A stretch of 64,000 bases of DNA from Lachnospiraceae bacterium AC2028 (GTDB lineage Bacteria; Bacillota; Clostridia; Lachnospirales; Lachnospiraceae): assembly GCA_000702685.1 (NCBI GenBank), contig JNJD01000001.1:1-64000 (forward strand), written 5' to 3'. The notes under the pieces were generated by a model. That model worked only from the letters and a program-made list of their open reading frames with translations. It searched no databases and was not told the DNA's origin. This document shows positions 1-64,000 of the stretch, piece after piece (position 1 is the first letter of the stretch; each line of letters opens with the position of its first letter). A program made the translations under genes and the position numbers.

Positions 1-279
1 TATCAACACGCTTACTACAGAACTGAACTCCAAAAGCACGGCATAACACAGTCCATGTCGCGAAAAGGAAATTGCTATGACAACTGCATTATGGAAACGT
101 TCTTTGGCAGGTTAAAGAATGAGATGTACTATGGCTATGAGAAAGAATACAAATCTTTTGGAGAGTTCAAAAAGGCCGTTGAAAAATATATATACTACTA
201 CAACAACGAAAGAATCCAAGCAAAAACAAAATGGATGCCCCCTGTAAAGTACAGGGAAGCATCCATGTGTTCCGCCTAA
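1..279 (+). CDS. IS3-family (IS150-like) transposase, C-terminal fragment
   Basis: The reading frame is open from base 1, so this is the last 92 codons of a transposase cut by the window edge; the first ATG at 55 is internal. The fragment has the C-terminal part of the rve/DDE integrase core: the SRKGNCYDN stretch followed by METFFGRLKNE, which holds the catalytic Glu of the DDE triad in IS3 OrfB proteins. It then has the usual Y-rich tail (IYYYNNERIQ, then KWMPPVKYR) that closes this family. The first two catalytic Asp residues would lie outside the window. The protein would cut and join IS ends. Whether the whole element is intact cannot be judged from here. Confidence 0.93.
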   Translation, partial: YQHAYYRTELQKHGITQSMSRKGNCYDNCIMETFFGRLKNEMYYGYEKEYKSFGEFKKAVEKYIYYYNNERIQAKTKWMPPVKYREASMCSA

Positions 280-293
280 ATCATAAATCAATG

Positions 294-318
294 TGTCCAG
301 GATTCTGGGTACATATCA
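294..318 (+). repeat. Probable right terminal inverted repeat of the IS3-family element
   Basis: Fifteen bases after the transposase stop there is a TGTCCA...GGG-TACA...TCA arrangement, which matches the general form of right ends in the IS150 group (TGTCCA, a short A/T-rich gap, GGG, ending in CA). The left end is outside the window, so the match cannot be confirmed by pairing. If correct, the element ends about 28 bp from the stop codon of the radical SAM gene at 346. Confidence 0.5.
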
Positions 319-345
319 TCTGTCCGGGGGGGTTCTGTTTGTGGT

Positions 346-1407
346 CTATAAAAATTCTTCGGCAAATCTTTTGGGATCCATTTCGTACAGTTCTTCGCCG
401 AGGGCATCACTTATCTCAATAAGCATTCTCTCGTATGTACACTGAAGAGGTGATACTTCGTTTTCATTTCCGGTGTTCATCCTGTTCGCACATCCGCAGG
501 AATTGGTGCAGCGCTTTACAAGATCGCAGTCTATGCATGTGGCAGGGGTTGAAGCTCTCTTCGAGATCTCGATCAGTTTTTCATCGTTGACCCCGTCATA
601 TACATTGCCGAGCAGATAATCCGGGTCACCTATGAATGAAGTACAGGGATACAGCTCTCCGGCAGGTGTGACCGGCATCTGTCTGACTCCGAGATGACAC
701 TTCTCGGACGGATTCTTATCCCTGATGCATTCACCTATCTTGGAATAGATGGGACCCACAAAGATCTTATCGCCCTTTATGAAAAGTTCCCTGATATAAT
801 CACAGGTCTGTTTAAGCTGCTCTCTTAAAGCATCGAGATCTTCGTCCGTCCAGTTGACCTTTTTTCCGTAAGCGATAACCAGGGAAATATGCTTAAATCC
901 AAGTTCATGAAGATATCTGACTGACTCGGCGTAATAAGGTACCGCCTGCGGAGCGATCGTTGCAAGCGCGGTCGCATCCGGCATGTATTTCAGAAGAAGC
1001 TTTGCCTTCTCCTCAACAACGGATGAAGTGGGACTTCCGCCCACGAATACCCTGCAGATATCCTGTGCCTTTCCGTCAAAAGAAAGACCTATTCCCATCT
1101 TCGCCTTAACTGCACGCTTAAGAAATTCCTCATCAAGGAGGGAGCCGTTTGTGGTCATCTTACAGTCAAATCTCATGCCCGTCTCTTTGACCTTATCCTC
1201 ACAGTAGTCCAGCGCTTTATAGATAAGATCCTTTTTCAAAAGCGGTTCCCCGCCAAAAAAGCACAGTCCCGCTCTGAGACCCTTTGAAAAAGCCAGATCA
1301 CATGCCTTTAAAAGAACTTCTTCCGACATGTCCGTCGCACATTTCTCGCGAAGACAGTAGGCACAGTCCATGTTGCAGTTTTCGGTAAGATGTAATGTAA
1401 AATTCAT
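346..1407 (-). CDS. Radical SAM/SPASM enzyme, probable peptide maturase
   Basis: A 353-residue protein of the radical SAM superfamily. The 4Fe-4S/SAM motif CxxxCxxC starts very early (C11, C15, C18), and FFGGEPLL follows near residue 50. The C-terminal part is a full SPASM domain: a Cys in YPCTSF, the LGNVYDG segment, then CIDC, CTNSCGC and a last Cys near residue 325, enough ligands for auxiliary clusters. This layout is typical of peptide and sulfatase maturases. It lies 34 bp downstream of a small lipoprotein gene on the same strand, which is the best candidate substrate. An anaerobic sulfatase-maturase role is less likely because no sulfatase is in view. The exact chemistry is unknown. 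Confidence 0.85.
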   Translation of the reverse strand: MNFTLHLTENCNMDCAYCLREKCATDMSEEVLLKACDLAFSKGLRAGLCFFGGEPLLKKDLIYKALDYCEDKVKETGMRFDCKMTTNGSLLDEEFLKRAVKAKMGIGLSFDGKAQDICRVFVGGSPTSSVVEEKAKLLLKYMPDATALATIAPQAVPYYAESVRYLHELGFKHISLVIAYGKKVNWTDEDLDALREQLKQTCDYIRELFIKGDKIFVGPIYSKIGECIRDKNPSEKCHLGVRQMPVTPAGELYPCTSFIGDPDYLLGNVYDGVNDEKLIEISKRASTPATCIDCDLVKRCTNSCGCANRMNTGNENEVSPLQCTYERMLIEISDALGEELYEMDPKRFAEEFL

Positions 1408-1441
1408 AAAATTGCACTTCCCGGGACTCAGTCAGCTATTT

Positions 1442-1834
1442 TCAGGGCTCATACACGGGAGCGCCACCGTCAAGAACAAGATGGTCAAAAGGCTCATAAT
1501 ACGCAATCGCTTCCTGCTCCTCCGGTTCGCCAATATCCGTGATATCGTCCTTATCTTCAGAATCTTCAATACACAGCGATACATCTCCGTCAGGTTGAAC
1601 CTTCCCTGCATCCGGATCGGTATAAATTTCAAATCCGCCGGCATAGTCAATGCTCGGACCGACCGGTTCGGCAATGTCACCCGACAGCGTAAGTTCCTGC
1701 TCCTCCGGAGCACCCAGTGTTGTTGCGCCTTCAAGCTGAGAACCGCATCCGGTAACCGTAACGGCTACCATAGCTGCAGCAAGTGCTACTGCATAACCGG
1801 GTTTCTTATATCCTTCTGCTTTTGTAATCTTCAT
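1442..1834 (-). CDS. Small lipoprotein, candidate substrate of the adjacent radical SAM enzyme
   Basis: A 130-residue acidic protein. I chose the ATG at 1834 because a GGAGGG ribosome site sits just upstream; an in-frame start at 1876 has none. The N-terminus is a lipoprotein signal peptide with the lipobox Cys at about residue 30 (VTGC). The mature part is rich in Glu, Asp and Gly and contains two near copies of G-x-P-E-E-Q-E (GAPEEQELTL and GEPEEQEAIAY). It ends in GGAPVYEP. There is one further Cys. I recognise no named family. Its position directly before a SPASM-type radical SAM gene suggests that it is modified, but that is inference. Confidence 0.72.
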   Translation of the reverse strand: MKITKAEGYKKPGYAVALAAAMVAVTVTGCGSQLEGATTLGAPEEQELTLSGDIAEPVGPSIDYAGGFEIYTDPDAGKVQPDGDVSLCIEDSEDKDDITDIGEPEEQEAIAYYEPFDHLVLDGGAPVYEP

Positions 1835-1930
1835 AATTTTGCCCTCCCTTAGGCCTCTTACCCTAATAGACGGCAAAGCTCAACCTCAGGTCACAATTAT
1901 TATAATATATTTCACAACAAATAAAAAAAG

Positions 1931-2061
1931 GTCCGGTGGACCCGGATGCGGAAGGCGGGGCGCATGACGTCCGGTGGACGTCAGAATTGCGCCGACCGAG
2001 GGGCACTCCCCAGTGCCCCGAGATAGAACCCGCACGGGTTCAACGGACCCGTTGCGGGTTC
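1931..2061. repeat. Hairpin-dense, GC-rich non-coding patch beside tRNA-Leu
   Basis: This stretch is much richer in G+C than its surroundings and is packed with perfect inverted repeats: 1931-1941, 1966-1982 (7-bp arms), 2000-2019 (8-bp arms), 2026-2041 (7-bp arms) and 2041-2054 (6-bp arms), with a further outer pairing of 2026-2034 with 2053-2061. Bases 1944-1959 repeat 16 bases of the tRNA-Leu 3' end (2104-2119), and 2026-2036 repeats part of its T-arm. No convincing gene is present. It may be a tRNA-derived remnant or a small structured element. Confidence 0.6.
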
Positions 2062-2096
2062 AAAACAAAAACCCCTAGGCATCTGCCTAGGGGTTT
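2061..2096 (-). terminator. Intrinsic terminator of tRNA-Leu
   Basis: A perfect 13-bp stem (2069-2081 with 2084-2096) and a 2-base loop, followed on the minus strand by TTTTGTTTTG. It begins 11 bp after the 3' end of the tRNA. Confidence 0.9.
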
Positions 2097-2106
2097 CTGT
2101 TTTGGA

Positions 2107-2190
2107 TGCGGAAGGCGGGACTTGAACCCGCACGACCTAACAGCCACAAGAACCTTAATCTTGCTTGTCTACCAATTCCAACACTTCCGC
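2107..2190 (-). tRNA. tRNA-Leu (anticodon AAG)
   Basis: An 84-nt class II tRNA. The acceptor arms GCGGAAG and CTTCCGC pair, there is an expanded variable arm, and the T-arm contains GGTTCAAGTCC. The anticodon stem CAAGA/TCTTG encloses the loop TTAAGGT, giving anticodon AAG, which reads CUU/CUC leucine codons. The discriminator base is A; CCA is not encoded directly after it. It has its own promoter and terminator, so it is a single-gene transcription unit. Confidence 0.93.
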
Positions 2191-2201
2191 GAACAGTAGA
2201 T

Positions 2202-2230
2202 AATTTATCAGAAATACACCTACTTGTCAA
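2202..2230 (-). promoter_or_regulatory. SigmaA promoter of tRNA-Leu
   Basis: On the minus strand there is TTGACA (2225-2230), a 17-base spacer and TAAATT (2202-2207) preceded by TG, an extended -10. The tRNA 5' end lies about 11 bp downstream. Confidence 0.85.
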
Positions 2231-2297
2231 CAAAATCTTTATTATTTTTTTCAGTTGTGCGGCCCTCTTCACAGAGTCCGCATTATTACTGTATTTC

Positions 2298-3290
2298 TCA
2301 GATGAGGGGTTTGATGTCTGACGGTCTTTTTATGACCTTCAGCTGCCCGAGAACGATGATCACCACGCAGGCAACAGCGAGTATGATGACCGCAAATGCG
2401 GTACCTTCTACGCCGAATCCGACATTGTAGAAGAATGAATCACGTGCATTCGATGCATCGAGCTTAAAGATCGAATAAGGGAATACCTGTCCGCTGTTTG
2501 GAAGTCCGAAAATGATGCTCTGACAGAAATTCCAGCCGGCATGTCCCGCCATTGCAAATGCCATGCTGTCCGTGTAATAAATGATCAGCGAGAACATGAT
2601 GCCGCAGAGGAACACATTCAAAAGCGACAGCACGGTCACTCCGGGATTCATGACGTGTATAAGTGCAAAAAGAAGTGCGTTCGAAACTGTAGCAACTATG
2701 GGATTGTAGGTTTTCTCCACTCTTCTGTAGATAAATCCCCTGCATATAAGCTCTTCAGCTCCCGACTGAATGAATACGGCGAAGAACAAAAAGATCAGCG
2801 GTGCGATCTCAAAACAGTCAAAGCTTAAGAATATATCCCCGTTATGCTTCGCCAAAAGAATGCATATGAAGTTCATTCCGCCGATAAAAACAAGTCCGAG
2901 GATCCATCCTAAACACGCTGTTGGTGTGATCCTGCCTATGATCTTACGCAGAAAAGGCCATTCCTCTCTGAAACCGCGGATAAAGATAAATACGGCCGCC
3001 CATATTCCGATAAAACCAAGATATGTTACCGCAGTGACGATGACGGGATGATCATCATTCAGGTATCCCATCATACCAAGCGGTATCTGTAACAGGAGCT
3101 GTCCGACCATCGATCCGACCACCATAAGCATATAGCCTATGAACCAGGACGTGATGACACCTCCCGCCAGCTTTTTCATAAGCGGGCTCATCTCCTTTTT
3201 GGCGTGAACATTTTTCGCAGGAGCTCCTGCATTATTATCCGAAGTCGCCTGAGCCTCCGCATTTATATCTATCTTTTCTTCTTCGCTCAT
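2298..3290 (-). CDS. CPBP-family intramembrane metalloprotease (CAAX protease-like)
   Basis: A 330-residue polytopic membrane protein of the CPBP/Abi family. After a charged cytosolic N-terminus of about 40 residues come several hydrophobic helices. The conserved motif 1 EELICRGFIYRR (EExxxR, near residue 180) and the FALIHVMN segment (HxxxN) supply the presumed metal-binding and catalytic residues. A later histidine in AGHAGWNF also fits the family. Bacterial members cleave within or near membranes and some give immunity to self-made bacteriocins; the substrate here is unknown. GGAG stands 7 bases before the ATG. It is the last protein gene before the tRNA and stands 63 bp downstream of the neighbouring membrane-protein gene. 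Confidence 0.85.
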   Translation of the reverse strand: MSEEEKIDINAEAQATSDNNAGAPAKNVHAKKEMSPLMKKLAGGVITSWFIGYMLMVVGSMVGQLLLQIPLGMMGYLNDDHPVIVTAVTYLGFIGIWAAVFIFIRGFREEWPFLRKIIGRITPTACLGWILGLVFIGGMNFICILLAKHNGDIFLSFDCFEIAPLIFLFFAVFIQSGAEELICRGFIYRRVEKTYNPIVATVSNALLFALIHVMNPGVTVLSLLNVFLCGIMFSLIIYYTDSMAFAMAGHAGWNFCQSIIFGLPNSGQVFPYSIFKLDASNARDSFFYNVGFGVEGTAFAVIILAVACVVIIVLGQLKVIKRPSDIKPLI

Positions 3291-3353
3291 TTAAAACTCC
3301 TTCACAAGAAATGCAATTCATAAATTACGGGACCCGTCCGGATCCCATAAGAT

Positions 3354-4046
3354 TTATCTGACTATAAGTGTAAGTCCCTTTGCCCACATGGCGGCAAACA
3401 GAAGCATCTCCGCCCACAGCACCATGACCTGCGGTTTTCGCTCCTCCAACAGTCTCATCCTGCTCCAGCAGTCGGAAATGATGATGACGAAGACAAGCGC
3501 GATACCGTATTTGAACAGATTGACGGTTCCCTCGAATACATAGAGAAGAAGCGCCATGACAACTGCCGTGACCAAAAGAATGCGGTACCACTTCGGGAAT
3601 TTGTCGTGTATCGTCGCACCGAGCATAAGAAGTGCCATGGGAAGAAGTATTCTCATATATTCCGATACATCGGATGCCCACAGAACGATCGATCCCTGCC
3701 ACTTCGCGCTGAAGCTGTGATCCCTTATGTGGAATGTATATGACAGATCAGCAAGCCTTGAAAGATAGCTGAGCTTCAGATGCGGCACAAAAGCTATATA
3801 AAGGATAAGGAAGCGTACATAAGAGCCGATAGTCCTTGATCCTGTGATATAAGCGGTTATAAGGGTCACTATCGCAAAAAGGAATGCTCCTTTCAGTCCG
3901 CCCACAAGGCTGAAAGCCTTCTCATCACTTCCGAACTGGTAGAATTTCAGAATGAAACTCAGGACCATGACGGAATTCATGACCGGGATCCAGAACCTTG
4001 CAAACAGTTCCTTAGGTATTTCTTTTTCAAGTGAAGGTAATTTCAT
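3354..4046 (-). CDS. Multi-pass membrane protein of unknown function
   Basis: About 230 residues with five or six hydrophobic helices and no recognised motif. The ATG at 4046 overlaps the TGA of the upstream membrane-protein gene (ATGA), so the two are translationally coupled; a GTG one codon earlier is the alternative start. A loop with HIRDHSFSAKWQGS lies between two helices around residues 125-140. The coupling suggests that both proteins work in one complex, perhaps for transport or cell-envelope polymer synthesis, but nothing in the sequence shows a reaction. Confidence 0.6.
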   Translation of the reverse strand: MKLPSLEKEIPKELFARFWIPVMNSVMVLSFILKFYQFGSDEKAFSLVGGLKGAFLFAIVTLITAYITGSRTIGSYVRFLILYIAFVPHLKLSYLSRLADLSYTFHIRDHSFSAKWQGSIVLWASDVSEYMRILLPMALLMLGATIHDKFPKWYRILLVTAVVMALLLYVFEGTVNLFKYGIALVFVIIISDCWSRMRLLEERKPQVMVLWAEMLLFAAMWAKGLTLIVR

Positions 4047-5140
4047 CACTCTACTCCAAGCTGCGTTTCAAGAATAACGAACACATCGTACAAAAGTGCT
4101 ATCGAGCAAAGCACATATGCATAGATCCTGTATCTTTCCATGATCTGGTTAAGGGAATAAAAGAGAGAAACAAATGTCGATATTCCCAGAAGCATAGTGC
4201 ATAAAAGGACTGCGTTCGGTGCGATCGGAAGTACAAGCACACAGAACAGTGAAAGTCCCACGCTTATCATCATGACCGCACACAGAAGGTACTGTGAGGG
4301 CTTGAGCTTTCCGCCCATCTTAAGGAAGATTGCAAGCACGAGGAGTGCCAGGACAACCGAAGGATAAACATCCGCGCCGATATAATCGGTGAACATTACG
4401 GAGCCCTTGGTATAGTTGCCGGGGCAGACCATATACAGGATCACACCCACACAGGAGAAAAAGAGGGCAAGTATGAGTCCTCCGTTTTTTTCGATCTTCT
4501 GTATATAGATACGGTAAAGTATCACAAGTCCGAGTGCGCAGGCACAGATGATTCCGTATGAAGGAGCCCATGCTCCTGCGATAAGTCCTGTAACGGCCAT
4601 CGTGACTATGCGTCCCGCACCGAGCTTTTTGTATTTTCCGGGATTGTCCACCATCGAAGCGAGAATGTTCAGAACGATGAGCATCAGGATGGACGGATAA
4701 AAGAAATTAACGGCGCCGAACTGCCTGAAATACGAATTGTTCCAGTCGGCGTTGAGTGCGATCATAAGAAGAAATGCATATACGGAAAAAAAGATCCTCT
4801 GATGGGAAGCTTTGGACTGAGCAAAAAGAAGGTATGCGCATCCGATCATCATGAGCATGTTGATGATATCCGCTACATAACCGCCTGCCATAAGGATCAT
4901 CTGTAGAATGAATCCCGCGACAAGGCTTCCGCCCTTCCAGAAATAGATACATCCGATACTGGTGGTGATATCGCTGAAGCTTGCAAGAGGCTCACCCGTG
5001 ACAAGATTGTTGGCATAATAAAGATCCTCCAGCATGAAGGGAACCTTCATCTGCTGAAGAAAGATTATAGTGACCATCGACAGGAAAGCAATGGTCAGAA
5101 GTATCTTTATCACATTAGGTGTGCGTATCTCTTTTTTCAT
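4046..5140 (-). CDS. Polytopic membrane protein, possibly DUF6056/glycosyltransferase-C-like
   Basis: 364 residues with about ten hydrophobic helices. After the first helix comes an acidic pair in a loop (MLEDLYYANN), followed by an aromatic loop with YFWKGG. That pattern resembles the first extracytoplasmic loop of GT-C-type or DUF6056 membrane proteins, where an acidic pair sits just after helix 1. The assignment rests on this layout only and is weak. Its promoter lies at 5192-5220 and its transcript would start with a strong hairpin. The next gene is coupled by a 3-base overlap. Confidence 0.6.
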   Translation of the reverse strand: MKKEIRTPNVIKILLTIAFLSMVTIIFLQQMKVPFMLEDLYYANNLVTGEPLASFSDITTSIGCIYFWKGGSLVAGFILQMILMAGGYVADIINMLMMIGCAYLLFAQSKASHQRIFFSVYAFLLMIALNADWNNSYFRQFGAVNFFYPSILMLIVLNILASMVDNPGKYKKLGAGRIVTMAVTGLIAGAWAPSYGIICACALGLVILYRIYIQKIEKNGGLILALFFSCVGVILYMVCPGNYTKGSVMFTDYIGADVYPSVVLALLVLAIFLKMGGKLKPSQYLLCAVMMISVGLSLFCVLVLPIAPNAVLLCTMLLGISTFVSLFYSLNQIMERYRIYAYVLCSIALLYDVFVILETQLGVE

Positions 5141-5153
5141 AAAAACTAACTCT

Positions 5154-5186
5154 TAAAAACAGGCTCGTCCTTAAAAGGATGAGCCT
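5154..5186 (-). terminator. Hairpin with U-tract after the kdgK gene (terminator and/or 5' leader hairpin)
   Basis: Stem 5161-5172 with 5175-5186 (one G-T pair) followed on the minus strand by TGTTTTTAAG. It would end the eda-kdgK transcript. It also falls at about +1 of the promoter at 5192-5220, so the same hairpin forms the first bases of the downstream mRNA. Confidence 0.75.
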
Positions 5187-5191
5187 TGTAA

Positions 5192-5220
5192 ATTATATTT
5201 CCTGTAACGATTAATGTCAA
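5192..5220 (-). promoter_or_regulatory. Consensus SigmaA promoter for the two membrane-protein genes
   Basis: Full consensus TTGACA (5215-5220), a 17-base spacer and TATAAT (5192-5197) on the minus strand, directly after the kdgK stop codon. The predicted start is near 5185, at the first base of the hairpin at 5161-5186. Confidence 0.85.
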
Positions 5221-5221
5221 A

Positions 5222-6253
5222 TTATCTCTGCACTCTTCCGGATGCGTCTCCGCCCGCCAGAGTTTCGACTTCTTTGCGGGTTACAAGGTTGAAATCTCCG
5301 GGGATCGTATGCTTGAGAGCCGATGCGGCAACACCGTATTCGAGGGCGGATTTGAAATCCTTACCGTCGAGAAGTCCGCAGATGACACCGGCTGCAAAAG
5401 AGTCTCCTCCGCCGACCCTGTCGACGATCGGATGAAGCGAGTATTCCTTGGAATGATAGAACTCCTTCGTATCTCTCGAATAAATGCACGCACTCCATCC
5501 GTTATCGGATGCACTGCGGCTTACCCTGAGTGAAGAGATGCAGTATTCGAAATTATGATCGGCTGTCATCTGTTCGAAGATGCTCTTATACCCTGCAAGT
5601 TCAAGTTCTCCGCTGGTAACGTCCGTATTTCCGGGCTTGTATCCCAGAACAAGATTGGCATCCTCTTCGTTGCCGATGCAGACGTCCACATACTGCATGA
5701 GATTCTTCATTACCTTCTGAGCCTTTTCGGAGCTCCAGAGCTTCTTTCTGAAATTAAGATCGCATGAAACCTTTACTCCGTGCTTCTTCGCAGCCTTGAG
5801 AGCTTCCTCGGTAAGGACTGCGGCACTGTCGGAAATTGCGGGAGTGATTCCGGTAAAGTGGAACCAGTCGGCGCCTTCGAAGATCTTATCGAAATCAAAA
5901 TCGGCAGCGGTTGCGGTAGAGATCGATGAATGAGCCCTGTCATAAACAACCTTGGAAGGCCTTACGCTGCTTCCGCTCTCGAGATAATATATTCCGAGCC
6001 TTTCTCCGCATCTGGCGATATTGTCCGTCTTTACGCCGTACTTTCTGAGAGCCGCTATGGCACAGTCTCCGAGTTCATTCTCGGGAAGTGCGGTGACGTA
6101 CTCCGCATCGTGACCGTAGTTGGCAAGAGAAACAGCAACATTGGCTTCTCCGCCGCCGTAATTGATATCGAATTCATCGGCCTGGATGAATTTCTCATTA
6201 TTGGGAGTGGAAAGGCGGAGCATGATCTCGCCCATCGTTACAACTTTAGCCAT
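5222..6253 (-). CDS. kdgK: 2-dehydro-3-deoxygluconokinase (KDG kinase, PfkB family)
   Basis: 343 residues of the PfkB/ribokinase fold. The N-terminal signature NYGGGEANVAVSLANYG (about residues 31-47) and the C-terminal DRVGGGDSFAAG, with its catalytic Asp, frame the protein. The substrate-loop region with IYYLESGSSVRPSKVVYDR is typical of KDG kinases rather than fructokinases. It phosphorylates 2-keto-3-deoxygluconate with ATP to KDPG in the cytosol. It lies 9 bp downstream of the KDPG aldolase gene, which uses its product, so the pair forms a two-step operon. A GAGGT site precedes the ATG. UxuA and UxuB, which make KDG, are 16-20 kb away on the same strand. Confidence 0.9.
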   Translation of the reverse strand: MAKVVTMGEIMLRLSTPNNEKFIQADEFDINYGGGEANVAVSLANYGHDAEYVTALPENELGDCAIAALRKYGVKTDNIARCGERLGIYYLESGSSVRPSKVVYDRAHSSISTATAADFDFDKIFEGADWFHFTGITPAISDSAAVLTEEALKAAKKHGVKVSCDLNFRKKLWSSEKAQKVMKNLMQYVDVCIGNEEDANLVLGYKPGNTDVTSGELELAGYKSIFEQMTADHNFEYCISSLRVSRSASDNGWSACIYSRDTKEFYHSKEYSLHPIVDRVGGGDSFAAGVICGLLDGKDFKSALEYGVAASALKHTIPGDFNLVTRKEVETLAGGDASGRVQR

Positions 6254-6262
6254 TTTATAACC

Positions 6263-7228
6263 TCACTTATTAACAAGATGGACGGCAAATCCGCCGATCT
6301 CTTCTTTCAGATAGATTGCTTTAAGCCTGCCCTTGTCATCGTATTTGGCACTGCTTTCATCGAATTCAGCGCCGAGCACGGAACTCATATAATTGACGGC
6401 CCTGTCGATGAAATTGGTCCTTATCGCGATGTGGCCTTTGCTTCCGAGTCCGGGAGCCTTCAGAAATTCAGCCGCCGTACCTGCAAATACGGACGAATTA
6501 CCGTCCTTTACAGGCATGCCGAAAAGGAATGCAAATCTCTCCGCAGCCTTCTTGGCTTCGTCTTCGGAATCGTTATTTACTCCGACATGAGCGATCTCGA
6601 AACCGAGCATTGTCTTGACTGCATCACGGGTCATTGTTTCGATCCTGTCGAATTCACCCTTTGCAATAAGGTCTGCGGGAACCATCCATGATCCTCCGCA
6701 TGCGATGACCTTGGGGAAATCCAGATAAGAAAGAAGGTTCTTCTCATTGATGCCGCCGGTGGGCATGAATTTCATATTCACATAGGGAGCCGCCATTGCC
6801 TTGATCTTGGCAAGTCCTCCGCTCTGCTCTGCGGGGAAGAACTTTACGACCTCAAGACCGAAATCCATTGCGGTATCGATCTCAGAAGGAGTATTGGTTC
6901 CGGGAGTTATGGGAATGTTTCTGTCCACGCAGTATTTGACGATCCTGGGATTAAGTCCGGGACTTACTATGAATTTAGCGCCCGCTTCGACCGCAGCATC
7001 AACCTGGGCGGTTGAAAGCACGGTTCCCGCTCCCACCGTCATCTCGGGATGAGCCTTGGACATAATCGCAATAGACTCCGCTGCGGCATCGGTCCTGAAT
7101 GTGACCTCGGCACAGGGAAGTCCTCCCTTACAAAGAGCATCCGCAAGCGGCGCGGCATCCTTCGCATCATCAAGTTTAACAACCGGTACTATACCGATCT
7201 TGCTTATTGTTTCAAGTACTGGTAACAT
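6263..7228 (-). CDS. eda: KDPG/KHG aldolase with a C-terminal VOC-like domain
   Basis: 321 residues, about 110 longer than ordinary Eda. Residues 1-210 are a class I aldolase: GAGTV near residue 70, KFFPAEQSGG with the Schiff-base lysine near residue 130, and MPTGGINEKN. It splits KDPG into pyruvate and glyceraldehyde-3-phosphate. The remaining 110 residues (FEIAHVGVNNDSEDEA onward, including GHIAIRTNFIDRAVNYM) look like a vicinal-oxygen-chelate (glyoxalase-like) fold. Fusions like this occur in Clostridia to my knowledge, but the added domain's role is not known. TTAGGAG precedes the ATG. It is the first gene of the eda-kdgK pair. Confidence 0.9.
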   Translation of the reverse strand: MLPVLETISKIGIVPVVKLDDAKDAAPLADALCKGGLPCAEVTFRTDAAAESIAIMSKAHPEMTVGAGTVLSTAQVDAAVEAGAKFIVSPGLNPRIVKYCVDRNIPITPGTNTPSEIDTAMDFGLEVVKFFPAEQSGGLAKIKAMAAPYVNMKFMPTGGINEKNLLSYLDFPKVIACGGSWMVPADLIAKGEFDRIETMTRDAVKTMLGFEIAHVGVNNDSEDEAKKAAERFAFLFGMPVKDGNSSVFAGTAAEFLKAPGLGSKGHIAIRTNFIDRAVNYMSSVLGAEFDESSAKYDDKGRLKAIYLKEEIGGFAVHLVNK

Positions 7229-7323
7229 ATCCGCTCCTAATCATGAATTTCCGGACTGTAAACGGTACATATATTTCGACACCGTCATGTCCGGATCACT
7301 AACTTGTATATTAGTATATCACT

Positions 7324-9600
7324 TTATTCGGCAGGTGCAATAAGATATGGAGAAATATGAGATTTTACAGCTTCTTCAAGCTCATAGGGATCCACGGGCT
7401 TGGACAGATATCCGTCAAATCCGGCTTCCATATACATCTCCATGCTTCCGGATACCGCATTCGCGGTAAGTGCGATCTCGGGTACGGATCTGTTGGGATT
7501 GCCTTCGTCCGCACGGATCATCTGCATGGTCTCTATTCCGTCCGGATTGGGCATCATATGATCCATGAAGATACAATCGTATTTCTTCTGCCTTGTAAGC
7601 TCCAAAGCCTCATTTCCGCCCGTAGCCTGGTCTATCTGCACCTTAGTCGCTTTAAGGAGAGATACGAATACGGCAAGGTTCATCTCGTTGTCATCGACAA
7701 TGAGAACCTTGGCGGCGGGAGCGGTAAATGACGGTTCGTACTTTTTCCTCTTCACTCTTTCACCTTCTTTAGCTATCCTGACTGCACCGACAAGCTTTGA
7801 ATCGGCGATCTTCTGCGGTATCTTTGCCGTAAATACGGAGCCTTCTCCGTAGCGGCTTGAAACCTTGATGCTTCCGCCCATTCCCTCGCAGAGTTTTTTG
7901 GTTATCGCAAGTCCGAGTCCGGTTCCTTCTATATGACGGTTTCTCTTGATATCGGCTCTCGAAAAACTGTCAAAAAGATGACCTATGTCTTCGCTGCGGA
8001 TTCCTATTCCCGTATCGCTTACGGAAAGGGAGAGATCGAAAAGATCTTCACGGTAATCACCGGATACGGATATCCTGACATATCCGTCATTCGTGTATTT
8101 GACCGCATTTGTAATAAGATTTATGAGTATCTGTTCGATCTTGCCTTCATCTCCGATAAGCACTGAAGGCATACCGGGATCGATATCTATGGATATGCGG
8201 AGATTCTTTTCCGCAGCTTTGTTTTCAAGCATCTCCCCGCATGTGGAAGTAAGCTCGATGATCGAGTATTCTTTTTCATCCAGTTCAAAATTACCGGCTT
8301 CGATCTTGGAGAAATCAAGCACGTCATTGATAAGGCCGAGCAGCATATGTCCCGCTTTCTCAACATCCCTTGAATAACCGAGTATTACCATGTCCTGGGA
8401 TTCTCTCGAGATCATCTCATTCATTCCGAGGATGGTATTTATGGGAGTTCTTATCTCATGCGACATGGAACTTAAGAAGCTGCTCTTGGCATTCGATGCT
8501 TCGAGGGCACGCTTCTCGGCGATCGCAAGCTTTTCATTCTTTTCCTCGATGGAGGATATGTAATCGCTCTCTTTGGTAACATCATAGAATTCGATCAGAT
8601 AACCTATGATGACATTACGTCCGAAAAGGATCGTTCTCTTCCTGGTAAGATATTTGACCTCGCTCTTGAGGACTCTTCCGGATATTCTCAGGATCTTGCG
8701 GTATATTTCCTTGCTGCCCGCTTCCTCTTTGGCAACCATCTTGTCAAAAGTATCGAGAAGCGACTGAATACGGCCGAGACCGTCCTTCAGCTTCATATCG
8801 ATCTCCTGTGTCTTAAGATCCTCAAAATACTGGCGGGCAAGATCGTTCGATCCGAGATACTGCTTCTTCCTGTCGAAAACTATGTATGCATACTCTTCCA
8901 TCTTCTCCCATGTACGCATGACATTATATGACATGTCATACATTTCCAGACGGTTATAGATCGCAAGTATGATCAGTTCGCTTACAAGGTATCCGAAACA
9001 GTTCCATTCGAATTCGATCTTGAAGATCCTGGACAGTGCATAGATAACAACATTCACAGCCAGGAAAAGGAAATACATGATCGTCGTCTTGTACGACACA
9101 ACGGATCTTTTGACAAATGCGAGAACGCACATGACACCGCTTGCAATGATGTACGATCCGAGAAGCGCTATATACAGAAGATGCAGGGGCCCGTACTCTT
9201 TGATGAGAACGGTGTATCCGCCGGCATCGGCTATATTTATGCTCTTGTAATAGATTGAACTGTTCCCTACGGTAAAAGAAAGAGCTACAAGAAATGTAGA
9301 GAAAAGGAACATCAGGAAGCGGATGATATGCGGGATCCTGATCTTGGTCATATCCGCACCGATGCAGAATACAAAGAACGGAAGGTAACACCCTCCGAGA
9401 TAAATAAAGCAATTGGCTATGACTGCCGCATCAACGGAACGCGAAACCGATACGGCAAGATATCCGAAATTGGATACAACGACGGAACACATCAGCAGAA
9501 CGGTGTATATGTTGGGACGCACACCGGATTCGACAAGAAGAACAATATTGACGATCGCAAGAGCAAATGCGATCAGATATATAAGAGTTACTACGTTCAA
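7324..9600 (-). CDS. Hybrid histidine kinase with 7-helix membrane sensor and receiver domain
   Basis: 758 residues. The first 210 form about seven membrane helices (a 7TM or MASE-like sensor); a PAS-like linker (about 230-340) follows. The HisKA box SHEIRTPIN holds the phosphorylated His near residue 385. The HATPase has N, G1 (DTGIGI) and G2 (GTGLGLAI) boxes. The C-terminal receiver begins at VLIVDDNEMN and holds the phospho-Asp in FMDHMMPNPDG. There is no HPt domain, so a separate phosphotransfer protein is needed. The start is TTG, supported by GGTGGA 7 bases upstream. It begins one base after the stop of the EAL protein gene, so the two are co-transcribed and probably act in one signalling circuit. 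Confidence 0.9.
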   Translation of the reverse strand: MNVVTLIYLIAFALAIVNIVLLVESGVRPNIYTVLLMCSVVVSNFGYLAVSVSRSVDAAVIANCFIYLGGCYLPFFVFCIGADMTKIRIPHIIRFLMFLFSTFLVALSFTVGNSSIYYKSINIADAGGYTVLIKEYGPLHLLYIALLGSYIIASGVMCVLAFVKRSVVSYKTTIMYFLFLAVNVVIYALSRIFKIEFEWNCFGYLVSELIILAIYNRLEMYDMSYNVMRTWEKMEEYAYIVFDRKKQYLGSNDLARQYFEDLKTQEIDMKLKDGLGRIQSLLDTFDKMVAKEEAGSKEIYRKILRISGRVLKSEVKYLTRKRTILFGRNVIIGYLIEFYDVTKESDYISSIEEKNEKLAIAEKRALEASNAKSSFLSSMSHEIRTPINTILGMNEMISRESQDMVILGYSRDVEKAGHMLLGLINDVLDFSKIEAGNFELDEKEYSIIELTSTCGEMLENKAAEKNLRISIDIDPGMPSVLIGDEGKIEQILINLITNAVKYTNDGYVRISVSGDYREDLFDLSLSVSDTGIGIRSEDIGHLFDSFSRADIKRNRHIEGTGLGLAITKKLCEGMGGSIKVSSRYGEGSVFTAKIPQKIADSKLVGAVRIAKEGERVKRKKYEPSFTAPAAKVLIVDDNEMNLAVFVSLLKATKVQIDQATGGNEALELTRQKKYDCIFMDHMMPNPDGIETMQMIRADEGNPNRSVPEIALTANAVSGSMEMYMEAGFDGYLSKPVDPYELEEAVKSHISPYLIAPAE

Positions 9601-9601
9601 T

Positions 9602-11557
9602 CTATTCCACCTTCATGAATTGCACATAGTCCTTCTCAGTCATGGGCTTTGCATAATAGAAGCCCTGGATGAAATCACATCCCTGAGATTCGAACCAATC
9701 GGATACCTCCTTTGATTCTACACCTTCCACGACAATATGTGCACCCATACTCTTGATAAGATTTATGGCTTCGCCGAGAATACGTCTCTTTGAAGGATCC
9801 TCAGCCTCATCGGTAAGTGTCTTATCAAGCTTTATGACCTTATAAGGGAAGGACATGACCCTGTGAAGATTGGAATAACCCGAACCGTAATCATCGAGCG
9901 AGAATCTGATGCCTTCGGCGCTCATCTGGTTCATGGTCTCAAGTACTCTTTCGTATGCTCCGTCCGCAGCGGTCTCGGTGATCTCAAAATTGATCCAGGA
10001 AGGATCGATACTGTACTCCTTCATGTATCTCTTGATCTTATCGGCCATATCGGCCTGCATGCACTGGATGATGGACAGATTGACTTCAACATAATCAACC
10101 CCGAGTTCATCCGGATGATGCTCGGAAAGGAATCTGCAGACATCGCGGATTACAAAATCTCCGATATGAACAATCCTTCCGGTCCTCTCTGCGGCGGGAA
10201 TGAATATAGAAGGCGATATGGATCCGAACTCTTCGGAATTAAGTCTTATGAGGGCCTCGGCACATCTGTACTCTTTGTCCTTGAGCGAATAGATGGGCTG
10301 ATAATACATCTCAAATCTGTTGTGCCTGATAGCATCCTCGATTATGTTGTCGATGGAATTGAGGATGACAAATTCCCTGTCAAAAGAGATCTCAGAATAT
10401 CTTACGGGCTTCCAGGGCTCAACAAGGTTCTGTACTCTCTCGGAAAACTGGAGGAGCTCATCCTTACTGGAAATATCCTCCGGAACAAGAACGGAGCAGA
10501 TGCACATCTCAAGCTTGAGATCGAATCCGCCTCCGGAGAATCCTTCGGAATATCTCTTTACGAGCTTGCCGAGCTGCTTCTTGATAAGATCGCGGTCGAA
10601 GCGGCCCTGAATGATATTGGCGAAAAGTCCGCCCCTTAAGTAATAGAAATCGGAAGATACAAGAAGTCCCCTGTATCTTTCCTTTACGAGAGTATCACCG
10701 ATGGAATGCAGCATACGCCTGTAGACCTTGATATCGGTAAGACTGCGGATCTCGGCATCATTTGCGATCTTGCAAAGTATGATGACTGCGTTTCGTCCGC
10801 TGAGGATCACGTTTTCAACATCATTCTCGAAGGGAATGAAGGATGAAAGACCGGTCTCGAGATCGATCGATTCATCGGGTCTGAATACGAAGAATGCGAG
10901 CAAAAGAATGGAAAGCGAAGCTCCGAACATTGCGGTAAGAAGCTCAGGATAGAATTCCTGTATCATTATCGCAACGACATTTACGGGATATACGAGAAGC
11001 ATAGCAAGGAACTTCTCGGTGCTGAGACGCTTTCTGATGATAAACAGCTGTACTAAGCTGAATACCATGAAGTAAAAACCGAAGTAATCGAAGTATGACA
11101 TCATACTTCCGCGTACATAACAGAGACCGTTTTCCGTGACGGTATAATAAAACAATTTCTGTGTAAAGAAATTGGAATAGACGAGTGCAAGATACCCGAT
11201 AAGGGGTACGAAGTAAAAGAATCCGATCCTGATATCGGATTTGATCCTGCTCCACGTTCCGCTCATGATGCCGTAAAGCCGGATAAGCAGAGGAAGCTGT
11301 ACCGCTCTTAAGAAGCAGAAGATATATCCCATAATGAAACGGAATAATATCGATGATCCGACTGCCGTGTATTCGTTGTAGGGAATGGAACGGAGAATAT
11401 CAAAAAGACAGCTGAAGATCATTAAGATCGTTAGCTGGATGAATGATCTGTTGAGCCTGCCCAGATACATCTTGCGGAGCAATAATGACACCACGATTGC
11501 AAAGAGCATGCACACAGAACAGATATCAAAATATATAATCCTGTCCACTATTTGCAC
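9602..11557 (-). CDS. Membrane-bound c-di-GMP phosphodiesterase (degenerate GGDEF + EAL)
   Basis: About 651 residues: seven or so membrane helices (1-230), a GGDEF-like domain whose active-site loop reads RGGLFA and so should be inactive, and a full EAL domain (about 400-645). The EAL part has EALIRL, EITE, DDYGSGYSNL, KLDK, EGVE and QGFYYAKP, so metal and substrate ligands appear complete and it should hydrolyse c-di-GMP to pGpG. I prefer the GTG start at 11557 with GGGGGA upstream. A TTG at 11596 lies upstream of the likely transcription start and lacks a ribosome site. It is followed after one base by the hybrid kinase gene. Confidence 0.87.
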   Translation of the reverse strand: MQIVDRIIYFDICSVCMLFAIVVSLLLRKMYLGRLNRSFIQLTILMIFSCLFDILRSIPYNEYTAVGSSILFRFIMGYIFCFLRAVQLPLLIRLYGIMSGTWSRIKSDIRIGFFYFVPLIGYLALVYSNFFTQKLFYYTVTENGLCYVRGSMMSYFDYFGFYFMVFSLVQLFIIRKRLSTEKFLAMLLVYPVNVVAIMIQEFYPELLTAMFGASLSILLLAFFVFRPDESIDLETGLSSFIPFENDVENVILSGRNAVIILCKIANDAEIRSLTDIKVYRRMLHSIGDTLVKERYRGLLVSSDFYYLRGGLFANIIQGRFDRDLIKKQLGKLVKRYSEGFSGGGFDLKLEMCICSVLVPEDISSKDELLQFSERVQNLVEPWKPVRYSEISFDREFVILNSIDNIIEDAIRHNRFEMYYQPIYSLKDKEYRCAEALIRLNSEEFGSISPSIFIPAAERTGRIVHIGDFVIRDVCRFLSEHHPDELGVDYVEVNLSIIQCMQADMADKIKRYMKEYSIDPSWINFEITETAADGAYERVLETMNQMSAEGIRFSLDDYGSGYSNLHRVMSFPYKVIKLDKTLTDEAEDPSKRRILGEAINLIKSMGAHIVVEGVESKEVSDWFESQGCDFIQGFYYAKPMTEKDYVQFMKVE

Positions 11558-11586
11558 GAGTAAATAGTCCCCCACTGACAGTTTTA

Positions 11587-11592
11587 AGTATA
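11587..11592 (-). promoter_or_regulatory. Extended -10 element upstream of the EAL/hybrid kinase operon
   Basis: TATACT preceded by TGA on the minus strand; the -35 region is poor. It supports a start downstream of 11580 and hence the GTG start of the EAL gene. Confidence 0.5.
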
Positions 11593-11631
11593 TCAATTAA
11601 AAACAGTTAAAATCTACTTAAATATCAAAAA

Positions 11632-11668
11632 AAGCAAAAAAACTGCAGGGCTTAAACCCTGCAGTTTT
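11632..11668 (-). terminator. Intrinsic terminator of the small membrane protein gene
   Basis: A perfect 12-bp stem (11639-11650 with 11657-11668) and a 6-base loop, followed by a run of T on the minus strand. Confidence 0.9.
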
Positions 11669-11680
11669 CGTTGAAAACGA

Positions 11681-12055
11681 TTAAGCGAGCTGATCCCAGT
11701 AGTTCTTGATTGCGAAGTAAAGGATTACTACGCTGATGATCGCGCTGCAGATGGTCTTAACACCACTGCTGATCGCATTGCCCTGCATTGCTCCGAGAAC
11801 GAAGCTGAGGATTACGTTAACAACCTGGCATCCGCAGATGATGAAGAAACCAACCTTCTTCTTCTTGAAGAGAAGCATTGTTACACCTACGATGATAGCA
11901 ACCTCAAGGATCACGGTAACGAGCATGATAGCGATGAATGCAGGTCCGAGAACAACAGATCCTACAAGTCCGAGAACTGAGATTACAAGTGCAATGATGT
12001 TAACGATGAATACGAACCAAAGCCAGAACTTAGCAAAACCTTTCCATTCAAACAT
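11681..12055 (-). CDS. Small four-helix membrane protein, unknown function
   Basis: 124 residues with an MFEWKGFAKFW amphipathic start and four hydrophobic helices (about 12-35, 38-62, 70-90, 97-117), with a KKKK cluster between helices 2 and 3. AGGAGG precedes the ATG. It has its own promoter and a strong terminator, so it is a single-gene unit despite following the radical SAM gene. I do not recognise a family. Codon choice is very uniform (for instance repeated GTAAC and GCAATG forms), as in well-expressed genes, so the protein may be abundant. Confidence 0.7.
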   Translation of the reverse strand: MFEWKGFAKFWLWFVFIVNIIALVISVLGLVGSVVLGPAFIAIMLVTVILEVAIIVGVTMLLFKKKKVGFFIICGCQVVNVILSFVLGAMQGNAISSGVKTICSAIISVVILYFAIKNYWDQLA

Positions 12056-12096
12056 TTTATTCTTCCTCCTGTGAATAAATATAGGTTCCGAAAAGT

Positions 12097-12125
12097 ATTT
12101 TATCGTATTAAAGCAGTAAACACAA
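12097..12125 (-). promoter_or_regulatory. Promoter of the small membrane protein gene
   Basis: TTGTGT (12120-12125), 17-base spacer and TAAAAT (12097-12102) on the minus strand, about 40 bp before the start codon. Confidence 0.65.
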
Positions 12126-12155
12126 CAAAAATATTACTATATCTTGTGTTTTTTA

Positions 12156-13268
12156 TTAAAAAAGTATGTCTTTAAAACAAATTAGCGGTTTATTGTTTAC
12201 ATAATCAAAGCTGTGATGTGCTCCGCCGGCACACCATTTCTCATATTCACATTCGGAACAGTCCTTATTTCTCTCGGAAAGATGCTTTCTGAACGTCTCA
12301 AAGCGGTTATTCCAGATATCGGTAAACGATTCGTTCATTACATTTCCGAATATCGTCTCCGGTCCGGGCATGATATCAAGACATCCCGTGACCGAACCGT
12401 CCGCCCTGATGCTCGCCGTAAAAACTCCGGCATTGCACAGGAACATTCTGTTACGGACATTTCCCTCCAGATCTGTACCGAGGAAATGCGAACAGCCGTA
12501 TTCTACAGGCAGTCCCGCTCTCCTTTTTTCCAGGATAAAAGAAAACATTCTTCTCTGATCCTCGGGAGTAAGCAGCATATCGGGATGATCGAGCGCTCTT
12601 CCTATGGGTTCTATTCCGATGACTCTCCACGAATCGATATCCATAGCGTTTACGATCTCGAACAGCTCGTCGAGTTCGACAATGTTCTTATGGTTGATGA
12701 CCGTGGTGATCTGTATGGCATGAAAGCAGTCTTCATCGATGAGATTCTGAATGCCTCTCATCGCAAGATCGTATCCACCCTTAAGTCCGCGCTGGGCATC
12801 GTGGGTATCGCGAAGTCCGTCTATGCTGACGGAGATCGTACCCATTCCGCACTCTTTTAACCTGCGTGCGTTTTCCTTCGTGATAAGGGTCGCATTGGAA
12901 GTCATGCCCCATCCGAATCCCTTTTCATGCACCATCCCGACAATGTCGAAGAAATCCTTGCGCAGCATCGGCTCCCCGCCGGTTATGCAGATCTGGATCC
13001 TCTTTTTGTCAAAATTCGCCGCAACTTCATCAAGGATCTCACCGTATTTTTCTACCGAAAGACCCGTGGGTGCATCGAGAGCGCAATGGGAACCGCAGTG
13101 AAAACAGTGCTCGTTACAGCTCAGTGTCAGTTCGAAAAAAAGATGCCTGAGGTCAGGCTCTTTATAAAGTCTTTCCCTGACCTCAGACCTTCTGTTGAGT
13201 ACATCTTCTTTGATTCCCATGACACCGGGTACTTCTGCGGAAAATTTTTTAAATTCTTCGAGTGTCAT
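12156..13268 (-). CDS. Radical SAM/SPASM enzyme of an rSAM/lipoprotein system
   Basis: 370 residues. A 45-residue N-terminal extension precedes LTLSCNEHCFHCGSHC, which holds the CxxxCxxC SAM-cluster ligands (C51, C55, C58) plus a fourth Cys at 62. The HCGSxC form is, as I recall it, characteristic of the radical SAM enzymes of the rSAM/lipoprotein system (TIGR04133) best known from Bacteroidetes. ITGGEPMLRKDF follows. The C-terminus has SPASM-type cysteines: CLDIMPG, CSECEYEKWCAGG and a last Cys 6 residues from the end. Its ATG overlaps the TGA of the YGPP lipoprotein gene, and GGAGAAG lies just upstream. The coupling makes the lipoprotein the probable substrate. The modification it makes is unknown. 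Confidence 0.85.
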   Translation of the reverse strand: MTLEEFKKFSAEVPGVMGIKEDVLNRRSEVRERLYKEPDLRHLFFELTLSCNEHCFHCGSHCALDAPTGLSVEKYGEILDEVAANFDKKRIQICITGGEPMLRKDFFDIVGMVHEKGFGWGMTSNATLITKENARRLKECGMGTISVSIDGLRDTHDAQRGLKGGYDLAMRGIQNLIDEDCFHAIQITTVINHKNIVELDELFEIVNAMDIDSWRVIGIEPIGRALDHPDMLLTPEDQRRMFSFILEKRRAGLPVEYGCSHFLGTDLEGNVRNRMFLCNAGVFTASIRADGSVTGCLDIMPGPETIFGNVMNESFTDIWNNRFETFRKHLSERNKDCSECEYEKWCAGGAHHSFDYVNNKPLICFKDILF

Positions 13269-13714
13269 GGTTCTTCTCCGTTCATCATTTCGGGCGGTCC
13301 GTAGACATCACCCATGGGCTGGTCGACATCGTCGATGATGTCATCGGGGGGCGGTCCGTAGACCGGATCCATCGGCTGCTGGATATCATCACCGTCATTA
13401 TGGCTGAACCATTCGGGCGGTCCGTAAACAGTCTCTATGGGTTCATCGGTATCGTCGCCGTCAAACCACTCGGGAGGTCCGTAAACCTCTTCGCCGGGTT
13501 CGTCGATATCATCGTCAATGATGAGAGGCGGACCGTAATCCGTCTGCATGGGTCCGTCGGGATCCTCATTTTCGAAATACTCGGGAGGTCCGTATACATC
13601 GGGGGTGGGTAGATCCTCGGGAGGAGGACCGTACATGCATGCGTTAAGACCAAACAACGCACCCGCGACTGTAAGTGAAGATTTGAATAACAGATTTGCT
13701 TTCGTTTTTTTCAT
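13265..13714 (-). CDS. Lipoprotein with seven YGPP motifs, probable radical SAM substrate
   Basis: 149 residues. The ATG at 13714 has an AGGTGA site 5-6 bases upstream; an in-frame GTG at 13723 is the alternative. A signal peptide ends at the lipobox LNAC (Cys26), and the mature chain starts at once with CMYGPPP. Seven YGPP motifs follow, with Tyr at about 28, 41, 60, 78, 97, 119 and 138, mostly 18-19 residues apart. Four of the seven are VYGPPE followed by an aromatic or Met pair (YF, WF, WF, MM). Linkers are strongly acidic. I recall that rSAM/lipoprotein substrates in Bacteroidetes carry a similar Cys-x-Tyr-Gly-x-Pro start, usually once. Seven copies suggest repeated modification on a surface protein. 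Confidence 0.8.
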   Translation of the reverse strand: MKKTKANLLFKSSLTVAGALFGLNACMYGPPPEDLPTPDVYGPPEYFENEDPDGPMQTDYGPPLIIDDDIDEPGEEVYGPPEWFDGDDTDEPIETVYGPPEWFSHNDGDDIQQPMDPVYGPPPDDIIDDVDQPMGDVYGPPEMMNGEEP

Positions 13715-13731
13715 AACCGTCACCTCACATA

Positions 13732-15429
13732 CTATGACTGTTCAACTTCTTTATCCCTGTAATCCGGATGATCGAGCACATCCTCAAATTCATTCTTTTT
13801 AAGCGGCTTGTTGAAAAAATATCCCTGGCCGCGAAGGCATCCGTACTTCTTCAGAAGCTTGATATGCTCGGGAATCTCGACACCTTCGGCGATGGTTGAC
13901 ATGCCGAGTTCTTCCGCCATCGATATTATATGCTTCATCATGACCATATCACGGTCGCTGATATCCGCTTTATCCAAGAAGCTCTTGTCGATCTTGATCT
14001 CGGTGAAGGGAATGTCCTTGATCATGCTCATCGATGAATATCCTACGCCGAAATCATCGACGGACACTTCAAATCCCGCTTCTCTGAACTGTTTAACGAT
14101 AGTGTTGAGTCTTATGAGATCCGATTCGTTGGTCGTCTCGGTTATCTCGATGACGATAAGCGAATGAGGCACCTTATATCTGTCCACTATCTCAACAACA
14201 TCCTTGACGAAGTATGGATTGGTAAGATGCTTTCTCGAGAAGTTGGAGGAAACCCTCACCGGATTCTTGCCTTCCTTTATCCAGCCTGCAATATCGGAGC
14301 AGACTCTTTCAAGTATGTAAAGGTCGAGTACGCAGATTCTCTTGCTCTGCTCGAGAACGGGAATGAAATCGTCCGGCATGATGTACTTGCCTTCGTGGTT
14401 CCATCTGCACAGAGCCTCGGCACCGATGAGCTTGTAATTATCGAGATTGATCTTGGGCTGGTAATATGCCTCGAATTCATGCTCCGTGATCGCGGTCTTA
14501 AAGCACGCTTCGATCAGTCTGGTCTTGTTCATCAGTTCCATCATGGACTGATCGTAATACTGTATCTGGAGCTTTTCCCTCTTTGCGATGAGCATGGAAG
14601 TCATTGCAAAGTCAACGGTCTCCAGAGGGCTCTTTTCCTCTCCCGTGCAATTGTAGACACCGCAATATGCACCGAGCTTTACGCGTCCGACTCCGCCGCC
14701 GTCAACATCGAAATGTTCACCTTTAAGCTTATCGATGATATCATCGGTCTTATCCTTCCTGCAGAGGATGCAGAAATTATCTCCGCCCATACGGCTGAGA
14801 TTCTCGGGCTGTGTGAGCATGCCGGAAACGATCGCGGTAAAGCGCATCATGACATCATCGGCTTCCGCTCTTCCGAGAAGGGTATTGAGACCGGAAATAT
14901 TTATAAGATTGAAAAAGATAACGGAATATTCGGAAAGCTTACCAAGCTTATGCACCATTCCTATCATCTTATTAAAATAAAATTCATTGAAAAAGCCGTG
15001 TCCCATCTCATGGAAGACCGCATAGTCGATGAATTCCTTCATCCTTATACGGCTCTTGACGGTAGTCATAATGAGAAGGAAGCCTCTTACAAGCTCTCTT
15101 TCTTCCGTATCCCATTCATAACCGGCCTTGGGGAAAATGGATATCTTGATGATCGCGCCTGTGGACATGACGATACGGTTGACCACGCAGTCATCTTCAT
15201 TGATTTTATCCGAATTGTACAGAAAATCCTGCGAAGAAGGTTCGTCAGCGATCTCTTCGTTCATATCCGAATATTCGGAAAGAACTACACGGCCGATCTT
15301 AAGAAGATCGTTCAGCTCGCGTGAATACTCATCGTCACGGTCGCTCTTGTAAATAACGACTCCCGCTTCCTTGCAGAAAAAATCATATAATTTTGCTTTT
15401 ATGACTTCACTGTTCGTCATGTTTTCCAT
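13732..15429 (-). CDS. Cytosolic c-di-GMP phosphodiesterase (degenerate GGDEF + EAL)
   Basis: 565 residues with no membrane helices. An N-terminal region of about 130 residues is followed by a GGDEF-like domain whose signature is GGDNF, so cyclase activity is unlikely. The EAL domain (about 305-555) has EALCRW, EITETTNESD, DDFGVGYSSM, KIDKSFL, EGVE and QGYFFNKP and so should degrade c-di-GMP. It lies 31 bp after the GH3 gene and 17 bp before the YGPP lipoprotein gene, with no terminator on either side, so the four genes may form one operon. TATAAT with TG one base before it at about 15437-15442 could be an additional internal promoter giving a very short leader. Confidence 0.87.
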   Translation of the reverse strand: MENMTNSEVIKAKLYDFFCKEAGVVIYKSDRDDEYSRELNDLLKIGRVVLSEYSDMNEEIADEPSSQDFLYNSDKINEDDCVVNRIVMSTGAIIKISIFPKAGYEWDTEERELVRGFLLIMTTVKSRIRMKEFIDYAVFHEMGHGFFNEFYFNKMIGMVHKLGKLSEYSVIFFNLINISGLNTLLGRAEADDVMMRFTAIVSGMLTQPENLSRMGGDNFCILCRKDKTDDIIDKLKGEHFDVDGGGVGRVKLGAYCGVYNCTGEEKSPLETVDFAMTSMLIAKREKLQIQYYDQSMMELMNKTRLIEACFKTAITEHEFEAYYQPKINLDNYKLIGAEALCRWNHEGKYIMPDDFIPVLEQSKRICVLDLYILERVCSDIAGWIKEGKNPVRVSSNFSRKHLTNPYFVKDVVEIVDRYKVPHSLIVIEITETTNESDLIRLNTIVKQFREAGFEVSVDDFGVGYSSMSMIKDIPFTEIKIDKSFLDKADISDRDMVMMKHIISMAEELGMSTIAEGVEIPEHIKLLKKYGCLRGQGYFFNKPLKKNEFEDVLDHPDYRDKEVEQS

Positions 15430-15460
15430 AGATGCCTAAATTATATCATTTTTTAAGTCT

Positions 15461-17590
15461 CTACGGAAGTGTGATCTCGATTGCGGTGACTTTTCTGCCG
15501 AGGAGCTGCTCGCTTCTGGCATCCGGCTGCTGTCCTCCCACATAGACCGTGGCTTTGCCTGAAGGAATGACAAACTTACCCTGAGCATCATAGAGACCGA
15601 ATGCGTCGTAAGGAAGGCTTATCGAAATCTTTTTGCTTTCCCCGGATGACAGCGCAACCTTCTTAAAAGCCTTGAGCTGATATCTGGGAGCGTTCTCCAC
15701 GCCGCAGGACTTCACATAGATCTGGACCGTTTCGCGTCCGTCGGTGCTGCCGGCATTCTTAACACTGAATTCTATATTGATACCGTCCTTATCGAGAACA
15801 GTCCTGTCTGCCTTCACATCGGAGTACTCATAGGATGTGTAGCTGAGTCCGTAACCGAATGGATACAGGGCTTCATTTTCCATATATCTGTACGTTCTGC
15901 CCTTCATCGCATAGTCGGTGAAATCGGGAAGTTCCGCAGATGTCTTATAGAATGTAACGGGAAGCTTACCCTCGAAGTTCCTGTCGCCGAATACGGTCTC
16001 CGCGATCGCTCTTCCTCCCATTGCTCCGGGATACCAGCACTGGATAACCGCATTTATGTTTTTATCATCCACCGCAAGTGCGCTTCCGACCAAAAGAAGG
16101 AGTATCACGGGCTTACCGCTTGCTATGGCAACGTCGAGAACCTCCTGCTGAAGTCCGGGAAGGTTAAGGTCCACTTTATCTCCGCTGGCAAATTCATTAC
16201 CCGCATCGCCCTCTTCGCCTTCGATGCCCGCATCAAGTCCGAGGACTACAAAAATGACATCGCTGTCTTCGCATACGCTCTTAACTTCCGAGATCCTGTC
16301 ATCGCCCTGGCTGAGTCCGCTCACTCTGTCTTTTACAAGATGGCAAGCTTCGGAATATCTGAAATCCACATCTTCGCCGAGATAATCTTCGAGACCTTCG
16401 AGAACGGTAACATATCTCGATGCGGTTCCTTCATAGTTACCGACAAGCGCACGCCTTGAATCCGCATTGGGACCTATGACGCCGACAGTCTTTATTTTGC
16501 TCTTATCAAGAGGAAGTATTCCGTCATTTTTCAGAAGTACAAGTGTCTTTGCGGATGTTTCGAGGTTGAGCTTTCTGTGAGCTTTATTATCAACCTCCGC
16601 CATCGTGATGCCGTCAAATGAAGTCTTCTCACCTTCAAGCATTCCGAGTTTCATTCTGGTCGTGAACAGATTTACCAGAGCTTCATCAAGTCTTTCTTCA
16701 CTGACCCTGCCCTGCTCCACGGCATCTTTAAGATATACGAAAAGGTCTCCGCAGTTGAGGTCACATCCGTTGTTCATTGCAAGGCTTACCGATTCGACTT
16801 CATCGGAAGTCACCATATGACCCGTATGGAAATCCTTGATGGCCCAGCAATCGGATACAACATGTCCTCCGAATCCCCATTCATCCCTGAGGATATCCCT
16901 GAGAAGTGTCTTGGATCCGCAGCAGGGTTCACCGTTGGTGCGGTTATATGCACCCATTACGGTCTCTACATTTGCTTCCTGTACGCATGCCTTGAATGCG
17001 GGAAGATAAGTTTCTCTCATATCCTGAACGGAAGCCACCGCATTAAAATGATGTCTTTCGGGCTCGGGACCTGAGTGAACCGCAAAGTGCTTCGCACATG
17101 CCGCCGCTTTCAGATGATCCTCGTCATGTCCCTGAAGTCCTTCGATATATCTTACACCGAGTCTGGATGTAAGATAGGGATCTTCTCCGTATGTCTCCTG
17201 TCCTCTTCCCCATCTGGGATCGCGGAAGATATTTACATTGGGAGCCCAGAAGGTAAGTCCCTTATAAATATCCGTATCGGAAAATTTCTGCTGCATATTG
17301 AATTTCGCACGTCCTTCGGTTGAAACGACGTCACCGATCTCTTCCATAAGATCTTCGTCGAATGCCGCAGCAAGTCCAATCGCCTGAGGAAATACGGTAG
17401 CCGTACCGGCCCTGGCAACGCCGTGAAGAGCTTCGTTCCACCAGTCGTACGCTTTGATGCCGAGATGCTCAATGGCAGGCGCATGGTTCAGAGTCTGAGA
17501 CACTTTTTCTTCAAGTGTCATTTTGGAAACAAGCTCCTCCGCTCTTTTTCGGAATTCTCCGATCTTGGATTCGTTTTTTACAAGATCCAT
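15461..17590 (-). CDS. Glycoside hydrolase family 3 (beta-glucosidase/beta-xylosidase type)
   Basis: 709 residues, no signal peptide, so the enzyme acts in the cytosol on imported oligosaccharides. The N-terminal TIM-barrel carries YDWWNEALHGVAR (about residues 48-60), typical of beta-xylosidase-like GH3, and VSDCWAIKDFH with the nucleophile Asp near residue 262. The second domain holds LGLDAGIEGEEGD, the usual acid/base region, and a fibronectin-III-like domain closes the protein. Substrate choice between glucoside and xyloside cannot be read with certainty. AAGGAG precedes the ATG. The gene is divergent from the AraC regulator at 17808, which is the likely regulator. Confidence 0.88.
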   Translation of the reverse strand: MDLVKNESKIGEFRKRAEELVSKMTLEEKVSQTLNHAPAIEHLGIKAYDWWNEALHGVARAGTATVFPQAIGLAAAFDEDLMEEIGDVVSTEGRAKFNMQQKFSDTDIYKGLTFWAPNVNIFRDPRWGRGQETYGEDPYLTSRLGVRYIEGLQGHDEDHLKAAACAKHFAVHSGPEPERHHFNAVASVQDMRETYLPAFKACVQEANVETVMGAYNRTNGEPCCGSKTLLRDILRDEWGFGGHVVSDCWAIKDFHTGHMVTSDEVESVSLAMNNGCDLNCGDLFVYLKDAVEQGRVSEERLDEALVNLFTTRMKLGMLEGEKTSFDGITMAEVDNKAHRKLNLETSAKTLVLLKNDGILPLDKSKIKTVGVIGPNADSRRALVGNYEGTASRYVTVLEGLEDYLGEDVDFRYSEACHLVKDRVSGLSQGDDRISEVKSVCEDSDVIFVVLGLDAGIEGEEGDAGNEFASGDKVDLNLPGLQQEVLDVAIASGKPVILLLLVGSALAVDDKNINAVIQCWYPGAMGGRAIAETVFGDRNFEGKLPVTFYKTSAELPDFTDYAMKGRTYRYMENEALYPFGYGLSYTSYEYSDVKADRTVLDKDGINIEFSVKNAGSTDGRETVQIYVKSCGVENAPRYQLKAFKKVALSSGESKKISISLPYDAFGLYDAQGKFVIPSGKATVYVGGQQPDARSEQLLGRKVTAIEITLP

Positions 17591-17671
17591 AACAATCTCC
17601 TTAAAAATTTATAAACAATCTGCTTTGCAAAATATCCGCTTTTATCGATAAATACTGAAGTTTACCGTTAA

Positions 17672-17700
17672 ATCGTATATTGATTTGCATTTAGGTTCAA
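17672..17700 (-). promoter_or_regulatory. Candidate promoter of the GH3 gene
   Basis: TTGAAC (17695-17700), 17-base spacer and TACGAT (17672-17677) on the minus strand. The imperfect -10 would fit activator dependence. Confidence 0.5.
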
Positions 17701-17722
17701 GCAATTTATTGCTCTCTACATT

Positions 17723-17773
17723 TCACTTTTTGCTTTAAATTTTCGGGAAAAGACCTTAAAATACAAAAAGTGA
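17723..17773. promoter_or_regulatory. Inverted repeat, candidate AraC operator
   Basis: TCACTTTTTG at 17723-17732 and its perfect reverse complement at 17764-17773, 31 bp apart, in the 217-bp gap between the divergent GH3 and AraC genes. The position upstream of the GH3 -35 and just before the regulator's own start fits a site bound by the AraC dimer. Confidence 0.5.
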
Positions 17774-17807
17774 GGGGTAAACCAATCCACATTGAAAGAG
17801 GTTATTT

Positions 17808-18728
17808 ATGCTCCCTGTTCTTGAACACGGCAGAGAAACGGTACAATATTCGGACATCCAGGGTGTAAGATTTTTCCACAACGATCTTACCGAGGACTAT
17901 CCGCTTCATTGGCATACCGCCACGGAGATCATCGCCCCCACGGAGAACGATTACACCATCGAAGCCGGCTCGGAAAAATATGTTCTTCAGACCGGAGATA
18001 TCGCCGTCATAATGAGCGGTACGCTCCATAAGCTTTCCGCACCCGAGAGCGGAAAAAGATATATATTGCTCTTCGACTATAATCTCATCGGCAATGTAAC
18101 TTCACTCAATTCGCTTCTTCACTCTCTCGGAGAATGCATAGTCATCAGAAAAAACGAGAACGCCGAACTTGCCGAGAGACTTTTTGATTACATACGTCAG
18201 ATACAGACCGAATACGAAGCCAATAAGCCCTACGCAGGTGCTGCCATTTATTCGCTCCTGATACGCTTCATGGTGGATGTCGGAAGAAGCTGCATGGAAG
18301 AAAGAGTTCCTCTTCTCGGAAAGACCTCCGCCAAAAACAAAGAATATGTCGGCCGCTTTATGGATGTATGCAATTACATTTCCGAACACTGCACCGAAGA
18401 TATCGATATGGATGCTCTCGCCGAGATGGCAGGTTTTTCAAGATTCCACTTTGCAAGACTCTTCAAGGAATTTGCACATGTATCCTGCTATGAATACCTT
18501 ACTCAAAAGAGGATCCTTCTTTCCGAGATGTATTTAAACCAGCCGGATCTTTCCATACTCGATGTGGCACTTCTGTCGGGATTTAAATCTCTTTCAACAT
18601 TTAACAGAGTATTCAAATCTTATAAATCCTGCACACCTTCCGAATACAGGAAGATGAACCGCAGATACGTCAATAAACCCGCTCTCGGAGATGTATCCGG
18701 CAGTGCGGGGAAGGACAAGAAAGACTAA
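17808..18728 (+). CDS. AraC-family transcriptional regulator
   Basis: 306 residues. The N-terminal cupin sensing domain (residues 1-150) begins with a VRFFHNDL...PLHWHTATEI stretch, the metal/sugar pocket pattern of AraC cupins. The C-terminal 100 residues have two helix-turn-helix units with the family signature (DMDALAEMAGFSRFHFARLFKE, then LDVALLSGFKSLSTFNRVFKSYKSCTPSEYR). It probably senses a sugar and switches on the divergent GH3 operon and perhaps the convergent GH2/uxu genes. AGAGG precedes the ATG. Its stop codon overlaps that of the GH2 gene by 3 bases in a tail-to-tail arrangement, leaving no room for a separate terminator. Confidence 0.92.
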   Translation: MLPVLEHGRETVQYSDIQGVRFFHNDLTEDYPLHWHTATEIIAPTENDYTIEAGSEKYVLQTGDIAVIMSGTLHKLSAPESGKRYILLFDYNLIGNVTSLNSLLHSLGECIVIRKNENAELAERLFDYIRQIQTEYEANKPYAGAAIYSLLIRFMVDVGRSCMEERVPLLGKTSAKNKEYVGRFMDVCNYISEHCTEDIDMDALAEMAGFSRFHFARLFKEFAHVSCYEYLTQKRILLSEMYLNQPDLSILDVALLSGFKSLSTFNRVFKSYKSCTPSEYRKMNRRYVNKPALGDVSGSAGKDKKD

Positions 18729-21700
18729 CTGCCGAACCTGACCGATCTCATATCGAAACAGCTTCCGGGCATGAAGACGAATGAAACGTTCTTCATGCCT
18801 TTTACTTTCTCAAATGTAAATGTTCTTGATATATAGTCTTCGCTCTTTTCGAATTCGATCACGTTCTTGATCTCACTGCCGTCGCCGGAAAATCTCACGT
18901 GGATCGTATTTGCACCCTTAGGCGCTCTTCCGCATATGGTCAGATTCGTCGTGCCGTTTTCGCCGAAATCCATACCCTTAAGATCGATCGATACATTATT
19001 GCCTATTCCGGTCACCGCATCTTCTTCAATGCGATAATCGTCACCGTAAATATCATCCGCTTCGCAGGCCCTTATCTCCATGAATGCCCTGTTATATTTC
19101 GTGAACGAAAATCCTTTGACGTGAATCTTATCGTCAAATTCAAAGCAGATCGTATGAACTCCCTTTAAGAAAGTATCAAGCTTCCATGTATCTTCCTGAT
19201 ATACATTCCAGATCATCGGTTTGGAATATTTCAGATTCCCTATGAGCTTTCCGCCTTTACCGGGAATTCCGTCATATACCCTGACCGGATAAACGGCATC
19301 ATCGAGTGCAAAAATCGGAATGGTTATCTCATCGGAACCGGTGATTCCGAAATCGATATTTTCAAATGCGGCAAGCGATCTTTCGCCGCGTGCGGAAGCA
19401 AGGCCCATCTCATTACCCGCACCGATATCCCCTTCGGAATATGAATATGCGCTTCCGTAGATAAGCTCGTATGGATCAAGGAATGCTTTTCCGATTCCTC
19501 TGACGTTAAATTCAAGTTCGGAGATGACACGGACTTTATCGGTTCCGGATGCGGACATGCACCTTAACCTGAAATCCCCGTCACCCTTAGCCTTCAGAAG
19601 CACGCTTCCGCCCTTCACACACGCCTCGGCATAATTAACCGGAACCGTCTTATCATTTACAATGCTGTATGTGAGTTTTTTATCCGTAGCGTTTTCGGGA
19701 AGGATCTTAATATTTACGGGAATTTCTTTGACATCAGGAGTCAGGGATCTTTCCCTGCTGCCGATCTCTATTTTTCTGACAGGAATGTCATCTATACTTC
19801 CAAGTCTTATATCTCTTTCAATGTTTTCCTCGAAATGATCCGAAACGCCTTTGTCAAACGGTGAAAAGGCAGGCAGGGAAACAGGCATCATATCCGCGTT
19901 ATCTCCCGATACACATTCGAGCATGACCTCTGTACCCTTAAGTCCCGCACCGCTCACGCAAAGCTTTACATCACCGGCTTCACCTTTCGGGGCAATGATC
20001 GCAAGAAGTTTTCCGTTAAAGAGTCTTCTGCTCAAGCCCTTATATGAATCGGCATCCGTGCTGTCTCCGTTATCGAGACCGACCAGTCTTCCGGCTCCCG
20101 TAACTTCTACAAAAATACGGTCGGATGCATTTTCAACAGGGTATCCGTTTTCATCGGTGACCGAAATCTCTGCAAAGATAAGGTCATCGGATGAACTTCT
20201 CATGATCTTCGTATCCGGCTTAACTACTATCGAAGCAGAGTTACCGAATGAATGTCTGACCTCTTTCGCGGTAACATTACCTTTTTTGTCATATGCTCTT
20301 GCTTCTATCTCTCCGGGTTCGTACGGAACGCGGTAATCCGCGATAAGATGTGTTCCGGATCCGGGTTTATGCGTAAGGGTCTGCTTTCCGAGACTTTTTC
20401 CGTTCAGGAAAAGTTCTACGATGTCTTCATTGGAGCAGACTCTTACATCTATCATCTGTCCGGGATTGAAATCCCAGTACGGAAAAACATGGACCATAGG
20501 TTCTTTCGCTGGATCGGTCCAGGCGGACTTGAAAACATAATAGTAATCCTTGGGAAATCCGGCGGTGTCTATATTTCCGAAATATGAATTCTTCGTATGA
20601 TACGGTGTGGGCTCACCTATATAATCAAAGCCCGTCCACAGGAACTGTCCGCATGAAAAAGGCACATCCCTGTCATCGCATATGCAGTTTTCTACGCTCT
20701 TCGCTCCCCAGCTCGTATTGCAGTTTCCGAGTGCGGAGCACTGCTCATCCACATCCGATAATCTCGTCTCGGATAACGGGAACTTATATACTCCCCTGCT
20801 CTGGACAAGGCTCTCTGTCTCACTTCCGTAGATCACCCAGTCCGGATGCTCTTTATGATGCTCTTCGTAATATTTCTCGGAATAGTTGTATCCGACAAGT
20901 CCGAGTTCTTCCGCACATTTTCTCGCACCCTCCCAGGGGAGGTAATTACTTCCGAATGTAACGCGCGCGTTTTTATATGGATCGTGTTTCAGAACCTCTT
21001 CCATAAGATGTCTTGTTGTGGCGGGCGCGCTTTCATCCGCATGGCAATCGTATATCTCGTTACCGATGCTCCACATTATCACCGAAGGGTGATTTCTGTC
21101 CTGTCTTATCCAGCTTCGTATATCCTTCTCATGCCAATCGGAAAAGAACCTTGCATAATCATATTCGGTCTTCGGCCTGTACCACATATCGAAGGCTTCG
21201 CTTATAACGAGAATGCCCATTTCATCGCACAGATCAAGTACTTCCGGAGCAGGCATATTATGTGATGTGCGCAGTGCGTTTACGCCCATTTTCATCAGCA
21301 TATCAAGCTTTCTTTTCATCGCGCACTTATTAAACGCGGCCCCCAGTGCCCCGAGATCATGGTGTTCGCATACGCCGTTCAGTTTAATGTTCCTGCCGTT
21401 CAGAAGAAATCCTTTATCGGGAACAAATTCTATGCTGCGTATACCGAATCTTATCTCTTCTTCATCGGTATCATCACCTGCAGTCATCTTTGCCCGGAGA
21501 GTATATAAATACGGGGCTTCGACGTCCCAAAGATGCGGTGATGTGATCTCAAGATCCGTATCGGAGATCCTGCTTACCGCGATTTCTTTTCCGTCAGGTG
21601 TCATGACCGAATATGACATGGTTGCGGAAGCTGCATCATCTCCCGATATTTCGGACTCGACATGCAGAACGGCTTTATCACCTCTGACAAAAGCAGAGAT

Positions 21701-22156
21701 ATAGATACCATCTCTTGCAATGTATGTTCGTCCTGTATTTCTGATATGAACATTGCGGTAGATTCCCGCTCCGGAATACCACCTGCTGTTCGGTGATCTG
21801 TAGCAGGCGCTTACCGCAATAAGGTTCGATCCTTCATGCAGCGCTTCCGTGATCTCGCATTCAAATGCGGAATATCCGTACTTCCATTCACATACACAGA
21901 TACCGTTCACATAGACGTATGAGTCCATATAAACGGCATCAAATTCAAGGAAGTATCTTCCCTTTTTTTCATCTATATCAAGTTCCCTGATATACCATCC
22001 CGTTCCGTCCCTGTAGAGATCGGAAGAATCGTATATCAGCCAGTCATGGGGGATCTGCACATCTTTAAAGCACTCTTTATGTGCCATCGCATCATCCATG
22101 GTCGAATCGGTGTTCAGTTCAAGAAATTTCCAGCCTTTATTGAAAAGATAACGCAT
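18725..22156 (-). CDS. Glycoside hydrolase family 2 (beta-galactosidase-like), 1143 residues
   Basis: The start at 22156 (MRYLFNKGWKF) matches the usual GH2 beginning and has GGGAGAAGG upstream; an ATG at 22231 would put a hairpin inside the coding sequence. Domains: N-terminal jelly roll (about 1-150), Ig-like domain (150-250), TIM barrel (250-560) with acid/base Glu367 in SIGNE and nucleophile Glu446 in YGSE, a DUF4982-like segment, and about 400 residues of further beta-sandwich modules up to the C-terminus. No signal peptide, so it works inside the cell. It could be a galactosidase, glucuronidase or related enzyme; the uxuAB genes upstream favour an oligosaccharide that also releases a uronate, which is inference. 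Confidence 0.87.
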   Translation of the reverse strand: MRYLFNKGWKFLELNTDSTMDDAMAHKECFKDVQIPHDWLIYDSSDLYRDGTGWYIRELDIDEKKGRYFLEFDAVYMDSYVYVNGICVCEWKYGYSAFECEITEALHEGSNLIAVSACYRSPNSRWYSGAGIYRNVHIRNTGRTYIARDGIYISAFVRGDKAVLHVESEISGDDAASATMSYSVMTPDGKEIAVSRISDTDLEITSPHLWDVEAPYLYTLRAKMTAGDDTDEEEIRFGIRSIEFVPDKGFLLNGRNIKLNGVCEHHDLGALGAAFNKCAMKRKLDMLMKMGVNALRTSHNMPAPEVLDLCDEMGILVISEAFDMWYRPKTEYDYARFFSDWHEKDIRSWIRQDRNHPSVIMWSIGNEIYDCHADESAPATTRHLMEEVLKHDPYKNARVTFGSNYLPWEGARKCAEELGLVGYNYSEKYYEEHHKEHPDWVIYGSETESLVQSRGVYKFPLSETRLSDVDEQCSALGNCNTSWGAKSVENCICDDRDVPFSCGQFLWTGFDYIGEPTPYHTKNSYFGNIDTAGFPKDYYYVFKSAWTDPAKEPMVHVFPYWDFNPGQMIDVRVCSNEDIVELFLNGKSLGKQTLTHKPGSGTHLIADYRVPYEPGEIEARAYDKKGNVTAKEVRHSFGNSASIVVKPDTKIMRSSSDDLIFAEISVTDENGYPVENASDRIFVEVTGAGRLVGLDNGDSTDADSYKGLSRRLFNGKLLAIIAPKGEAGDVKLCVSGAGLKGTEVMLECVSGDNADMMPVSLPAFSPFDKGVSDHFEENIERDIRLGSIDDIPVRKIEIGSRERSLTPDVKEIPVNIKILPENATDKKLTYSIVNDKTVPVNYAEACVKGGSVLLKAKGDGDFRLRCMSASGTDKVRVISELEFNVRGIGKAFLDPYELIYGSAYSYSEGDIGAGNEMGLASARGERSLAAFENIDFGITGSDEITIPIFALDDAVYPVRVYDGIPGKGGKLIGNLKYSKPMIWNVYQEDTWKLDTFLKGVHTICFEFDDKIHVKGFSFTKYNRAFMEIRACEADDIYGDDYRIEEDAVTGIGNNVSIDLKGMDFGENGTTNLTICGRAPKGANTIHVRFSGDGSEIKNVIEFEKSEDYISRTFTFEKVKGMKNVSFVFMPGSCFDMRSVRFGS

Positions 22157-22188
22157 AGCCTTCTCCCATACAAAATCCGGTAAATGAA

Positions 22189-22221
22189 AATTATGGGTGA
22201 TGTGATCCATCACCCATAATT
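22189..22221 (-). terminator. Perfect hairpin between uxuB and the GH2 gene
   Basis: 14-bp arms (22189-22202 with 22208-22221) and a 5-base loop, followed on the minus strand by TTTTC. It can end the uxuAB transcript. A TATAAT lies just before it at 22224-22229, so it could also be the 5' leader of a GH2 transcript. Confidence 0.6.
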
Positions 22222-22264
22222 GATTATACATAAATATGTGTCACCTTGTATCGATTAACTTTAG

Positions 22265-23887
22265 TTAACTGAGGGCATTATGAAGAGTGTTTCTTACCGC
22301 ACCGGGTCCCTTCATAAGACTGATGAAATAATTGGCGATCCTGTCCGAAAGTCCTGCCTTTACCAGATCCGTGGCAAACAGTTCGGAAGATCTGAGGATC
22401 GGATCGATCACTTCTTTTGCATCGCCTAATGAAATATCGGTACCGAATGCAAGGCTTTGAAGCGCTTCCGTAACCCCGGAAAGACCGGGATCGGGACTGC
22501 ATTCGAATGCATTTCCGTTATCATCGATACCCTTTGCATAACGCAGCCAGCCGGCTATAACAAGAGGGATCGCATTCAATTCCTTGACGTCTTTATCGGG
22601 ATCGGCTATATAACTCTTTATCGTCTCACCGAATCTGATGGGTATCTTCTGTGATGTATCGCAGGCGATCCTCTGCGGAGTATCCGGCATGAACGGATTG
22701 GGAAGCCTCTTGCCCACTACGGTATCTATAAATTCCAAAGGATTGACAACTCCGGGATCCGTAACAACGGGAAGTCCCTCTTTATAACCCACAGTTTTAA
22801 CGAGCTTCAGAAGGTCTTCGTCCTTCATTTCCTCGGATATCCTGTCAAAACCGAGAAGGCATCCGTAGATCGCAAGCGATGTATGAAGAGGATTGAGACA
22901 GGTAGTGACCTTCATTCTCTCAACTTTATTGACGGTATCACGGTCGGTGAAGATGACACCGGCTTTTTCAAGTGCAGGTCTTCCGTTCGGAAAATCATCT
23001 TCTATAACAAGATATTCACTCTCTTCCGCATTTACAAACGGAGCTACATATGTATGAAAACCTGTGATGACGGGTTCCGGATCTTCAACTCCGTCGGCTG
23101 CGATCATATCCTTAACGGATGCATCGGGTCTGGGAGTGATCTTATCAATCATGGACCAGGGGAAGGATACGGCTTTGGGATCCTCCACATAATCAAGAAA
23201 TCCCTTATCGGCAACACCGTTGCCCACCCAGTTTTCGGCAAATTCATGAATCGCATCATAAAGCTTCTGTCCGTTGTGTGAACAGTTATCGGTACTTACC
23301 ATTGCAATGGGAAATCCGCCGGCTTTATATCTTGCATACAAAAGAGAACATACCTTTCCGATATAGGAGATACATTTCTCCGGACCGTTTGACATATCCT
23401 CAGATACAGCTTTTGCAAAATGACCGTCCGCACCCTTAAGGCTGTAGCCCTTTTCGGTTATCGTAAAAGTTGCAAGCTGAAGAGATGCATTCTCAAATGT
23501 TTTTTTGAGATATGCAAAATCATCTGTTGCCGCTGTATCAAGCTTTACGGAAGCCGTGACCGAACCGATAACCTGCTTTTCCACAGAGCCGTCGGACTTA
23601 AGGATCGCTAGAATGGAAAGATTATCAAAGGGTTTATAAGCCTTGTCGATGATCTCATAATCAAAGCCTTCCGCAACAATTATTCCCGAAGACATGGCTC
23701 CGCTTTCGATCAGCTCCTGCGCAAGTCTTGCATGATATGCCCTGAAAATATTTCCTGCGCCGAAATGAACCCATACGGGAGCATTATCGGTGTTATCGGA
23801 AATCTTTTTTACATCATAGGAAGGAAGGTGGTATCCCTTGCTTTCCCATGCATTCTTATCGGAAATTCCTACTAAGCCAAGCTTCAT
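22265..23887 (-). CDS. uxuB: Fructuronate reductase (D-mannonate oxidoreductase)
   Basis: 540 residues of the polyol-specific long-chain dehydrogenase family. The N-terminal Rossmann domain carries VHFGAGNIFRAYHARL, the cofactor-binding segment; the STDNCSHNG and ERMKVTTCLNPLHT stretches contain the catalytic Lys and His pattern (K..N..H) of this family. It interconverts fructuronate and mannonate with NAD(H). I set the start at 23887, because its ATG overlaps the uxuA stop (ATGA) and GGAGG lies 6 bases upstream; a start at 23923 has no such support. Translational coupling with uxuA confirms the hexuronate role. The paralogous tagaturonate reductase is the main alternative. Confidence 0.9.
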   Translation of the reverse strand: MKLGLVGISDKNAWESKGYHLPSYDVKKISDNTDNAPVWVHFGAGNIFRAYHARLAQELIESGAMSSGIIVAEGFDYEIIDKAYKPFDNLSILAILKSDGSVEKQVIGSVTASVKLDTAATDDFAYLKKTFENASLQLATFTITEKGYSLKGADGHFAKAVSEDMSNGPEKCISYIGKVCSLLYARYKAGGFPIAMVSTDNCSHNGQKLYDAIHEFAENWVGNGVADKGFLDYVEDPKAVSFPWSMIDKITPRPDASVKDMIAADGVEDPEPVITGFHTYVAPFVNAEESEYLVIEDDFPNGRPALEKAGVIFTDRDTVNKVERMKVTTCLNPLHTSLAIYGCLLGFDRISEEMKDEDLLKLVKTVGYKEGLPVVTDPGVVNPLEFIDTVVGKRLPNPFMPDTPQRIACDTSQKIPIRFGETIKSYIADPDKDVKELNAIPLVIAGWLRYAKGIDDNGNAFECSPDPGLSGVTEALQSLAFGTDISLGDAKEVIDPILRSSELFATDLVKAGLSDRIANYFISLMKGPGAVRNTLHNALS

Positions 23888-25020
23888 CTTACGCCTCCGT
23901 GTGCCTTCTCGATAGCTTCCCAAAGTCCGTTGATATATGCCGCTCCGAGAGCTCTGTCATACAGTCCGTATCCGGGCATTGCTTCCTCTCCCCAGATCAT
24001 TCTTCCGTGGTCCGGACGGATGGGTCCTGTGAATCCCGATTCATACAGTGCCCTTACAATTTCATACATATCAAAGCTTCCGTCGCTCGAAAGATGTGCG
24101 GCTTCTTCGAAATCGGGCTTGCCTGCCGGAATATCAACACCGCTCCAGGCTTTGACTGCACTGCCGTCCTCGTGACAGAAATAATTAAACTGAAGATTTC
24201 TTACATGAGCGAAGTGAACCCTTCCGGCAAATGTTCGGATCATATCGGGAAGATCGTTCTCGGGATTTGTTCCGAATGAACCTGCGCAGAAAGTAAGACC
24301 GTTATGTACATTGTCAACAGCCTTCAGCATTTTTGAGATATTCTCTTTATTATTGATGATACGGGGAAGACCGAACACGCTCCATGCGGGATCATCGGGA
24401 TGGATCGCCATATTGATATCGTATTTGTCACAGACAGGCATGATCGCCTTAAGAAAATATACAAGATTATCGAGCAGCTTGGCTTCATCGATATCCTTGT
24501 ACATATCGAAAAGTTCCCTGACCTTACCCAGTCTTTCGGGTTCCCAGCCCGGCATTACGGTTCCGTTCATCTGATCCTTGATGGAATCAAACATATTTGC
24601 GGGATCTATAGCATCTATTGCCGACTGAGAATATGCAAGAACGGTTGAACCGTCGGCTCTCTTCCTTGCAAGCTCGGATCTTGTCCAATCGAATACGGGC
24701 ATAAAATTGTAGCAGACCATGTGAATGTTCTGCTTGCCGAGATTCTCGAGTGTCTTTATATAATTATCGATATGTTCATCTCTTGCAGGGCCTGCGGTCT
24801 TGATATCATCGGAAATATTGACGGACTCGATTCCCGAGATGTGCATACCCTCTTCGGAAACATCATTAATAAGAGAGCTTATCTCATCTTCCGTCCAGAG
24901 TTCTCCGGCCTGTTTGTCGTACAGAGTGGTTATGACGCCCTTAACACCGGGAATCTGTCTGATCTGCCACAGCTTTACCGTGTCAAAAGCTTTTCCATAC
25001 CATCTGAGAGTCATTTCCAT
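23884..25020 (-). CDS. uxuA: Mannonate dehydratase
   Basis: 378 residues starting MEMTLRWYGKAFDTVKLWQIRQIPG, which is the UxuA N-terminal pattern. HPDDPAWSVFGLPRI and a C-terminal RPDHGRMIWGEE supply metal-binding His and Asp residues of the TIM-barrel active site. It dehydrates D-mannonate to 2-keto-3-deoxygluconate, the substrate of KdgK at 5222-6253. AAGGAG lies 10 bases before the ATG. It is the first gene of the uxuA-uxuB pair. Upstream are two short palindromes that may be operators. Uronate isomerase (uxaC), needed to feed the pathway from glucuronate, is not in this window. Confidence 0.93.
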   Translation of the reverse strand: MEMTLRWYGKAFDTVKLWQIRQIPGVKGVITTLYDKQAGELWTEDEISSLINDVSEEGMHISGIESVNISDDIKTAGPARDEHIDNYIKTLENLGKQNIHMVCYNFMPVFDWTRSELARKRADGSTVLAYSQSAIDAIDPANMFDSIKDQMNGTVMPGWEPERLGKVRELFDMYKDIDEAKLLDNLVYFLKAIMPVCDKYDINMAIHPDDPAWSVFGLPRIINNKENISKMLKAVDNVHNGLTFCAGSFGTNPENDLPDMIRTFAGRVHFAHVRNLQFNYFCHEDGSAVKAWSGVDIPAGKPDFEEAAHLSSDGSFDMYEIVRALYESGFTGPIRPDHGRMIWGEEAMPGYGLYDRALGAAYINGLWEAIEKAHGGVR

Positions 25021-25040
25021 GATATTATGTCTCCTTAAAT

Positions 25041-25053
25041 TGACCTATAGTCA
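25041..25053. promoter_or_regulatory. Palindrome in the uxuA leader, candidate operator
   Basis: TGAC-CTATA-GTCA, 9 bases upstream of the uxuA ribosome-binding site region. A second inverted repeat (TTCCGGA ... TCCGGAA, 25062-25068 with 25082-25088) lies just upstream, between the MscS stop and the uxuA start. Confidence 0.4.
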
Positions 25054-25095
25054 TTTCTCTGTTCCGGAAAAATTTAGCATATCCGGAAACGCAGG

Positions 25096-25929
25096 CTATT
25101 GCTTGCTTTTTGCTTTCTTTTTTCCGGCAGAATTAATTGACTGAGTGTCAAGCTTAGCTTCGGAACCGGAATTTATGCTTTCAATAGTAACCGTTTTATA
25201 GGGAATGGTTATGCCGTTTTCCCTGTATGTTTCAATGAGTCTCTTCCTAATAGAACCGCATGCCACAAAATTCTCGGCAACGGTCTTGGTCCATACGGTG
25301 GTCTTGACGACCGGGCCGTCGGGATCAAACCTGCAGATCAGCGGCTTGGTACAATCGAGAACATTTTCGGTAGCTCTTACAACTTCTTCCATAAGCTTAA
25401 GTGCCTTGTCGAGATCATCGGAATATCCGACAGTGATCTCAAGGAAGTTACCGATGCGGTCTTCATGGCTAACATTAAGGAGCATGCTCTCATTCATGAC
25501 CCCGTTGGGAACCATGCATGCCTGTCCGTCATATGTCATGACAACCGTATGGCGAAGAGTGATATCCGTAACAGTTCCTTCCGCCATGACGGATCCGCCG
25601 CTTATGATCTTGATCTTATCACCGAGATCAAAGGGTCTCGAAAATGAAATCGCTATTCCGGAAAGGATATTATTGAGGCTCTTCTGAGCGGCAAAACTCA
25701 GGATTGCAAGAACAAGACCTCCTCCGGTAAGAACTGCGGTAAGCACCTTGGTCAGATCAAAGTAAACCTGCAACGCCGCTATGAGAACTCCGATTATGAC
25801 AAGCACTCTGAGAAGGCTGCAGATAAAACGTACGTGCAGTTTTTTTCTTTTGCCGGATACCAGCTTCAGGATCATCCATAGCAATAATCCGACAAGAACA
25901 TATATTACGATCTTTACAATATCATTCAT
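25096..25929 (-). CDS. MscS-family mechanosensitive channel
   Basis: 277 residues. Three hydrophobic helices occupy the first 90 residues; the third has the Gly/Ala-rich pore-helix pattern LTAVLTGGGLVLAILSFAAQKSLNNILSG of MscS. The beta domain (PFDLGDKIKI...GTVTDITLRHTVVMTYDG) and alpha/beta C-terminal domain follow. It opens under membrane tension and releases solutes during osmotic downshock. A GTG at 25938 is the alternative start. The promoter at 25946-25974 is close, so the leader must be very short. An inverted repeat but no clear terminator separates it from uxuA, so read-through is possible. Confidence 0.9.
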   Translation of the reverse strand: MNDIVKIVIYVLVGLLLWMILKLVSGKRKKLHVRFICSLLRVLVIIGVLIAALQVYFDLTKVLTAVLTGGGLVLAILSFAAQKSLNNILSGIAISFSRPFDLGDKIKIISGGSVMAEGTVTDITLRHTVVMTYDGQACMVPNGVMNESMLLNVSHEDRIGNFLEITVGYSDDLDKALKLMEEVVRATENVLDCTKPLICRFDPDGPVVKTTVWTKTVAENFVACGSIRKRLIETYRENGITIPYKTVTIESINSGSEAKLDTQSINSAGKKKAKSKQ

Positions 25930-25945
25930 ATCATTCACTTTCTAA

Positions 25946-25974
25946 AGTATAGCACACTAGTATACTAGTATCAA
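25946..25974 (-). promoter_or_regulatory. mscS promoter with a perfect palindrome in the spacer
   Basis: TTGATA (25969-25974), 17-base spacer and TATACT (25946-25951). The spacer contains the perfect 14-base palindrome ACTAGTATACTAGT (25956-25969), placed where a repressor would block polymerase. Confidence 0.7.
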
Positions 25975-26098
25975 TGTTTCCTATAATTTTCCGTGATTTA
26001 GCAATATTTATTATAAAAAAAGCACAAAATGAACAGCATTTTTTCACATATTAATACCCGTACCCCATTTGAGATACGGGTATTGAAGTTAACCTGTC

Positions 26099-26941
26099 TT
26101 ACTTGATTATATTGATCTCAAATCCTTTGCCTGCGGTATTGTCATCTTTTCCGGTTCCGAAAAGTGCCTGCTGAACAGCTTCCTTTTCTTCCTTAGTGGA
26201 ATAACCTGAGCCCTTCTGTTCGGCGCTTATCGCATCTTCGAGAACTTTATTTCTCTCAAGTTCCGCATCGGCATTTGCGATCCTGCCGGAAGTATCCGCC
26301 GCTTCTCTTACCGTTTCAGCTTCCTCATCCTTGCGGGAAGCCATTGCGGAATTATAATCGTAACTGGAGATCTTGCCGGTAAGATACATTCTCTCAAGTT
26401 CGGTATCCGAAATTCCGGAGAATGAAGTCTTATTATCAAGTGCCTTATCAGCTTCTTTATCTTCGGCTTCCTTGCGAAGAGTATCTTTTATCTCTTCTTT
26501 TCTCTTATCACTCTCAGCCTGAGAAGCTTTGATCATCTCTTCGATCCGCTCTTCTCTCCTGGCTTCGATCTTAGCTGCGGATTCTTCGGCCTGCTTAACG
26601 GCGTTTTCTTTTTCCTCGCGGACGGGAGCCTTGTCTGCATTGTCTTCCTTATCGGCTTTATCCGCCTTATCGGTCACATCAATGTCGATCGTTTCTTCTC
26701 CGGAAGGCATGTCCGCCTTGTTGAAGACAAATCCGTCGGAAAGTCTTTCGCTTGCCTCGGGCTTTACCTGTACGGTATCGCCATCCTCCGAAGTGTAGAT
26801 GACATTCTCAAGCGCAGGTGCTTCCTGCTTCGGTTTCTTATCAACCTCCGGCTTTTCAACAGGCGAAACCGGAGAATTTTTTACGGAGGAAACATTTTCT
26901 GTATTAACTGTGAAAGCTCTGGTTATAAGATTATCAGCCAT
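26099..26941 (-). CDS. Acidic, Lys/Glu-rich unknown protein linked to the flagellin-like gene
   Basis: 280 residues with no signal peptide and no membrane helix. The N-terminus is MADNLITRAFTVNTENVSS. The middle is low-complexity and highly charged, with DKADKADKEDNADKA-type repeats and long stretches that should form helix or coiled coil (about 95-250). It ends in GKGFEINIIK. I recognise no family. AGGAGG precedes the ATG, 24 bp after the stop of the flagellin-like gene, so the two are one operon; it may be a chaperone, cap or structural partner of that protein. That role is inference only. Confidence 0.65.
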   Translation of the reverse strand: MADNLITRAFTVNTENVSSVKNSPVSPVEKPEVDKKPKQEAPALENVIYTSEDGDTVQVKPEASERLSDGFVFNKADMPSGEETIDIDVTDKADKADKEDNADKAPVREEKENAVKQAEESAAKIEARREERIEEMIKASQAESDKRKEEIKDTLRKEAEDKEADKALDNKTSFSGISDTELERMYLTGKISSYDYNSAMASRKDEEAETVREAADTSGRIANADAELERNKVLEDAISAEQKGSGYSTKEEKEAVQQALFGTGKDDNTAGKGFEINIIK

Positions 26942-26964
26942 ATTCTATTCCTCCTTTTTATTCT

Positions 26965-27738
26965 TTATTGGAATATTCTGCGAACGCGGTCCTGCTCGTC
27001 TTCTTCTTTTCTCTTCTGCATCATTACATTAACGGTATCGAGAAGTCTCTGCTTATCAAGCTTGCTGACCGCTTTCTCCATATCGAGATCTTCAAGTCTC
27101 GAATCCGCTGCAGTGAGATTGTATGCGCCGGTCTTGTTAATGTTATATATATGCTCAAGTGAATTCATCTTGGCGCCGGAATCGCTTCTCATTTTGGAAA
27201 CCGCATCCATTGCCTTATCGATATCCTCGATATTGAAATCCTTGGTCACATCAAAATCCGCGATGCCGAGTGCTTCCAATGTAGCATTTGTTCCGCTTAT
27301 TGAAACACCGGTTCCGTTCGAATCGGTTGCGATGTTCATCTCATCTGCAGATCCGTCGAGAAGTTTCTTTTCATTATATGAAGTGATATTGGAAACTCCG
27401 GCGATGCTGTCCTTGAGCTGTGAGATCTCCTGCTGATATATCTTCTTATCTTCATCGGAAACCGTGAATGAATTGGAAGCTGCGAGAGCAAGTTCTCTGA
27501 TCCTCTGAAGATGCTCGGTTATATCTCCGAGTGCGGAATCCTGAATCTTAATAGCATCAGAACCGGATGATACATTATCGGCACCCTGATCCAGACCTCT
27601 CACCTGAGCATTCATCTTCTCGGAGATGGCAAGTTCTGCCGCACCGTCAGCCGATGACTGAAGAGATTTTCCGCTCGCAATTTTTCCGTACAGATAATTT
27701 GAACTGTAAGATGATGAAACACCGCTTATCGAACTCAT
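26965..27738 (-). CDS. Flagellin-like protein with degenerate ends
   Basis: 257 residues. The start at 27738 has GGGGGAG 5 bases upstream. The N-terminal D1 helix is clear (IASGKSLQSS-ADGAAELAISEKM, then QVRGLDQGADN), as is the C-terminal D1 helix (SLEHIYNIN...YNLTAADSRLEDLDMEKA). However, the N-terminal D0 segment is short and Ser-rich instead of the usual MRINHN-type start, and the C-terminal D0 segment is replaced by a charged tail (MQKRKEEDEQDRVRRIFQ). Without normal D0 helices it is unlikely to polymerise like ordinary flagellin. It may be a specialised filament, cap or secreted protein. No other flagellar genes are nearby. Confidence 0.83.
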   Translation of the reverse strand: MSSISGVSSSYSSNYLYGKIASGKSLQSSADGAAELAISEKMNAQVRGLDQGADNVSSGSDAIKIQDSALGDITEHLQRIRELALAASNSFTVSDEDKKIYQQEISQLKDSIAGVSNITSYNEKKLLDGSADEMNIATDSNGTGVSISGTNATLEALGIADFDVTKDFNIEDIDKAMDAVSKMRSDSGAKMNSLEHIYNINKTGAYNLTAADSRLEDLDMEKAVSKLDKQRLLDTVNVMMQKRKEEDEQDRVRRIFQ

Positions 27739-27786
27739 ATGCACTCCCCCTAACATACAATTCGCAACTGTGTAGAAAACTAACAA

Positions 27787-27812
27787 GCAATCGATATCTT
27801 TATCGTTTGCTT
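27787..27812. promoter_or_regulatory. Imperfect inverted repeat upstream of the flagellin-like gene
   Basis: Arms AAGCAATCGATA and TTATCGTTTGCTT pair with one mismatch around a short loop, about 50-75 bp before the start codon. It could be a regulator site; no convincing sigma-28 promoter was found. Confidence 0.35.
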
Positions 27813-27901
27813 ATTGATCGGATTATCCGTTACACCTTGATTATACTACTATGCAGGCAAAAACAACATATTTTTGTGATTTAATATATCATGCGTGCAA
27901 A

Positions 27902-27934
27902 ACAAAAAATCCCGGAAGCATTTGCTTCCGGGAT
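27902..27934 (-). terminator. Intrinsic terminator of the H1-like gene
   Basis: A perfect 12-bp stem (27909-27920 with 27923-27934) with a 2-base loop, followed by a T run on the minus strand. Confidence 0.9.
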
Positions 27935-27955
27935 CTTATTGATAATCTTGTTGGA

Positions 27956-28300
27956 TTATTTGGTTGCCTTCTTAGCGGGTGCCTTCTTAGCAACGGGCTT
28001 CTTAGCAACGGTAGCCTTCTTAGCAGGTGCCTTCTTTGCTACTGCCTTCTTAGCAACGGTAGCCTTCTTTGCAGGAGCTGCCTTCTTAGCGGTGGTAGCC
28101 TTCTTAGCAGGTGCCTTCTTTGCTACTGCCTTCTTAGCGGTGGTAGCTTTCTTAGCAACAGTCTTCTTAGCAGTGGTAGCCTTCTTTGCAGGAGCTGCCT
28201 TCTTAGCGGTGGTAGCCTTCTTTGCAGGAGCTGCCTTCTTTACAGTTGCCTTCTTTGCGGGTGCCTTCTTAGCATCTGCTTCTTTCTTTGCTGTAGCCAT
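27956..28300 (-). CDS. Histone H1-like, AKKA-repeat DNA-binding protein
   Basis: 114 residues made almost only of Lys, Ala, Thr, Val and Pro. From MATAKKEADAKKAP onward it consists of short units such as PAKKAT, TAKKA and VAKKA. The start at 28300 has a perfect GGAGG; an upstream in-frame ATG at 28342 has none. Such chains resemble the C-terminal tail of eukaryotic H1 and bacterial Hc1/HctB-type proteins: unfolded, very basic and bound to DNA without sequence preference. It probably compacts the nucleoid. The coding DNA is a run of imperfect tandem repeats, so copy number may vary between strains. A strong terminator follows. Confidence 0.85.
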   Translation of the reverse strand: MATAKKEADAKKAPAKKATVKKAAPAKKATTAKKAAPAKKATTAKKTVAKKATTAKKAVAKKAPAKKATTAKKAAPAKKATVAKKAVAKKAPAKKATVAKKPVAKKAPAKKATK

Positions 28301-28463
28301 TTTTTCCTCCTCCGATTTTGGAATTAAATTTTTAATAAACAACTACTAAACAAAATATACTACAAAGAATGCAGAAATACAAAGGTTTTTTGCAATTTTT
28401 TAAAAAAAATTTTCAGAATCGGAATTTTTGTTGTGTCTTTTTCATCAGAGCACATCGGGCTTG

Positions 28464-28485
28464 CAGGGAAAATGACACGTGTGTC
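28464..28485. terminator. Hairpin downstream of citrate synthase
   Basis: AAAATGACAC-GT-GTGTCATTTT is a perfect inverted repeat 20 bp after the citrate synthase stop codon. It has weak T tracts, so it may be a moderate terminator. Confidence 0.45.
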
Positions 28486-28504
28486 ATTTTCTTTTACAAA
28501 ATCA

Positions 28505-29863
28505 TCACCTGTCTGAAATAGGCTTGTACTCTGTGTTTTCCTGTATTCCGATATATGCCGGACGTATTATCTTATCAACGTTTATAAGTTCTTCCAAACG
28601 ATGTGCACTCCATCCGACGATCCTCGCGATTGCAAACATAGGTGTATATAATTCGAGCGGAAGTTCGAGCATGCTGTAAACAAATCCGGAATAAAAATCT
28701 ACATTCGCACTTACACCTTTATAAATTTTTCTCTCTTCTCCAATAACTTCGGGTGCAAGTTTTTCGATAAGAGAATACAGTTCATACTCAGGCATTCTAT
28801 GTTTTGATTCCGCAAGTTTCTCTACGAACTGTTTGAAGATCAGAGCTCTGGGATCCGATACGGAATAGATCGCATGACCGAATCCGTATATAAGTCCCGA
28901 CTTATCAAACACTTCCTTGTGAAGTATCTTCTTGAGATATTCTTTTACTTCTTCCTCATCCTTATGATCGTGAACATTCTTCCAGATATCCTGGAACATT
29001 CGGACAACCTTTATATTGGCACCGCCGTGCTTGGGTCCCTTAAGCGAACCGAGTGCTGCAGCCATTACGGAATATGTATCCGTTCCGGATGATGATATTA
29101 CGTGTGTCGTAAATGTGGAGTTATTTCCTCCGCCGTGATCCATATGAAGTACAAGCGCGATATCGAGAACCTGTGCTTCAAGTTCGGTATATTTCATATC
29201 GGGCCGGAGCATGCGGAGAATATTTTCCGCAGTCGATAATTTCGGATCGGGACGATGAATGTAGAGACTCTTGTCCTTGTAGTAGTGATTGTATGCGTGA
29301 TATCCGTATACGGAAAGCATCGGGAATACTGCGATCAGCATAAGGCACTGACGCATTACATTATCAAGCGAAGTATCATCCGAATTCTTATCATATGCAT
29401 ACAGAGTAAGAACACTTCTCGCAAGCGTGTTCATCATATCCTTGCTCGGTGCTTTCATGATGACGTCACGAACGAAATTCTTGGGAAGCGATCTCGAGTC
29501 GGCGAGGACTTCCATAAATCCTTCAAGCTCTTCCTTCGTTGGAAGCTTTCCGTAAAGAATAAGATAAGCGGTCTCTTCAAAACCGAAACGCCCTTCGGAA
29601 TTGAATCCCTTTGTAAGCTCCCTGATATCGATACCGCGGAAATACAAACGTCCCGCACAGGGTACGCTTTCACCGTTTACATCTTCCTTGGCGATGATCG
29701 TGGAGATCCTGGTAAGGCCGGCTCTTACACCGTTTCCGTTGACATCACGAAGTCCTTTTTTAACATCATATTTTGTATAAAGCTCCGGAGCGATTCCGGT
29801 ATTCTTCTTACACTTTTCCGTGAGAGCAATGATCTCGGGGGTGGGTTCCATCTTAAAACTCAT
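28505..29863 (-). CDS. gltA: Citrate synthase
   Basis: 452 residues of the citrate synthase family. Catalytic His segments are present: LHMDHGGGNNSTFTTHVISSSGTDTY and GFGHAIYSVSDPR (about 260-350), with GPKHGGAN between. It condenses acetyl-CoA and oxaloacetate, in anaerobes often as the first step of the oxidative branch to glutamate. A full AAGGAGG site lies 6 bases before the ATG. Isocitrate dehydrogenase and aconitase genes are not in view, so the gene stands alone. A 2-methylcitrate synthase function cannot be excluded from the sequence, but no propionate genes are nearby. The 204-bp gap downstream contains a palindrome at 28464-28485. Confidence 0.92.
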   Translation of the reverse strand: MSFKMEPTPEIIALTEKCKKNTGIAPELYTKYDVKKGLRDVNGNGVRAGLTRISTIIAKEDVNGESVPCAGRLYFRGIDIRELTKGFNSEGRFGFEETAYLILYGKLPTKEELEGFMEVLADSRSLPKNFVRDVIMKAPSKDMMNTLARSVLTLYAYDKNSDDTSLDNVMRQCLMLIAVFPMLSVYGYHAYNHYYKDKSLYIHRPDPKLSTAENILRMLRPDMKYTELEAQVLDIALVLHMDHGGGNNSTFTTHVISSSGTDTYSVMAAALGSLKGPKHGGANIKVVRMFQDIWKNVHDHKDEEEVKEYLKKILHKEVFDKSGLIYGFGHAIYSVSDPRALIFKQFVEKLAESKHRMPEYELYSLIEKLAPEVIGEERKIYKGVSANVDFYSGFVYSMLELPLELYTPMFAIARIVGWSAHRLEELINVDKIIRPAYIGIQENTEYKPISDR

Positions 29864-30016
29864 AACTACCTCCTTATGTTCTTCTTAACAAGCGCTCCGA
29901 TTAGTTAAATCCGCGTAGATTTATTCTATCAAAAATCATTGAAATAAGCACTCTTTTATAATATAAAAAAGTGTTTACAGATTCTGTTTTAAAAAGATTT
30001 CCTAAGACTATTGCAA

Positions 30017-30049
30017 CAAAAAAGGCATGTCATTAATGACATGCCTTTT
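30017..30049 (-). terminator. Intrinsic terminator of the first chemoreceptor gene
   Basis: A 15-bp-arm palindrome (30020-30034 with 30035-30049) followed by TTTTTT on the minus strand, 17 bp after the stop codon. Confidence 0.9.
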
Positions 30050-30065
30050 AATATTTTGATCCTGA

Positions 30066-32072
30066 TCAGATCTTGAAATAAGAGATCGTATCGTTGAGCT
30101 TGTTCGCAAGATCCTGGAGATCCGCTGCAGACTGGGAAATAAGAGTGAACGTAGCGTTGAGCTCTTCCATCGAAGCATTGGTCTCCTGAGTGGATGCGGC
30201 ATTTTCTTCGGAGATAGCGGAGAGATCTTCGATAATGGAATCAAGTTCCTGTCTTGCCTTATTGAGTTCGGCAACCTTATCCTCGATATTATCCGCACTG
30301 TGGGATACGTTCTTAACATTCTCGAGCATCTCGCCCATGTTGTCCTTGGTATTGCCGAGCTTTACGGACTGTTCGTTGAAGCTGCTCTTAAGTTCTGAAA
30401 GTGCATTAACGGAAGAAGCAACATCGGACAGAAGTCTGTCAACGATCGACTTGATCTTCGTAGCACTGTCTGCGGACTGGTTAGCAAGGATACCGATCTC
30501 GCCTGCAACAACGGCAAATCCCTTACCCATCTCTCCGGCTCTTGCAGCTTCGATCGAAGCATTAAGTGAAAGCAGGTTGGTCTGGCTTGCGATCTCCTGG
30601 ATCGTAGCGGTGAACTTGCTGATCTCATTAGCGGAATCATTGGTTGCTTTGATGACGGCATCGATCTCGTTAACGGACTTGGTAACATGATCGGACTGTT
30701 TGATGAGCTCGTTCATTGCATCCATAGCGGTATCGCAGGATGTCTGCATTGCCTTGGAATATTCATTGAGTGAACCGACTTCGGCATTGACGGTATCGAT
30801 GCTGTTTCCGATGCTGGTGGTATTATCGGCTGCATTCTGAACATACTCAGCCTGAGATACGGAGCCTCTGCTTATATCGTCGACAGCCTGACTGACCTGT
30901 CCGGATACTTCGGTAGCCTGCTGGGCATTGGATGCAAGTTCATTACCCGACTCCTTGACATTTTCAGCCATCGCCTTGGTATCACCGATGATGCCCGAAA
31001 GTTTATCGGTAACGGAATTAACATGATTGACCATCGCACCGAATTCATCGGACCTGTTAGTGAACTTGGTAATCTCGGAAAATTTACCTTCCGCAAGGTC
31101 TCCAACGGCATTATTGACTTCCTGAACGGGTCTGGTAAAGGAAAGAGCCATGTAAACGGAAATGATTCCGGCTATGACTATGAGTACAAGTGCTATAAGA
31201 ACACAGATCATTGCGGATCTTCTTGCTACACCGACCGCAGCATCCATGGTCTTGACGGTAACTACGGACCATCCTTCAGCAAAGTAATCGCATTCGGTGG
31301 AGCCCTGTCCGAGTCTTACATAACCGAGTAGGCTGTCCTCTCCGTCTATTTCATCTTCATATACACCCTCTTCGGATGCATTCGTCATGAACTGTGATCC
31401 GGTATAATTCTGAGTCTCGTCATCCGCCTGGATCTCAAATCTTGAATGAGCCGCAAGAGCACCGCTCCTGTCGACGATATATGCATGATCGGATTCCTCG
31501 GCAAGGAAATCATGAAGAGCATTAAGATCGTAATTTCTCTGAACGGTTCCTATTATGGATCCGTCTTTTCCGCGGACGGGAACGATGATGGTGATGATCC
31601 TGGTTCCGGTGGATTTACTTACAATGACATCGGAAACATAATTATTTCCCGCAATGGCCTGCCGGAAATATTCACGCTCGGCAACATTAACGCAATTACC
31701 GACTGTTCTGAAGAGCTGCTGGCCTGTGGTATCGGCGATTGCGATCGTATTGCCGTCTCCGAATGTTTCATCAACATAATAGATGTATGATTCGATCTCG
31801 GCAGCCTTGGAAGTATCTTCGCCGCTCAGGTATTCGACAACCGTGGGTGAAATAGCCACCGCTTCGATCGCTTTCATATTCTGATTGATCTTCGATGAAA
31901 ACATATCCTCGACATACCATGCTTCCCATGAAAGCATTTCTTCGGCATCGTCGAGTGCCTTACTCGTTGAAGATTCATAACTGATGATCGTGGTTATCAG
32001 AACAGGGATAACCGCAACAAGAAGCATAACAGAAATAAGCTTTGTTTTGACAGAACTGCTCAACTTAGACAT
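30066..32072 (-). CDS. Methyl-accepting chemotaxis protein with Cache-type sensor
   Basis: 668 residues. The ATG at 32072 is chosen because GGAGGAAT lies upstream and the protein then begins [17 protein letters not shown], running straight into the first membrane helix. A periplasmic-side double-Cache sensor (about 40-290) is followed by a second helix, a HAMP linker ([23 protein letters not shown]) and a cytosolic signalling domain. The hairpin tip contains [31 protein letters not shown], the conserved contact site for CheA and CheW. Its ligand is unknown. It stands alone with its own terminator; the second receptor gene lies 146 bp upstream. Confidence 0.92.
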
Positions 32073-32218
32073 TATTCTATTCCTCCGCTCATAAGCGCAC
32101 GTCAAAAACCGTGCATACTTGTATAATACACTAGAGTTTTGGAAAAAGGAATAATTTAATAGACCGAGCCGCCAAAAAATCTGCGGCCCGGTCATAAAAA
32201 GGGTAGCTAAGCTTTAAT

Positions 32219-33898
32219 TTATTTGAAATATGATATGACTTCGACGAGTTTATCGGAGCTGTCCCTGGTATCATCGGAATTCTGTGCGATCTCGTTGATG
32301 GAACTTGCGATTCCGGTAACGGATGCGGAAACTTCCTGGTTGGAAGCAGCATTCTCTTCGGAAATAGCACTGAGCGACTGGACCGCATCGGTGATAACGT
32401 TCTGTACCTCTTCGAGTTCCTCCGCATCCTTGGTAACGATCTTGATATTATCAAGAGATGCATTGATCTCTTTTCCGAGGATCTCGAACTTGTTCTGTGT
32501 CTCGCCGACGAATTCCTGCTCCTGCTTTATGAGCGAAGCAACGTTTGCGGAAAGTTCAACGCTCGCTTCGGAATTCTTGACTATCTCATCGACAATGATC
32601 CTGATCTCATTAGCCGACTTGCTCGACTGATCCGAAAGACTTCCGATCTCGGTAGCGACAACCGCAAATCCTCTTCCGGCCTCTCCGGCTCTTGCAGCTT
32701 CAATTGAAGCATTGAGTGCGAGCAGGTTGGTCTGACTTGCAATGGAAGCGATCATATCGACGGCTTCCTTGATCTTCTGAACCGCATCATTGGTAGAGGA
32801 GATCTGTCTTGCTATATCATGAACGGCTTCAACGGTCTGAACGGACGATTCGGATACCTTGTCGATATACTCTCTTGCTTCGTTGTTCGCATTTGCGATA
32901 TTATCGGACGAAACCGCGAGTGCATCGGAGCTTTCGGTAAGCATTGCGATGAGTTCATTGAGATTTCCGATCTGCTTGCCGATCTCCTGGACATTATTGG
33001 CCATATCGGTAGCGCCTTCAGCAAGATCTTCCATTGCTGATGAGATCTGATTGGCATCTCTTGAGCTTTCACCCGACAGTTTATTGACTGCGTTAGCTCC
33101 GGTATTAAGATCGGAACTTATGAGCTTAACATGTCCGATGATCTCACTGAGCTTATCTCTCAATGCGTTGGATGCAAATATAAGTGACTTGGTCTCTGCG
33201 ATATTGGTAGTCGCATCATTTTCGACGCTCAGGTTACCGTCAGCGAGTTTTCCGAGAGTATCTGCACACTGACTGATGGGTTTTGCAACTTTATTGGCCA
33301 GATACAGGCAGATAACTACGAAAACAACAAGAAGAACCACTGCAATGCAGCTGCAGACAATTATCATCTTTCTGACGGCATTCTGAACTTCGCTGCAGGT
33401 CTTTCCGGCAAATGCCATACCTACAACATTGCCGTCACCGTCCTTGAGAGGAACATAATAAACGTAATAAGGAATACCGTTGATCTTAACATCATCGGAA
33501 TAATATTCATTCCCTTTATTGATAACCTCGGCAATGACTCCTTCGGATGCCTTGGTTCCCTCGATCCTCTTTCCGTCGTCACCGATTATGGATGTACAGA
33601 ATCTTGTATCTCCCTGAAAAACGGTAAGGTCGACATCGGCATATTGAAGATGATCCATATAATCGGGATCGTAAGATATCCAACCGTCCTCAAGATATTC
33701 GGGATGAGAAAGATCGTATGCGTAATACTCCTTAAGATCGATAGCGGCAACCTTGAGTGTATTCTTAGTCTGTGTTTCAAGATTGTCCTTCATGTAGAAA
33801 ATACTGAAAAGAGTGAGCAGAAGCAGTGAAACTACAAGCGGTATCATGGATATCGCTATAAGAAACTTGTGCATGGATAATCCGGACTTTTTATTCAT
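32219..33898 (-). CDS. Methyl-accepting chemotaxis protein with single-Cache-like sensor
   Basis: 559 residues. Membrane helices near residues 10-30 and 185-210 enclose a sensor of about 150 residues, which resembles a single Cache domain (the [20 protein letters not shown] and [17 protein letters not shown] segments). A HAMP domain and a signalling domain follow, with [30 protein letters not shown] at the tip. AAGGAGG precedes the ATG. Compared with the neighbouring receptor the sensor is about half as long and shows little similarity, so the two probably detect different ligands. No chemotaxis kinase genes are in view. Confidence 0.92.
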
Positions 33899-33965
33899 TC
33901 TCGGGACCCCTCCTTAAGAAATAATAATATTTTCATTGTCCATCTTAATATATTACATATTCTAT

Positions 33966-33991
33966 TTATCGGTATAATATCACATTTTCAT
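33966..33991 (-). promoter_or_regulatory. Possible sigma-28 or sigmaA promoter of the second chemoreceptor gene
   Basis: ACCGATAA (33966-33973), close to the sigma-28 -10 element GCCGATAA, sits about 70 bp before the start codon. Its -35 is poor. An overlapping GTGTCA, 17-base spacer and TATTAT would fit sigmaA instead. Confidence 0.4.
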
Positions 33992-34013
33992 AACAATGAC
34001 ACAAAAAAATACA

Positions 34014-34051
34014 CCAAAAAAGAGAGCGGGCCTTTGAAAGCCTGCTCTCTT
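34014..34051 (-). terminator. Intrinsic terminator of the rubrerythrin gene
   Basis: A 12-bp stem with one mismatch (34020-34031 with 34040-34051), followed by TTTTTTGG on the minus strand. Confidence 0.85.
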
Positions 34052-34072
34052 CCGTATTCATATCTTATAACA

Positions 34073-34762
34073 TCAGAAATTGTCTTCGTGTACTTCGAAG
34101 AAGCTCTGGGGATGCTTACATACGGGGCATACTTCGGGAGCCTCGGTTCCGACTACGATATGTCCGCAATTACGGCATTCCCAAACGGTAACACCGGACT
34201 TTTTGAACACTTCCATAGCCTTGACGTTCTCAAGAAGCTTTCTGTATCTTTCCTCGTGCATTTTCTCGATGGCAGCAACACCTCTGAACTGCTCGGCAAG
34301 CTCATGGAAACCTTCCTCATCGGCTTCCTTGGCCATACGTACATACATATCGGTCCACTCATGATTCTCACCGGAAGCTGCGGCAAGAAGATTCTCTTCG
34401 GTTGTTCCGAGCTCGCCGAGTGCCTTGAACCAGAGCTTGGCATGCTCTTTCTCATTCTCTGCGGTCTTAAGGAAAAGTGCGGCTATCTGCTCATAGCCGT
34501 TCTTTTTGGCAACGGATGCAAAATAGGTATATTTATTTCTTGCCTGGGATTCGCCCGCAAACGCATCGCGAAGGTTCTTCTCAGTCTTTGTTCCTGCATA
34601 AGGATTCTTTGAAATCTGAGTCTTTTCAAATTTTGAAGCGGGGGCATGACACTTTGGGCACTCAAAATCGGCGGGGAGCTCTTCTCCTTCATAGATATAA
34701 CCGCATACCGTGCAGCGCCATACTGTCTTTCCGCCTACTGTTTCTTTAACCATATCACTCAT
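34073..34762 (-). CDS. Rubrerythrin with rubredoxin domains at both ends
   Basis: 229 residues in three domains. Residues 10-50 are a rubredoxin-like iron site (CTVCG and CPKCH). Residues 58-190 are the ferritin-like di-iron domain ([12 protein letters not shown], then ENEKEHAK, and IEKMHEERY in the last helix). Residues 192-225 are a second rubredoxin site (CRNCGH and CPVCKH). Classic rubrerythrin has only the C-terminal site and the reverse type only the N-terminal one. It reduces hydrogen peroxide in anaerobes with electrons from NAD(P)H through its rubredoxin centres. AAGGAGG precedes the ATG. A palindrome and an extended -10 lie upstream. Confidence 0.93.
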
Positions 34763-34772
34763 AATCTACCTC

Positions 34773-34802
34773 CTTAAAATTTTAAGAATCTGATTCATTA
34801 TA
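34773..34802 (-). promoter_or_regulatory. Rubrerythrin promoter -10 and palindromic candidate operator
   Basis: TATAAT with TG one base before it (34797-34802) is followed by the perfect palindrome CTTAAAATTTTAAG (34773-34786), which overlaps the ribosome-binding region. Such a site could be bound by a peroxide- or redox-sensing repressor; it is not a match to the PerR box. Confidence 0.55.
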
Positions 34803-34807
34803 ACATA

Positions 34808-37105
34808 TCATCCGACCGTATCGGAGAGGAATTTAACGGTTTCAGTATAATCTTTCATGAATGCAGCGTGGTTGTCCTTAACATATCCCAGATCACCGTT
34901 TGCCGAAGCTTCTTCAAGGAGTCTGGCCTTCTCCGAAAGTTTCATAGCACCGATCGTCTTGGAACCGCTCTTTACGGAATGTATCAGCGTACGGTATTCC
35001 TTCATATCCTCGTGCTTCAGAAAGTCCTCGAGAGAAGAACTTTTTTCCGCGTATGTGGATGCGTATTCCTTAATGACTTCCTTGTAAAATTCCGTATCCT
35101 TGCCGCAATAATTCAGAGCAGCCTCAGTATCAAAGCCTCTCCCCTCCAGTGTCCTGAGAAAATCTCCGGAAGCGGCAGTGGCACCGTTTTTCTCCTCTGT
35201 GGGAGAAAATTCCATAACCTCGTCATCATCAGCTTCATCGCTGCCGAAAACAGGCGCCGTCAGGGGCTTGGGTTCCTCTTCCTTTGCTTCATCCTGTTTC
35301 ATCGTGACGATCTCGGGAGGAAGGAATTCAAGAAGCTTCTCCTCCAGCTCCTGTATCTCAACCGGCTTGGAAAGATAATCATCAAATCCTTCTTCGAGAT
35401 ATTTTTCCCTCGCACCTACCACGGCATTGGCAGTAAGCACTATGATCTTCGTCCCTTCGGGAACAAGATCCATCTCCTTCAGCTTCTCGAGAGTTTCGAT
35501 ACCGTCCATCTTGGGCATCATATGATCTAGGAATACGATATGATAAAAATGTTCCCTGATCTTGGCAATGGTCTCCGCACCCGAAAAAGCCAGATCGGGT
35601 ACGATACCGTTTCTCTTGAGAAGGTTTTTGACAACCTTGCAGTTCATCTCATTATCATCGACTATAAGTATCCTTGCTTCAGGAGCAAAGATATAAGGCT
35701 TAGACCTCATATGACCCGATGCATTCGCATACCTTGCGGTATAATCACCGATCGGTGTTTCGTTGACTATTCTCTGTCTGATGACAAAAGAAAACCTTGA
35801 ACCGACTCCGTATTCGGATTCAACCTCAAGCTTTGAATCCATCATATCGAGCAGTCTCATAACGATAGCCATTCCGAGACCGGTGCCCTCTATTCCGCGG
35901 TTTCTCTTTTCATCGATACGGGTGAAGGATTCAAAGAGCTTATCCATATCCTCCTTACGTATTCCGATACCCGTGTCGGATACAACCACTTCGATCAGGA
36001 TATTGCCGAGTGCGCGTTCCTTCTCCATGACCGTCATGGTAACACTTCCTCTTTCGGTATACTTGACCGCATTGGTGAGAAGATTCATTATGACTTGGGA
36101 GATCCGCACATCATCTCCGTACAGCTCGGAAGGAAGCTTTCTGTCGACCACGACCTTCAGTTCGAGTTCTTTGGCCTCGGCTCTCGCCCTTATGGAATTA
36201 ACCAGATTATTGATGACGGAAGCAAGATCATACTCTATGGGGATGATCTCCATCTTACCGTCTTCTATCTTGGAAAAATCAAGGATCGAATTGATGATAT
36301 ACAAGAGATTTCGTCCGGATGAGGATATGCTTTCGGCATACTCGAGGATATCCTTATCGCTTGATTCGCGAAGGATCATCTCATTCATTCCGAGCACAGC
36401 ATTGATCGGAGTTCTTATCTCATGCGACATCTGCGCAAGGAAACGGCTCTTTGCCTTATCGGCCTGGATCGCTATATCCGCCGCCTCTTTGAGTTTCTTT
36501 TCATATTCGATCTCCGTAACATTGGAGATCTGATAACTGCTTACGGTGATAAAGACAACGAATGCATCGACGAAATACAGAACAGGGAATCTGTTCATGA
36601 AAGTTTCAGTGTAATACGAAGCCATCTGTTCTCTGAGAGGAGTGTAGAACATAAAGATGAACAGGCATTCATAATAGATGGAAAGGATGATGCCGTGCTT
36701 TGCGCCGATCAGGAAGCTGACCGCAATGGGCACGATAAGCGTCCACAGGATCGAAAAGCCTTCGATCGCGCCGCTGAGACTGTAATAAGAAAAGATGCCG
36801 AGACCTATGATCATGACATCGTATTCCACAAGAGTTCTGTTCTTCAGGATCCTGATGGAAAAACTCATGAAGAGACCGAGAAGCGTGATCGCTGCTGTGG
36901 TATATGTAACAAACCCTTTATGCTGAGCGATGTTGATCAGCGTCATAATAAAACCGCCGAGTGCGATCGCTATTCCCAAAAGAGTGATGGCTCTTACATT
37001 CCTGTCAAGACGTGCTCCTACGAATATGTCCTGATTCATGTAATGCATGTATTCCTTTGTGAAAGGAATGATTACTTTCCTTTCCGCGCCAAGATTATCG
37101 GACAT
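34808..37105 (-). CDS. Hybrid histidine kinase with receiver and HPt domains
   Basis: About 765 residues: six membrane helices (20-190), HisKA with SHEIRTPINAVLGMNEM, HATPase (VVSDTGIGI and GTGLGMAI), a receiver starting ILIVDDNEMN with phospho-Asp in FLDHMMPKMDG, an acidic linker, and a C-terminal HPt domain with the phospho-His in LIHSVKSGSKTIGA. It therefore holds the first three steps of a phosphorelay in one chain. The kinase core resembles that of the protein at 7324, a paralogue that lacks HPt. Start choice is uncertain: the ATG at 37105 overlaps the preceding gene by 34 bp, while an ATG at 37048 with AAAGGA upstream would avoid this. Confidence 0.9.
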   Translation of the reverse strand: MSDNLGAERKVIIPFTKEYMHYMNQDIFVGARLDRNVRAITLLGIAIALGGFIMTLINIAQHKGFVTYTTAAITLLGLFMSFSIRILKNRTLVEYDVMIIGLGIFSYYSLSGAIEGFSILWTLIVPIAVSFLIGAKHGIILSIYYECLFIFMFYTPLREQMASYYTETFMNRFPVLYFVDAFVVFITVSSYQISNVTEIEYEKKLKEAADIAIQADKAKSRFLAQMSHEIRTPINAVLGMNEMILRESSDKDILEYAESISSSGRNLLYIINSILDFSKIEDGKMEIIPIEYDLASVINNLVNSIRARAEAKELELKVVVDRKLPSELYGDDVRISQVIMNLLTNAVKYTERGSVTMTVMEKERALGNILIEVVVSDTGIGIRKEDMDKLFESFTRIDEKRNRGIEGTGLGMAIVMRLLDMMDSKLEVESEYGVGSRFSFVIRQRIVNETPIGDYTARYANASGHMRSKPYIFAPEARILIVDDNEMNCKVVKNLLKRNGIVPDLAFSGAETIAKIREHFYHIVFLDHMMPKMDGIETLEKLKEMDLVPEGTKIIVLTANAVVGAREKYLEEGFDDYLSKPVEIQELEEKLLEFLPPEIVTMKQDEAKEEEPKPLTAPVFGSDEADDDEVMEFSPTEEKNGATAASGDFLRTLEGRGFDTEAALNYCGKDTEFYKEVIKEYASTYAEKSSSLEDFLKHEDMKEYRTLIHSVKSGSKTIGAMKLSEKARLLEEASANGDLGYVKDNHAAFMKDYTETVKFLSDTVG

Positions 37106-38289
37106 GTCTCCACCCAAAATCCGCTTATCTCATCCTGAGAAGAAGATGTACGTCCCTGTATCATCCCGGCAGACCCCCCGCCTTTTGAAGAGAGCTTGTC
37201 TCTCATTGCTGCTGCGAGTTCTCGGGCATCAAGATCCCTGCCACCCGCATAATACATATATCCGTTTTCATCATTTCCGGAAAAGATGCCCACATAGCCT
37301 TCTTTCCGCAATACCAGTTCATTGAAGATATTCTTCATCGAAACGGGCGAAAGCTCAATGTCCGTGAATATGCATCCCGGACCGTCATCCTTTATCTCCG
37401 AAAGAATGGATCTTTCTGCCGCTTCGGATAATCTGTTCTTAAGAATCCGGTTTTCAGCTTTGAGGTTAGCGACAAGATCGGGCACATTGTCCCGGTGTGT
37501 CGAAAAATTCTTTGCCACCGATTCAAGATTATCAATGTTTTTCTCAGTAAATTCCAGCGCTCTTTTTCCGCACAGGATAGAGAGCTGCGTTCCTCCCTTT
37601 ACGGAAGCGGAGGATATGATCTTTATGATACCGATGCTTCCGGTCCGGAGAACATGCGGTGCGCAGCATGCACATATGTCAAGAGGTGCCGCAGGGTCTC
37701 CGATGGTAATGAGCCTTACCTGACCCGCTATATCGATCTTACTTCTGTAATCAATCGAAGAAAGCTCGGACTTAACCGGATATGAATCGGTTATCGGAAG
37801 ATCTTCGTATATCGCTTCGTTGGCTTTTATCTCAAGATTCCTGATCTGCTCAGCGGTCAGTTTCCCATCGACGGTCAGCGTCACGGGTTCATCGTCGCTG
37901 AGATGGAATCCTATATTGTTGTATCCGTACAGGTTGTGAATGAGTCCCGATACTATGTGCTCACCGCTGTGGTTCTGCATTCTGGAAAATCTTTGGTCCC
38001 AGTCGAGCTCGCATCTCACTTCACTTCCGACAGGGATTTCGGAATCTACGAGATACCTGATATCCGTCTCGCTCTCCGAGGCATTTCCGATAAGTTCGCC
38101 TTTGATGACTTTTACTTTCTTATCGCCGTATACGAGCACACCCGTATCCGAATACTGCCCTCCCTCTTCGGGGAAAAATATCGTCTCCATAAGTTTAACG
38201 TATATATGCCCATCCTCACAAGTATTCTCTGTGACGACAGTGGTAAGTTCCCTGAGATAACTTTGTTTTTCGTATATTTTTTTTGTCAT
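37072..38289 (-). CDS. Alanyl-tRNA editing protein, AlaX-L type with DHHA1 domain
   Basis: 405 residues resembling the editing half of alanyl-tRNA synthetase without the catalytic part. The N-terminal FFPEEGGQYSDTG segment, the zinc-binding NHSGEHIVSGLI (HxxxH) and CACCAPHV (CxxxH) place it in the AlaX family, and the C-terminal 120 residues (TDIELSPVSMKNI... with ARELAAAMRDKLSSKGGGSAGMIQG) are a DHHA1 domain. It frees tRNA-Ala from wrongly attached Ser or Gly. The ATG directly follows the TAA of the MATE gene. The gene also overlaps the hybrid kinase start if 37105 is used. Confidence 0.92.
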   Translation of the reverse strand: MTKKIYEKQSYLRELTTVVTENTCEDGHIYVKLMETIFFPEEGGQYSDTGVLVYGDKKVKVIKGELIGNASESETDIRYLVDSEIPVGSEVRCELDWDQRFSRMQNHSGEHIVSGLIHNLYGYNNIGFHLSDDEPVTLTVDGKLTAEQIRNLEIKANEAIYEDLPITDSYPVKSELSSIDYRSKIDIAGQVRLITIGDPAAPLDICACCAPHVLRTGSIGIIKIISSASVKGGTQLSILCGKRALEFTEKNIDNLESVAKNFSTHRDNVPDLVANLKAENRILKNRLSEAAERSILSEIKDDGPGCIFTDIELSPVSMKNIFNELVLRKEGYVGIFSGNDENGYMYYAGGRDLDARELAAAMRDKLSSKGGGSAGMIQGRTSSSQDEISGFWVETCPIILARKGK

Positions 38290-39723
38290 TTATGCTTCTC
38301 CGGTATTTTCAGATATTTCTTTTCCGGGATTCTCAGCGGCAAGGTTCTTAAGCCAGCGCTCCTTCTTCAGCCAGAAATGGAATCCTGCTATCTTGATAAA
38401 ATCAAGAAGCTTTACTCCGCAGTACATTCCGACAGGTCCGATATCCGTAAAGAATGCGAGCAGAAGAAGCATCGGTATCATCACAAATATTGTGATAAGT
38501 GAATCGGCAACTGCCCCCATTGCCGTATCGCCTCCGGATCTCGAAACAGCCTGCTGCGTATTCATATAGACCCAGACAGGCATAAAAAGCGACATCAGTA
38601 TGACCATGTTCCTGCAGATGTGTATCGCACCGTCACTGAGCCTGCCTCCGAAAACAAGCGGGACTATGAGCGTGGTGCAAAGACCGAATGCAGTCATGAG
38701 GAAACCGAACACCGCGGATCCCGAAAGCAGCCAGGTCTTTTCCCTGCGTGCCTTGGCAAGGTCTCCCATTCCGAGCGTCTTGCCCAGTATGACACCGGTC
38801 GATGAATAGATACCCTCAAACGCCACAAAGAAAAGATTGGCGATCGTAAAGCTCGAAGCCATTCCCGATACGACATCCGCTCCGCCTCTTCCGTTATAGA
38901 TGGCAGTGGTAAGGGTTTCGGACAGGATCCATACCATCTCACAGAACAGCACCAGCGATCCTTTCTTAAGGATCTCACCGAAAAGCTTCCAATCAATCTT
39001 AAAAAGTTTGAAAAGGCCTACGGCATAATCCGGTTTCATCCTGATATAGATGATCAAAAAGATGACAAATTCCAGCCCTCTTGCTATGACCGTTGCTATC
39101 GCCGCACCGCGGACTTCAAGCCTCGGCGCTCCGAGATTTCCGTAAATAAGGACCCAGTTGAAGAATGTATTGGTCAGTGTTGCGACTATGGTTACCGCAA
39201 GTGGGATCTTCACCTTGCCCATATCGCGAAGGGATGTGGCGATGCACATGGAAACCGTCATCGGAAGTCCCATAAAGAAAGTGATGCGGATATAGCTTAC
39301 CGCCTGGTCGAGTATGAGCGGTGCATCGGTATTTCCGATGAGCATGAGTGAAAGTACCTGTCTCGGAAAGAAGATACATACAAGAATAAAAGGAATGAAT
39401 GCGGCAAATCCCATCGCAAGCTTGAAACGGAAAGTCTGCTTCATACCTTCGGGATCATTGGCACCGAAGAACTGTGTCATGAATATCCCGCCGGCCATGC
39501 ATATCGCATTCAGATATACGAAAAAGACAAAGAGTACCTGCCCGGCAACATTAACTCCGGACATGCATATGTCGCCAAGTCCGGATACCATGAAATTGTC
39601 AACAAGCGAAACAAGGCTCTGGATGAGAGCCTGGAGCATTATCGGAACGGCAATCTTAAGGGCGCTTTTGTAAAAGCGCCCTGTGCCGAATAATCTGTTT
39701 TTTTCAGTGGCTGTTGCAGTCAT
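38290..39723 (-). CDS. MATE-family multidrug/sodium antiporter
   Basis: 477 residues with twelve predicted helices in two homologous halves. The first half starts with ALKIAVPIMLQALIQSLVSLVDNFMVSGLG, the usual MATE opening, and NVAGQVLFVFFVYLNAICMAGGIFMTQFFGA follows. It exports small cationic compounds in exchange for sodium or protons; the substrate cannot be told from sequence. The AlaX gene begins one base after this stop codon, so both genes are read together. The N-terminal 10 residues are short and hydrophilic. The pilin gene upstream ends 7 bp before this start with no clear terminator, so co-transcription is possible. Confidence 0.9.
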   Translation of the reverse strand: MTATATEKNRLFGTGRFYKSALKIAVPIMLQALIQSLVSLVDNFMVSGLGDICMSGVNVAGQVLFVFFVYLNAICMAGGIFMTQFFGANDPEGMKQTFRFKLAMGFAAFIPFILVCIFFPRQVLSLMLIGNTDAPLILDQAVSYIRITFFMGLPMTVSMCIATSLRDMGKVKIPLAVTIVATLTNTFFNWVLIYGNLGAPRLEVRGAAIATVIARGLEFVIFLIIYIRMKPDYAVGLFKLFKIDWKLFGEILKKGSLVLFCEMVWILSETLTTAIYNGRGGADVVSGMASSFTIANLFFVAFEGIYSSTGVILGKTLGMGDLAKARREKTWLLSGSAVFGFLMTAFGLCTTLIVPLVFGGRLSDGAIHICRNMVILMSLFMPVWVYMNTQQAVSRSGGDTAMGAVADSLITIFVMIPMLLLLAFFTDIGPVGMYCGVKLLDFIKIAGFHFWLKKERWLKNLAAENPGKEISENTGEA

Positions 39724-39729
39724 GGATAA

Positions 39730-40419
39730 TTATTTCATCGTTTTGAGCCAGTTCCAGAAATCCGCCTTACTTACGGTTCCGCTGTATTTGGTCCTGACAT
39801 CATCCGAGCAGGCTATAAGATAATACTGAAGCCTTTTTCCGCTAAGTTCACCGGACTCAACAACATTATAACGGTTAAATACGTTTGTGGTTCCGGTAGC
39901 TCTTGGATTTGTTGTCGTCCAGGCACCGTTGTAATAGTACCAGGGCTTGGACGTCGCCGTTTCCATATAAAAGGCATAATATACGGTATACTTATCGGTT
40001 TCGGATACGCTATACGAATTTGCGGGAGCGCCGAGAGTGGAATTACTTCCTACGGCAACCATGAACATATAGGGTGAACCGTCCGGCATTCCGGCAAGTC
40101 TGAGTACTTCCTTGGCAAAATCCGTATTTGTGATATCCTGATCCAGATTCTTATTCTGATCGGTAGCCGAAGATGCTTCACAGGCTCCGGGAACAACCGG
40201 ATCATTAGGAGAAATATTGTTGTCATTAAGTGCATACTGCTGTGAGAACATTGCCTGAGCGGCATCCATGCACGATTTTGCATTAGGAAGATACTTCTTC
40301 GCCCTTGCTTCGGTGATATATCCCGTAAGAGCCGGAATCAGTATCGCCGACAGAATCGCGAGAATGACCAGTATGACTATAAGTTCAACAAGCGTAAAAC
40401 CTTTATTGTTCTTTTTCAT
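39730..40419 (-). CDS. Type IV pilin-like prepilin
   Basis: 229 residues. The leader KKNNKGFTLVELIVILVILAILSAILIPAL has the prepilin peptidase site (G-F-T-L-V-E) with the Glu5 that guides assembly, followed by one long hydrophobic helix. The globular part has no close match that I recognise; it contains two Cys residues far apart (about residues 46 and 74, plus CS near the end) that could form a disulfide. GGGGGA lies before the ATG. No pilus ATPase, platform protein or peptidase is in the window, so it must rely on a system elsewhere. It may be a minor pilin or pseudopilin. Confidence 0.87.
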   Translation of the reverse strand: MKKNNKGFTLVELIVILVILAILSAILIPALTGYITEARAKKYLPNAKSCMDAAQAMFSQQYALNDNNISPNDPVVPGACEASSATDQNKNLDQDITNTDFAKEVLRLAGMPDGSPYMFMVAVGSNSTLGAPANSYSVSETDKYTVYYAFYMETATSKPWYYYNGAWTTTNPRATGTTNVFNRYNVVESGELSGKRLQYYLIACSDDVRTKYSGTVSKADFWNWLKTMK

Positions 40420-40507
40420 GATTCCCCCGTCAATGATCTCTGCTTTTTTGCAAGCGTTTTAGTGATCACATACACCTGTTTATTATACCATTTTTGCTGA
40501 TAAGTAC

Positions 40508-40539
40508 AAAGAAATCCCCGCAGTTTTCACTGCGGGGAT
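40508..40539 (-). terminator. Terminator after lipoprotein paralogue A
   Basis: A perfect 11-bp stem (40514-40524 with 40529-40539) with a 4-base loop; the following tract TTTCTTTG is only moderately T-rich. Confidence 0.7.
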
Positions 40540-40562
40540 GAAATCGGAATATGTCATAAGTT

Positions 40563-41642
40563 TCAAAATTCAGGATTCCAGTCTATTGAAGAAAGGGTAT
40601 ATCCATAATTGTTATCGGCATACTCAATTGTGAAAAGACATTCAGCTATAATTTCGATGTCACTCGACTTCGGATCATAATAGGTGATCATGCCATGCAT
40701 TTCCATTCCTTCAGGTCCCGGTTCCGAATAGTAACTCGAGGACGAATAATACAATCTGATAAGGTCATAATCCCACAATGCATATACATATCCGTCTTCC
40801 GAACAATAGACCCTCTCTCCTTCCTGCCACTCACTCTGAGGTGTAAACGTCCTGTCATATCCCATGACCTCGTTGTAAAACTCTGTCAGATCGTCTGCGG
40901 ACATTCTAAGATCCATTACCCCGTTTATGATCTCCTGATCTGTAGGGTCGAATTCTTCGCCCATGTTATGGATCACATATGTATCCATTACCGATTCAAG
41001 TTCACCCTCAAACAGTCCGGAACTCTCGAAATATGCCATAAGAGGGATCGTATCGTACAGATAATGCTTTTTTCTTGTTTTTTCCCGGTATTCATCGGTC
41101 AGTCTGTCCTTAACGCATGCATCTTTCAAAACATCACGGATGAGCGCTTCGATTGCAGCATATCTTTTCTGATCTTTACTGTTACCGGCATCAACATTGC
41201 TTCCGCCGGAATAAAACCTCTCATCCTCCGTCAGAACTTCTATGTGTGAAAACCCTCCGTCCAAGACGCCTTCGGCGCTGAGATCTTCGGGAAGTGCGGA
41301 AAAGCCTTTATCATTGAGGATATCAACAATGGATTTCCATTCGTCATCTTCAAGCGTATACTGCTCCCAGGATTCCTCATACATCCAAGGCTCCGCATTA
41401 AACCAGCCGTATCCGTCTACCAGAAGTCTGTAAGTATCGATCTTTCCGTGTGTGATCACATACGTAACACAGGTTTGGGGATCTCCGGAACCTCTTATGA
41501 ATGTAATCGTCTCAGGTTGGATTTCTTTTGCGTCAGCGGACTGGCTGTCTGTTCCGGTCTGTGCGGTCTCTTTACCGCATCCCGCAAGAGAAAGAATCAG
41601 CATCATCACTGTTAAAAGGCTTATTATCCTGTATTTTTTCAT
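40563..41642 (-). CDS. Lipoprotein, paralogue A of a three-gene family
   Basis: 359 residues. I used the ATG at 41642, which begins the signal peptide MKKYRIISLLTVMML; the lipobox Cys is at about residue 22 (LAGCG). After a short linker comes the domain shared with paralogues B and C: TYVITHGKIDTYRL, then LNDKGFSALPEDLSAEGVLDGG and IEVLTEDERFYSGGSN. Paralogue A alone has a further 180 residues (from CVKDRLTDEYREK on), including an acidic EFDPTDQEIINGVMDLRMSADDLTEFYNEV segment. It is surface-exposed, and its function is unknown. A stretch of identical signal peptide links it most closely to B. Confidence 0.8.
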   Translation of the reverse strand: MKKYRIISLLTVMMLILSLAGCGKETAQTGTDSQSADAKEIQPETITFIRGSGDPQTCVTYVITHGKIDTYRLLVDGYGWFNAEPWMYEESWEQYTLEDDEWKSIVDILNDKGFSALPEDLSAEGVLDGGFSHIEVLTEDERFYSGGSNVDAGNSKDQKRYAAIEALIRDVLKDACVKDRLTDEYREKTRKKHYLYDTIPLMAYFESSGLFEGELESVMDTYVIHNMGEEFDPTDQEIINGVMDLRMSADDLTEFYNEVMGYDRTFTPQSEWQEGERVYCSEDGYVYALWDYDLIRLYYSSSSYYSEPGPEGMEMHGMITYYDPKSSDIEIIAECLFTIEYADNNYGYTLSSIDWNPEF

Positions 41643-41719
41643 AATCCCCATCCTTTTCGAAAGCATCGGATGTTTATGCACTCCCCTTATAAGTATACTC
41701 GAAAAACGGATCCGTTGCT

Positions 41720-42313
41720 TCATTGATCCTTTGCATCTTCCGTGGCTTCTTTAATGACTTCATGCAAAGTGATTATCACATTATGATATCTCTCATGCCT
41801 GAACGCATTCCATCCGCTGCCGAGTCCCGCACAGTATCCGCCGCTCCGATGGCTTCCGTCCGCAGTCAGCACTTCAATATCATAACAGGGACCGTCATAT
41901 ATATCGTCGACACTCAGATCTTCAGGCAGTTTTTCAAATTTATTTTCAACAAGAGACTCTGTAAGTTTATCCCATCCTTCGGAACTCAGAGCATAGCTCT
42001 TGGAAGAATAGTCGCTTTCGTCGGGCATTTCGCTTTCGAAATAATTATATCCGTGGTTCATCCAATACTCCGTAAAATTATATTCCGTGATCATATCCGG
42101 GGTGATGACATATACGATATATGAAGCCGGATAACCGGTACATACGAGATAAGTCACCTGCTCGTATCCCGATCCATCCGTGACGGTAACAGGTTCCGGA
42201 TCTCCGGCAGATTCTCCGCCGGGCTGTGCACCGGCCGTCTGTTTTCCACATCCCGCAAGAGCAATGACCAGCATCATTACGGTTAAAAGACATATTATCC
42301 TGAGTTTTCCCAT
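41720..42313 (-). CDS. Lipoprotein, paralogue B
   Basis: 197 residues starting MGKLRIICLLTVMMLVIALAGCGKQ, almost the same signal peptide as paralogue A, with lipobox Cys22. The core has YVITPDMITEYNFTEYWMNHGYNYFE, the NKFEKLPEDLSVDDIYDGP block, IEVLTADGSHRSGGYCAG and a C-terminal helix. It matches paralogue C nearly along its whole length and A over the first half. I recognise no family. The stop codon is about 77 bp from the next gene, and leader sequences of A and B are alike (ATGGGGA-TATG at the start). Confidence 0.78.
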   Translation of the reverse strand: MGKLRIICLLTVMMLVIALAGCGKQTAGAQPGGESAGDPEPVTVTDGSGYEQVTYLVCTGYPASYIVYVITPDMITEYNFTEYWMNHGYNYFESEMPDESDYSSKSYALSSEGWDKLTESLVENKFEKLPEDLSVDDIYDGPCYDIEVLTADGSHRSGGYCAGLGSGWNAFRHERYHNVIITLHEVIKEATEDAKDQ

Positions 42314-42402
42314 ATTCCCCATCCTTTACGAAATCACCGGAAGCTTCCTGCCTCCCTTACATAAGTATATGACGGAGAACTTATCCAAAGCGTCACATTT
42401 CG

Positions 42403-42981
42403 TCAAGGCTGAGGCGAAGTGATGATCTCGCCCCGCTCCGATGCACTTACATATGCTCGATAACGAACATCCTCCAAAGTAAGTACTACCTCATGATACC
42501 TTTCATGATCTTTATCGTTTCCAAATCCGGCACCGTTTCCTCCGCTCCGGAATGTTCCGTCCACCGTCTTTATCTCAATCTCGTATGTCCGGCCATTAGA
42601 TATTCCTTCAGCCGTCAAGTCTTCAGGCAACGCAGCAAATTTGTTATCGACAAATGCATCTACAATAGTGAACCATCCCCCGCGTGCGAGAGCATAGCGA
42701 TATGTAGTATATTCGCTTTCATCAGGAAATCCTTCCTCAAAAAAATCATATCCTTCGGATGAATTCATCCAATGATCGGTTAAGCTGTATTCCGTGATCT
42801 GATCCGGAGTGATGACATACACGACATACGCATTATATAAATCGGGATTGTCGATACATTTCAAAAAAGTTATCTGTTCGATCTCGGATGTGACCATCAC
42901 ATTCCCGGAATTCTGCTGTCCGCATCCGGTAAGCAGAATAAGACACATAAGGAATGCGGTTATCTTCATATTCTTTATCAT
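42403..42981 (-). CDS. Lipoprotein, paralogue C
   Basis: 192 residues with signal peptide MIKNMKITAFLMCLILLTGCGQQ (Cys20). The core is YVITPDQITEYSLTDHWMNSSEGYDFFEEGFPDESEY, NKFAALPEDLTAEGISNG and IEIKTVDGTFRSGGNGAGFGNDKDHERYHEVVL. The last of these is close to the end of paralogue B. GGAGGAAC precedes the ATG, 79 bp upstream of which a strong -10 (TATAAT) stands on the minus strand. It follows the ppdK terminator and is therefore probably the first gene of the A-B-C group, or each has its own promoter. Confidence 0.78.
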   Translation of the reverse strand: MIKNMKITAFLMCLILLTGCGQQNSGNVMVTSEIEQITFLKCIDNPDLYNAYVVYVITPDQITEYSLTDHWMNSSEGYDFFEEGFPDESEYTTYRYALARGGWFTIVDAFVDNKFAALPEDLTAEGISNGRTYEIEIKTVDGTFRSGGNGAGFGNDKDHERYHEVVLTLEDVRYRAYVSASERGEIITSPQP

Positions 42982-43059
42982 ATAAGTTCCTCCCTCATAT
43001 CCGGACTGTGGAAAAGAGTTCCCCTGTCCCGAATCATATTCATTATACTAAAATGATCG

Positions 43060-43092
43060 AAAAAAAACAGGGAGTCCGTAATGGACTCCCTG
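43060..43092 (-). terminator. Intrinsic terminator of ppdK
   Basis: A perfect 10-bp stem (43068-43077 with 43083-43092) with a 5-base loop, followed by TTTTTTTTCG on the minus strand. Confidence 0.92.
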
Positions 43093-43107
43093 CCGATATT
43101 TGACTTA

Positions 43108-45759
43108 TTATCTGTCAGCGATAGCTGCCTGAGCTGCTGCAAGTCTCGCGATGGGTACGCGGAAAGGTGAGCAGGATACATAGTCAAGTCCGATCTTATG
43201 GCAGAACTCAACGGATGAAGGATCTCCGCCGTGCTCACCGCAGATACCGTAGTGAATGTTCTTGTTAACAGGCTTGGAAAGAGCGATACAAGTCTTCATA
43301 AGGCTTCCTACACCAACCTGATCGAGCTTTACGAAGGGGTTAGCCTCGAGGATCTTGCGATCGAAGTAAGCGGGCATGAACTTGGAAGCATCGTCTCTTG
43401 AGAAGCCGTAGGTCATCTGAGTGAGGTCGTTGGTACCGAAGCAGAAGAAATCAGCCTCGGGAGCGATCTCGTCAGCGGTAACTGCTGCTCTGGGGATCTC
43501 GATCATGGTTCCGACCTTGTACTCAAGCTTAACGCCTGCAGCTGCGATCTCCTCGTCAGCGGTCTTAACAACGATATCCTTAACGTACTTGAGCTCCTTA
43601 ACATCGCAGGTAAGAGGGATCATGATCTCAGGCATAACATTCCATCCGGGATGCTTCTTCTGAGCATTGATAGCTGCACGGATGACAGCCTTGGTCTGCA
43701 TTCTTGCGATACCGGGATAGGTAACGTCAAGACGGCATCCTCTGTGACCCATCATAGGGTTGATCTCCTTAAGGCCGGAGATGATAGCCTTGATCTGCTG
43801 AACAGTCTTGCCCATTGCATCTGCAACTGCCTTGATCTCGTCCTCAGTGGTAGGAACGAACTCGTGAAGAGGAGGATCAAGGAATCTGATGGTAACAGGA
43901 CATCCCTCAAGAGCATCATAGAGCTCTTCGAAATCCTGCTGCTGATAAGGAAGGATCTTAGCGAGTGCTGCTTCTCTCTCCTCATCGGTGTCGGAGCAGA
44001 TCATCTCACGGAATGCCTCGATACGGCCTTCCTGGAAGAACATGTGCTCGGTACGGCAAAGTCCGATACCCTCTGCACCAAGCTCACGAGCCTTCTTAGC
44101 ATCGGTAGGATTGTCGGCGTTGGTACGAACCTTGAGCTTACGATACTTATCAGCCCAAGCCATAACTCTTCCGAACTCGCCTGCGATGGTAGCATCAACA
44201 GTGGGGATCTCGCCCTGGTAAACATTACCGGTAGATCCGTCGATTGAAACCCAGTCTCCCTCTTTGAAGGTAACTCCGCCGAGAGTGAACTGCTTGTTCT
44301 CTTCGTCCATAACGATGGCGCCGCATCCGGTAACGCAGCACTCACCCATTCCTCTTGCAACAACTGCTGCGTGAGAGGTCATACCGCCACGAACGGTGAG
44401 GATTCCCTCTGCAGCCTTCATGCCCATGATATCTTCGGGTGAAGTCTCAAGTCTTACAAGAACAACTTTCTCGCCTTTCTCTTCTGCCCATTCAACAGCA
44501 TCGTCAGCGTTGAAGACAACCTTACCTGCAGCTGCTCCGGGAGATGCTCCCATACCCTTTCCAAGGGGAGTTGCAGCCTTGAGTGCCTTAGCGTCGAACT
44601 GGGGGTGAAGAAGGGTGTCAAGGTTTCTGGGATCGATCATCGCAACTGCTTCCTGCTCGGTTCTCATTCCCTCATCAACGAGGTCACAAGCGATCTTGAG
44701 AGCAGCCTGTGCGGTTCTCTTTCCGTTTCTGGTCTGAAGCATATAGAGCTTGCCGTGCTCAACGGTGAACTCCATATCCTGCATGTCTCTGTAGTGCTTC
44801 TCGAGGGTAGCGCATACGTCCTTGAACTGAGCGAATGCCTCGGGGAACTTCTCTTCCATCTCGGAGATGTGCATAGGTGTTCTTACACCTGCAACAACGT
44901 CCTCGCCCTGTGCGTTGGTAAGGAACTCACCGAAGAGGCCCTTAGCGCCGGTAGCGGGATCACGGGTGAATGCAACACCGGTTCCGCAATCGTCGCCCAT
45001 GTTACCGAATGCCATGGACTGAACGTTAACAGCGGTACCCCATGAATAAGGGATATCGTTGTCTCTACGATAAACGTTAGCACGGGGATTATCCCATGAA
45101 CGGAATACTGCCTTGATAGCGCCGTAGAGCTGCTCCTTGGGATCGGTGGGGAAATCCTTGCCGATCTTAGCCTTGTACTCTTCCTTGAACTGGTTAGCAA
45201 GAGTCTTGAGATCGTCGGCATCAAGCTCAACGTCCTGAGTTACGCCCTTCTTAGCCTTGAGCTGGTCGATAAGCTCTTCGAAATACTTCTTTCCGACTTC
45301 CATAACAACGTCGGAATACATCTGAATGAATCTTCTGTAGCAGTCCCAAGCCCAACGGGGATTTCCTGACTTGGTTGCGATGGTGTTAACAACGTCCTCA
45401 TTGAGGCCGAGGTTAAGGATGGTATCCATCATACCGGGCATTGAAGCTCTTGCTCCGGAACGAACGGAAACGAGGAGAGGATTCTCCTTGTCACCGAACT
45501 TCTTGCCGGTGATTCCCTCAAGCTTTACGATGTACTCTTCGATCTGGCCCATGATCTCATCATTGATCTCACGACCATCCTCGTAGTACTGTGTGCAGGC
45601 TTCGGTGGTGATGGTGAAGCCCTGAGGAACGGGGAAAGGCTCGCCTGATCCGTCAAGCTTGATGTTTGACATCTCAGCAAGGTTTGCTCCCTTACCTCCG
45701 AGGAGTTCACGCATGTTAGCGTTACCCTCTGTGAACAGATAGACCCATTTCTTACTCAT
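43108..45759 (-). CDS. ppdK: Pyruvate, phosphate dikinase
   Basis: 883 residues, the standard length. The N-terminal ATP-grasp part (GGKGANLAEM, then VRSGARASMPGMMDTILNLG), the phosphohistidine domain GGMTSHAAVVARGMGECCVTG with catalytic His near residue 456, and the C-terminal PEP/pyruvate barrel (GTMIEIPRAAVTADEIAPEADFFCFGTNDLTQMTYGFSRDD) are all present. It converts PEP, AMP and PPi to pyruvate, ATP and phosphate, reversibly, in anaerobe glycolysis. With the PPi-type PFK at 49212 it makes PPi a central energy carrier. Uniform codon choice points to high expression. An extended -10 promoter and strong terminator flank a single-gene unit. Confidence 0.97.
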   Translation of the reverse strand: MSKKWVYLFTEGNANMRELLGGKGANLAEMSNIKLDGSGEPFPVPQGFTITTEACTQYYEDGREINDEIMGQIEEYIVKLEGITGKKFGDKENPLLVSVRSGARASMPGMMDTILNLGLNEDVVNTIATKSGNPRWAWDCYRRFIQMYSDVVMEVGKKYFEELIDQLKAKKGVTQDVELDADDLKTLANQFKEEYKAKIGKDFPTDPKEQLYGAIKAVFRSWDNPRANVYRRDNDIPYSWGTAVNVQSMAFGNMGDDCGTGVAFTRDPATGAKGLFGEFLTNAQGEDVVAGVRTPMHISEMEEKFPEAFAQFKDVCATLEKHYRDMQDMEFTVEHGKLYMLQTRNGKRTAQAALKIACDLVDEGMRTEQEAVAMIDPRNLDTLLHPQFDAKALKAATPLGKGMGASPGAAAGKVVFNADDAVEWAEEKGEKVVLVRLETSPEDIMGMKAAEGILTVRGGMTSHAAVVARGMGECCVTGCGAIVMDEENKQFTLGGVTFKEGDWVSIDGSTGNVYQGEIPTVDATIAGEFGRVMAWADKYRKLKVRTNADNPTDAKKARELGAEGIGLCRTEHMFFQEGRIEAFREMICSDTDEEREAALAKILPYQQQDFEELYDALEGCPVTIRFLDPPLHEFVPTTEDEIKAVADAMGKTVQQIKAIISGLKEINPMMGHRGCRLDVTYPGIARMQTKAVIRAAINAQKKHPGWNVMPEIMIPLTCDVKELKYVKDIVVKTADEEIAAAGVKLEYKVGTMIEIPRAAVTADEIAPEADFFCFGTNDLTQMTYGFSRDDASKFMPAYFDRKILEANPFVKLDQVGVGSLMKTCIALSKPVNKNIHYGICGEHGGDPSSVEFCHKIGLDYVSCSPFRVPIARLAAAQAAIADR

Positions 45760-45879
45760 GTTCTTCTTTTCCTTTCTTTCTTCTACTACTGCGTCACTTA
45801 CTTAAATTAGATGATGAAAACCGCATAAATACTGGATTTCGAGGCATTCATCAATTAATATAACTTTGACAACCATAGT

Positions 45880-45888
45880 ATTATAGCA
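45880..45888 (-). promoter_or_regulatory. Extended -10 promoter of ppdK
   Basis: TATAAT (45880-45885) with TG one base before it (45887-45888) on the minus strand, about 120 bp before the ppdK start. No good -35 is visible. The remaining 240-bp gap shows no gene. Confidence 0.5.
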
Positions 45889-45961
45889 AATAATTTTCAC
45901 ACTTTCACTATATTTTTTTCTTAATTTTGGTTTATTTTAACGAAAGCGTTTTCTTTTCCGG

Positions 45962-45997
45962 ATAAAAAGAGAACCCGCCGCGTTTGCAGCGAGTCCG
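45962..45997 (-). terminator. Probable terminator of the ABC-F/PHP/PH operon
   Basis: Imperfect hairpin (45971-45981 with 45986-45995) followed by CTCTTTTTATC on the minus strand, close after the stop codon at 46001. Confidence 0.55.
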
Positions 45998-46000
45998 CAT

Positions 46001-46588
46001 TTATTTATTTCTGAGCATCTCATCGAGCTTTCTCGATATCGCTCCCCTGCCGTCCGTACGGACAACTTTCCTGTTCATCTCCATATATCTGACAAGTCTG
46101 TTCCAGTTTTTGAAAAGGTTATCTTCAACCGCAAAGCTTCTGCCGTCACCGTATCGGATGATCGCTTTATTGTAATGCTCATGCAGTCTGCCGCCCGTGA
46201 CCAGGCCGGTGATGACTTCGCATTCCTTCACTTCGCTTATCGTGAATGATTCATTTATGATGAAAAATTTCCTGACAACGATGCCGTGTCCCGATACGAC
46301 AACTTCTCTTCCGCAGTTATACAGGATCAGGAAGACACCCAGGGCAAATATGATGAAAAGAACAACTTCGAAAGTCACGGCCAGATCGGACAGTCCGGTT
46401 TCCCTGAGCAGCTGAACGAATGGATAAAACAGAATATAGAAAATGACCGGTGAGGCTATGAGGATAAGATGAGGCAGAGCTCTGTGAGGATAGATCGATA
46501 CCTTGAACGCTTCATCCTTTATCTCGTCTTCAAGAAAATCTTCGAAGCTGTATGAGGCCTTGTTCTCATTTTGATCAAAATCAGCCAT
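46001..46588 (-). CDS. Membrane protein with PH-like (bPH) domain, unknown function
   Basis: 195 residues. The start at 46588 has AAGGAT upstream, and the gene follows the PHP gene by 4 bp. After an acidic N-terminus (about 40 residues) come two helices (about 45-70 and 78-100). A C-terminal beta-rich region follows (VVVSGHGIVVRKFFIINESFTISEVKECEVITG, then AIIRYGDGRSFAVEDNLFKNW), which looks like the bacterial PH fold of DUF304/YdbS-type proteins. The last 25 residues are basic. I cannot assign a function. Confidence 0.65.
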   Translation of the reverse strand: MADFDQNENKASYSFEDFLEDEIKDEAFKVSIYPHRALPHLILIASPVIFYILFYPFVQLLRETGLSDLAVTFEVVLFIIFALGVFLILYNCGREVVVSGHGIVVRKFFIINESFTISEVKECEVITGLVTGGRLHEHYNKAIIRYGDGRSFAVEDNLFKNWNRLVRYMEMNRKVVRTDGRGAISRKLDEMLRNK

Positions 46589-46592
46589 GATC

Positions 46593-47441
46593 TTATCCTT
46601 TCGACAGATCAAACCATACCTGTTCCGGTATATCGAGATTTCCGCAGCCTGTTCCGAGATCTATTCCCGGCTTGTTGGTTCCGTGGAAGTCGCTTCCGCC
46701 GGAGATCTTAAGCCCGCATTCTTTTGCGAGAGCTTTGATGTATTCCTCATCTTCGGAAGAATGAGTGCTGTACATAGCTTCAATACCGACAAGTCCGTAC
46801 TCTTTCATTTCCGCGATGAGTTCGCGGAGCTTCTCATCACCGAATTTATAGATGAGTGGATGGGCAAGAACGGGAATACCGCCTGCCATCAGTGTCATCT
46901 CAACAGCCTGCACGGGAGTTATTTTTTCCCTGGGAACATAGCAGGGCGCATCGGGGCCTAGATATCTTTCGAAAGCTTCATGAGTCGAACGCACATACCC
47001 GTACTCATAGAGATACCTTGCAAAGTGAGCTCTTGTAAGAACACTGTCGGGGAATGATTTAAGAAGTGCATCGTAGCTGATGCCGATACCGACATTACGC
47101 AGGTTCTCTGCCATCTTGCGGTTTCTGCCTTCACGCGAATCCAGGAAAAAGTCCAGCTTTCCGACAAATTCTTTATTCGTATGATCGATGTTCAGTCCGA
47201 CCACATGCACATCGCGTCCGTTCCAGTCCGTTGAAAATTCTATTCCGGGAATGACGGAAATTTTTGTATCCGAAGAAGAGCTGATTTCCTCAGCTCTCCT
47301 TTTCGCTTCATCTATACCCTCGATCGAATCGTGATCGGTCAATGCGATATAGGTAATACCCTTTTGCACAGCCAGATCGATCAGTTCAGCCGGAGTAAAG
47401 CTTCCGTCGGATTTATTCGAATGTGTATGCAGATCGATCAA
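46593..47441 (-). CDS. PHP-domain phosphoesterase
   Basis: 282 residues starting with LHTHSNKSDGSF, the first metal-binding motif (HxH) of the PHP family, then ALTDHDSIEG, the second. Later GIEFSTDW, LAHPLIYKFG and SGSDFHGTNKPG complete the trinuclear site. Proteins of this form (TrpH/RNase AM-like) remove 5'-nucleotides or hydrolyse 3',5'-bisphosphate nucleotides; no other evidence fixes the substrate. The start is TTG, overlapping the TGA of the ABC-F gene, which is supported by the fact that PHP proteins usually begin at this residue. It is followed after 4 bp by the PH-like protein gene. Confidence 0.9.
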   Translation of the reverse strand: MIDLHTHSNKSDGSFTPAELIDLAVQKGITYIALTDHDSIEGIDEAKRRAEEISSSSDTKISVIPGIEFSTDWNGRDVHVVGLNIDHTNKEFVGKLDFFLDSREGRNRKMAENLRNVGIGISYDALLKSFPDSVLTRAHFARYLYEYGYVRSTHEAFERYLGPDAPCYVPREKITPVQAVEMTLMAGGIPVLAHPLIYKFGDEKLRELIAEMKEYGLVGIEAMYSTHSSEDEEYIKALAKECGLKISGGSDFHGTNKPGIDLGTGCGNLDIPEQVWFDLSKG

Positions 47442-49075
47442 TCTTCGTCGTCTTCCTTATCGGCGGTGAATACGGTTCTCTTTCTTGCGTTCTCGTCGTT
47501 AGCAAGATACTCGTCGTATGTTGTGATCTTATCGATGATGCCGCCGTCGGGAAGGATCTCGATGATCCTGTTTGCGGTGGTCTCGGTAAGCTGATGGTCC
47601 CTGCAGGAGAAAAGAATGACTCCGGGGAACTTGGTCATACCCGTATTGAGTGCCGTGATGGATTCCATGTCGAGATGGTTGGTGGGCTCATCAAAGATAA
47701 GGCAGTTGGCTGCGCTTATCATCATCTTGGAAAGAAGACATCTTACCTTCTCACCTCCGGATAAAACCTTAACCTTCTTGACACCGTCCTCACCGGGGAA
47801 GAGCATTCTTCCGAGGAAGCCTCTTACATAGGTTGCATCCTTGACTGCGGAATAACCGGTAAGCCACTCTGTGATATTAAGATCGTTGTCGAACTCCCTC
47901 GTATAATCCCTGGGGAAATATGCCTGTGATGTGGTAACACCCCACTTGAACGAACCGCTGTCGGGCTCAAGGTCTCCCATGAGGATCCTGAAGAGTGCGG
48001 TCTTTGCCTTCTCGCATCCGCCGACAAATGCGATCTTGTCATCATGTCCCATTATGAAGGATACATTGTCGAGGAGCTTTTCTCCGTTCTCGGAGTAGCA
48101 GATATTCTCAACCGAAAGAACTTCGTTTCCGATCTCTCTTTCGGGTCTGAAATCAATATAAGGATATTTTCTCGAAGAGGGCTTGATGGTATCGAGCTCG
48201 ATCTTTTCGAGTGCTCTCTTTCTGGAAGTTGCCTGCTTTGATTTGGAAGCGTTTGCGGAGAATCTGGAAATGAATTCCTGGAGCTCTTTGATCTTCTCTT
48301 CTTTCTTTTTATTCGCTTCCTTCATCTGGCGGATCATGAGCTGTGAAGACTCGTACCAGAAATCATAGTTACCTGCATAGAGCTGGATCTTGCCGTAGTC
48401 GATATCCGCGATCTGGGTGCATACCTTATTGAGGAAGTATCTGTCGTGGGATACGACGATGACGGTGTTGTTGAAATCGATAAGGAACTCTTCGAGCCAG
48501 CCGATGGCTTCGAGGTCGAGGTGGTTGGTAGGCTCGTCGAGAAGAAGGATATCGGGATCACCGAAAAGCGCCTTGGCAAGGAGAACCTTGACCTTCTTGG
48601 AACCGTCGAGATCAGCCATCTGTGCGTAGTGATCTTCGGTGGATATCCCGAGACCGTTGAGGAGCATAGCCGCATTGGACTCTGCTTCGTATCCGTTCAT
48701 CTCGGCAAATTCGGACTCGAGCTCACCTGCCCTGATTCCGTCTTCATCGGAAAAGTCTTCCTTCATATAGATGGCATCCTTTTCCTTCATAATGTCATAG
48801 AGATGCTTGTTGCCCATGATGACGGTATCCATTACGGAATAATCATCATATTTGAAGTGGTCCTGTTCGAGGACGGAAAGACGCTGTCCGGGAGTGATGA
48901 CTATCTCACCCTTGGAGGTGTCGAGTTCACCGGAAAGTATCTTAAGGAAGGTTGACTTACCCGCACCGTTGGCACCGATGAGGCCGTAGCAGTTGCCTTC
49001 CGTGAATTTGATGTTGACCTCTTCAAAGAGGGCTTTCTTTCCTACTCTGTATGTAACGTTTACAGCTGAGATCAT
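47438..49075 (-). CDS. ABC-F family ATPase (ribosome-associated, YbiT-like)
   Basis: 545 residues with no membrane helix. Two ATP-binding cassettes are seen: Walker A GANGAGKST near residue 35 with the DEPTNHLD Walker B region, and a second, degenerate Walker A (GGCEKAKT near 345) with SGGEKVRCLLSKMM and DEPTNHLD. The linker of about 80 residues (FWYESSQLMIRQM...KKKEEKIKELQEFISRFSANASKSKQATSRKRALEK) is the ABC-F family's ribosome-facing coiled hairpin. The start at 49075 has GGAGAAAG upstream; an ATG at 49165 lies upstream of the promoter. The second Walker A lacks the normal GKS/T, so one ATP site is probably weak. Confidence 0.9.
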   Translation of the reverse strand: MISAVNVTYRVGKKALFEEVNIKFTEGNCYGLIGANGAGKSTFLKILSGELDTSKGEIVITPGQRLSVLEQDHFKYDDYSVMDTVIMGNKHLYDIMKEKDAIYMKEDFSDEDGIRAGELESEFAEMNGYEAESNAAMLLNGLGISTEDHYAQMADLDGSKKVKVLLAKALFGDPDILLLDEPTNHLDLEAIGWLEEFLIDFNNTVIVVSHDRYFLNKVCTQIADIDYGKIQLYAGNYDFWYESSQLMIRQMKEANKKKEEKIKELQEFISRFSANASKSKQATSRKRALEKIELDTIKPSSRKYPYIDFRPEREIGNEVLSVENICYSENGEKLLDNVSFIMGHDDKIAFVGGCEKAKTALFRILMGDLEPDSGSFKWGVTTSQAYFPRDYTREFDNDLNITEWLTGYSAVKDATYVRGFLGRMLFPGEDGVKKVKVLSGGEKVRCLLSKMMISAANCLIFDEPTNHLDMESITALNTGMTKFPGVILFSCRDHQLTETTANRIIEILPDGGIIDKITTYDEYLANDENARKRTVFTADKEDDED

Positions 49076-49121
49076 TTTCTTTCTCCATAAATATAAAACA
49101 ATAAAACTACAAAACGTTAAG

Positions 49122-49151
49122 ATTATACCTTTATAATGCAGTTTTTTGCAA
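49122..49151 (-). promoter_or_regulatory. Promoter of the ABC-F/PHP/PH operon
   Basis: TTGCAA (49146-49151), 18-base spacer and TATAAT (49122-49127) on the minus strand. Confidence 0.7.
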
Positions 49152-49156
49152 CCACA

Positions 49157-49195
49157 TGAAAACAAGAGTCAGGAGATAACTTCTCCTGACTCTTG
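49157..49195 (-). terminator. Intrinsic terminator of the PPi-PFK gene
   Basis: A perfect 14-bp stem (49163-49176 with 49182-49195) with a 5-base loop; the tract after it is GTTTTCATG on the minus strand. It abuts the promoter of the next operon. Confidence 0.85.
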
Positions 49196-49211
49196 ATGAA
49201 ATGTTTCGATA

Positions 49212-50471
49212 TTAAAGGAGTTCCTGGAAGCCCTTGACGTAAAGGTGTCTGGGAATACCGTCAACCATGATGGGTGCTACGTCGCCCTGGATAAGAGGTC
49301 TTACGTAGGTTACGAACTCGGAAGTAACATAGGTACCTTCCTTGGTGATCCACTCTCTGGGAACGAGTCTCTCATCGTTAGCGATCTTGTGAACATCCTT
49401 AACCTCGGTACCTGCCTGATAAGGATCGTCGGAAAGTCTCTTGAAGACTACCATCTTTCCTGAATCGCCTTCATCAGCTGCCTTCATTGCTGCACCGCCT
49501 ACCTCGTATGCTTCGAGGATATCGATTCTGGATGCGCAGTGTGAAGCTGCTCTCTGAAGAGTTGAAAGCTCGATTGCTCTGGTCTTGCAGCCGATCTCCT
49601 TAGCAACTACGTTAGCAAGATAGGTAGCGGTTCCGGTGAGCTGCTTGTGTCCGAATGCATCAACATACTCAACACCGTCGGTCATCTCGGAAACATACTT
49701 ACCCTCTGCGGTACGGATACCTTCGGATACGCACATAACGATGGACTGCTTGGTCTTGAGGAGTTCCTTACACTTATTGACAAATGCCTCAACCTCGAAA
49801 GGAATCTCGGGAAGATAGATAGCATCGGGTCCGTCACAGTCCTCGCTCTTTGCAAGAACGGAAGCACCGGTGAGCCATCCTGCATTACGTCCCATAATCT
49901 CAACGATGACAACCTGGCCGTGTGCGGTCTCAAGGCTCCATCCGTCACGAATGATCTCTTTTACGGAAGTGCCGATGTACTTAGCTGCTGAGCCGTATCC
50001 GGGAGTGTGGTCGGTAAGAGCAAGGTCGTTATCAATGGTCTTGGGGCATCCTACGAATCTGATGGCAGATCCGGAGATGATAGCGTAATCGGAAAGCTTC
50101 TTAATTGTATCCATCGAATCGTTTCCGCCGATGTAGATGAAGCAGTCGATCTCGAGCTCATCGAGCATCTTGAAGATCTTCTCGTAAAGTTCCTTGTCCT
50201 CATTGATATTGGGGAGCTTATAACGGCAGGATCCAAGATAAGCAGAAGGTGTTCTCTTAAGAAGCTCCGCATCGAGGCCTGACTGGATATGCTCGGAAAG
50301 GTCTACGTATCTGCCTTCCATAAAGCCCTGTATACCGTGGATCATACCGTATACTTTAGCGTATCCTCTGTCCTTAGCTGTACGGAATACACCTGCAAGA
50401 GAGGAATTGATTGCGGCGGTGGGACCGCCGGACTGTCCGACAATGACATTTCTTTTCTTTTGTTTGCTCAT
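49212..50471 (-). CDS. pfp: 6-phosphofructokinase, probably PPi-dependent
   Basis: 419 residues. VGQSGGPTAAINSSLAG begins the phosphate loop. The key motif is GGNDS at residues 115-119: the position that is Gly in ATP-using enzymes (GGDGS) is Asp here, the hallmark of PPi specificity. KTIDNDL and MGRNAGWLTGASVL carry the catalytic base and substrate contacts. It converts fructose-6-phosphate and PPi to fructose-1,6-bisphosphate and is reversible. ATP use is the alternative but less likely. AAAGGAT precedes the ATG, an extended -10 stands about 65 bp upstream, and a strong terminator follows, so it is a single-gene unit. Codon use resembles ppdK, as for highly expressed genes. Confidence 0.92.
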   Translation of the reverse strand: MSKQKKRNVIVGQSGGPTAAINSSLAGVFRTAKDRGYAKVYGMIHGIQGFMEGRYVDLSEHIQSGLDAELLKRTPSAYLGSCRYKLPNINEDKELYEKIFKMLDELEIDCFIYIGGNDSMDTIKKLSDYAIISGSAIRFVGCPKTIDNDLALTDHTPGYGSAAKYIGTSVKEIIRDGWSLETAHGQVVIVEIMGRNAGWLTGASVLAKSEDCDGPDAIYLPEIPFEVEAFVNKCKELLKTKQSIVMCVSEGIRTAEGKYVSEMTDGVEYVDAFGHKQLTGTATYLANVVAKEIGCKTRAIELSTLQRAASHCASRIDILEAYEVGGAAMKAADEGDSGKMVVFKRLSDDPYQAGTEVKDVHKIANDERLVPREWITKEGTYVTSEFVTYVRPLIQGDVAPIMVDGIPRHLYVKGFQELL

Positions 50472-50536
50472 TTGGATATCCTTTCTGCTGACTTTGTATT
50501 GTGTGGGAATCCGTTTTCGAATGCCCCACTTCCAAC

Positions 50537-50545
50537 ATTATATCA
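50537..50545 (-). promoter_or_regulatory. Extended -10 promoter of the PPi-PFK gene
   Basis: TATAAT (50537-50542) with TG one base before it on the minus strand; a weak TTAATT lies 16 bases upstream. Confidence 0.55.
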
Positions 50546-50660
50546 GAAGAAGTGCAATAATTAACGTAGATTTTCGGGCGCTTTTTTATGCAAATTGTAT
50601 AAGAAAAAGAGTGCCAAAATTGCACTTGCCGTCTGCAGGGATAAAGCAGGAAAAATACAT

Positions 50661-50689
50661 AAAAAAGCCCCCCGCAAAAAGCGGGGGCC
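50661..50689 (-). terminator. Intrinsic terminator of the Q-rich membrane protein gene
   Basis: A GC-rich 9-bp stem (50667-50675 with 50681-50689) around AAAAA, followed by CTTTTTTATG on the minus strand. Confidence 0.9.
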
Positions 50690-50705
50690 GTAGACACATG
50701 ATCGA

Positions 50706-51161
50706 TCAGCCGAATGCCGAAATCAGGGATAATCCGAATACCATTGAAAGAATGACCATGATAATTGCAATGATGAGCGAAAGGAGCAGCATGCACCAGA
50801 ACGATCTCGCATAGTTCCTGCGGTTGATGTTCTTATCGCTGAATGAAAATACGATGAGAAGGATCAGTCCTACAAGGGGGATGCAGAAGAGAATATTGTA
50901 TCCGACGTATCCCCATGCGGAAACGGGCTTGTAATTATCGGGGATCTGAGGAACCTGGATATTATTATTGATGACGGGCTGCTGGTACTGAGGCTGGGGA
51001 GCCTGCTGATACTGGGGCTGCTGATACTGAACCTGCTGATACTGAGGCTGGGGTGCGCCCTGAGGTGCCTGCTGGTACTGGGGTTGAGGTGCGCCCTGGG
51101 GTGCCTGCTGGTACTGAGGCTGAGGGTTTGCGTTTGCGCCGTTCATATTATTTGAATCCAT
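50706..51161 (-). CDS. Small membrane protein with Gln/Pro-rich repeat tail
   Basis: 151 residues. The first 65 residues are low-complexity: MDSNNMNGANANPQ followed by repeats of the type PQYQQAPQGA. A conserved-looking segment, IPDNYKPVSAWGYVGYNILFCIPLVGLILLIVFSF, then leads into two hydrophobic helices (about 82-103 and 121-145), with a NRRNYARSFWC loop between. This build is common among Clostridia (DUF4870-like or zinc-ribbon-less relatives). The tail could bind proteins or be extracellular. GAGGAG precedes the ATG, and a strong terminator follows. The repeat DNA makes the tail length likely to vary. Confidence 0.75.
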   Translation of the reverse strand: MDSNNMNGANANPQPQYQQAPQGAPQPQYQQAPQGAPQPQYQQVQYQQPQYQQAPQPQYQQPVINNNIQVPQIPDNYKPVSAWGYVGYNILFCIPLVGLILLIVFSFSDKNINRRNYARSFWCMLLLSLIIAIIMVILSMVFGLSLISAFG

Positions 51162-51241
51162 CTTTTATCTCCTCTCACAATTCTGATTGGGGGCATCGGC
51201 CCGCTAAAAAAATTATAATCCCGCACACGTAAAAGTCAATG

Positions 51242-51311
51242 GAACAAAGGTGAACGAGGGAACCGCCACCTTGTTCAAATGAGTCACAGGGACTGTCCCC
51301 GTGACTCATTT
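51242..51311. repeat. Two adjacent hairpins forming a possible dispersed repeat
   Basis: Arms 51242-51252 and 51267-51276 pair with a one-base bulge; 51277-51287 and 51301-51311 pair over 11 bp and bracket a shorter inner arm. The unit sits 8 bp after the stop codon of the glycosylase gene. Only one copy lies in this window. It may end transcription, but lacks a T tract. Confidence 0.6.
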
Positions 51312-51318
51312 TCCTCTT

Positions 51319-52155
51319 TTACAGCTGTCCCCGGTATGCGAAGATATACTGCTGCATGATCCCGTTATAAGGATGATATTTTTCCAGAGGAAATGCTCCG
51401 TCATAATACGTATCGAGCGCTCTCTGTATCCATACATCTATCGGGAAAAGATCGAGTCTGTGGAATCCGAAAAGTGCGGTACAGTTCGCAACCTTCACTC
51501 CGACGCCGTTCAGAGCCATCAGACTTTCAAGAAGATCGTCATCGGAAAGCGCGGCCATATTATCAAGATCGATGTCGCCGTGATAAATGCTCTCCGCAGC
51601 CGCATGTATGTACGGAGCCCTGTAGCCGAGTCCGCATGCCGACAATTCTTCACCGCTCAAAGCAGTAAGTTCCTTCGGTGAAGGGAAATCATACACATCC
51701 GTTCCGGGGATCTTCCTTCCCACTGTGGTACATATCCTCTCCACGCTCGTCTTGATCGCAGGTATGCTTTTTCTCTGTGAGATGATGAATGTGATAAGCG
51801 TTTCAAAAGGCTCCTGGTATATGATCCTGATGCCTTCACTTTCGGCTGCGGCACGGGATAAAAATTTATCCTTCTTATCCGGCATCTTCCTTATCGCTTC
51901 GTAATCAAGATCCGCGTCGAAATATTTTTTCCAGAATTGTTCGATCTCCGCTGCCGGTCTCTTTTTCGGAAGCAGAGAAAGAAGGTTTACATCGATGCCG
52001 TCGCCGGATTCGGAAACCCTTGCAAGCATTCCTTCCGCAGGTATGAGAAAAGAACCCTGCCCGTCTTCTATCCATCTGAAGCACTGGCCGGACTTTTCCG
52101 TTTTATCAAGATCTATTCCGCCTTTCAGGCATATGTGAAAAGAATGGGAACCCAT
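51319..52155 (-). CDS. 8-oxoguanine DNA glycosylase/AP lyase (OGG1-like)
   Basis: 278 residues. The N-terminal domain (GQCFRWIEDGQGSFLI and so on) matches the Ogg N-terminal beta-sheet. The helix-hairpin-helix motif LMALNGVGVKVANCTALFGFHRLDLFPIDVWIQRAL contains the catalytic Lys (VGVKVAN) and the Asp (PIDVW). It removes oxidised guanine and cuts the strand. AAGGAT stands 9 bases before the ATG, 2 bp after the stop of the lipase-like gene. It is the last gene of the three-gene unit that starts at 53847. The eukaryote-like Ogg family is well spread in Clostridia. Confidence 0.9.
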   Translation of the reverse strand: MGSHSFHICLKGGIDLDKTEKSGQCFRWIEDGQGSFLIPAEGMLARVSESGDGIDVNLLSLLPKKRPAAEIEQFWKKYFDADLDYEAIRKMPDKKDKFLSRAAAESEGIRIIYQEPFETLITFIISQRKSIPAIKTSVERICTTVGRKIPGTDVYDFPSPKELTALSGEELSACGLGYRAPYIHAAAESIYHGDIDLDNMAALSDDDLLESLMALNGVGVKVANCTALFGFHRLDLFPIDVWIQRALDTYYDGAFPLEKYHPYNGIMQQYIFAYRGQL

Positions 52156-52157
52156 TA

Positions 52158-53555
52158 TCAGAATCCTTTTTTCTTAAGGTCCGCGACAAGATTTACATAG
52201 AACTCCCTGACATCGTATCCGGGAATGTTTTCTCTGTTAAGATCGATAACATCACCGTGGGAGATTCCTCTTTTTCCCGTGGGGGTTATCAGATGAAAAT
52301 CCGATCCCCAGGGGAATGACTGCTCACCGACAAGACCGTCGTTGCGGCCGTCGAACATTCCGACAAAACCGTGAGTCAGATTAAGAGGGAACTGCCCGCC
52401 TCTGTGATTGTTCATAACAGAACCGAAGCTCTGTATATAGACGCCTTCGGGATCGTGGATCTTCGAATTAAAATCAGCACAGAAAGAACGTGTAAGATTG
52501 CTGCAGCCTCCGAGGAAATCGGGAGCGTAATCGCCGAGCTTTCCGAGTGCTTTGTTGTATGCGGCCGCAACTCCGTTCCTGAGCTTCTCCGGAGATTTCG
52601 TAAGAAGGTAATCCGCAAATTCACATCCTCTGTGAGGAGTATTGATCGTTGTAAGCGAAGCGACATGCTTTGCTATCTCGGGATCGCTCATTGCGAATCT
52701 TGCATCGAGTCCGCCCTTTGAATGCGCGATGATGTTGACCTTCTCGCTGCCTGTCATCTTGACGATCTCTTCTATCTTGCGTGCGATCTCTTTTCCACAG
52801 AATTCAACGGTCGCGGATGACTGCTGTTCTCCGTAGAAGACCCTGCAGCCGTTCGTTATCAGTTCCTTGGGAACCCTTCCCCAGTAATCGAAGTATTTGA
52901 AATCACGGAAAAAGATACCGTGAAGAAGCAGCACGGGATATTTTGTCGCACAGATCTGCTCCGCTTTTCTCTGTTCATTGAGAAGTGCCTTGCCGTTTTC
53001 GAATTCAACTTCCTGCTTGGTCTTATAGATCATCACAGCAAGCACGATGATGTTCAGAGGGAAGATCAGTCCGCAAAGAATACCGATCACTCTCATCTTG
53101 ATGCCGAGCTGACCGCTACAGATATAGATGCGGATGATGCCGATCCAGAATGTTATGGAAAGAAATACGGTAGCGATGATGATATGCTTAAGGATCCTCT
53201 GCCATGAGGCGACTATCAAACCGCCGGCGATATTGTAGCAGACACCGTCGTCAACTCTGTGAAGAATGAGAAGCTCAAATACCGTATAAACGATCGTGAG
53301 GATAAGCGCCTGCAGGAAAATCTGCAGCTGGAAATTGCCGTACCAGAGCTGTCTCATTTTTCCGTCGCGGATATCGCGTCCGTAAGCCATCGGCCATATC
53401 CAGAGGAAGAAAAGAACAAAAATAAACAGGAGCAACACAAGTGAATCGGATGCTCCCGAGGCAAGCAGAAATACAGAGTTTGTACATACAAAAAGCACAA
53501 ACAGAACGAAAAGGAAATATATGATCCTTGTTACGACATGAAGCGGGTTTTTCAA
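52158..53555 (-). CDS. Membrane-anchored lipase-like alpha/beta hydrolase
   Basis: 465 residues. The first 200 form five or more membrane helices. The C-terminal part is an alpha/beta hydrolase: VLLLHGIFFRD is the oxyanion segment, NIIAHSKGGLDAR contains the nucleophile Ser (AHSKGG), and GISHGDVIDLN holds the likely catalytic His. The closest types are lipases of the triacylglycerol-lipase and GPI-inositol-deacylase-like classes. The start is probably TTG; no ATG appears before the first helix and the ribosome site is poor, so coupling to the gene one base upstream is likely. The substrate is unknown. Confidence 0.82.
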   Translation of the reverse strand: MKNPLHVVTRIIYFLFVLFVLFVCTNSVFLLASGASDSLVLLLFIFVLFFLWIWPMAYGRDIRDGKMRQLWYGNFQLQIFLQALILTIVYTVFELLILHRVDDGVCYNIAGGLIVASWQRILKHIIIATVFLSITFWIGIIRIYICSGQLGIKMRVIGILCGLIFPLNIIVLAVMIYKTKQEVEFENGKALLNEQRKAEQICATKYPVLLLHGIFFRDFKYFDYWGRVPKELITNGCRVFYGEQQSSATVEFCGKEIARKIEEIVKMTGSEKVNIIAHSKGGLDARFAMSDPEIAKHVASLTTINTPHRGCEFADYLLTKSPEKLRNGVAAAYNKALGKLGDYAPDFLGGCSNLTRSFCADFNSKIHDPEGVYIQSFGSVMNNHRGGQFPLNLTHGFVGMFDGRNDGLVGEQSFPWGSDFHLITPTGKRGISHGDVIDLNRENIPGYDVREFYVNLVADLKKKGF

Positions 53556-53556
53556 C

Positions 53557-53847
53557 TTACTTTACTTCTTCATAACGCTGGAAGATCTTGTCACCGCCGC
53601 ATACATGCTTGGTGCCGTCATCATCGAGGATGATGTAATCTCCCTCACCTATGAAGGTCTTCCCCCTTCTGTGAGAAATGTAAGGACAGACGATCGAGCC
53701 GTCCTCACGGGTGGTCTGGACAAGCTTTGCGGTAACGAACCACTGCTTGGTGATGACATCACTCAGAAGTTCAAATCCGTCTTCAAGGCCTTTACCCAGC
53801 TCATATTTTTGAACTTCAGCTTCAAGCGGTACTCTTCTGCATCTCAT
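53557..53847 (-). CDS. Small unknown protein (96 residues)
   Basis: 96 residues, soluble, with an alternating hydrophobic pattern that suggests mostly beta structure: RRVPLEAEVQKYELGKGLEDGFELL, then KQWFVTAKLVQTTREDGSIVCPYISHRRGKTFIGEGDYIILDDDGTKHVCGGDKIFQRY. The GEGDYIILDDDGTKHV segment looks like a short beta barrel. It could be a small adaptor or regulator. I know no family for it. AAGGAGCAG precedes the ATG; this is the first gene of the unit controlled by the promoter at 53890-53918, with the lipase-like gene one base after its stop codon. Confidence 0.75.
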   Translation of the reverse strand: MRCRRVPLEAEVQKYELGKGLEDGFELLSDVITKQWFVTAKLVQTTREDGSIVCPYISHRRGKTFIGEGDYIILDDDGTKHVCGGDKIFQRYEEVK

Positions 53848-53889
53848 AGTCTGCTCCTTTCCGTCTGCAGCTTTACAGTCCCTACATAA

Positions 53890-53918
53890 AGTATATCGTC
53901 AGAAAGTCGATAATTCAA
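53890..53918 (-). promoter_or_regulatory. Promoter of the small-protein/lipase/glycosylase operon
   Basis: TTGAAT (53913-53918), 17-base spacer and TATACT (53890-53895) on the minus strand. Confidence 0.75.
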
Positions 53919-53924
53919 CCGTTA

Positions 53925-55043
53925 TTAGGCTTCCGAGGGTTCCTGTCCGTGATAGATGACATCGAAGAATCTTCCCGCTTCCATCCATGCCCTCTTTGAT
54001 TCGGGAATCGCGGTATAAGCCATCTGGAAAACATGGAACATTCCTTCATAGACCGTAAACCTGAGTTTTACTCCGGCTTCCCTTGCCTTGGCTGCCACCG
54101 TTTCCGAATCCGACAGAAGCATTTCGTTGGAGCCCACCTGGATAAGCATCGGAGGGAAACCCTCAAAGCTTCCGAATGCGGGAGATATGTAAGGGTCTTT
54201 CTTATCGTGGTCACCGGGATAGGAATTGATATAGATAAGACTCTCCCTGCTTCCGCCGTAAAGAGGGTCCTTGTCAAAATTAGTTTCGTACGATTCTCCC
54301 GATGCGGTAAGGTCCGTCCAGGGACTCATGGCAATTATTCCGCCGGGAAGAGGTTCACCGTGATCCCTTAAATACATCGTCAGTGCCATGCAGAGACCGC
54401 CGCCCGCGCTGTCTCCGGCAAGGATCACATTCTCCGGCTTGTAACAGCCGCTTGTCGTAAGCCATTTATATGTCGCATATGCATCCTCGAGTGCTGCGGG
54501 ATAAGGATTCTCGGGAGCAACTCTGTAATCGGGACAGCACACGTTCATTCCGTGGCTGATCTCGTTATAAAGACCCGCGAAGACATAATATGCATTCCTT
54601 ATCGCACCCATGTATCCTCCGCCGTGAAGCTGAAGGACTACATGTTCGAGGTCGGGATTTTCCTTCGACGAGAGCATCTTCATGGTGAAATTGCCCATGT
54701 CAAAAGAAGTCATGTTAAAAGGCTCGGGCACATTCCATTCGGGCTCGGACATCTTCTTTCTGAGTTCGCCCGTCTTAAGGCTCTTACCGATGAGCGACTC
54801 GTTCGCGATGTATGAGATCATCCTTGATACGACCCTGCCGCGCGATGATACGCCTGCTGCCTCGCCTTCATCATCATGTGTCTCCGCATCGACGGCTGCA
54901 TCTGCATGAACGTGCTCCGCATCACCAAGTGAACTTGCCGCGGTAACATTTTCGGTGACATCTTCGGGCGCATTTAATTCATCCGAAACAGGCACCTCAT
55001 GATACTGATGCTCATATTTTTTTATCCAGCCCTTAAATGCCAT
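53925..55043 (-). CDS. Alpha/beta hydrolase, HSL-type esterase
   Basis: 372 residues. LQLHGGGYMG is the HGGG oxyanion motif of the hormone-sensitive-lipase family, and LAGDSAGGGLCMAL contains the nucleophile Ser. DPYISPAFG and the late EGMFHVFQ supply Asp and His. An N-terminal 110-residue stretch is acidic and includes a low-complexity AEHVHADAAVDAETHDDEGEA segment, unusual for this family. It hydrolyses a short-chain ester or removes an acyl group. The ATG overlaps the TGA of the upstream DUF6320 gene by one base (TGATG), so it is part of the acyltransferase-DUF6320-esterase trio. Confidence 0.88.
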   Translation of the reverse strand: MAFKGWIKKYEHQYHEVPVSDELNAPEDVTENVTAASSLGDAEHVHADAAVDAETHDDEGEAAGVSSRGRVVSRMISYIANESLIGKSLKTGELRKKMSEPEWNVPEPFNMTSFDMGNFTMKMLSSKENPDLEHVVLQLHGGGYMGAIRNAYYVFAGLYNEISHGMNVCCPDYRVAPENPYPAALEDAYATYKWLTTSGCYKPENVILAGDSAGGGLCMALTMYLRDHGEPLPGGIIAMSPWTDLTASGESYETNFDKDPLYGGSRESLIYINSYPGDHDKKDPYISPAFGSFEGFPPMLIQVGSNEMLLSDSETVAAKAREAGVKLRFTVYEGMFHVFQMAYTAIPESKRAWMEAGRFFDVIYHGQEPSEA

Positions 55044-55708
55044 CAGATAAAGAATCTCCTCTTAAGCTCGTCGGAAGCTCTTCTTCCTCCGAATATCATC
55101 GTTCCGGCAAAGATCACTCCGGCTGCTGCAACCGCGATGATGACCATGACCGGCTGCCTTATAATATCAAGCTGCAGCATGACAAACAGCACGACGCTCC
55201 AGAAAATATTAAAAAGCTGAAGACTGATATAGCTCTGCCAGTTCCTTCTGTTGATCAGCATGAGCAGTACGCAGCTGAACTCCAGGAACATAAGCGCTGC
55301 CGGAAGAGTATAGTCGTATGACCATCTCTTGTAGCCCGTGAAATAATCGATGCCTATAAGTATCAGCACGACCGCCATCGTAAGGAACAGTGTCTTGAAC
55401 ATATATCCTATCCTGTCGGTGATCGTCATATAGATAGTGACGTTCACATACAGAAGGATCAGTCCGACTACAACGGTCCAGTTAAAGATGTCCGCTCCCA
55501 TATAAAGAGCTATCAGCATTCCTCCCATGGCACATATCGAAAGGAATAAAACTATCTGTCTTATGTGTCTCCAGATCTTAACCTTGCTTTCAACATCGGG
55601 ATATACGTTTTCCCCCTGCACTCCGTCGTCCTCGAGAACGCATCTGCAGAACGGGCATCTGTCCGTATCATCCGTGATATGAACTCCGCATTTTTTACAT
55701 TCAGCCAT
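55043..55708 (-). CDS. Zinc-ribbon membrane protein, DUF6320-like
   Basis: 221 residues. MAECKKCGVHITDDTDRCPFCRC is an N-terminal zinc ribbon (two CxxC pairs). Six hydrophobic helices follow in the rest of the chain, with a DRIGYMFKT loop. This combination fits the family I recall as DUF6320, found in Clostridia next to condensation-type acyltransferases. The start at 55708 has GGAG 7 bases upstream and lies within the last bases of the acyltransferase gene. Function unknown; it may place or regulate its neighbours at the membrane. Confidence 0.8.
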   Translation of the reverse strand: MAECKKCGVHITDDTDRCPFCRCVLEDDGVQGENVYPDVESKVKIWRHIRQIVLFLSICAMGGMLIALYMGADIFNWTVVVGLILLYVNVTIYMTITDRIGYMFKTLFLTMAVVLILIGIDYFTGYKRWSYDYTLPAALMFLEFSCVLLMLINRRNWQSYISLQLFNIFWSVVLFVMLQLDIIRQPVMVIIAVAAAGVIFAGTMIFGGRRASDELKRRFFI

Positions 55709-56966
55709 AGAAAACTCCGTTCGTGGTAACACTGACTTTAATGCCGTCAGATGTAAGCTGTTTTACAAGTGTCCTTTCAATGGAAGTATCCTCCAGAAGA
55801 GTCGATACCGTATAGACGAAATCATCTCCGTATGAAAGGACCGTTCCCTTTATATCCTGTCCGATGCTCATAGCGATATTGGCATAAAATCCCTTAACGT
55901 ATTTTCTGTATTCGTCGTGGATCTTGATATTGCCGATATTGGTAAGCGTCGTGGTATTTGCCGTAGCCGACTTGGTGTAGACGAATCTTATCGCAAGGTT
56001 CTTGATGCCCAGCGGAATGGGTTTAAGGAACGGATTCATCTGGTTCGATACGGAATAACTGAACAGATCCTCGAGATGCTCTTTATTGATCTGCTCCCTT
56101 AATGTGGTCTTGCAGATATCCAGTATCTCGTCAAAAGAATACTCTTCTTCCTTATCCGAGATTTCCGCAGATACCACGACAAAGAAATTCTTGGTGGTAT
56201 ATGAATCGAAATAAGGACGTAAGTTTACGGGCACCGCTACTCTTATGGGTCTCCCCTTAGATCTTCCCCTGAATCCGTTCTTATAGATCGCATATGCGGT
56301 GAGTGCGACCATATATTCATTGATCGATACTTCCTTGGCATGCGTGACCTTCTTAAGATCCTGTACGGACATCGTAAGGTGCATAAGTCCGAGCCTTCCG
56401 TCCGGGAGACGCTTTCCCTTTATCAGGAATGCCTTCTTGGCAATGAATCCCTTGGGCTTTGCTGCCTTGTAATTCCTTACGAAGCTGTCCTCCCTGTTGA
56501 GGGATGTATCCGCGGAAAGAGCATCCGATGAGAATTCATCCGGATGTGAAAGCCTTAAGTATTGATATGCAAGCTCCCTGATGAAATTGATACCGCCCAT
56601 TCCGTCCGTGAGCGCATGGAATACTTCGAGATTGATCCTGCATCCGTAATAAGTGACCCTGAACAGGTAAGAATGATTCCTGTTGGCCCTTATGAACCTG
56701 CAGGGAAGTTCCTCTTCAACAACCCTGGGTGCGGGCTTTCCGTTTTCCTCGAAATAGTACCAGAAGAAACCCTTTCTCAGCCTTACGTTGAAAAGGTCTA
56801 TCCTGGGCAGGAGAATATCCAGGGCTTCCTGGAGGGTATCCCTGTCGATCTCCTCCGAAAGAGTGATGGATATCCTGTATGTGCTGGTCATGTTTTCTCC
56901 CGCTATCGAGGGGAAAAGATAACCCGTATTATCAAGTCTGTCCCATTTGATCTGTTTTCTGTCCAA
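55701..56966 (-). CDS. Condensation-domain-like acyltransferase (alcohol acetyltransferase/WS-DGAT type)
   Basis: 421 residues of the coenzyme A-dependent acyltransferase fold. The active-site motif is HALTDGMGG near residue 140 (HxxxDG; the first His of the HHxxxDG motif is Phe here, as in several Clostridial members). RPIRVAVPVNLRPYFDSYTTKNFF is the second family signature near residue 250. It likely moves an acyl chain onto an alcohol or lipid. The start is TTG with GGAAGGAT upstream. It is the first member of a compact trio with DUF6320 and esterase genes, 3 bp after the small unknown gene. Confidence 0.83.
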   Translation of the reverse strand: MDRKQIKWDRLDNTGYLFPSIAGENMTSTYRISITLSEEIDRDTLQEALDILLPRIDLFNVRLRKGFFWYYFEENGKPAPRVVEEELPCRFIRANRNHSYLFRVTYYGCRINLEVFHALTDGMGGINFIRELAYQYLRLSHPDEFSSDALSADTSLNREDSFVRNYKAAKPKGFIAKKAFLIKGKRLPDGRLGLMHLTMSVQDLKKVTHAKEVSINEYMVALTAYAIYKNGFRGRSKGRPIRVAVPVNLRPYFDSYTTKNFFVVVSAEISDKEEEYSFDEILDICKTTLREQINKEHLEDLFSYSVSNQMNPFLKPIPLGIKNLAIRFVYTKSATANTTTLTNIGNIKIHDEYRKYVKGFYANIAMSIGQDIKGTVLSYGDDFVYTVSTLLEDTSIERTLVKQLTSDGIKVSVTTNGVFYG

Positions 56967-56969
56967 AAC

Positions 56970-57227
56970 TTATCCTTCCACGATGAGGTATCTTCCGTCA
57001 CCGATATCAAAAACCTCATCCGCACTTAATATATCTCCGGCCTCGGGCGAAGAAAGATCAACGCCTTCCTCCTCAAAATACTCTCTTACTTCGTCGGCAT
57101 TCTCACATACCACCGCCATGAGTTCTTCAAGAAATTCCTTAGCTTCTTCTCTCGTAGAAGCTACGCTCTCATCAAAGAGCTGTTTCTGATCTCTAAGGAA
57201 AACATCCAAAACCTTGTCATCGTACAT
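56970..57227 (-). CDS. Small acidic unknown protein (85 residues)
   Basis: 85 residues, net charge strongly negative. Helix-rich: TREEAKEFLEELMAVVCENADEVREYFEEEGVDLSS, followed by ADEVFDIGDGRYLIVEG. The end of the protein looks like a short beta hairpin. It has no membrane segment or signal peptide. I know no named family. GAGGTGTAAG precedes the ATG. It sits 3 bp after dus and 3 bp before the acyltransferase gene, so it is firmly part of this operon. It may be a small regulator or binding partner. Confidence 0.75.
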   Translation of the reverse strand: MYDDKVLDVFLRDQKQLFDESVASTREEAKEFLEELMAVVCENADEVREYFEEEGVDLSSPEAGDILSADEVFDIGDGRYLIVEG

Positions 57228-57230
57228 ATC

Positions 57231-58211
57231 TTACACCTCATACATTTTTGAATTACGAATGTACTGTTTCATGCATACGCGGAACGCTTCCACGGAGTCC
57301 GCTTTGCACATGTCCTTAAATCCTTTGTCATTCCCGGAAAAGACAGGCTTCATAAAATTGCACAGGTCCTTCATCTTGGCGAGAATGAATTTCTCCACTC
57401 CTATCTTATCGATATATCCGTCAAGGATCCGTTCCATGTAATCGATATACTCGGATGCCGTAGCGGCTTCTCCGCCCTTTATCCTGCGTGCAAGAGAAGG
57501 ATCCGCAAGAAGTCCTCTTCCGATCATCACAGCGTCAAGTTCCGGAAATCTTTCTGCGATCCGTTCGAAGTCTTCAGGCCTTTTTATATCCCCGTTATAT
57601 ACGACTCCGATACCGGCGCTCCTAAGTTCATCATACATATGGGCAAATGCATCCGGGTTAACGTCTCCGCAGTACATCTGCTTTCTTGTTCTGGGATGGA
57701 CCGTCACCTGATATGCGGGATGAGCCTTAAGTATCCGGGTGATCCTTATATGCTCACCGGGTTCGTAAAAACCTATCCTGGTCTTGATGCTGACCTTAGG
57801 GATCTTAATACCCTGTCCGGATAATTTCTCAAGTTCTTCGCCCAGACTGCCCAGATATGCATCCATCGCTTCCGGGTCTCTTAGCATTCCCGAACCCTTG
57901 CCCTTCGAGACAACGGTACCGGAAGGACATCCGAGATTGATATTGACCTCATCGTATCCGTACTTTTCGGATAAGAGCTTTATGTACAGGGCACTCTGAT
58001 ATGCGGAATTGGATATTATCTGCGGTATCAGGTTAAGCCCTTTATTCTGTTCGTGATCCACATCTTCGGACTCTTTGCCGTTCAGGCTTATCGCTTCATT
58101 CGTCGATATGAACGGAGAATAATATTTCTCACATCCTCCGAAGCATGCTGCGTGAGTTCTTCTCAAAAGCGGGGAGGTCATTCCCTCCATGGGTGCAAAA
58201 TATATATCCAT
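57231..58211 (-). CDS. dus: tRNA-dihydrouridine synthase
   Basis: 326 residues. The FMN-binding TIM barrel begins IYFAPMEGMTSPLLRR, and EVNINLGCPSG includes the catalytic Cys near residue 95. SIKTRIGF, VHPRTRKQMYCGDVNPD and GVVYNGDI are the usual strands, and MIGRGLLADPSLARRI closes the barrel. It reduces uridines in tRNA D-loops with NADPH. The ATG overlaps the TGA of the maf gene by one base. The type (DusA/B/C) is not fixed by the sequence. Confidence 0.93.
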   Translation of the reverse strand: MDIYFAPMEGMTSPLLRRTHAACFGGCEKYYSPFISTNEAISLNGKESEDVDHEQNKGLNLIPQIISNSAYQSALYIKLLSEKYGYDEVNINLGCPSGTVVSKGKGSGMLRDPEAMDAYLGSLGEELEKLSGQGIKIPKVSIKTRIGFYEPGEHIRITRILKAHPAYQVTVHPRTRKQMYCGDVNPDAFAHMYDELRSAGIGVVYNGDIKRPEDFERIAERFPELDAVMIGRGLLADPSLARRIKGGEAATASEYIDYMERILDGYIDKIGVEKFILAKMKDLCNFMKPVFSGNDKGFKDMCKADSVEAFRVCMKQYIRNSKMYEV

Positions 58212-58825
58212 CAGACCGCACCCAGGCTTTTCAATTCTTTGTAAAGATGCGATGCGGGAAGTCCGACGACATTCAAATAATCTCCCTCAATGCCTTCAAT
58301 GTATCTCGCACAGAATCCCTGTATACCGTATGCACCGGCCTTATCCATGGTATCGCCTGTCTTTATGTATTCCATGATCTCTTCATCTGTCATCTCGGAA
58401 AAATGTACCGCCGTGCGCTCCCAAAAGGATCTCTTTACGGGAGTCTTAAGACCGCTTACAAGGATCGTTACTCCCGAATACACTTCATGCACTCCGCCGG
58501 AAAGAGCCGAGAGCATTTCAAATGCTTCGCCTTCCGTGTGGGGCTTTCCGAGTATCCCGTTTAACTTCTCCTGATAAACGATCGTGTCGCATCCGATGAC
58601 GCAGAAGGTTTCGGTTTCGGGATCAGCATCAAGTCCGGACTTTCCGCTCTCGAGCGCCTTTAGAACAGCCATGGCTTTTCTTTCCGACAGGATCTGAACG
58701 AGCTTTTTCGGATCCTTTTCAATGCAGTGCTCATCACAGTCGCTTACGCACACATCATATTTAATTCCGATCTGATCCAGTATCTCCCTTCTTCTCGGAG
58801 ATGCGGATGCAAGTACGATTCTCAT
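58211..58825 (-). CDS. maf: Maf-family nucleoside triphosphate pyrophosphatase
   Basis: 204 residues. The start MRIVLASASPRRREILDQIG is the Maf signature, which binds the phosphates. GCDTIVYQEKLNGILGKPHTEGEAFEML holds the catalytic Asp and the GKP segment near residue 85. It hydrolyses non-canonical or modified NTPs to the monophosphate (dTTP/UTP-type Maf, by the family pattern). Six bases separate it from ppk, and the dus gene overlaps its stop codon, so all three are read together. Confidence 0.92.
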   Translation of the reverse strand: MRIVLASASPRRREILDQIGIKYDVCVSDCDEHCIEKDPKKLVQILSERKAMAVLKALESGKSGLDADPETETFCVIGCDTIVYQEKLNGILGKPHTEGEAFEMLSALSGGVHEVYSGVTILVSGLKTPVKRSFWERTAVHFSEMTDEEIMEYIKTGDTMDKAGAYGIQGFCARYIEGIEGDYLNVVGLPASHLYKELKSLGAV

Positions 58826-58831
58826 ATTAAT

Positions 58832-60976
58832 TCACTTCGCGGGTTTTGATTTCGGTGTAAACACTCTGCTTTCGGTACTCTTTTTCGGTGCCGCGCTTTT
58901 TGCGGCATCCACTGCTTCCCTGACGGCTATGAGCTGGGAGTCCACAGCTTTCTTCTGACGCATTCCCTCTTTTACATAGTTGCATCCGAGAGGCTGAAGT
59001 ATATTCGCTCTTCTGTTATCTTCGAGTTCGGTATCGAGGATATGCTTAAGTCTTGCCTTGAGCGCTTCATCGGTAACGGGGAATACGATCTCGACTCTCT
59101 TATCGAGGTTTCTCGGCATCCAGTCGGCGCTTCCGCAATACACTTCGGGATTCTCATCATTCTTGAACCAGAAGATCCTTGCATGCTCGAGGAAATTACC
59201 GGTGATCGATCTTACCTTTATGTTCTCGCTGACTCCCTTGATGCCTGTCTTAAGACAGCATATGCCTCTTACGATCAGTTCGACATGCACGCCCGCTGCC
59301 GATGCCTTGTAGAGTGCTTCGATGATATCGGGATCGGAAAGGGAATTCATCTTGGCAATGATGCGTCCTTCTTTTCCGCTGCGTGCGATCTGTTCCTCAC
59401 GGCCGATCAGATAGATGAATCTGTCCTTGAGCCAGAGAGGCGCGAGTATAAGGCTGTTCCATGCTTTGGGCTCGGAATATCCGCTGAGCATATTAAAGAC
59501 AGCGGTTGCGTCCTCACCGATCTCTTCCCTGCATGTGAGCAGTCCAACATCGGTATAGATACGTGCCGTCGCATCGTTGTAATTACCCGTTCCGAGATGC
59601 ACATATCTGCGTATGCCTTCGTTCTCGCGTCTTACGACAAGCGTGATCTTCGAATGTGTCTTGAGTCCGACGAGACCGTATATTACATGGCATCCGGCTT
59701 TTTCAAGCATTCTTGCCCATACGATATTGTGCTCTTCGTCAAAGCGTGCCTTGAGTTCCACAAGTACGGTGACCTGTTTTCCGTTTTCCGCAGCTGTTGC
59801 AAGCGCAGCGATGATGGGTGAATTACCGCTGACTCTGTAAAGCGTCTGCTTGATCGCAAGTACATCGGGATCGACCGCTGCATTCTTTACGAAATCGACA
59901 ACAGGTTCGAATGACTGGTACGGATGGAAAAGAAGGATATCTCCCTTTCTTATCTGTCCGAATATATCGCATCCTGCTGGAAGCTCGGGTACGGGTGCGG
60001 GTGTAAACGGAGGGTTCTTAAGGTCATCGAATCCGGGAAGCGAGCTTACCTTGAACAGCGCTGTAAGATCGAGAGGGCCGTCGGTATTATACACTTCGGA
60101 ATCGGTTATGCTGAGTTCCTTTTTCAAAAACGATACAAGTCTTTTATCCGCTCTGTGCTCTATCTCGAGCCTGAGTACCTGTCCGCGTTTTCTTGCCTTT
60201 ACGGATTTTTCGATCTCTTTTAACAGATCCTCCGCATCATCCTCGTCAATGCTCATATCACCGTTTCTGGTGATCCTGTAAGGATGCGAGCATACGATAT
60301 CGTAATTGAGGAACAGCGCCTTCATGTTGCGCTCGATGATCTCCTCGAGAAGGATGAAACGTCGCATATTGTGGTTTTCGGGAAGCAGGATGACCCTGGG
60401 AAGTACCGAGGGAACCTGGACCGTAGCAAATTCCAGTTCTCCGTTTCCGCCCTTCTTCCTGACCATCGCACCGATGTTCAGTGATTTGTTCTGGATAAGG
60501 GGGAAAGGCCTCGATGAATCGACTGCCATCGGAGTGAGAACGGGATATACGAGATTGCGGAAATATTCATCCGCAAATTTACTCTCGGAAGGTGTCATGG
60601 TCTCGTGACTTCTGACAAGTTCAAGACCGCTTTTTTTCAGTTCGGGAATTATCTCCGTACGGAATGCCTTGTACTGGTCATAGCAAAGCTCATGGACGTT
60701 TTCGCTTATCGCACGCAGCTGCTCTTCGGGAGTCAGACCCGCTATATCCGGTTTGTCATACCCCGCCTGCTTCATGTCAAAAAGAGAACCTACGCGGACC
60801 ATGACGAACTCATCGAGATTCGATGAAACGATCGCAAGGAATTTAAGCCTTTCGAAAAGAGGCGTCTGCTTATCCCTCGCTTCGGAAAGGATGCGTCTGT
60901 CGAACTCTATCCAGCTCAGTTCCCTGTTCGTGTAATATTCGGGATCTCTGAAATTGATTATCTTCTTTGCTGCCAT
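58832..60976 (-). CDS. ppk: Polyphosphate kinase 1
   Basis: 714 residues. YTNRELSWIEFDRRILSEA begins the N-terminal domain; FLAIVSSNLDEFVMVRVG follows. LKTHSKITLVVRRE near residue 440 contains the autophosphorylated His, and RRYVHLGTGNYNDATARIYTDVGLLT gives the second active-site element. It makes and uses long polyphosphate chains with ATP. The C-terminal 40 residues are basic and Ala/Lys-rich (AAKSAAPKKSTESRVFTPKSKPAK), an added tail not needed for catalysis. Nineteen bases upstream lies the ppx gene, so synthesis and breakdown enzymes share one transcript. Confidence 0.95.
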   Translation of the reverse strand: MAAKKIINFRDPEYYTNRELSWIEFDRRILSEARDKQTPLFERLKFLAIVSSNLDEFVMVRVGSLFDMKQAGYDKPDIAGLTPEEQLRAISENVHELCYDQYKAFRTEIIPELKKSGLELVRSHETMTPSESKFADEYFRNLVYPVLTPMAVDSSRPFPLIQNKSLNIGAMVRKKGGNGELEFATVQVPSVLPRVILLPENHNMRRFILLEEIIERNMKALFLNYDIVCSHPYRITRNGDMSIDEDDAEDLLKEIEKSVKARKRGQVLRLEIEHRADKRLVSFLKKELSITDSEVYNTDGPLDLTALFKVSSLPGFDDLKNPPFTPAPVPELPAGCDIFGQIRKGDILLFHPYQSFEPVVDFVKNAAVDPDVLAIKQTLYRVSGNSPIIAALATAAENGKQVTVLVELKARFDEEHNIVWARMLEKAGCHVIYGLVGLKTHSKITLVVRRENEGIRRYVHLGTGNYNDATARIYTDVGLLTCREEIGEDATAVFNMLSGYSEPKAWNSLILAPLWLKDRFIYLIGREEQIARSGKEGRIIAKMNSLSDPDIIEALYKASAAGVHVELIVRGICCLKTGIKGVSENIKVRSITGNFLEHARIFWFKNDENPEVYCGSADWMPRNLDKRVEIVFPVTDEALKARLKHILDTELEDNRRANILQPLGCNYVKEGMRQKKAVDSQLIAVREAVDAAKSAAPKKSTESRVFTPKSKPAK

Positions 60977-60995
60977 ATGGTCTCCGTATGAAAGA

Positions 60996-62525
60996 TCAGT
61001 TTCTGATTATCACGGGTCTAATCGAATATATCTCTTCGAAAAAGTCTGATGCTTCAGGGAAGAATGCTTCCTCGAGAAGGAATGTCTGGGGGATGCTTAC
61101 ATTCAGTTTAAGCTCGCCGTCGGAAAGAGATGCCTTGACCTCCTTGAGCTTCTGCTTATGGCTTCTGTCGAGGCTGTTAGCAAGCCTGAGCATTGCGGTG
61201 AGCTTGGCAACCTTGATATAGCCCTCTCTTCCGAGCGTTCCGTTGTCCGTTCCCTCATTTCCGGTATAGATGAACTCGGTATGATTGAAGCGGACGATGT
61301 TTGCGATGATCTCCCTTTCGTGATGCGACAGTCCGATGATCTCCGTCGCCATGATAATCTCGTAGGATCTTTCGCCTATATCCGTCATCGCGATATATTT
61401 GCCGCAGTCGTGAAGTATTGCGGCAATATCGAGATAGAGCCTGTCCCTGGATGAAAGTCCGCTGACCTTCTTCATCGCATCGAATACGGTTCCGCAGATC
61501 TGTCTAATGGTCTCGGCTCTCGAACGCGATCCGTTGTATCTTCTGCTTATATTCAGAGCGCAGGCTGTTATGTCTTTTTCAAAATCGTGATCCGGTTTTG
61601 TGATCTTATTCTCTTCCGCGAATTCATATGCGATACCGTCCGAAAGAGTAACACCGGGAGCATATATCTTCTCACAGCGGAGTATATTGCAGAGACTCTT
61701 TACGAGCAGACCGCTTATCCTGATGAGCGGTACCTTTTCTTCCGGAACATCGAGGCTCCTCGCAAGTTCGAACGATCCGCCCTCGGATAATTCCTCAAGC
61801 AGCGTATCGTATTCTTTTTTCGAAAGATATCCGGTGCCCTCTCCGCCTATCCTGCGCTTTATGCAGGTACTGACATAATCGTCCATGACGATAAGGTTTT
61901 TTACCGGACCTGTCAGGAATAATTTCTTGTAAGTAAGAAGCTGTGCATCAATGAGTTCTTCTTCAAGAAGCCTCATCCTGTAAGGGTCCGCCCCAAGACT
62001 TTCAACTCTCTCCCTTATCCTCAGAACTCCGAGACGGAGATTCTGTGTGCTGACAAGCGAGTCCTCATCGAATAGAGATATCTGGATGCTTCCGCCTCCG
62101 ATATCGAGAATGGCAGCGCTGTCCTGGATGGCATTGGTAAAGACATCGCCCGCACGTGCTATCGATTTGTAGTCGAGGAATCTCTGCTCCGAATTGGAAA
62201 GAGTATCTATGTGTATGCCGGTCCTGGTCTCGATCAGGTCAAGAAGGATCTGTGAGTTCTCCGTCTCCCTGATCGCACTCGTTCCGTAAGCTTTATAATT
62301 TTCGACATTATAGGAGCGCATCACCGATGCGAAATGGGAAAGTACCTTGCAGAGCTCTTCCACTTTTTCCTTGGAGATCTTTCCGGTGGCATAGGTATCG
62401 GCGCCAAGTGACAGACCCGTCTCAAGACAGTCGATCTCTTTCATCTGCTTTTTGCCGCCGTACTCGAAGATCTTCATGGTAAGTTCGAAACTTCCGACGT
62501 CTATTGCCGCAAATGTATGTACCAT
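60996..62525 (-). CDS. ppx: Exopolyphosphatase / Ppx-GppA phosphatase with HD domain
   Basis: 509 residues. AAIDVGSFELTMKIFE is phosphate motif 1 of the actin-like fold, and AILDIGGGSIQISLFDED is motif 2. AYGTSAIRETENS also fits. The C-terminal 200 residues have HD-type residues (DIAAILHDCGKYIA and GLSHHEREIIANIV), as in Ppx of E. coli. It removes phosphate from polyphosphate or pppGpp; with ppk next to it, polyphosphate turnover is the best guess. GGAGGAG lies 4 bases before the ATG. There are 30 bp between the pheA stop and this start and no terminator. Confidence 0.92.
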   Translation of the reverse strand: MVHTFAAIDVGSFELTMKIFEYGGKKQMKEIDCLETGLSLGADTYATGKISKEKVEELCKVLSHFASVMRSYNVENYKAYGTSAIRETENSQILLDLIETRTGIHIDTLSNSEQRFLDYKSIARAGDVFTNAIQDSAAILDIGGGSIQISLFDEDSLVSTQNLRLGVLRIRERVESLGADPYRMRLLEEELIDAQLLTYKKLFLTGPVKNLIVMDDYVSTCIKRRIGGEGTGYLSKKEYDTLLEELSEGGSFELARSLDVPEEKVPLIRISGLLVKSLCNILRCEKIYAPGVTLSDGIAYEFAEENKITKPDHDFEKDITACALNISRRYNGSRSRAETIRQICGTVFDAMKKVSGLSSRDRLYLDIAAILHDCGKYIAMTDIGERSYEIIMATEIIGLSHHEREIIANIVRFNHTEFIYTGNEGTDNGTLGREGYIKVAKLTAMLRLANSLDRSHKQKLKEVKASLSDGELKLNVSIPQTFLLEEAFFPEASDFFEEIYSIRPVIIRN

Positions 62526-62555
62526 TTCTCCTCCCGTTTTATTCCGGTTCCGTTA

Positions 62556-63680
62556 TCAGTAATTACCAAGCACCCTGAGATATTTTGCTTCTTCCCTGAG
62601 TCCGGTGAGTGCGCATCTTACCGAAGGATCGGAAAGATTGCCGTCGAAATCGAGGAAGAATCTGTATTCCCATGTGCGTCCTTCGATGGGACGCGACTCG
62701 ATCTTGGTTATGTTGAGACCGTTGAATATAAAATGTCCCAGACAGTTGTAGAGCGCTCCGCTCTCGTGAGGCAGTTCAAAACAGAGACTGATCTTGCCCG
62801 CATCCTTCCTGTATACCTTACGGTTCGTAACGATTATGAACCTGGTGGAATTGTTGTCCTCCGAATTGATGCCTCTTTCAAGGATATCAAGTCCGTAGAT
62901 TTCCGCGGCCAGTGAACTTGCAACCGCAGCCTGGCTCTTATCGCCGTCAGATGAAACCTTCCGAGCCGCAAATGCGTTATTGGGCATCGAGATCAGCTTC
63001 CAGTCATGCTTTTCAAGAAATCTGGCCGACTGCATGAGCGACTGGGGATGTGAAAACACGGTCTTTATACCGGATATATCCGCGCCCTTTACGCCCATGA
63101 GACAATGCTCGATCTTTATGATCTGTTCACCCACGATGTAATTCTCATACTCCGCAAGAAGATCGTAGATCTCGCTTACAATACCCGCAGTGGAATTTTC
63201 GATCGGAAGTACGGCGTAATCCGCGGAGCCTTCGGATATGGTTGTCATGGCCGCGCGGAAAGTAGGGACATGGATGCAGTCCACATCGTCTCCGAAATAT
63301 TTTTTCATCGCAAGCTGGGAATAAGCACCCTCGTCTCCCTGGAATACCACCCTGGGCGAACCTTCCGCTATATCATCAACGGGAACAAAGGGAATGCTGA
63401 TATGCCTTCCGCTTTCGAGAAGTTTCTTGTACTGAAGCTTTCTGCTCATGCTCATAAGAAGCCTGAAGAGTTCCTTCACGCCTTCTTCATTGAGCTCGCC
63501 GCTTACCATTGAGGAAACCTTAGCGAGTTTTTCCTTTTCGCGGTCCTTATCAAGAACGCCTTTTCCGGATTCAAGTTTTGATGCGGCTACCTCTTCCGAA
63601 AGCTGCATTCTTTTTTCAAAAAGTTTTACGATTTCGCCGTCGCATTCGTCGAGCTGTTTTCTGATCTCGGATAAATCCAT
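62556..63680 (-). CDS. pheA: Bifunctional chorismate mutase/prephenate dehydratase
   Basis: 374 residues in three parts. Residues 1-90 are an AroQ-type chorismate mutase (DLSEIRKQLDECDGEIVKLFEKRMQLSEEVA). Residues about 110-285 are prephenate dehydratase, with VFQGDEGAYSQLA at the start and the NNSTRFIIV segment containing the catalytic Thr. Residues 295-370 are an ACT domain with ELPHESGALYNCLGHF (the phenylalanine-binding GALV-like region) and the ESRPIEGRTWEYRFFLD segment. It makes phenylpyruvate for phenylalanine and is feedback-inhibited by phenylalanine in its relatives. It heads the long operon running to 53925 and has its own promoter. Confidence 0.95.
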   Translation of the reverse strand: MDLSEIRKQLDECDGEIVKLFEKRMQLSEEVAASKLESGKGVLDKDREKEKLAKVSSMVSGELNEEGVKELFRLLMSMSRKLQYKKLLESGRHISIPFVPVDDIAEGSPRVVFQGDEGAYSQLAMKKYFGDDVDCIHVPTFRAAMTTISEGSADYAVLPIENSTAGIVSEIYDLLAEYENYIVGEQIIKIEHCLMGVKGADISGIKTVFSHPQSLMQSARFLEKHDWKLISMPNNAFAARKVSSDGDKSQAAVASSLAAEIYGLDILERGINSEDNNSTRFIIVTNRKVYRKDAGKISLCFELPHESGALYNCLGHFIFNGLNITKIESRPIEGRTWEYRFFLDFDGNLSDPSVRCALTGLREEAKYLRVLGNY

Positions 63681-63715
63681 ATATATCTCCGTGAGGGTAA
63701 ATTTATAACCATATT

Positions 63716-63744
63716 ATTTTACTCCGAAACTGCGGTTTTTTCAA
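63716..63744 (-). promoter_or_regulatory. Promoter of pheA and downstream operon
   Basis: TTGAAA (63739-63744), 17-base spacer and TAAAAT (63716-63721) on the minus strand, about 35 bp before the ATG. Confidence 0.75.
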
Positions 63745-63753
63745 TGCTTTCGG

Positions 63754-63766
63754 GGCTCTCAGAGCC
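63754..63766. promoter_or_regulatory. Palindrome between divergent promoters
   Basis: GGCTCT-C-AGAGCC lies between the -35 elements of the pheA and DUF5050-gene promoters and could be a shared operator. It would also form a short hairpin. Confidence 0.4.
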
Positions 63767-63795
63767 TTGATAAAAAGCCCTTTTAAAGTTAAAAT
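63767..63795 (+). promoter_or_regulatory. Promoter of the right-edge gene
   Basis: TTGATA (63767-63772), 17-base spacer and TAAAAT (63790-63795) on the plus strand, about 30 bp before the ATG. Confidence 0.75.
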
Positions 63796-63825
63796 ATAAG
63801 CAGGTATATGAAGGGAAGTGATCCT

Positions 63826-64000
63826 ATGGCGAAAAAGATGTCAAAGCGTGACAGGAAAAATCTCATCATAGCGGTTTCGGTCATGGCAGCGGCAGTCGTG
63901 GTGCTGGTACTTATCACTCTTTTTTCCAGAAGAGGCGAAAAGGTCCCTTCCAATCCCGAAGGCACCGTCGGAAATCTTGCCGGCAACATCAATAACGGCG
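63826..64000 (+). CDS. Membrane-anchored DUF5050-type protein, 5' part only
   Basis: The frame is open to the window end, so only the first 58 codons are seen. The start at 63826 has AAGGGAAG upstream; an in-frame ATG at 63808 is possible. The protein begins MAKKMSKRDRKNLIIAVSVMA, has one membrane helix (about residues 13-32), then SRRGEKVPSNPEGTVGNLAGNINNG. The phrase GN-x-AGN-x-NNG is, as I recall, the start of Clostridial DUF5050 domain proteins, which are extracytoplasmic beta-propeller-like chains with repeated modules. Divergent from pheA. Confidence 0.65.
   Translation, partial: MAKKMSKRDRKNLIIAVSVMAAAVVVLVLITLFSRRGEKVPSNPEGTVGNLAGNINNG

Follow-up and report, generated by a model that had tools for sequence, protein, structure and literature searches.

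Most of what is known of radical SAM chemistry on peptides concerns secreted natural products and cofactors. In the pair TIGR04133/TIGR04134 (rSAM_w_lipo and lipo_with_rSAM) of Bacteroidota and Treponema, genes for a radical SAM/SPASM enzyme and a lipoprotein adjoin each other. We read three of these lipoproteins, all matching TIGR04134 above its cut-off; each carries one CEYGSP, CEYGTP, or CYGMP motif, and the chain after it is longer and apparently folded. The names TIGR04133 and TIGR04134 were absent from the literature searched, a search with most subscription journals outside its scope. The splicease PlpXY acts on MYG and LYG, accepts GYG, and does not require a leader (PMC10533398). The same paper gives PIRPGYGLPI as a working tag and shows that splice tags placed in FtsZ were mostly not accepted (14 of 16 rows scored '-'), and XYG alone would therefore be insufficient for PlpXY (PMC10533398).

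The window, that is, the whole stretch of 64,000 nt that was analysed, comes from a rumen bacterium and holds a pair of adjoining genes of similar layout (Table 1). Re-reading placed the seven YGPP motifs at exactly the tyrosines claimed in the sequence-only reading, starting from a mature N-terminus Cys-Met-Tyr-Gly-Pro-Pro at Cys26 behind the lipobox L-N-A-C, and the claimed overlap of the lipoprotein stop with the radical SAM start is likewise there, with 4 nt shared (ATGA). The tyrosines are spaced by 13, 19, 18, 19, 22, and 19 residues. The linkers are acidic, as had been noted: the mature chain of 124 residues contains 37 Asp/Glu, no Lys/Arg, and a single Cys. Its composition alone predicts 0.036 YGPP, against seven observed, and a chance repeat was ruled out by 50,000 shuffles, which gave at most two per chain.

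Table 1. Features of the two-gene locus, in coordinates of the window.
Feature	Position	Strand	Remark
Radical SAM/SPASM enzyme, 370 aa, sister of TIGR04133	12156..13268	(-)	own ATG overlaps lipoprotein TGA (ATGA)
CxxxCxxC of radical SAM cluster (C51, C55, C58)	13095..13118	(-)	invariant in 50 aligned sequences
SPASM domain by Pfam	12246..12437	(-)	Cys 278, 296, 337, 340 invariant
Tag-bearing lipoprotein, 149 aa, seven YGPP motifs	13265..13714	(-)	ATG at 13714
Lipoprotein signal peptide, residues 1-25, lipobox LNA/C	13640..13714	(-)	sequence reading and alignment
Codon of predicted lipidated Cys26	13637..13639	(-)	Cys invariant in 33 aligned lipoproteins
YGPP motif 1, Tyr28, context C-M-YGPP	13622..13633	(-)	
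YGPP motif 2, Tyr41	13583..13594	(-)	
YGPP motif 3, Tyr60	13526..13537	(-)	
YGPP motif 4, Tyr78	13472..13483	(-)	
YGPP motif 5, Tyr97	13415..13426	(-)	
YGPP motif 6, Tyr119	13349..13360	(-)	
YGPP motif 7, Tyr138	13292..13303	(-)	

The enzyme belongs to the radical SAM/SPASM superfamily by its CxxxCxxC, its barrel, and its SPASM cysteines (Pfam Radical_SAM 1.6e-19, SPASM 3.2e-10). The cluster motif reads C51NEHC55FHC58GSHC62, and Cys 259, 346, and 364 are also invariant in the alignment, outside the Pfam SPASM stretch. Structure prediction (pLDDT 93.5) placed two helices ahead of the barrel, and in our reading the predicted structure has no RRE. The nearest solved folds are SkfB, anSME, and SuiB, at 24% identity or less. 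Among NCBIfam families, TIGR04133 scored highest at 270.8 bits, short of its cut-off of 425; the third-best, MftC (TIGR03962), reached 131.4 bits (cut-off 265), and TIGR04103 reached 124.9 (cut-off 725). On TIGR04133, eight further sequences of the wider clade reached 220.6-286.9 bits, and three true members 451.4-617.5. In a quick tree the enzyme clade was sister to TIGR04133 and apart from TIGR04103, with long-branch warnings (MftC, L137, and others), and only the split of TIGR04133 from its sister group is relied on. The window lipoprotein matched no NCBIfam family, TIGR04134 included, up to E=10. The kinship to the Bacteroidetes pair proposed in the sequence-only reading thus holds as that to the closest named relative but not as membership: judged from scores and tree, the enzyme is a sister subfamily of TIGR04133. 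A terminator-like hairpin lies at 11638-11669, past the next gene; the promoter/terminator scan was otherwise uninformative.

We compared 72 homologous enzyme loci, two of which were cut by a contig end. A tag protein lies directly upstream of the enzyme at 62 of the 70 informative loci, and seven of the eight genomes behind the other loci encode one elsewhere, so that orphan enzymes were dismissed as counter-examples. A genome search found the enzyme without a tag protein in G198 and G204. In the Lachnospiraceae family survey (249 genomes), the enzyme was present in 16, and tag matches (E<=0.01) occurred in 10 of these and in none of the 233 genomes without it (Fisher p = 3.8e-14, indicative only, as the rows are related). 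The tags of the remaining six, when read, were single or variant: a lipoprotein with YGPA twice (G401), double zinc ribbons with CIYGPPP (G448), CIYGPMP (G298), and TIYGPKP (G236), a lipoprotein with LYAPPP whose enzyme is read in two frames (G391), and one degenerate form (G248). These results indicate that the pairing is a conserved system. It is found in Firmicutes, the setting originally suggested, but is not confined there, being present also in Coriobacteriia.

YGPP lipoproteins are not common without the radical SAM enzyme: at the thresholds used, they were found in none of 190 order, 233 family, and 396 phylum genomes that are enzyme-free. A lone YGPP does occur in ordinary proteins of such genomes, for example in two aminotransferase-like proteins. 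All weak tag matches were read. Those of the family sample (14 genomes, E 0.015-0.8; 13 enzyme-free, the other G401) included no lipoprotein or zinc ribbon with YGPP, and those of the phylum sample (14 genomes, E 0.017-0.082) were non-genes or proteins with a single chance motif; one of them, in L197, falls in a lipoprotein that has TVYGALE but no YGPP. Seven enzyme-free order genomes matched the A2 profile, and YGPP was in none of them; this profile is not fully sensitive, having missed G134, where YGPP proteins number two. Seven more order genomes held only TIGR04133 relatives of 174-193 bits and 482-525 aa, and G134 has such a relative in addition to its true enzyme; these were not counted as the enzyme, and YGPP is absent at their loci. 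Three genomes of family f8 encode a lipoprotein with C-x4-[V/I]-Y-G-K-P and have no TIGR04133 match at E<=1e-50.

The tag is portable. It is carried by short lipoproteins, VanY-type peptidases, DUF805 membrane proteins, an Ig-like protein, and double zinc ribbons (domains Peptidase_M15_4, DUF805, Big_2, Big_14, and Zn_Ribbon_1/DZR), and in G028 it stands on a lipoprotein as well as on a zinc ribbon with FDPSGNMNAATYGPP. The zinc ribbons lack a signal peptide and are ill-suited to a purely cell-surface role. A lipoprotein-only system was thus ruled out by the zinc-ribbon, DUF805, and Ig-like carriers; lipoproteins do carry the tag, as had been proposed, but as one carrier class among several. 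The same tag on several unrelated proteins of relatives points to a little-known protein-editing system. No third gene recurs: no neighbour family (ORFs of 80 aa or more) occurred at more than 10 of 72 loci, small downstream ORF families occurred at no more than 2 of 68, and no PlpY-type partner was seen among the window's neighbours. EAL and glycosidase neighbours are confined to the window's own clade.

The tag is also conserved. In the three pairs formed by the window and its two nearest homologues (L003 and L004, with enzymes 95% identical), none of the 28 YGPP residues differs and the motif codons show 8, 8, and 9 silent substitutions, against 32, 32, and 21 amino-acid changes over 92, 93, and 93 linker positions. 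Motifs were counted where YGPP stood on both sides, which makes the zeros of the other four pairs a matter of construction, but those of these three pairs are real because all seven motifs align there. Across 239 tag units, selected by YGP[PAES] or YAGP so that Tyr, Gly, and Pro frequencies are partly by construction, the residue before Tyr is Val in 90% and position -6 is Asn in 59%. Position -1 may also be Leu, Asp, Ile, Glu, Ala, Met, or Gly (CGYGPP), position +1 may be Ala, and positions +2 and +3 vary (YAGP, YAPP, YGIP, YGVP, YGSP, YGTP, YGMP, YGPM, YGPK). Tyr is the sole residue retained across every variant accepted as a tag. One tag copy has decayed in each of L005, L008, and L009, although these systems look working, and therefore not every copy is needed. 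In G248, the enzyme lacks CxxxCxxC and its neighbour reads NINQPRSGPPEMAG, having lost the Tyr, a case of joint decay.

From this pattern we infer that modification occurs, and we consider it likely that the enzyme modifies YGPP tags at Tyr. The lipoprotein would be the substrate and the adjoining SPASM radical SAM protein its dedicated enzyme, recognizing a short, portable, leader-independent tag with the core V-Y-G-P-P and a weaker context, [Y/F]-D-P-x-[D/E]-N-x4 ahead and x-x-F behind. Each tag tyrosine would be modified once, in the cytoplasm, prior to Sec export and lipidation, and the window lipoprotein, with its seven tags and acidic chain, would end up as a stalk anchored in the membrane and modified at several sites. 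In the window's genome, at least one further lipoprotein is probably also a substrate of this enzyme, in trans. For the chemistry, our first guess and least sure step is a splicease-like reaction at X-Tyr-Gly that would cut out tyramine (about 135 Da) and turn the site into an alpha-ketoamide; by analogy it seems possible, if well short of probable. The guess was made because the PlpXY tag PIRPGYGLPI works and a precursor linked to TIGR04103 in Nostoc has ALYGLPPELF as its C-terminus. PlpX is IPR026482, presumably the same family as TIGR04103. X-Tyr-Gly is present in all seven window motifs. Of the chemistries suggested in the sequence-only reading, the splicease type thus gained motif support, and the cyclophane type was slightly weakened by the tags with Gly at i+2.

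That second chemistry, in which a C-C or ether bond would tie the Tyr ring to another part of its own tag (cyclophane, triceptide-like), would remove two H per site and leave the backbone intact; we regard it as conceivable but doubtful. Crosslink-forming families (WgkB 112.4, DynA 75.5, and PqqE 71.4 bits) are among the 25 best for the enzyme, although all are below their own cut-offs. According to a study of triceptides, SPASM enzymes of this kind link residues i and i+2 (PMC11002830). Repeated crosslinks would fit repeated tags, and Pro is nearly constant at i+2, in part because the 239 units were selected for it, but YAGP variants place there a Gly, which has no beta-carbon, and VanY-fused stalks also include YGVD and YGVE. 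Other Tyr- or backbone-directed radical chemistry, such as hydroxylation, epimerisation, C-C cleavage, or a new reaction, is unlikely in our view; in its favour, we found no described reaction for TIGR04133/TIGR04134 in the literature searched, and the distance to the solved folds leaves the reaction unfixed, and nothing specific speaks against it.

MftC is described as decarboxylating Tyr oxidatively and then linking it to the adjacent Val (PMC8326336). If the tag Tyr were oxidised correspondingly and then joined to the Val before it (or left as dehydro-Tyr), a redox-active stalk would result. The rank of MftC among the families and the Val-Tyr end of MftA (L180), which recalls the Val common at -1, speak for it, but the tag Tyr lies inside the chain, which makes decarboxylation of the known type impossible, position -1 may be Gly, Ala, Asp, Glu, Leu, or Met, and no recurrent MftB-like gene stands beside the pair; with the score below the TIGR03962 cut-off, we hold this quite improbable. 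A role of YGPP in binding or in a polyproline stalk, the motif being merely co-inherited with an enzyme acting on a small molecule, is very improbable: cell surfaces often have acidic proline-rich stalks, no modified product is known, and AhbD and NirJ, which act on haem precursors, are among the enzyme's best families, but enzyme and tag co-occur both adjacent and unlinked, one tag sits on unrelated proteins, signal-less zinc ribbons included, in enzyme-bearing genomes, and the two decay together in G248.

With tyramine excision as the chemistry, the whole would be a general form of leaderless backbone editing in gut Firmicutes and Coriobacteriia: an unaided enzyme would cut tyramine out of each VYGPP, at one to seven sites on a chain, whether the carrier is a lipoprotein, a membrane protein, or a zinc-ribbon protein, and surface stalks bearing reactive alpha-ketoamides would result; we put this forward only tentatively. 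To our knowledge, it would, if true, be the first splicease on ordinary cellular proteins, working partnerless and at many sites per chain. The biological role, at a guess, is that of a surface stalk made chemically reactive or stiffer. Whatever the reaction, ordinary proteins appear to be modified here at a portable tag by an enzyme working alone, between one and seven times on each chain. With just two genes, the system is of a size that allows direct expression and weighing, and it would supply a reaction for the TIGR04133/TIGR04134 group of gut bacteria; a leaderless tag tolerating many host proteins would also be attractive for labelling. YGPP lipoproteins with a radical SAM enzyme were undescribed among the matches listed, which does not establish their absence in print; the kind to which the system belongs is known, yet apparently uncharacterised.

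Compared with known systems, the locus shares with PlpXY a SPASM enzyme, a variable X, X-Tyr-Gly with Pro close by, and a tag needing no leader. PlpXY, however, is a two-protein enzyme with the RRE-type partner PlpY, whereas the window enzyme has no partner seen and lies outside the TIGR04103 clade of the quick tree; natural spliceotide precursors have Nif11 or nitrile-hydratase-like leaders, whereas the tags here sit on lipoproteins and other proteins. Mycofactocin offers a Val-Tyr core and a related SPASM enzyme, but with a C-terminal Tyr, an MftB partner, and a cofactor as product. Triceptides also involve SPASM enzymes working on short aromatic motifs, with the link partner at i+2, where some tags here have Gly. 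The TIGR04133/TIGR04134 pair is closest, with the same gene arrangement and, in a feature taken from its three lipoproteins and not from a published rule, Tyr-Gly-x-Pro close to the lipidated Cys or directly at it (CEYGSP, CEYGTP, CYGMP; C-M-Y-G-P-P in the window). The motif is single in those three lipoproteins, as the sequence-only reading had expected, and multiplied in the window lipoprotein; in the window's group there are up to seven motifs and no folded domain, and the tag is found on several protein families.

In the lipoprotein, all seven YGPP motifs claimed by the sequence-only reading were found as stated, with Tyr at residues 28, 41, 60, 78, 97, 119, and 138. Of the 124 residues of the mature protein, 37 are acidic and none is Lys or Arg, and shuffled versions of the lipoprotein gave a maximum of two YGPP in 50,000 trials. 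We refer to the motif (core V-Y-G-P-P) as the tag, and to the radical SAM/SPASM partner and its homologues as the enzyme.

Features of the window that are discussed in the text or lie near the contig end or the tag pair
Feature	Position	Strand	Remark
Tag lipoprotein, 149 aa	13265-13714	minus	typical lipoprotein signal LNA|C
Radical SAM/SPASM enzyme, 370 aa	12156-13268	minus	overlaps the lipoprotein gene by ATGA
EAL protein and GGDEF-EAL protein	9602-11596 and 13732-15429	minus	on either side of the tag pair; recurrence of the GGDEF-EAL neighbour limited to the window's own clade
Second radical SAM/SPASM gene	346-1407	minus	directly after another acidic lipoprotein
Acidic lipoprotein	1442-1834	minus	
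Short ORF near contig end	55-279	plus	by eye, resembles the end of an integrase-core transposase

A scan with one genome per species returned 72 loci with an enzyme relative, 49-95% identical (97% for L073, a 228-base end piece), mostly from rumen or gut Lachnospiraceae, Oscillospiraceae, Erysipelotrichaceae, and Coriobacteriia (taxa as titled). The contig end cuts the enzyme start in L061 and L073, and leaving these out gave 70 informative loci. A tag protein was encoded directly upstream on the same strand in 62/70 (L024 is truncated and L043 has masked bases); 60 of these proteins carry literal YGPP and two carry variants (YGIP and YGV in L056, YAGP in L066). Seven of the eight genomes lacking the upstream gene carry a tag protein elsewhere; none was found in G198 (genome of L045) or G204 (genome of L061). 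Among 68 proteins from 63 loci, window included, YGPP occurred 0 (3 proteins), 1 (9), 2 (5), 3 (28), 4 (6), 5 (7), 6 (6), or 7 (4) times; three copies were commonest and seven the maximum. No neighbour gene family recurred at more than 10 of the 72 loci; among small ORFs downstream, none was shared by more than 2 of 68.

We collected 239 tag units by the pattern YGP[PAES] or YAGP, a choice that itself accounts for part of the uniformity at Y, G, and P. Outside this pattern, Tyr is preceded by Val in 90% of units and accompanied by Asn at -6 in 59%, D-P at -10/-9 in 38-39%, and Phe at +6 in 35%. Close relatives of the lipoprotein keep every motif despite silent codon changes, while their linkers vary freely; single copies were lost in L005, L008, and L009.

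Co-occurrence was surveyed in partly overlapping samples of the order (196 genomes), family (249), and phylum (398), and the tag tracked the enzyme. In the family sample, tag matches (E<=0.01) occurred in 10/16 genomes with the enzyme versus 0/233 without it (Fisher p = 3.8e-14, uncorrected for kinship). In the phylum sample, the enzyme and tag matches (E<=0.01) were confined to the same two genomes. In the order sample, the enzyme (>250 bits on TIGR04133, the rSAM_w_lipo enzyme family) was present in 6/196 genomes, and a YGPP lipoprotein adjoined it in 6/6, some recognised by eye since their scores on the lipoprotein profile were marginal or absent. Seven further matches to this profile in order genomes without the enzyme had YGPP in 0/7. 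Three of these, of one family (L093/G008, L095/G030, L098/G053), start C-x4-[V/I]-Y-G-K-P-L-D, followed by a long domain judged hydrolase-like by eye. Their genomes gave no match to TIGR04133 at E<=1e-50; these lipoproteins are possibly motif look-alikes or substrates of another enzyme.

The six family genomes that have the enzyme but gave no tag match at E<=0.01 were inspected individually. G401 has a lipoprotein with YGPA twice, and double-zinc-ribbon proteins carry CIYGPPP (G448), CIYGPMP (G298), or TIYGPKP (G236). G391 has a lipoprotein with LYAPPP and an enzyme read in two frames (sequence error or decay). The enzyme homologue of G248 (L136, 1077-2532) has lost the CxxxCxxC cysteines that bind the cluster. 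The protein beside it reads NINQPRSGPPEMAG, with RSGPP as the tag and Val-Tyr missing. This single case looks as one would expect if enzyme and substrate site had decayed together.

The tag occurs on short lipoproteins, on Peptidase_M15_4 (D-Ala-D-Ala carboxypeptidase domain) lipoproteins (L056, L063), DUF805 membrane proteins (L067, L130, and, judged from sequence, L145), and zinc-ribbon proteins that lack a signal peptide (L134, L135, L138). A Big_2 protein (L012) carries it seven times, and a Big_14 lipoprotein (L121) has it as CVYGPG. In G028, the wider consensus is found on a lipoprotein and again on a zinc ribbon. On an IMG/VR contig classed as viral (L169, 3997-6059), the protein beside the enzyme is zinc-ribbon-like and contains YGSP twice. 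The association with lipid anchors, cell-wall peptidases, and surface domains suggests a role in the cell envelope, to which the zinc-ribbon carriers do not conform. The window's genome has a single enzyme of this kind and an unlinked second lipoprotein (contig 8, 131044), in which a single VYGPP is accompanied by a large C-terminal part. Given this and the variety of carriers, one enzyme probably serves several proteins. In its predicted structure only two helices precede the barrel, and thus no leader-binding module was recognised in the model.

The second radical SAM/SPASM gene, about 11 kb from the YGPP pair, matched the PapB ranthipeptide maturase best among NCBIfam models (176.5 bits, cut-off 340). 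The lipoprotein before it reads MKITKAEGYKKPGYAVAL...TGCG...LVLDGGAPVYEP. Relatives of this enzyme were found in 4/199 family genomes (E<=1e-60), window's included; that of G253 is likewise preceded by a lipoprotein, which begins in a similar way (RYKNPGYPV), and none was recognised before those of G320 and G299. These genes are possibly another rSAM-lipoprotein pair.

The enzyme very probably modifies the tags. Tyr would be the site, because it is the sole residue kept in every variant accepted as a tag. Our weighting of chemistries is judgement, not calculation. Splicease-like excision of tyramine comes first, with about one third of our confidence. According to PMC10533398, the sites of the characterised splicease PlpXY are MYG and LYG, with GYG accepted as well; it can dispense with the leader and works on the tag PIRPGYGLPI. 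The C-terminal ALYGLPPELF of a Nostoc precursor linked to a TIGR04103 (PlpX-type) enzyme is strikingly similar to VYGPPEWF here; a 71-aa protein is encoded after that enzyme. However, PlpXY is a two-protein enzyme while ours apparently acts alone, a quick tree did not join it to TIGR04103, and 14 of the 16 tag rows in FtsZ given in PMC10533398 were not accepted by PlpXY. DUF1843 peptides (L182, 184-604; L183, 2196-2363) adjoin enzymes that share ~48% identity with the TIGR04103 protein of Nostoc, and their MLYGGAM, KPYGVAI, and QPYGAGI near the start are possible splicease sites. Besides tyramine excision, cyclophane-type crosslinks are a tentative alternative, some other reaction is rather unlikely, and mycofactocin-like chemistry on Val-Tyr is improbable. 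That the tag escapes modification altogether we consider very doubtful.

Membership of the TIGR04133 family was not borne out: it is the enzyme's best family, but the score of 270.8 bits falls below the cut-off of 425. In the quick tree, the Firmicute and Coriobacteriia enzymes formed a group of their own with 79 members (support 94), to which TIGR04103 does not belong, and three true TIGR04133 enzymes grouped together (support 100); long branches, MftC foremost, make finer placement unsafe. The true pairs, which all score above the cut-offs of both TIGR04133 and its partner lipoprotein TIGR04134, carry CYGMP (Treponema saccharophilum), CEYGSP (Parabacteroides distasonis), and CEYGTP (Phocaeicola massiliensis), one motif each followed by a longer C-terminal part. 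The single Cys-x-Tyr-Gly-x-Pro that the sequence-only reading gave as usual for such systems thus held for number in 3/3 and for form in 2/3, the third being Cys-Tyr-Gly-x-Pro. The literature searched yielded no mention of either family name. By score and tree, the window system is a sister of the rSAM/lipoprotein pair rather than a member. TIGR04133/TIGR04134 is already known as an annotated system; what is new is a sister subfamily in Gram-positive bacteria and a tag that is multiplied and has a wider consensus, together with the presence of this tag on unrelated proteins including signal-less zinc ribbons and its close dependence on the enzyme.
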